A stretch of DNA of 11,523 nt from an uncultured Frankineae bacterium. Its GTDB lineage: Bacteria; Actinomycetota; Actinomycetes; Mycobacteriales; SCTD01. The translations under genes were made by a program, and so were the position numbers. How positions within the stretch are numbered: position 1 is the stretch's first letter; each line of letters opens with the position of its first letter. The DNA lies in contig CADCUE010000117.1 of assembly GCA_902805805.1 (NCBI GenBank), positions 1 through 11,523 on the forward strand, in the 5' to 3' direction. Below are positions 1 through 11,523 of the stretch, in pieces. The notes under the pieces are model-generated. The model did not search any database and was not told the DNA's origin. It saw only the letters and a list, made by a program, of their open reading frames with translations.

Positions 1-79
1 GAAATAATCGTGAAGGACGGGGGCTGGCTCGTGGCTACAGACGTGGCTGCAGTCCGGCCCTCGACGGGCACGCGCAACA

Positions 80-105
80 GCCGCTGCAGGCCGCTGACCT
101 GCGGC
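80..105 (-). terminator. Possible tRNA-Asn terminator hairpin
   Basis: About 10 nt past the tRNA 3' end on the minus strand lies an imperfect stem: GCAGG (86-90) pairs with CCTGC (98-102), and an outer GCC/GGC pair is offset by a 3-nt bulge. No T-run follows. The position is right for a terminator, but the fold is modest. The rest of the left edge (1-79) shows no gene or other structure that I can support. Confidence 0.3.
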
Positions 106-114
106 TCTGGTGTG

Positions 115-187
115 CTCCCCCGTCTGGACTCGAACCAGAAACCCTGCGATTAACAGTCGCATGCTCTGCCAATTGAGCTACGGGGGA
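115..187 (-). tRNA. trnN: tRNA-Asn (anticodon GUU)
   Basis: Read on the minus strand, this folds as a full 73-nt cloverleaf. The 7-bp acceptor stem pairs TCCCCCG with CGGGGGA. The D-arm reads GCTCAATTGGCAGAGC. The anticodon stem is TGCGA/TCGCA around the loop CTGTTAA, giving anticodon GTT (plus-strand positions 152-154). The T-arm is TCTGG/CCAGA around TTCGAGT. The discriminator is G (complement of position 115). The 3' CCA is not encoded, because CAC follows, so it must be added after transcription, which is common in actinomycetes. It is transcribed away from the YtxH-like gene. Confidence 0.98.
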
Positions 188-216
188 CCGCGCCGGCACG
201 CCGGCTGCGAGGGCTG

Positions 217-222
217 AGACTA
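217..222 (-). promoter_or_regulatory. Candidate -10 box for tRNA-Asn
   Basis: On the minus strand TAGTCT fits the TANNNT pattern. It would place the transcript start near position 210, about 23 nt ahead of the mature tRNA 5' end at 187. No good TTGACA-like -35 box is seen; that region is occupied by the 229-253 inverted repeat. Positional support only. Confidence 0.35.
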
Positions 223-228
223 GCGCAC

Positions 229-253
229 GCGGCACAGCCGGGTGCTGTGCCGC
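229..253. repeat. Perfect 9-bp inverted repeat between divergent genes
   Basis: The arm GCGGCACAG (229-237) is exactly complementary to CTGTGCCGC (245-253) around a 7-nt spacer (238-244). It lies between the minus-strand tRNA and the plus-strand YtxH-like gene, about where the tRNA promoter's -35 region should be. It could be an operator for a dimeric regulator, or a hairpin acting as a terminator for transcripts arriving from the right on the minus strand. There is no T-run on either side. Confidence 0.6.
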
Positions 254-296
254 AGGCCACGCGGCCGTCTCTCCCGCACCGCCCGCCGCCGGTGTG

Positions 297-319
297 GTTG
301 AGAGGCTCAGGCGGGGTAG
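297..319 (+). promoter_or_regulatory. Weak candidate SigB/SigF-like promoter
   Basis: GTTG (297-300) followed after 13 nt by GGGTAG (314-319) resembles the GTTT ... GGGTAT pattern of actinobacterial SigB/SigF-type stress promoters, but the spacer is short and both boxes carry one mismatch. It sits 45 nt before the GTG of the YtxH-like gene. No conventional TTGACA/TATAAT pair is visible in 188-363. Confidence 0.22.
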
Positions 320-363
320 GGACGCGGGGACGATCACTTCACACACTGCGCCTGGAGGCCACC

Positions 364-723
364 GTGTTCCGTAAGCTCACCCTCGCTGCCGCCGCCGGCG
401 CCGGCTACGTGCTCGGCGCCAAGGCCGGCAAGGAGCGCTACGTCCAGATCGAGGCGAAGTTCCGCGAGATCGCGGGCATGCCGGCGGTCCAGAACGCCAC
501 TGCCACGGTCAAGGAGACGGCCTCGTCCGTCGCCGACACCGCCAAGAGCACCGTGACCGAGAAGGTCGGGAGCTCGACGAGCAGCAGCACCACGACCACC
601 GGCACCGGCTTCCCGCCGCCCGCGCCCGTCGAGACGGACGTCGTCGTGGTCGACCTGGGCACCGGTGCCAACACCGGCGCCACCGGCCCGGTCAGCGGCG
701 CTCGCCCCAGCGACACCCTCTGA
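364..723 (+). CDS. YtxH-like small membrane-associated protein
   Basis: A 119-aa protein of unknown biochemical role. Residues 1-22 form a short Gly/Ala-rich hydrophobic stretch ending in GYVLGAKAGKERY (14-26), the signature seen at the start of YtxH-like proteins of actinomycetes. Such proteins are thought to be membrane-anchored and stress-related. Residues 27-68 are amphipathic (AKFREIAG, VKETASSVADTAKSTVTEKV) and could form a helix of LEA-like character. Residues 69-119 are a low-complexity Ser/Thr/Gly/Pro tail, probably disordered. The GTG start at 364 is chosen because GGAGG (354-358) precedes it by 5 nt and the family motif begins there; the in-frame ATG at 247 would add 39 residues of non-homologous, Arg/Pro-rich sequence. 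The next gene follows after 59 nt. Confidence 0.85.
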   Translation: MFRKLTLAAAAGAGYVLGAKAGKERYVQIEAKFREIAGMPAVQNATATVKETASSVADTAKSTVTEKVGSSTSSSTTTTGTGFPPPAPVETDVVVVDLGTGANTGATGPVSGARPSDTL

Positions 724-782
724 CCGCCTGAGACCTGCTCGCCCATCCACTCCCCCCTGAACCCGGAAGAGAGGACACCGTC

Positions 783-1253
783 ATGGGTGCTGTCGCCCAC
801 TACGTCGAGGTCAACGCTCCTGCCGACCAGTGCTACGCCTGGTGGCGCGGACTGACCAACCTGCCGCAGATCATGCCGGACGTGCAGTCCGTGACGCCGC
901 GCGACGGCAGCACGCACGTCACCCACTGGAAGGTCTCCGGACCCCTCGGGAAGACCGTCGAGTGGGACGCCAAGATCGTGGAGGACGTCCCGGGCACCCG
1001 CATCGCATGGGCGACCGAGGACAGCAGCGCTCTCGAGGTCAAGAACGCGGGCGCGGTCCGCTTCGACGACCACGGCGGCACGACCGGCGTCGAGGTCAGC
1101 CTGCAGTACGACCCGCCCGCCGGTCTGCTCGGCGAGGCGATCGCCAAGCTGTTCAGCGACCCGCAGGACAAGGTCGAGAAGGCGCTCGCCGCCTTCAAGA
1201 CGACGATCGAGGCCAGCACGCCCGGCAGCGGGACGACCGTCAAGCAGTCCTAG
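783..1253 (+). CDS. SRPBCC-fold (polyketide cyclase/START-like) protein
   Basis: A 156-aa soluble protein that matches the SRPBCC/'cyclase-dehydrase' pattern: an N-terminal strand (AHYVEVNAPADQCYAWW), then LTNLPQIMPDVQSV, then WKVSGPLGKTVEWDAKIVEDVPGTRIAW, and a C-terminal amphipathic helix (EAIAKLFSDPQDKVEKALAAFKTTIE). The fold makes a deep hydrophobic ligand pocket. In actinomycetes such small proteins often sit beside YtxH-like genes, and their ligand is usually unknown; I cannot assign one. The ATG at 783 is supported by GAGAGG (769-774), 8 nt away. The last dozen residues (TPGSGTTVKQS) look like a disordered tail. It probably shares a transcript with the YtxH-like gene upstream, and a strong hairpin follows the stop codon. 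Confidence 0.88.
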   Translation: MGAVAHYVEVNAPADQCYAWWRGLTNLPQIMPDVQSVTPRDGSTHVTHWKVSGPLGKTVEWDAKIVEDVPGTRIAWATEDSSALEVKNAGAVRFDDHGGTTGVEVSLQYDPPAGLLGEAIAKLFSDPQDKVEKALAAFKTTIEASTPGSGTTVKQS

Positions 1254-1269
1254 CCCCACCCGAACGCCT

Positions 1270-1305
1270 GCCGAGGGTCGCCTGCGCTGACAGGCGGCCC
1301 TCGGC
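1270..1305 (+). terminator. Long GC hairpin, U-tract-less terminator
   Basis: Fifteen consecutive pairs, with one G-T wobble, join 1270-1284 and 1291-1305 around the 6-nt loop CGCTGA. It begins 17 nt after the SRPBCC stop. No T-run follows (CCGTCCAGCC), as is usual for actinomycete hairpin terminators. It divides the left gene group into 364-1253 and 1360-2888. Confidence 0.75.
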
Positions 1306-1359
1306 CCGTCCAGCCACCCGTACGGACGAGCAGCGCCGCCAGCACCAGAGAGGAACGCC

Positions 1360-1791
1360 ATGAGCTCCCGCATCCCCGAGAAGCCCTCCGAGGCCGAGGC
1401 CGAGGGCATCCCGGACCCCGGGTTCTCCGACCCCACCCAGCTGGTCGCCGGTGACACCGAGGCGGTCATGGAGCCGCCGCACGACACGGCGATCGCCGTC
1501 GACGAGTGGGGCACCACGGCGGCTGAGCAGGCCGAGGGCGAGCCGCTGGACGCCCGGCTGGCCCGTGAGGAGGACGACGTCCTCGCCGCGGTGGACCTGC
1601 CCGCCGACGAGAGCTCCGGCGCCGACACGCCCTTCGACGAGCGCGCCGGTCAGGGCGTCGGCAGACTGGTCGAGACCGACGAGGGTGCACGGGCTGACAC
1701 CGAGGCCGAGCTGGTCGCCGGCGACGTCGGCACCGACCTCGGCGGCTACAGCGCCGAGGAGTCGGCCATGCACCTCGAGCCAGAGGTCTGA
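1360..1791 (+). CDS. DUF5709 family acidic protein
   Basis: A 143-aa, very acidic, probably disordered cytoplasmic protein of unknown function. It follows the DUF5709 pattern as I remember it: an N-terminal P-x-DP-G-FSDPTQL segment, then AVDEWGTTAAEQAEGEPLDARLAREEDDV (47-75), and a C-terminal block around GRLVETDEGA and EAELVAGDVGTDLGGYSAEESAMHL. There are almost no aromatic or hydrophobic core residues and no cysteine. The phrase LVAGD occurs near both ends (about residues 28 and 118). The ATG at 1360 is set by GAGAGGA (1348-1354). The topoisomerase gene starts 32 nt downstream and probably shares its mRNA. I see no clear promoter in the 54 nt between the upstream hairpin and this gene. Confidence 0.85.
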   Translation: MSSRIPEKPSEAEAEGIPDPGFSDPTQLVAGDTEAVMEPPHDTAIAVDEWGTTAAEQAEGEPLDARLAREEDDVLAAVDLPADESSGADTPFDERAGQGVGRLVETDEGARADTEAELVAGDVGTDLGGYSAEESAMHLEPEV

Positions 1792-1823
1792 CGACCTCAG
1801 GACCGACGACGAGAGGCACTGCG

Positions 1824-2888
1824 GTGGTCCGTCTGAGGCGCGTCTCCTGCTCCGGACCGGGCATCACGCGGGTCCGCAAGGGCAAGGGCTTCCGCTACGT
1901 CGATGCCGCCGGCACCCCGGTCACCGACGAGGCGGTCCTCGCCCGGATCGAGGCGCTGGTCCTGCCCCCCGCCTGGGAGGACGTCTGGATCTGCTCGGTC
2001 GCGACCGGGCACATCCAGGCGACCGGGGTGGACGCCAAGGGCCGACGGCAGTACCGCTACCACGACGCGTGGCGCGTCCAGCGCGACCTCGCCAAGCACG
2101 ACCGCATCCTGGACTTCGCCGCCCGGCTGCCCGCCGCCCGTGAGCGCCTGCGCGCCGACCTGACGACGGAGGGCCTGACGCGCACGCGGGTGCTGGCCTG
2201 CGCCGTGCGGCTGCTGGACCTCGGCTTCTTCCGCATCGGCGGGGAGCAGTACGCGTCGGAGAACCAGTCGTACGGCCTCGCCACGCTGCTCAAGAAGCAC
2301 GTCACCGTCACGACCAGCGCCTCGGGAGACCTCGAGGTGGTGTTCGACTACACCGGCAAGAGCGGCAAGCTCTGGCACCGCTCGCTCGTGGAGCCCGAGG
2401 TCGCGACCGTGGTCAAGCAGCTCAAGCAGCGCCGCGGCGGTGGACCGGAGCTGCTCGCCTACCGCAGCGGACCGGGCCGCAGTGCTGCCTGGGTCGACAT
2501 CAGGAGCGGCGACATCAACGACTACCTCCGCGAGGTCACCGGCGGTGAGGACACCGCCAAGGACTTCCGGACCTGGTCGGCCACCGTCATGGCGGCCGTC
2601 GGCCTGGCCGTGTCCACCCACGCCGACAGCGCCACCGCGCGCAAGCGGGCGGTGACCCGGGTGGTCAAGGAGGTGGCCGACAAGCTCGGCAACACGCCTG
2701 CGGTCTGCCGTTCCAGCTACATCGACCCCCGGATCATCGACCTCTACGAGAACGACGTGACGATCGCGCCGGACCTCGAGGTCCTGGGCGAGCAGGCGTC
2801 GTACGGCTCCCCCGCCTTCCAGGGGGCGATCGAGAAGGCGGTCCTCGCCCTGCTGCGGGAGCCGGTGTCCGAGCAGCTCGCCGGCTGA
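1824..2888 (+). CDS. DNA topoisomerase IB (poxvirus/eukaryote type)
   Basis: A 354-aa enzyme expected to relax positive and negative supercoils through a 3'-phosphotyrosyl nick, without ATP. Residues about 14-75 form the N-terminal clamp (GKGFRYVDAAG, LPPAWEDVWI, GRRQYRYHDAW). The catalytic domain follows: Arg137 in FFRIGGEQYA, Lys179/Lys182 in YTGKSGKLWH, Arg249 in KDFRTWSA, and the nucleophile Tyr299 in CRSSYIDPR. The histidine that lies nine residues before the tyrosine in the vaccinia enzyme is Asn290 here (LGNTPAVC), as I recall for other bacterial members. Length and domain order are normal for bacterial TopIB. The GTG at 1824 has GAGAGG (1811-1816) 7 nt upstream. It is probably co-transcribed with the DUF5709 gene. 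Codon use matches its neighbours, so there is no sign of recent transfer. Confidence 0.96.
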   Translation: MVRLRRVSCSGPGITRVRKGKGFRYVDAAGTPVTDEAVLARIEALVLPPAWEDVWICSVATGHIQATGVDAKGRRQYRYHDAWRVQRDLAKHDRILDFAARLPAARERLRADLTTEGLTRTRVLACAVRLLDLGFFRIGGEQYASENQSYGLATLLKKHVTVTTSASGDLEVVFDYTGKSGKLWHRSLVEPEVATVVKQLKQRRGGGPELLAYRSGPGRSAAWVDIRSGDINDYLREVTGGEDTAKDFRTWSATVMAAVGLAVSTHADSATARKRAVTRVVKEVADKLGNTPAVCRSSYIDPRIIDLYENDVTIAPDLEVLGEQASYGSPAFQGAIEKAVLALLREPVSEQLAG

Positions 2889-2911
2889 CCTGTCCTGCTC
2901 GCCACATCACC

Positions 2912-2939
2912 CTGACGCCATCCTGCACTTCCGTAAGGT
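2912..2939 (+). promoter_or_regulatory. Candidate sigma-70-type promoter of the heptose operon
   Basis: CTGACG (2912-2917), a 16-nt spacer and TAAGGT (2934-2939) fit the actinomycete pattern TTGAC-N16-18-TANNNT, with one mismatch in the -35 core. Transcription would begin near 2945-2947, leaving a leader of roughly 100 nt before the gmhB start at 3049. It lies in the only gene-free gap ahead of the downstream operon. A start here would exclude the in-frame GTG at 2938 as a translation start. Confidence 0.5.
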
Positions 2940-2977
2940 GCTTGTTTCGTCGGAGACAGCCCGGGGAGACGACGCCC

Positions 2978-3052
2978 ATGCAGCCATCCGCCCCGACGTG
3001 CCCGTGCACCGGGCTGCGGGTCTGCATGCGCGCCTGCGCGGCCGGCCGGTGA
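2978..3052 (+). CDS. Upstream ORF / Cys-rich leader peptide
   Basis: A 24-codon ORF (MQPSAPTC ... CAAGR) with four cysteines, at residues 8, 10, 16 and 20. It has an ATG start with GGGGAG (2963-2968) 9 nt upstream. That is a better ribosome site than anything in front of the next gene. Its TGA stop (3050-3052) overlaps the GTG start of the phosphatase gene (3049-3051) as GTGA, and this tetranucleotide is the loop of a strong hairpin. A role as a leader peptide that feeds ribosomes into gmhB is inferred. No family is recognised, and a chance ORF is possible in such GC-rich DNA, though the start/stop arrangement argues against that. Confidence 0.4.
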   Translation: MQPSAPTCPCTGLRVCMRACAAGR

Positions 3053-3061
3053 CGGCCGGCC
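3040..3061 (+). promoter_or_regulatory. Start-codon hairpin with GUGA tetraloop
   Basis: GGCCGGCCG (3040-3048) is perfectly complementary to CGGCCGGCC (3053-3061), and the 4-nt loop is GTGA (3049-3052). GUGA belongs to the GNRA class of very stable RNA tetraloops. The loop contains both the uORF stop codon and the likely GTG start of gmhB. A ribosome finishing the uORF would melt the 5' arm and reach the start directly, so initiation may depend on uORF translation. Confidence 0.55.
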
Positions 3062-3621
3062 CCGCCGCCGTCCGTCCCTGTGCCGTCCTGTTCGACCGCG
3101 ACGGGACGCTGGTCGTCGACGTGCCCTACAACGGCGACCCGGAGCTGGTGCAGCCGATGGCCGGGGCCCGCGCCGCGCTCGAGCGGCTGCGGAGCGCCGG
3201 AGTGCCCACCGCCGTCGTGTCGAACCAGAGCGGCATCGCCCGGGGTCTGCTCACCCGCGAGCAGGTCGACGCGGTCAACGCGCGGCTGCAGGACCTGGTC
3301 GGCCCGCTCGGCCCGGTCTTCGTCTGCGAGCACGGCCCGGACGACGGCTGCTCCTGCCGCAAGCCGGCGCCCGGGATGGTGCTCGCCGCCGCGCGGGCCC
3401 TGGGTGTGGCACCCGAGACGTGCGTCGTCGTCGGGGACATCGGCGCCGACGTCGGTGCGGCGCTCGCCGCCGGCGCCCGGGCTGTCCTCGTCCCGACACC
3501 GGTCACCCGGCCGGAGGAGGTCGAGCGGGCGCGGCGGGCCGGCGTGCCGGTCGCGTCCGACCTCCGGGCAGCGGTCGCCCTGCTCCTGCCGGACGAGGAC
3601 CCGTCGGAGGAAGGGCCATGA
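3049..3621 (+). CDS. gmhB: GmhB-type D-glycero-D-manno-heptose-1,7-bisphosphate 7-phosphatase (HAD-IIIA)
   Basis: A 190-aa cytoplasmic HAD phosphatase expected to remove the 7-phosphate of heptose 1,7-bisphosphate, the step between the two HldE reactions. The motifs are complete: DRDGT (16-20, nucleophile Asp16 and acid/base Asp18), SNQSGIARG (58-66), and VVVGDIGADV (126-135). A structural zinc loop has Cys93, His95, Cys101 and Cys103 (CEH...CSCRKPAP), as in E. coli GmhB. Histidinol-phosphatase domains are similar, but the heptose-gene neighbours favour GmhB. The GTG at 3049 is preferred because the fold begins ten residues later and the start overlaps the uORF stop. In-frame GTGs at 2998 and 2938 would add unrelated residues, and the latter overlaps the -10 box. 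No Shine-Dalgarno site precedes 3049. ATGA overlap with the next gene. Confidence 0.9.
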   Translation: MTAGPAAVRPCAVLFDRDGTLVVDVPYNGDPELVQPMAGARAALERLRSAGVPTAVVSNQSGIARGLLTREQVDAVNARLQDLVGPLGPVFVCEHGPDDGCSCRKPAPGMVLAAARALGVAPETCVVVGDIGADVGAALAAGARAVLVPTPVTRPEEVERARRAGVPVASDLRAAVALLLPDEDPSEEGP

Positions 3622-4658
3622 CGACCACGCTCGTCGTCCGGCTGGACAGCGACGGGGACGTGCTGCTCGCCGGTCCGGCCGTGCGCGCCGTCGCAGCGGC
3701 CGGCGACCGCGTCGTCCTGCTCGTCGGGCCGCAGGGCGCCGCGGCGGCCCGGCTGCTGCCCGGTGTCGACCAGGTCCTCGTCTGGGCCTGTCCCTGGATC
3801 GTGGCCGATCCCGCCCCGGTCGACCCGGCCGACATCGCCGGGGTCGTCGCCGAGGTGCGCGCCGTGGCCGCCGACCGGGCTCTCGTGCTGACGTCCTTCC
3901 ACCAGAGCCCGCTGCCCACCGCGCTGGTGCTGCGCCTGGCCGGCGTCCCCTGGGTCGGTGCCGTCAGCGAGGACTACCCCGGCTCCCTGCTGGACCTCCG
4001 CCTGCAGCTGCCCGACTCCGGGCTGCACGAGGCGCAGCGCCAGCTGCGACTGGCCGAGGCAGCCGGCTTCGCCCTGCCCGCCGGGGATGCCGCGGGACTG
4101 CAGGTGCGCCGCGACCTGCCGACGACGACGCTGCTGACCGGCGAGGACCCGTACGTCGTCGTGCACCCGGGCGCGTCCGTGCCGGCCCGCGCGCCCGGTC
4201 CGGAGTGGGCCCGAGACCTCGTGCAGGCCCTGCTCGGCGACGGCTGTCGTGTCGTGGTCACGGGAGGCCCCGGCGAGGTCGGCCTCACTGCCGCGGTGGC
4301 CGCGCCCGGAGCGGTCGACCTCGGCGGACGGACCGGTCTGGCCGAGCTGGCCGACGTCCTGGGCCGGGCCGCCGTGGTCGTGGTGGGCAACACCGGGCCC
4401 GCCCACCTGGCTGCCGCCGTCGGGACGCCGGTGGTGTCGCTGTTCGCCCCCGTCGTGCCCGCCGAGCGGTGGCGGCCGTGGCAGGTTCCGCACAGACTGC
4501 TGGGAGACCAGTCCGCTGCGTGCGCGCTCAGCCGGGCCAAGACCTGCCCCGTACCAGGCCATCCGTGCCTCGACGGCGTGCCGGTGACGGCCGCCGTCGA
4601 CGCCGTGCGAGCGTTGGCGCCGTCGCTCGCCCCCCGCCGTACGGCGGCCAACGCATGA
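3618..4658 (+). CDS. Glycosyltransferase family 9 (heptosyltransferase-like)
   Basis: A 346-aa GT-B enzyme of the ADP-heptose:LPS heptosyltransferase family (WaaC/WaaF/RfaF-like). The N-terminal acceptor domain begins MTTTLVVRLDSDGDVLLAGP, the usual GT9 opening (R-x-D/G-x-x-GDVLL-x-x-P). The C-terminal domain has YVVVHPGASVPAR and the nucleotide-sugar signature GNTGPAHLAAAVGTPVVSLF, with Asn258-Thr-Gly and His263. Many LPS enzymes have Asp-Ser-Gly at this place, so Asn-Thr is a variant. A cysteine-containing tail (SRAKTCPVPGHPC) follows. ADP-heptose is the likely donor, given GmhA/HldE/GmhB in the same operon; the acceptor is unknown. ATG at 3618 (GGAAGGG just upstream) overlaps the gmhB stop by 4 bases. 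The next gene starts 10 nt after the stop. Confidence 0.92.
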   Translation: MTTTLVVRLDSDGDVLLAGPAVRAVAAAGDRVVLLVGPQGAAAARLLPGVDQVLVWACPWIVADPAPVDPADIAGVVAEVRAVAADRALVLTSFHQSPLPTALVLRLAGVPWVGAVSEDYPGSLLDLRLQLPDSGLHEAQRQLRLAEAAGFALPAGDAAGLQVRRDLPTTTLLTGEDPYVVVHPGASVPARAPGPEWARDLVQALLGDGCRVVVTGGPGEVGLTAAVAAPGAVDLGGRTGLAELADVLGRAAVVVVGNTGPAHLAAAVGTPVVSLFAPVVPAERWRPWQVPHRLLGDQSAACALSRAKTCPVPGHPCLDGVPVTAAVDAVRALAPSLAPRRTAANA

Positions 4659-4668
4659 GGAGCCTGCT

Positions 4669-5907
4669 GTGAGAGTCGCGATGGTCTCCGAGCACGCCAG
4701 CCCGTTGGCGGTCCTGGGCGGAGTCGACGCGGGCGGCCAGAACGTCCACGTGGCCGCCCTCGCGGAGGGGATGGCCCGGCACGGCGCCGACGTCGTCGTC
4801 CACACCCGCCGGGACGACGTCGCCCTGCGCCGCCGCGTGCGCATGAGCCCCGGGGTCACGGTCGACCACGTGATGGCCGGGCCCCCGCACGCCGTGCCCA
4901 AGGACGACCTGCTGCCCTACATGGACGACTTCGCGGCCGACCTGCACCGGCAGTGGCGGGCCCGGCGTCCCGACGTCGTGCACGCCCACTTCTGGATGAG
5001 CGGCCGGGCTGCGCTGGCCGCCGCCCGGCCGCTCGGCATCCCCGTGGTCCTGACGTTCCACGCCCTCGGCGTCGTCAAGCGACGCCACCAGGGCGAGCGC
5101 GACACCAGCCCGGCGGGTCGGCTCGACGTCGAGTCGGCTCTCGTGCGCGAGGCCGACCGCATCGTGGCCACCTGCACCGACGAGGTCTTCGAGCTGCTCC
5201 GGCTCGGCGGCGACCGCCGGCGCATCTCGGTCGTCCCCTGCGGGGTCGACCTGACGACCTTCCACCCCGGCGTGCAGCCCGAGCCGCGCACCCCAGGACT
5301 GCGGCGCATCGTCTGCGTCGGGCGGCTGGTGGAGCGCAAGGGCGTCGGCAACGCCATCGAGGCGCTCGGACGGCTGCGCGCGGCCGGCGGGCCCGACGCC
5401 GAGCTCGTCGTCGCGGGCGGGCCCGACGCCGCCGAGCTGGACTCCGATCCCGAGGTCGCCCGGCTGCGGGGGCTCGCCGACCGGGCCGGCGTCGCCGACC
5501 GGGTGGTGTTCCGTGGCCGGGTCGGGCGCGAGGACCTGCCGGCGCTGTTCCGCTCGGCCGACCTCGCGGTGTGCGTGCCGTGGTACGAGCCGTTCGGCAT
5601 CGTGCCGCTGGAGGCGATGGCCTGCGGCGTGCCCGTCGTCGCGTCCGCCGTCGGGGGGATCATCGACACCGTCGTGCACGGGCGCACCGGCGTGCACGTC
5701 CCACCGCGCCGACCCGACGTGCTCGCCGAGGCGCTGGGCGACCTGCTGTGCGACGACGAGCGGCTGGCCGCGCTCGGCCGCGCCGGCGCCCGCCGCTCGC
5801 GCGCGAAGTACTCCTGGGACCGCGTGGCGGCGCAGACGCTGCAGTCGTACGAGGACCTGCTCCCCCTGCCCCTGGCCGAACTGCTCGACGAAGAGGTGTC
5901 GTCATGA
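4669..5907 (+). CDS. Glycosyltransferase family 4 (group 1)
   Basis: A 412-aa retaining GT-B glycosyltransferase. The N-terminal glycine-rich donor/acceptor loop reads LGGVDAGGQNVHVAALAEGMARHG, the form shared by sucrose-phosphate-synthase-like and MshA-like enzymes. VVHAHFWMSG follows, then the linker VVPCGVDLTTFHP. The C-terminal Rossmann half has VCVGRLVERKG and the E-x7-E motif EPFGIVPLEAMACG (Glu307 and Glu315), which binds the donor sugar nucleotide. Donor and acceptor cannot be read from sequence. MshA (mycothiol) is an alternative name by similarity, but the heptose operon context argues for glycan assembly. GTG start with AGGAG (4658-4662) 6 nt before it. ATGA overlap with gmhA. Confidence 0.93.
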   Translation: MRVAMVSEHASPLAVLGGVDAGGQNVHVAALAEGMARHGADVVVHTRRDDVALRRRVRMSPGVTVDHVMAGPPHAVPKDDLLPYMDDFAADLHRQWRARRPDVVHAHFWMSGRAALAAARPLGIPVVLTFHALGVVKRRHQGERDTSPAGRLDVESALVREADRIVATCTDEVFELLRLGGDRRRISVVPCGVDLTTFHPGVQPEPRTPGLRRIVCVGRLVERKGVGNAIEALGRLRAAGGPDAELVVAGGPDAAELDSDPEVARLRGLADRAGVADRVVFRGRVGREDLPALFRSADLAVCVPWYEPFGIVPLEAMACGVPVVASAVGGIIDTVVHGRTGVHVPPRRPDVLAEALGDLLCDDERLAALGRAGARRSRAKYSWDRVAAQTLQSYEDLLPLPLAELLDEEVSS

Positions 5908-6560
5908 CCGCTCCCCTGCTCTCCGGCGCCGCGCACGTCCGCGCGCTGCTCGACGCCCTGCCCGCGCTGGACACCGACCGGGTCGACGCCTGGGGGCGTC
6001 ACCTGGCCGCCGTGCTCGTCGGCGGCGGCCGGCTGCTGTGCGCAGGCAACGGCGGCAGCGCCGCGCAGGCCCAGCACCTGACCGCGGAGCTGGTCGGCCG
6101 CTACCGGGACGACCGCCCCGCGCTGTCGGCCCTGGCGCTGCACGCCGAGACGTCCTCGGTCACGGCGATCGCCAACGACTACGGCTACGACAGCGTCTTC
6201 AGCCGCCAGGTGCAGGCCCACGGGCGTCCCGGCGACGTCTTCCTGGGGCTGTCGACCAGCGGCCGCAGCGGCAACGTCCTCGCCGCGATGCAGGCCGCCC
6301 GCGACGGCGGGCTCACCGTCTGGGCGCTCACCGGCAACGGTCCCAACGCGATGACCGAGGCGGCGGACGACGCGATCGCGGTCGCCGCGCCGGCCACCGC
6401 CACGGTGCAGGAGATCCACCAGGTGGCCGTGCACCTGCTCTGCGCCGCCGTCGACCTCCAGGTCGGGGCCGACCACGCCAGCAGCGCGACCTACGACGGC
6501 AGCGAGCCCGCCACGACCTCGCCCGCCGAGGCCTTCGCGCCCTCCCCGGCGGGCTCGTGA
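5904..6560 (+). CDS. gmhA: Sedoheptulose-7-phosphate isomerase (phosphoheptose isomerase)
   Basis: A 218-aa SIS-domain protein catalysing the first committed step, sedoheptulose 7-phosphate to D-glycero-D-manno-heptose 7-phosphate. Visible GmhA hallmarks: CAGNGGSAAQAQHLTAELVGRY (46-67, with catalytic-type Glu62), ETSSVTAIANDYGYDSVFSRQV (82-103), the phosphate-binding STSGRSGNV (117-125) and EIHQVAVHLLC (170-180, His172). These distinguish it from GlmS, KdsD or MurQ SIS proteins. It is probably a cytoplasmic tetramer. Residues about 189-218 form an Ala/Ser/Pro/Glu-rich tail beyond the usual end of the family, probably disordered. ATG at 5904 overlaps the GT4 stop (ATGA), and its own stop overlaps the hldE start (GTGA). 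Confidence 0.95.
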   Translation: MTAPLLSGAAHVRALLDALPALDTDRVDAWGRHLAAVLVGGGRLLCAGNGGSAAQAQHLTAELVGRYRDDRPALSALALHAETSSVTAIANDYGYDSVFSRQVQAHGRPGDVFLGLSTSGRSGNVLAAMQAARDGGLTVWALTGNGPNAMTEAADDAIAVAAPATATVQEIHQVAVHLLCAAVDLQVGADHASSATYDGSEPATTSPAEAFAPSPAGS

Positions 6561-7930
6561 GCCTCGTCGTCGTCGGCGACGCGCTGCTCGACCGCGACCT
6601 GACCGGGACCGTCGACCGGCTCTGCCCCGACGCCCCCGTCCCCGTCGTCGACTCCCCCGTCGACGTCCCGCGACCCGGCGGTGCCGGGCTGGCCGCCCTG
6701 CTCGCCGCGGCGGACGGTCGCGACGTCGTGCTCGTCACGGCGCTCGCGCAGGACCCGCCGGGTCGCGAGCTGGCCGGCCTGCTCGCCCAGGCCGGCGTAC
6801 GGGTCGTCGACCTCGGGCTCGACGGCGCGACGCCGGAGAAGGTCCGGGTCCGCAGCTCCGGTCGCTCCCTGCTCCGGCTGGACCGCGGCGGGGCGGGCGG
6901 CGCCGTGGGTCCGCTCACCGCCGAGGCGGCGGCTGTCCTGGCCGACGCCGACGCCGTCCTCGTGGCCGACTACGGCCGCGGGGTCGCTTCCGCCCCCGGC
7001 ATGCGCGGGGCGCTGACGGCGGCCGCCGCCGGCCGGGCCCCCGTCGTCTGGGACCCGCACCCGCGGGGCGACGAGCCGGTCGCCGGCGTCACCCTCGCGA
7101 CGCCGAACGGCGCGGAAGCACGGCACTTCGCGCCCGGGCACGACGGCGCGCTGCTGACCGCGACGACGGCCCGCGCGCGTGAGCTCGCCGGGCGCTGGTC
7201 GGCCACCGCCGTGTCGGTCACCCTGTCGGGCCGCGGGGCGCTGCTCGTCAGCGGCGAGGGCGCCCCCTCGGTCGTGCCCGCACCCGACGTGCCCTGCCCG
7301 GACCCGTGCGGAGCCGGGGACCGGTTCGCCTCCACGGCCGCCGGCCTGCTCGCCGACGGGGCCCTGCCGTCCGAGGCCGTCGCCGGGGCCGTGGCGTCGG
7401 CGAGCGCCTTCGTCGCCGCCGGCGGCGCCGCGTCCGTGCGCGTCGGCCGGCCCTCCCCCTCCGGCGGTCCCACCTCCGAGAGCGCGGAGCAGGTGGTGCA
7501 GCGCGTCCGCGCCGCCGGCGGCACGGTCGTCGCGACCGGCGGCTGCTTCGACCTGCTGCACGCCGGGCACGTCGCGGTGCTGCAGCAGGCCCGAGCGCTC
7601 GGCGACTGCCTCGTCGTGCTGCTCAACTCCGACGCGTCGGTCGGCCGGCTCAAGGGCACGTCGCGTCCGCTGCAGTCCGAGGTCGACCGCGCGACCGTGC
7701 TGCGCGCGCTCGGCTCCGTCGACGCGGTCGTCGTCTTCGACGAGGACACCCCCGTGGCCGCGCTCGAGCGGCTGCGACCCGACGTCTGGGCCAAGGGCGG
7801 CGACTACGCCCTGACCGACCTGCCCGAGGCCCCCGTCCTCGGCGGGTGGGGCGGCCAGGCGGTCGTCCTGCCCTACCTGACCGGCAAGTCCACCACCTCT
7901 CTCATCCAGGAAGCAGCCACCCGTGCCTAG
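6557..7930 (+). CDS. hldE: Bifunctional heptose-7-phosphate kinase / heptose-1-phosphate adenylyltransferase
   Basis: A 457-aa two-domain enzyme (E. coli HldE is 477 aa, from memory). Residues 1-300 form a PfkB/ribokinase kinase domain making heptose 1,7-bisphosphate: VVVGDALLDRD (4-14), PDAPVPVV (24-31), LLRLD (105-109), VADYGRG, ATPNGAE and the catalytic GAGD (252-255, Asp255). Residues 320-457 form a cytidylyltransferase-like domain making ADP-heptose: TGGCFDLLHAGHV (327-339, HxGH), LNSDASVGRLKG (356-367), WAKGGDY (411-417) and GKSTTSLI. Compared with E. coli, GGAANVA is GGAGLAA here (Asn to Leu45) and IDPKG is WDPHPRG (Lys to His168). GTG start overlaps gmhA's stop; its end overlaps the SDR start by 8 bases. 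Confidence 0.95.
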   Translation: MSLVVVGDALLDRDLTGTVDRLCPDAPVPVVDSPVDVPRPGGAGLAALLAAADGRDVVLVTALAQDPPGRELAGLLAQAGVRVVDLGLDGATPEKVRVRSSGRSLLRLDRGGAGGAVGPLTAEAAAVLADADAVLVADYGRGVASAPGMRGALTAAAAGRAPVVWDPHPRGDEPVAGVTLATPNGAEARHFAPGHDGALLTATTARARELAGRWSATAVSVTLSGRGALLVSGEGAPSVVPAPDVPCPDPCGAGDRFASTAAGLLADGALPSEAVAGAVASASAFVAAGGAASVRVGRPSPSGGPTSESAEQVVQRVRAAGGTVVATGGCFDLLHAGHVAVLQQARALGDCLVVLLNSDASVGRLKGTSRPLQSEVDRATVLRALGSVDAVVVFDEDTPVAALERLRPDVWAKGGDYALTDLPEAPVLGGWGGQAVVLPYLTGKSTTSLIQEAATRA

Positions 7931-8627
7931 CTCTCGCCCTGCCCTCGGCACCGTCCTGATCACCGGCGCCGCGAGCGGTCTCGGCGCCGCGACCGTCGCC
8001 GCCGTGCGCGAGGCCGGCGGGCGACCGCTCGGCCTCGACCGCGTCCCCGTCGACGGCGTCCCGCACGAGATCGTCGACCTGTCCGACACCCGCGCCGCCG
8101 AGCAGGCCGTGCGCCGGCTCGTCGACGGCGCGGGCGGCACGCTCGACGCCGTGGTCACCGCGGCCGGCATGGACTTCCCGGCGCCGTTCGAGAAGCTCGA
8201 CGGCGCCGACTGGGACCGCATCGTCATGGTCAACCTGCTCGGCACGGCGGCGACCGTCCGGGCGGCGATGCCGTACCTGCGGCGCAGCGAGAACCCCCGC
8301 GTCGTCACCGTCTCCTCGACGCTGGGCCACCGGGTCTTCGGCGACGCGACCGCCTACACGGCCAGCAAGTTCGGCGTCGTCGGCTTCACCCGCGGGCTGC
8401 AGGCCGAGCTCAAGGGCGAGGTGGGTGTCACCCTGCTGACCCCGGGCGGCATGCACACCAGCTTCTTCGACGACCGCGACGACCAGTACAAGCCCGGTCC
8501 GGACGCCAGGCTCAACCGCGCCGAGGACGTCGCGCTGAACGTCGTCCACGTCCTGACCCAGCCGCCCGGCTGCCACGTCTACGAGCTGGTCGTGGCGTCG
8601 ATGTGGGAAGACAGCTGGCCGGCGTGA
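7923..8627 (+). CDS. Classical SDR family oxidoreductase
   Basis: A 234-aa NAD(P)-dependent short-chain dehydrogenase. The Rossmann cofactor motif is TGAASGLG (14-21). AAG (80-82) replaces the usual NNAG core. VNLLG gives Asn104, SS (131-132) the catalytic serine, and YTASK the Tyr145/Lys149 pair. The length is that of a one-domain classical SDR. It lacks the C-terminal substrate domain of extended SDRs such as the ADP-heptose epimerase HldD, so it should not be taken as HldD. In this operon it may oxidise, reduce or epimerise a sugar or glycan intermediate; the substrate is unknown. GTG at 7923 has AGGAAG (7908-7913) upstream, inside the end of hldE. The stop overlaps the next start as GTGA. 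Confidence 0.93.
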   Translation: MPSSRPALGTVLITGAASGLGAATVAAVREAGGRPLGLDRVPVDGVPHEIVDLSDTRAAEQAVRRLVDGAGGTLDAVVTAAGMDFPAPFEKLDGADWDRIVMVNLLGTAATVRAAMPYLRRSENPRVVTVSSTLGHRVFGDATAYTASKFGVVGFTRGLQAELKGEVGVTLLTPGGMHTSFFDDRDDQYKPGPDARLNRAEDVALNVVHVLTQPPGCHVYELVVASMWEDSWPA

Positions 8628-10315
8628 GCACCGTCCTCGGCATCAACGCCGTCTTCCACGACCCCGCCGCCGCGCTCGTCGTCGACGGGGTCACCGTCGC
8701 CGCCGTCGAGGAGGAGCGCTTCAACCGGCGCAAGCACGGCCACGACAACGTGCCGTTCGCCGCGTGGGAGGTCCCGGCGCAGGCGGCCCGGTGGTGCCTC
8801 GCCTCGGCCGGCCTGTCCCCCGAGGACCTGGACGCGGTCGCCTACTCCTACGACCCGGCGCTGTGCCCCCCGATCGAGGGGATGACCCTCGACCGGGTCA
8901 TGACCGACGGCTGGGAGCCGATGCGCACGCTGTACGCGCAGCGCGCGCCGCTGTTCCTGCGCACCGCCCTGCCCGGGCTCGACCCGGGCATCGTCCGGTT
9001 CGTCCCGCACCACGTGGCGCACGCCGCCTCGGCCTACCTCGCCGCCCCGCACGCCGACAGCGCCGTCATGACGCTGGACGGCCGCGGCGAGCGCACGTCC
9101 TACCTCGCCGGGCGGGTCCGCGGCGGTGACCTCGAGATCCTGGCGCAGCAGCCGCTGCCGTCGTCGCTGGGCCTGCTGTACGAGGAGGTCACCGAGCACC
9201 TCGGCTTCCGGCGCAGCAGCGACGAGTACAAGGTGATGGCGCTCGCGTCGTACGGCACGCCGCGGTGGCTGGACGAGTTCCGGTCGCTCGTCCGGACGAC
9301 CGGCGACGGCGGCTTCGTCGTCGAGCCGATCGAGTGGGCGTCGTACGTCAAGCGCGGCGCCGGTGCCTTCGACGACGTGGACTCCGACTCCGCCGACCTC
9401 GCCTCGACCGTCCAGATCCGCCTGCAGGAGGTCCTGCTCGAGCTGGCCGGCTGGCTGCACGGCCGGACCGGCGACCGGGTGCTCACCCTGGCCGGTGGCG
9501 TCGCCCTGAACTGCGTGGCCAACAGCGTGCTGTGGGACGCCAGCCCGTTCGAGGAGATCTGGGTCCAGCCGGCGTCCGGCGACTCCGGCACGGCGCTGGG
9601 CGGCGCGATGTACGTGGCGCACGCCCTCGGCGACGACGTGCAGCCGATGCGCACCGCGGCGCTGGGCCGGTCCTGGTCCGACGACGAGCTCGAGCAGTGG
9701 CTGATCACGGCGCAGGTGCCGTACACCCGGCCCGACGACATCGCCGAGGAGGTCGCGCAGTGCCTCGCCGACGACGGCGTGGTCGCGTGGTTCCAGGGAC
9801 GGGCCGAGTACGGTCCCCGTGCGCTCGGGCACCGCTCGCTGCTGGCGCACCCGGGCTACGCCAAGAACCTCGAGCGCATGAACGACGTCAAGGGTCGTGA
9901 GCAGTTCCGGCCCGTCGCGCCGATGGTGCTGCTCGACCGCGCGCACGAGGTCTTCATCGGACCGATCCCGTCGCCCTACATGCTGTTCACGCACGGGGTG
10001 CAGCCGGCGTGGAGGGACCGGATCCCCGTCGTCACGCACGTCGACGGCAGCGCCCGCATCCAGACGGTCGACCCGGCCGACGAGCCGCTCGTCGCCCGGA
10101 TGCTGGAGCGCTTCGCGGCGAAGACCGGCATCCCGGTCGTCGTCAACACCTCGCTCAACACCGCCGGCCGGCCCATCGTCGACGACCCGCGCGACGCGCT
10201 GGAGTGCTTCGGGTCCGGGCCGGTCGACCTGCTGGCGCTCGGCCCGTTCGCCGTCCGCCGGGCACGTCCGACGACCGGCGCGGCGGAGGTGGCCGCAGCG
10301 CAGGACATGGGGTGA
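8624..10315 (+). CDS. NodU/CmcH-type O-carbamoyltransferase
   Basis: A 563-aa enzyme of the carbamoyltransferase family (NodU, CmcH, TobZ), which uses carbamoyl phosphate and ATP to put a carbamoyl group on a hydroxyl, often of a sugar. The N-terminal Kae1-like, actin-fold domain starts STVLGINAVFHDPAAALV and contains VEEERFNRRKHG, the metal-binding HHVAHA (His129, His130, His133), LDGRGE and AGGVALNCVANS. The C-terminal domain has GRAEYGPRALGHRSLLA (Glu395, Arg399), MNDVKGREQFRPVAP and VVVNTSLNTAGRPIV. All family landmarks are present and the length is normal. GTG at 8624 overlaps the SDR stop. An upstream in-frame GTG (8603) would add only seven residues and lacks support. The likely substrate is the sugar or glycan made by this operon, which is an inference. 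Confidence 0.94.
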   Translation: MSTVLGINAVFHDPAAALVVDGVTVAAVEEERFNRRKHGHDNVPFAAWEVPAQAARWCLASAGLSPEDLDAVAYSYDPALCPPIEGMTLDRVMTDGWEPMRTLYAQRAPLFLRTALPGLDPGIVRFVPHHVAHAASAYLAAPHADSAVMTLDGRGERTSYLAGRVRGGDLEILAQQPLPSSLGLLYEEVTEHLGFRRSSDEYKVMALASYGTPRWLDEFRSLVRTTGDGGFVVEPIEWASYVKRGAGAFDDVDSDSADLASTVQIRLQEVLLELAGWLHGRTGDRVLTLAGGVALNCVANSVLWDASPFEEIWVQPASGDSGTALGGAMYVAHALGDDVQPMRTAALGRSWSDDELEQWLITAQVPYTRPDDIAEEVAQCLADDGVVAWFQGRAEYGPRALGHRSLLAHPGYAKNLERMNDVKGREQFRPVAPMVLLDRAHEVFIGPIPSPYMLFTHGVQPAWRDRIPVVTHVDGSARIQTVDPADEPLVARMLERFAAKTGIPVVVNTSLNTAGRPIVDDPRDALECFGSGPVDLLALGPFAVRRARPTTGAAEVAAAQDMG

Positions 10316-11247
10316 GCGGGACGACCGTCGCGGTCGTCGTCCCGACCGTGGGCCGGCCGTCCCTGCACGCCGCCCTCGCGCCGCTGCTCGGACGGGTCGA
10401 GGTCGTCGTGGTCGACGACCGGCCGTCCGGGGCCGACCTGGTGCTGCCGGACGGCGTGCGCGTCCTGCGCTCCCGGGGCGGCGGGCCCGCGGCCGCCCGC
10501 AACACCGGCTGGCGCGCCACCGACGCCACGTGGGTGGCCTTCCTCGACGACGACGTCCTGCCGCCGGACGACTGGGTCGACCAGCTGCACCGCGACCTGA
10601 CCGCCTGCGGCCCGGACGTCGGGGCCACGCAGGGCCGGATCGTCGTGCCGCTGCCCGACTCCCGTCGGCCGACCGACTGGGAGCGCAGCACCGCCGGCCT
10701 GCAGACGGCGGTGTGGGCGACCGCCGACATGGCCTACCGCCGCGAGGCGCTCGACCAGGTCGGGGGCTTCGACGAGCGGTTCCCGCGGGCCTACCGCGAG
10801 GACGCCGACCTCGGACTGCGCGTGACGTCGGCGGGCTGGCGGATCGTGCGGGGAGCCCGGTCGGTCGACCACCCGGTGCGACCGGCCGGCTGGCGGCAGA
10901 GCATCCGCAGCCAGCGCGGCAACGCCGACGACGTCCTCATGCGGGTGCTGCACGGTCGCGACTGGCGTGCGCGGGCGGCGGTCCCGCCGGGCCGGCGGCC
11001 GTGGCACCTCGCGACGACCCTGTGCCTGCTCGCGGCCGCACACCCCCGGACGCGCACCGTCGGACTGCCGGTCTGGGCCGCCCTGACCGCCGACTTCGCC
11101 CGCCGGCGGATCGTCCCGGGGCCGCGCACGGCCCGCGAGGTGGCGACGATGACCGTGACGTCGGCAGCGATCCCGGTCGCCGCGACGTCCTGGTGGCTCG
11201 CCGGCTGGGCCCGCCTGCCCGCGCAGCTGCGACGGGGCCGCCGGTGA
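10312..11247 (+). CDS. Glycosyltransferase family 2
   Basis: A 311-aa GT-A glycosyltransferase. It opens with VAVVVPTVGRPSLHAAL and VVVVDDRPSG (31-40). AARNTGWRAT (61-70) follows, then VAFLDDDVLPP with the nucleotide/metal-binding DDD at 79-81. The acceptor-side GGFDERFPRAYREDADLGLRV contains the Glu163-Asp164 general-base motif. A hydrophobic stretch near the C-terminus (about 280-299, TMTVTSAAIPVAATSWWLAG) could be a membrane anchor or a surface helix, which would place the enzyme at the inner face of the membrane. Donor and acceptor are unknown. The GTG start overlaps the carbamoyltransferase stop (GTGA), and its TGA overlaps the start of the next GT9 gene the same way. Confidence 0.92.
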   Translation: MSGTTVAVVVPTVGRPSLHAALAPLLGRVEVVVVDDRPSGADLVLPDGVRVLRSRGGGPAAARNTGWRATDATWVAFLDDDVLPPDDWVDQLHRDLTACGPDVGATQGRIVVPLPDSRRPTDWERSTAGLQTAVWATADMAYRREALDQVGGFDERFPRAYREDADLGLRVTSAGWRIVRGARSVDHPVRPAGWRQSIRSQRGNADDVLMRVLHGRDWRARAAVPPGRRPWHLATTLCLLAAAHPRTRTVGLPVWAALTADFARRRIVPGPRTAREVATMTVTSAAIPVAATSWWLAGWARLPAQLRRGRR

Positions 11248-11523
11248 GGGTCGTGGTCCTGCGGGCCCTCGGGCTCGGCGACCTGCTGACTGCCGTGCCG
11301 GCGCTGCGGGCCCTGCGCCGGGCCCGTCCCGACGCCGAGATCGTCCTCGCCATGCCGGCCGGGCTCGCCGACCTCGCCCGGCTGAGCGGCGCGGTCGACG
11401 AGGTCGTCGACACCGCTGCCCTGGCGCCGCTCGAGCGCTCCCTGCACGCCGCCGACCTGGCGGTGAACCTGCACGGCCGCGGGCCGCAGAGCACGGCGCT
11501 GCTGCGGGAGACGGCACCGCAGG
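11244..11523 (+). CDS. Second GT9 heptosyltransferase-like protein (partial, 5' end)
   Basis: The first 93 residues of a gene that runs off the right edge. It opens VRVVVLRALGLGDLLTAVPALRAL, the typical N-terminal GT9 motif (LRALGLGD-LL-x-x-P-AL). Then come PDAEIVLAMPAGLADLARLSGAVDEVVD and DLAVNLHGRGPQST, which match the acceptor half of ADP-heptose:LPS heptosyltransferases. The donor-binding half lies outside the window. It diverges clearly from the first GT9 gene (3618-4658), so the two may add successive residues instead of being a recent duplicate pair. The GTG start overlaps the GT2 stop (GTGA), so the operon continues beyond the window. Confidence 0.9.
   Translation, partial: MRVVVLRALGLGDLLTAVPALRALRRARPDAEIVLAMPAGLADLARLSGAVDEVVDTAALAPLERSLHAADLAVNLHGRGPQSTALLRETAPQ

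Follow-up and report, generated by a model that had tools for sequence, protein, structure and literature searches.

Heptose is best known from the outer membranes of Gram-negative bacteria. In the LPS inner core of Pseudomonas, which involves HldE, GmhA, GmhB, the GT9 enzymes WaaC and WaaF, and WapO, the HepII residue is described as carrying a carbamoyl group, for which the putative carbamoyltransferase WapO is held responsible (PMC8005017). Heptose chemistry has also been reported from actinobacteria. The septacidin of Streptomyces fimbriatus is described as a product of NDP-heptose or ADP-heptose (PMC11461863), and, by their titles, a 2022 paper deals with the NDP-heptose synthetases of actinobacteria and another publication with the heptoses of septacidin and hygromycin B. 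A third described system is the cwg operon of S. coelicolor (SCO6179-6190), which citing papers trace to Hong et al. 2002 and refer to as a putative cell wall glycan operon, induced by vancomycin and partly dependent on sigma-E. The printed descriptions list cwgB, cwgC and cwgJ as transferases, cwgD as dehydratase, cwgE as heptosyl transferase, cwgG as glycosyltransferase, cwgH as phosphoheptose isomerase and cwgI as bifunctional synthase/transferase.

Like the Pseudomonas core system, the operon analyzed here combines enzymes for ADP-heptose with two GT9 enzymes and a carbamoyltransferase; with cwg it has the set GmhA, HldE, GmhB-like protein, two GT9, GT4, GT2 and carbamoyltransferase in common. 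With septacidin and hygromycin B supply and the tridomain synthetases, as known from mentions and titles, it shares the provision of NDP-heptose by actinobacteria; in contrast to the tridomain enzymes, GmhA and HldE are separate proteins here and belong to a glycan cassette without scaffold genes. The novelty implied by the initial annotation could not be upheld, since cwg has been in print since Hong et al. 2002 and actinobacterial NDP-heptose has been published as well. We regard the operon as a rearranged actinomycete homologue of cwg whose product is probably a heptose-containing envelope oligosaccharide, and put the probability of this reading at roughly 70%.

Genes of the window operon

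The window, i.e. the whole analyzed stretch of 11,523 nucleotides, contains nine genes on the plus strand in the order GmhB, GT9, GT4, GmhA, HldE, SDR, NodU/TobZ-type carbamoyltransferase, GT2 and a second GT9. Gene starts were set by a codon-usage gene caller.

about 3049..3621, plus strand: GmhB-like D,D-heptose 1,7-bisphosphate phosphatase, cwgD slot (NCBIfam, PDB, motifs)
3618..4658, plus strand: GT9a, heptosyltransferase-type glycosyltransferase, cwgE slot
4669..5907, plus strand: GT4 glycosyltransferase of the MshA / sucrose-phosphate-synthase kind, cwgG slot (Pfam, PDB)
5904..6560, plus strand: GmhA, sedoheptulose 7-phosphate isomerase, cwgH slot (PF13580, TIGR00441, PDB 1x92)
6557..7930, plus strand: HldE, heptose 7-phosphate kinase / heptose 1-phosphate adenylyltransferase, cwgI slot (domains, TIGR02199, motifs)
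7923..8627, plus strand: classical short-chain dehydrogenase (SDR), not HldD-like (PF00106, 117 bits)
8624..10315, plus strand: O-carbamoyltransferase of the NodU/TobZ type, cwgB slot (PF02543, PF16861, TobZ)
10312..11247, plus strand: GT2 glycosyltransferase, cwgC slot (PF00535, 47 bits)
11244..11523, plus strand, cut by the window end: GT9b, second heptosyltransferase-type gene, cwgJ slot (TIGR02193)

The ORF coordinates bear out the earlier description of a one-strand gene set with seven of eight junctions overlapping: six overlap by 4 bases and HldE/SDR by 8, and the only exception is the 10-base gap between GT9a and GT4. The start of GmhB is uncertain (GTG at 3049 by codon use, 2938 as the first listed start codon), and position 2912, from which the initial annotation had let the operon begin, precedes both candidates. 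The same annotation had called GmhA, HldE and GmhB intact. The cassette genes compared with the loci L019, L001 and L006 have no internal stops (L019 stops within HldE). GT9b reaches the end of the window after 94 aa and cannot be counted as intact. In these comparisons dN/dS was 0.08-0.38. Judged from the sequences, the low dN/dS, the absence of internal stops and the recurrence across the phylum indicate that the cluster is more than a chance arrangement.

Most of the curated NCBIfam cut-offs were not reached, and the enzyme assignments rest on Pfam domains, PDB relatives, motifs and context. The only heptose-enzyme model that passed was TIGR02199 with the adenylyltransferase domain of HldE (181.6 bits, cut-off 181.5); the kinase domain scored 127 bits, under its curated cut-off of 345. 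Pfam recognizes PfkB and CTP_transf_like domains in HldE, and the motifs GAGD and HAGH are present. GmhA matches PF13580 with 92 bits and TIGR00441 with 175 bits (cut-off 209), aligns with the phosphoheptose isomerase PDB 1x92 at 145 bits and has conserved H..E and Q-E-x-H motifs. The best NCBIfam match of GmhB is PRK08942 GmhB (117 bits, under the cut-off of 178), and its PDB relatives are 3l8h (81 bits) and the heptose bisphosphate phosphatase 4pnh (79 bits); in the alignment with 3l8h it retains D-x-D and C-x-H...C-x-C. Thus, all three predicted enzymes of the ADP-heptose pathway are encoded in the window operon with their catalytic motifs, and domains, motifs, PDB relatives and context support the initial proposal of enzymes for ADP-heptose and glycan assembly in one operon. 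The STTR5 form of the promiscuous HENase, with Arg at position 5 of (F/L)XXGRSTT, is absent in the window HldE, which reads YLTGKSTT. Of 93 HldE-type proteins, 37 have R at this position, 35 have H and one each has L and K; in 19 the motif was not found.

Relation to cwg and distribution in Actinomycetota

A Streptomyces locus, L066, contains a run of 12 genes in the order UXS, Carb (the carbamoyltransferase), GT2, GmhB, GT9a, X3, GT4, GmhA, HldE, GT9b, GT2 and GT2. Its slots agree with the eight published cwg annotations, a match based on gene order and published annotation. Using tblastn the same order was found in L104 and L108; the gene caller returned the exact 12-gene order in only one of 81 sequences. 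The caller often merged GmhB and GT2, and tblastn therefore stands behind most counts given here. The core run GmhB-GT9a-GT4-GmhA-HldE is present in the window in cwg order, except that X3 is absent from the run. Whereas UXS-Carb-GT2 lies in front in Streptomyces, a lineage feature that varies among relatives, Carb-GT2 is located behind HldE-SDR in the window, as it lies behind the SDR in L001 and L006. The SDR is additional to cwg, and neither cwgF (X3) nor cwgA (UXS) was found within the window. Since Carb-GT2 stands behind the SDR and UXS is missing from the window, we speak of a rearranged homologue and not of the cwg operon itself; by gene content and order it represents a Frankiales-like, rearranged form of the Streptomyces cwg-type locus.

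To analyze the distribution we used an evenly drawn sample of 396 Actinomycetota genomes with a threshold of at least 175 bits for the HldE domain. It was reached in 49 of the genomes, 47 of which were above the cut-off, and 31 of the 49 contained at least seven of the nine cassette genes. A comparison of neighborhoods across the phylum, as suggested initially, thus revealed a cluster conserved well beyond the source genome. Of the 34 genomes in which close relatives of the carbamoyltransferase were detected, 29 belong to the 49 with HldE (P 7e-26, kinship uncorrected). GmhB, GT9a, GT4, GmhA and HldE occur together in 75 of 80 loci, while L030 and L050 keep HldE without the other four. X3 is present in 75 loci and immediately precedes GT4 in 68 of these, an SDR homologue occurs in 33 of 80 loci (at least 150 bits in 31 of these 33), and the flanking genes vary by lineage. 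The inter-locus distances of eight partner genes track those of HldE (Mantel r 0.79-0.96), to which species kinship also contributes.

A search for sigma-E promoters upstream of the operon heads, that of the window among them, revealed no enrichment: the strict form of the published consensus type (AAC, spacer, GTC) occurred in 0 of 72 sequences with 0.7 expected, and a loose one in 3 of 72 with 4.3 expected. This outcome counts against our reading, but the test is a weak one, as it had no positive control and the gene caller sometimes missed the true operon head. With a wider pattern, seven of ten Streptomyces loci showed no match, and the other three a single match whose distance differed from locus to locus; three further loci with a comparable gene order offered no upstream stretch that could be used.

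Heptose configuration and LPS genes

None of the 38 HldE-bearing relatives contained HldD above the cut-off (best score 139.9 versus 274.6 bits) and none contained LpxC. The HldD search gave weak epimerase matches in all 38 genomes; two of 14 control genomes exceeded the cut-off. In these respects the relatives differ from organisms with LPS core biosynthesis, and the findings argue for a D,D-heptose used outside LPS. The missing LpxC is also in line with the earlier suggestion of heptose enzymes in bacteria without LPS. As substitutes for the C6 epimerase HldD both the SDR and cwgA are poor candidates: the former is a classical short SDR, and the best match of the latter is UDP-glucuronic acid decarboxylase 1 (312 bits).

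Transferases and the putative product

In the pathway that we propose, GmhA would convert sedoheptulose 7-phosphate to D,D-heptose 7-phosphate, HldE would phosphorylate C1 and GmhB would strip the 7-phosphate. The sugar probably remains in the D,D form, as HldD is missing in the relatives. GT9b, and possibly GT9a, would transfer the heptose onto an acceptor built with GT4 and GT2, to which the X3/cwgF enzymes would contribute in relatives; xylose may be added in relatives with the UDP-glucuronate decarboxylase cwgA, and the carbamoyltransferase would cap a hydroxyl. The oligosaccharide would be made in the cytoplasm, exported by proteins encoded elsewhere and contribute to envelope integrity.

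GT9b gave a TIGR02193 match of 28 bits over its 94 aa and no Pfam match; its complete homologue L001:14604-15479 matches PF01075 Glyco_transf_9 with 89 bits. The fold of GT9a resembles WaaF and WaaC. At the site where 68 of 70 GT9b proteins have DTG, 75 of 78 GT9a proteins have NTGP, and the NTGP reading suggests that the donor of GT9a may not be ADP-heptose. To our knowledge, GT9 enzymes of known function serve LPS core building or protein glycosylation. Heptosylation of cytoplasmic proteins by the two GT9 enzymes, as carried out by Aah and TibC, appears very improbable.

GT4 contains the Pfam glycosyltransferase 1 and 4 domains and matches the MshA model with 265 bits (cut-off 462.5); its best PDB relatives are 6kih, a sucrose-phosphate synthase (211 bits), and 3c4q/3c48 (175 bits), 3c48 being MshA. 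GT2 scored 88 bits with the MftF model, under the cut-off of 280. Sucrose-phosphate synthase and MshA use small soluble acceptors. The kinship of GT4, the soluble appearance of the window enzymes (maximal 19-residue hydropathy mean 1.81) and the lack of an exporter in the cassette would also fit a soluble cytoplasmic oligosaccharide or glycoside, e.g. a storage compound, protectant or thiol-like cofactor, instead of an envelope glycan. The known GT9 functions and the described control of S. coelicolor cwg by sigma-E and vancomycin speak against such a product, which we consider unlikely.

The window and the 10 annotated cassette and neighbor proteins, a set with few of the flanking genes, revealed no flippase, polymerase, ligase or lipid-carrier transferase, and the surface location of the product is therefore a putative one. 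The annotated genes include a single transporter, an MFS protein; members of its family stand near the cassette in 7 of 80 loci, all from Streptomyces. This transporter, the lack of a visible envelope export gene and the precedent of septacidin from NDP-heptose (PMC11461863) are compatible with a secreted specialized metabolite of the septacidin or hygromycin B kind, with a sugar derived from ADP-heptose. The carbamoyltransferase, which aligns with TobZ over both domains (297 bits), points in the same direction, its solved relatives TobZ, GdmN and the novobiocin enzyme being antibiotic tailoring enzymes. However, we saw no gene for making a scaffold in the cassette (few of the lineage-dependent flanking genes are annotated), the cassette is phylum-wide and has for the most part been passed on as one unit (Mantel r up to 0.96, kinship included), and the Streptomyces homologue is described as part of an envelope-stress regulon; such a metabolite is therefore, in our estimation, just as improbable as a soluble product. 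Of the two products originally suggested, a cell-surface glycan or a secondary metabolite, the first matches the printed description of cwg, but the second fits a stable, phylum-wide cassette less well. ADP-heptose had also been noted initially as an agonist of the host ALPK1 pathway; the data contain nothing that links the operon with ALPK1, and such agonism was rejected as its function.

The envelope oligosaccharide thus remains the preferred product. A wider idea, that many Actinomycetota use a conserved soluble cwg cassette to build a carbamoylated D,D-heptose envelope oligosaccharide, similar to an LPS core without LPS, against cell-wall stress, is put forward tentatively and with more doubt than confidence. 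From the cassette comparison we predict that these bacteria, which lack LPS, make D,D-manno-heptose, which may be carbamoylated and, in certain lineages, accompanied by xylose. If true, an unrecognized envelope component of antibiotic producers and soil actinomycetes would be identified, and one reason would be given for ADP-heptose enzymes outside Gram-negatives.

A firm assignment of a carbamoyl-heptose was rejected. Carb is present in only 27 of 80 loci and was not found in the other 53, and the genome G203 keeps UXS-Carb-GT2 without HldE, so that the carbamoylated sugar need not be the heptose. G203 is one of five genomes with Carb and without HldE; the other four carry no weight in this question, since their cassettes extend to the end of a contig.

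Layout and heptose enzymes of the cassette

All nine genes listed in the initial annotation were found as a single run on the forward strand, from about position 3049 to the window end: GmhB, GT9a, GT4, GmhA, HldE, SDR, Carb (a NodU/TobZ-type O-carbamoyltransferase), GT2 and GT9b. Seven of the eight junctions overlap as had been described: six share 4 bases each, the HldE/SDR junction shares 8 bases, and the sole non-overlapping junction is a 10-base gap between GT9a and GT4. Pfam domains were clear in all eight complete cassette genes, and the fragment of GT9b, which is truncated by the window end, yielded no Pfam domain. Upstream, beside three small genes, lies:

1824-2888: DNA topoisomerase IB, upstream of the cassette

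A bacterial topoisomerase IB is likewise located near the cassette in the related loci L004, L019, L050, L129, L130, L132 and L136, and this proximity across several lineages may reflect chance or kinship.

Among the heptose enzymes, only the adenylyltransferase domain of HldE passed its NCBIfam cut-off, and barely (181.6 versus 181.5 bits); the scores of GmhA, the HldE kinase domain and GmhB were under theirs. HldE keeps the HAGH and GAGD motifs, GmhA keeps H..E and Q-E-x-H in an alignment with 1x92, and GmhB keeps D-x-D and the cysteine loop, all of which we take to be catalytic or metal-binding residues. Comparable cassette genes of the window and of L019, L001 and L006 gave dN/dS values of 0.08 to 0.38 and contained no stops; this comparison left out GT9b and ended for L019 within HldE. 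The two heptosyltransferase-type proteins differ in a motif, which is NTGP in 75 of 78 GT9a proteins versus DTG in GT9b, and the C-terminal part of GT9a carries three invariant cysteines in an alignment of 24.

Related loci and the match to the cwg operon

Relatives were collected in one HldE scan against named genomes, and the best 80 loci out of 227 relatives were used. The nearest named relatives are metagenome-assembled genomes, namely L019 ("uncultured Frankineae"), L001 ("Frankiales bacterium") and L006. L019 has the order of the window (topoisomerase IB, GmhB, GT9a, GT4, GmhA, HldE) at 80-95% protein identity; L001 shows 70-85% identity and shares the gene order of the window with L006. 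The best 80 loci also include Geodermatophilaceae, Streptomyces, Curtobacterium, Nocardioides, Cellulomonas, Jiangella and Actinomadura as well as Thermoleophilia and Acidimicrobiia MAGs. GmhB, GT9a, GT4, GmhA and HldE are all present in 75 of these 80; L042 is a 5.8-kb contig, and L030, L050, L058 and L073 are without one to four genes. Fewer of the 80 loci have GT2 (57), SDR (33) or Carb (27). Inter-locus distances of eight cassette genes track those of HldE (Mantel r 0.79-0.96; 26-78 loci; 0/999 permutations each), which reflects shared inheritance of the cassette genes and also species kinship.

An additional GT4-type glycosyltransferase gene, X3, was called in 75 loci and immediately precedes GT4 in 68 of them. 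It is placed elsewhere in L001, L003, L006, L008, L009, L012 and L073, adjoining the cassette on the opposite strand in L001 and L006. Its predicted structure (pLDDT 91.4) is similar to BshA and GlgM. X3 is absent from the window, and the downstream side of the cassette lies beyond the window end.

The putative cell wall glycan operon cwg of Streptomyces coelicolor comprises 12 genes and is vancomycin-induced and partly sigma-E dependent, according to PMC6767563. In the gene descriptions of PMC5839063, cwgB, cwgC, cwgE, cwgG and cwgJ are transferases, cwgD a dehydratase, cwgH a phosphoheptose isomerase and cwgI a bifunctional synthase/transferase. The Streptomyces locus L066 has the order UXS (UDP-glucuronate decarboxylase, the cwgA slot), Carb, GT2, GmhB, GT9a, X3 (the cwgF slot), GT4, GmhA, HldE, GT9b, GT2, GT2, and by order and description its slots agree one by one with these eight cwg genes. 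Because of this fit, the cassette of the window is probably a rearranged homologue of cwg. The exact 12-gene order was called in one of 81 sequences (L066) and was seen by tblastn in L104 and L108. The observation of heptose and glycan genes in one operon was right and its interpretation mostly reasonable, but operons of this kind are already known, though little studied. No paper linking cwg, heptose and Streptomyces was found in the literature searched. For the cwg product, the cassette comparison offers a direct chemical test.

Surroundings and putative location of the product

The putative surface location of the product is based on how the Streptomyces operon is regulated. Scanning the promoter regions revealed no sigma-E site that is conserved within any of the lineages scanned; since Streptomyces was equally negative, the scan was uninformative. 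No exporter, polymerase or ligase was seen in the window or among the few annotated neighbours save one MFS transporter, whose family was found near the cassette in Streptomyces loci only (7 of the 80). Near the cassette of L066, L021, L032 and L060 lies a polysaccharide-pyruvyltransferase-like gene (PF04230), in L066 at:

723-1565, reverse strand: PF04230 gene, 34 bits, divergent to UXS

In 28 loci, most if not all of them from Geodermatophilaceae, GT9b is flanked by a recurrent opposite-strand gene (median 544 aa), whose copy at L010:12397-13983 had no Pfam match at E 0.001. In Curtobacterium loci (L024, L031, L041 and others) the cassette is closely followed, at about 12200-16500, by another HldE-type gene, which is more distant (35-51%), and in L024 also by a third GT9.

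Distribution in Actinomycetota and linkage of the carbamoyltransferase

The distribution of the cassette was surveyed in an even draw of 396 Actinomycetota genomes. TIGR02199 matched in 123 genomes at E 0.001 and exceeded its cut-off in 47; at 175 bits or more there were 58 matches in 49 genomes, 57 within 56 fetched regions and the remaining one in L066. Cassette genes were counted per single locus by tblastn (E 1e-15). At least seven of nine occurred at one locus in 31 of the 49 genomes, four to six in 6, and fewer than four in 12, some of these on short contigs. Of the 31, four have a more distant HldE (38-41%). Carb and X3 each occur in 27 of them, SDR in 26, the additional GT2 in 18 and, anywhere in the locus, a UXS homologue in 11. 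The cassette of L090, L100, L102, L113, L115 and L117 is of a second type, with an HldE of 37-41% identity; here HldE adjoins homologues of GT9a, GT9b and mostly X3 and GT4, and Carb and GT2 are unmatched.

A Carb relative at 62-74% identity (next best 47%) is present in 34 of 396 genomes, 29 of which fall within the 49 HldE genomes versus 4.2 expected (hypergeometric P 7e-26, a value that ignores kinship). Carb and HldE are on separate contigs in genomes G216 and G327. L030 (Streptomyces griseomycini) has UXS, Carb, GT2 and HldE, with GmhB, GT9a, GT4 and GmhA unmatched in its 21-kb locus; deletion and assembly gap are both possible. Five genomes have Carb without HldE, and in four of them a contig end is reached near Carb-GT2. 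On an 8-Mb contig of genome G203 only UXS-Carb-GT2 is kept, followed by other genes (L137, about 7276-11375), and the genome has no HldE match. Carb-GT2 can therefore persist without heptose genes, and this natural remnant could reveal the role of Carb-GT2 without heptose.
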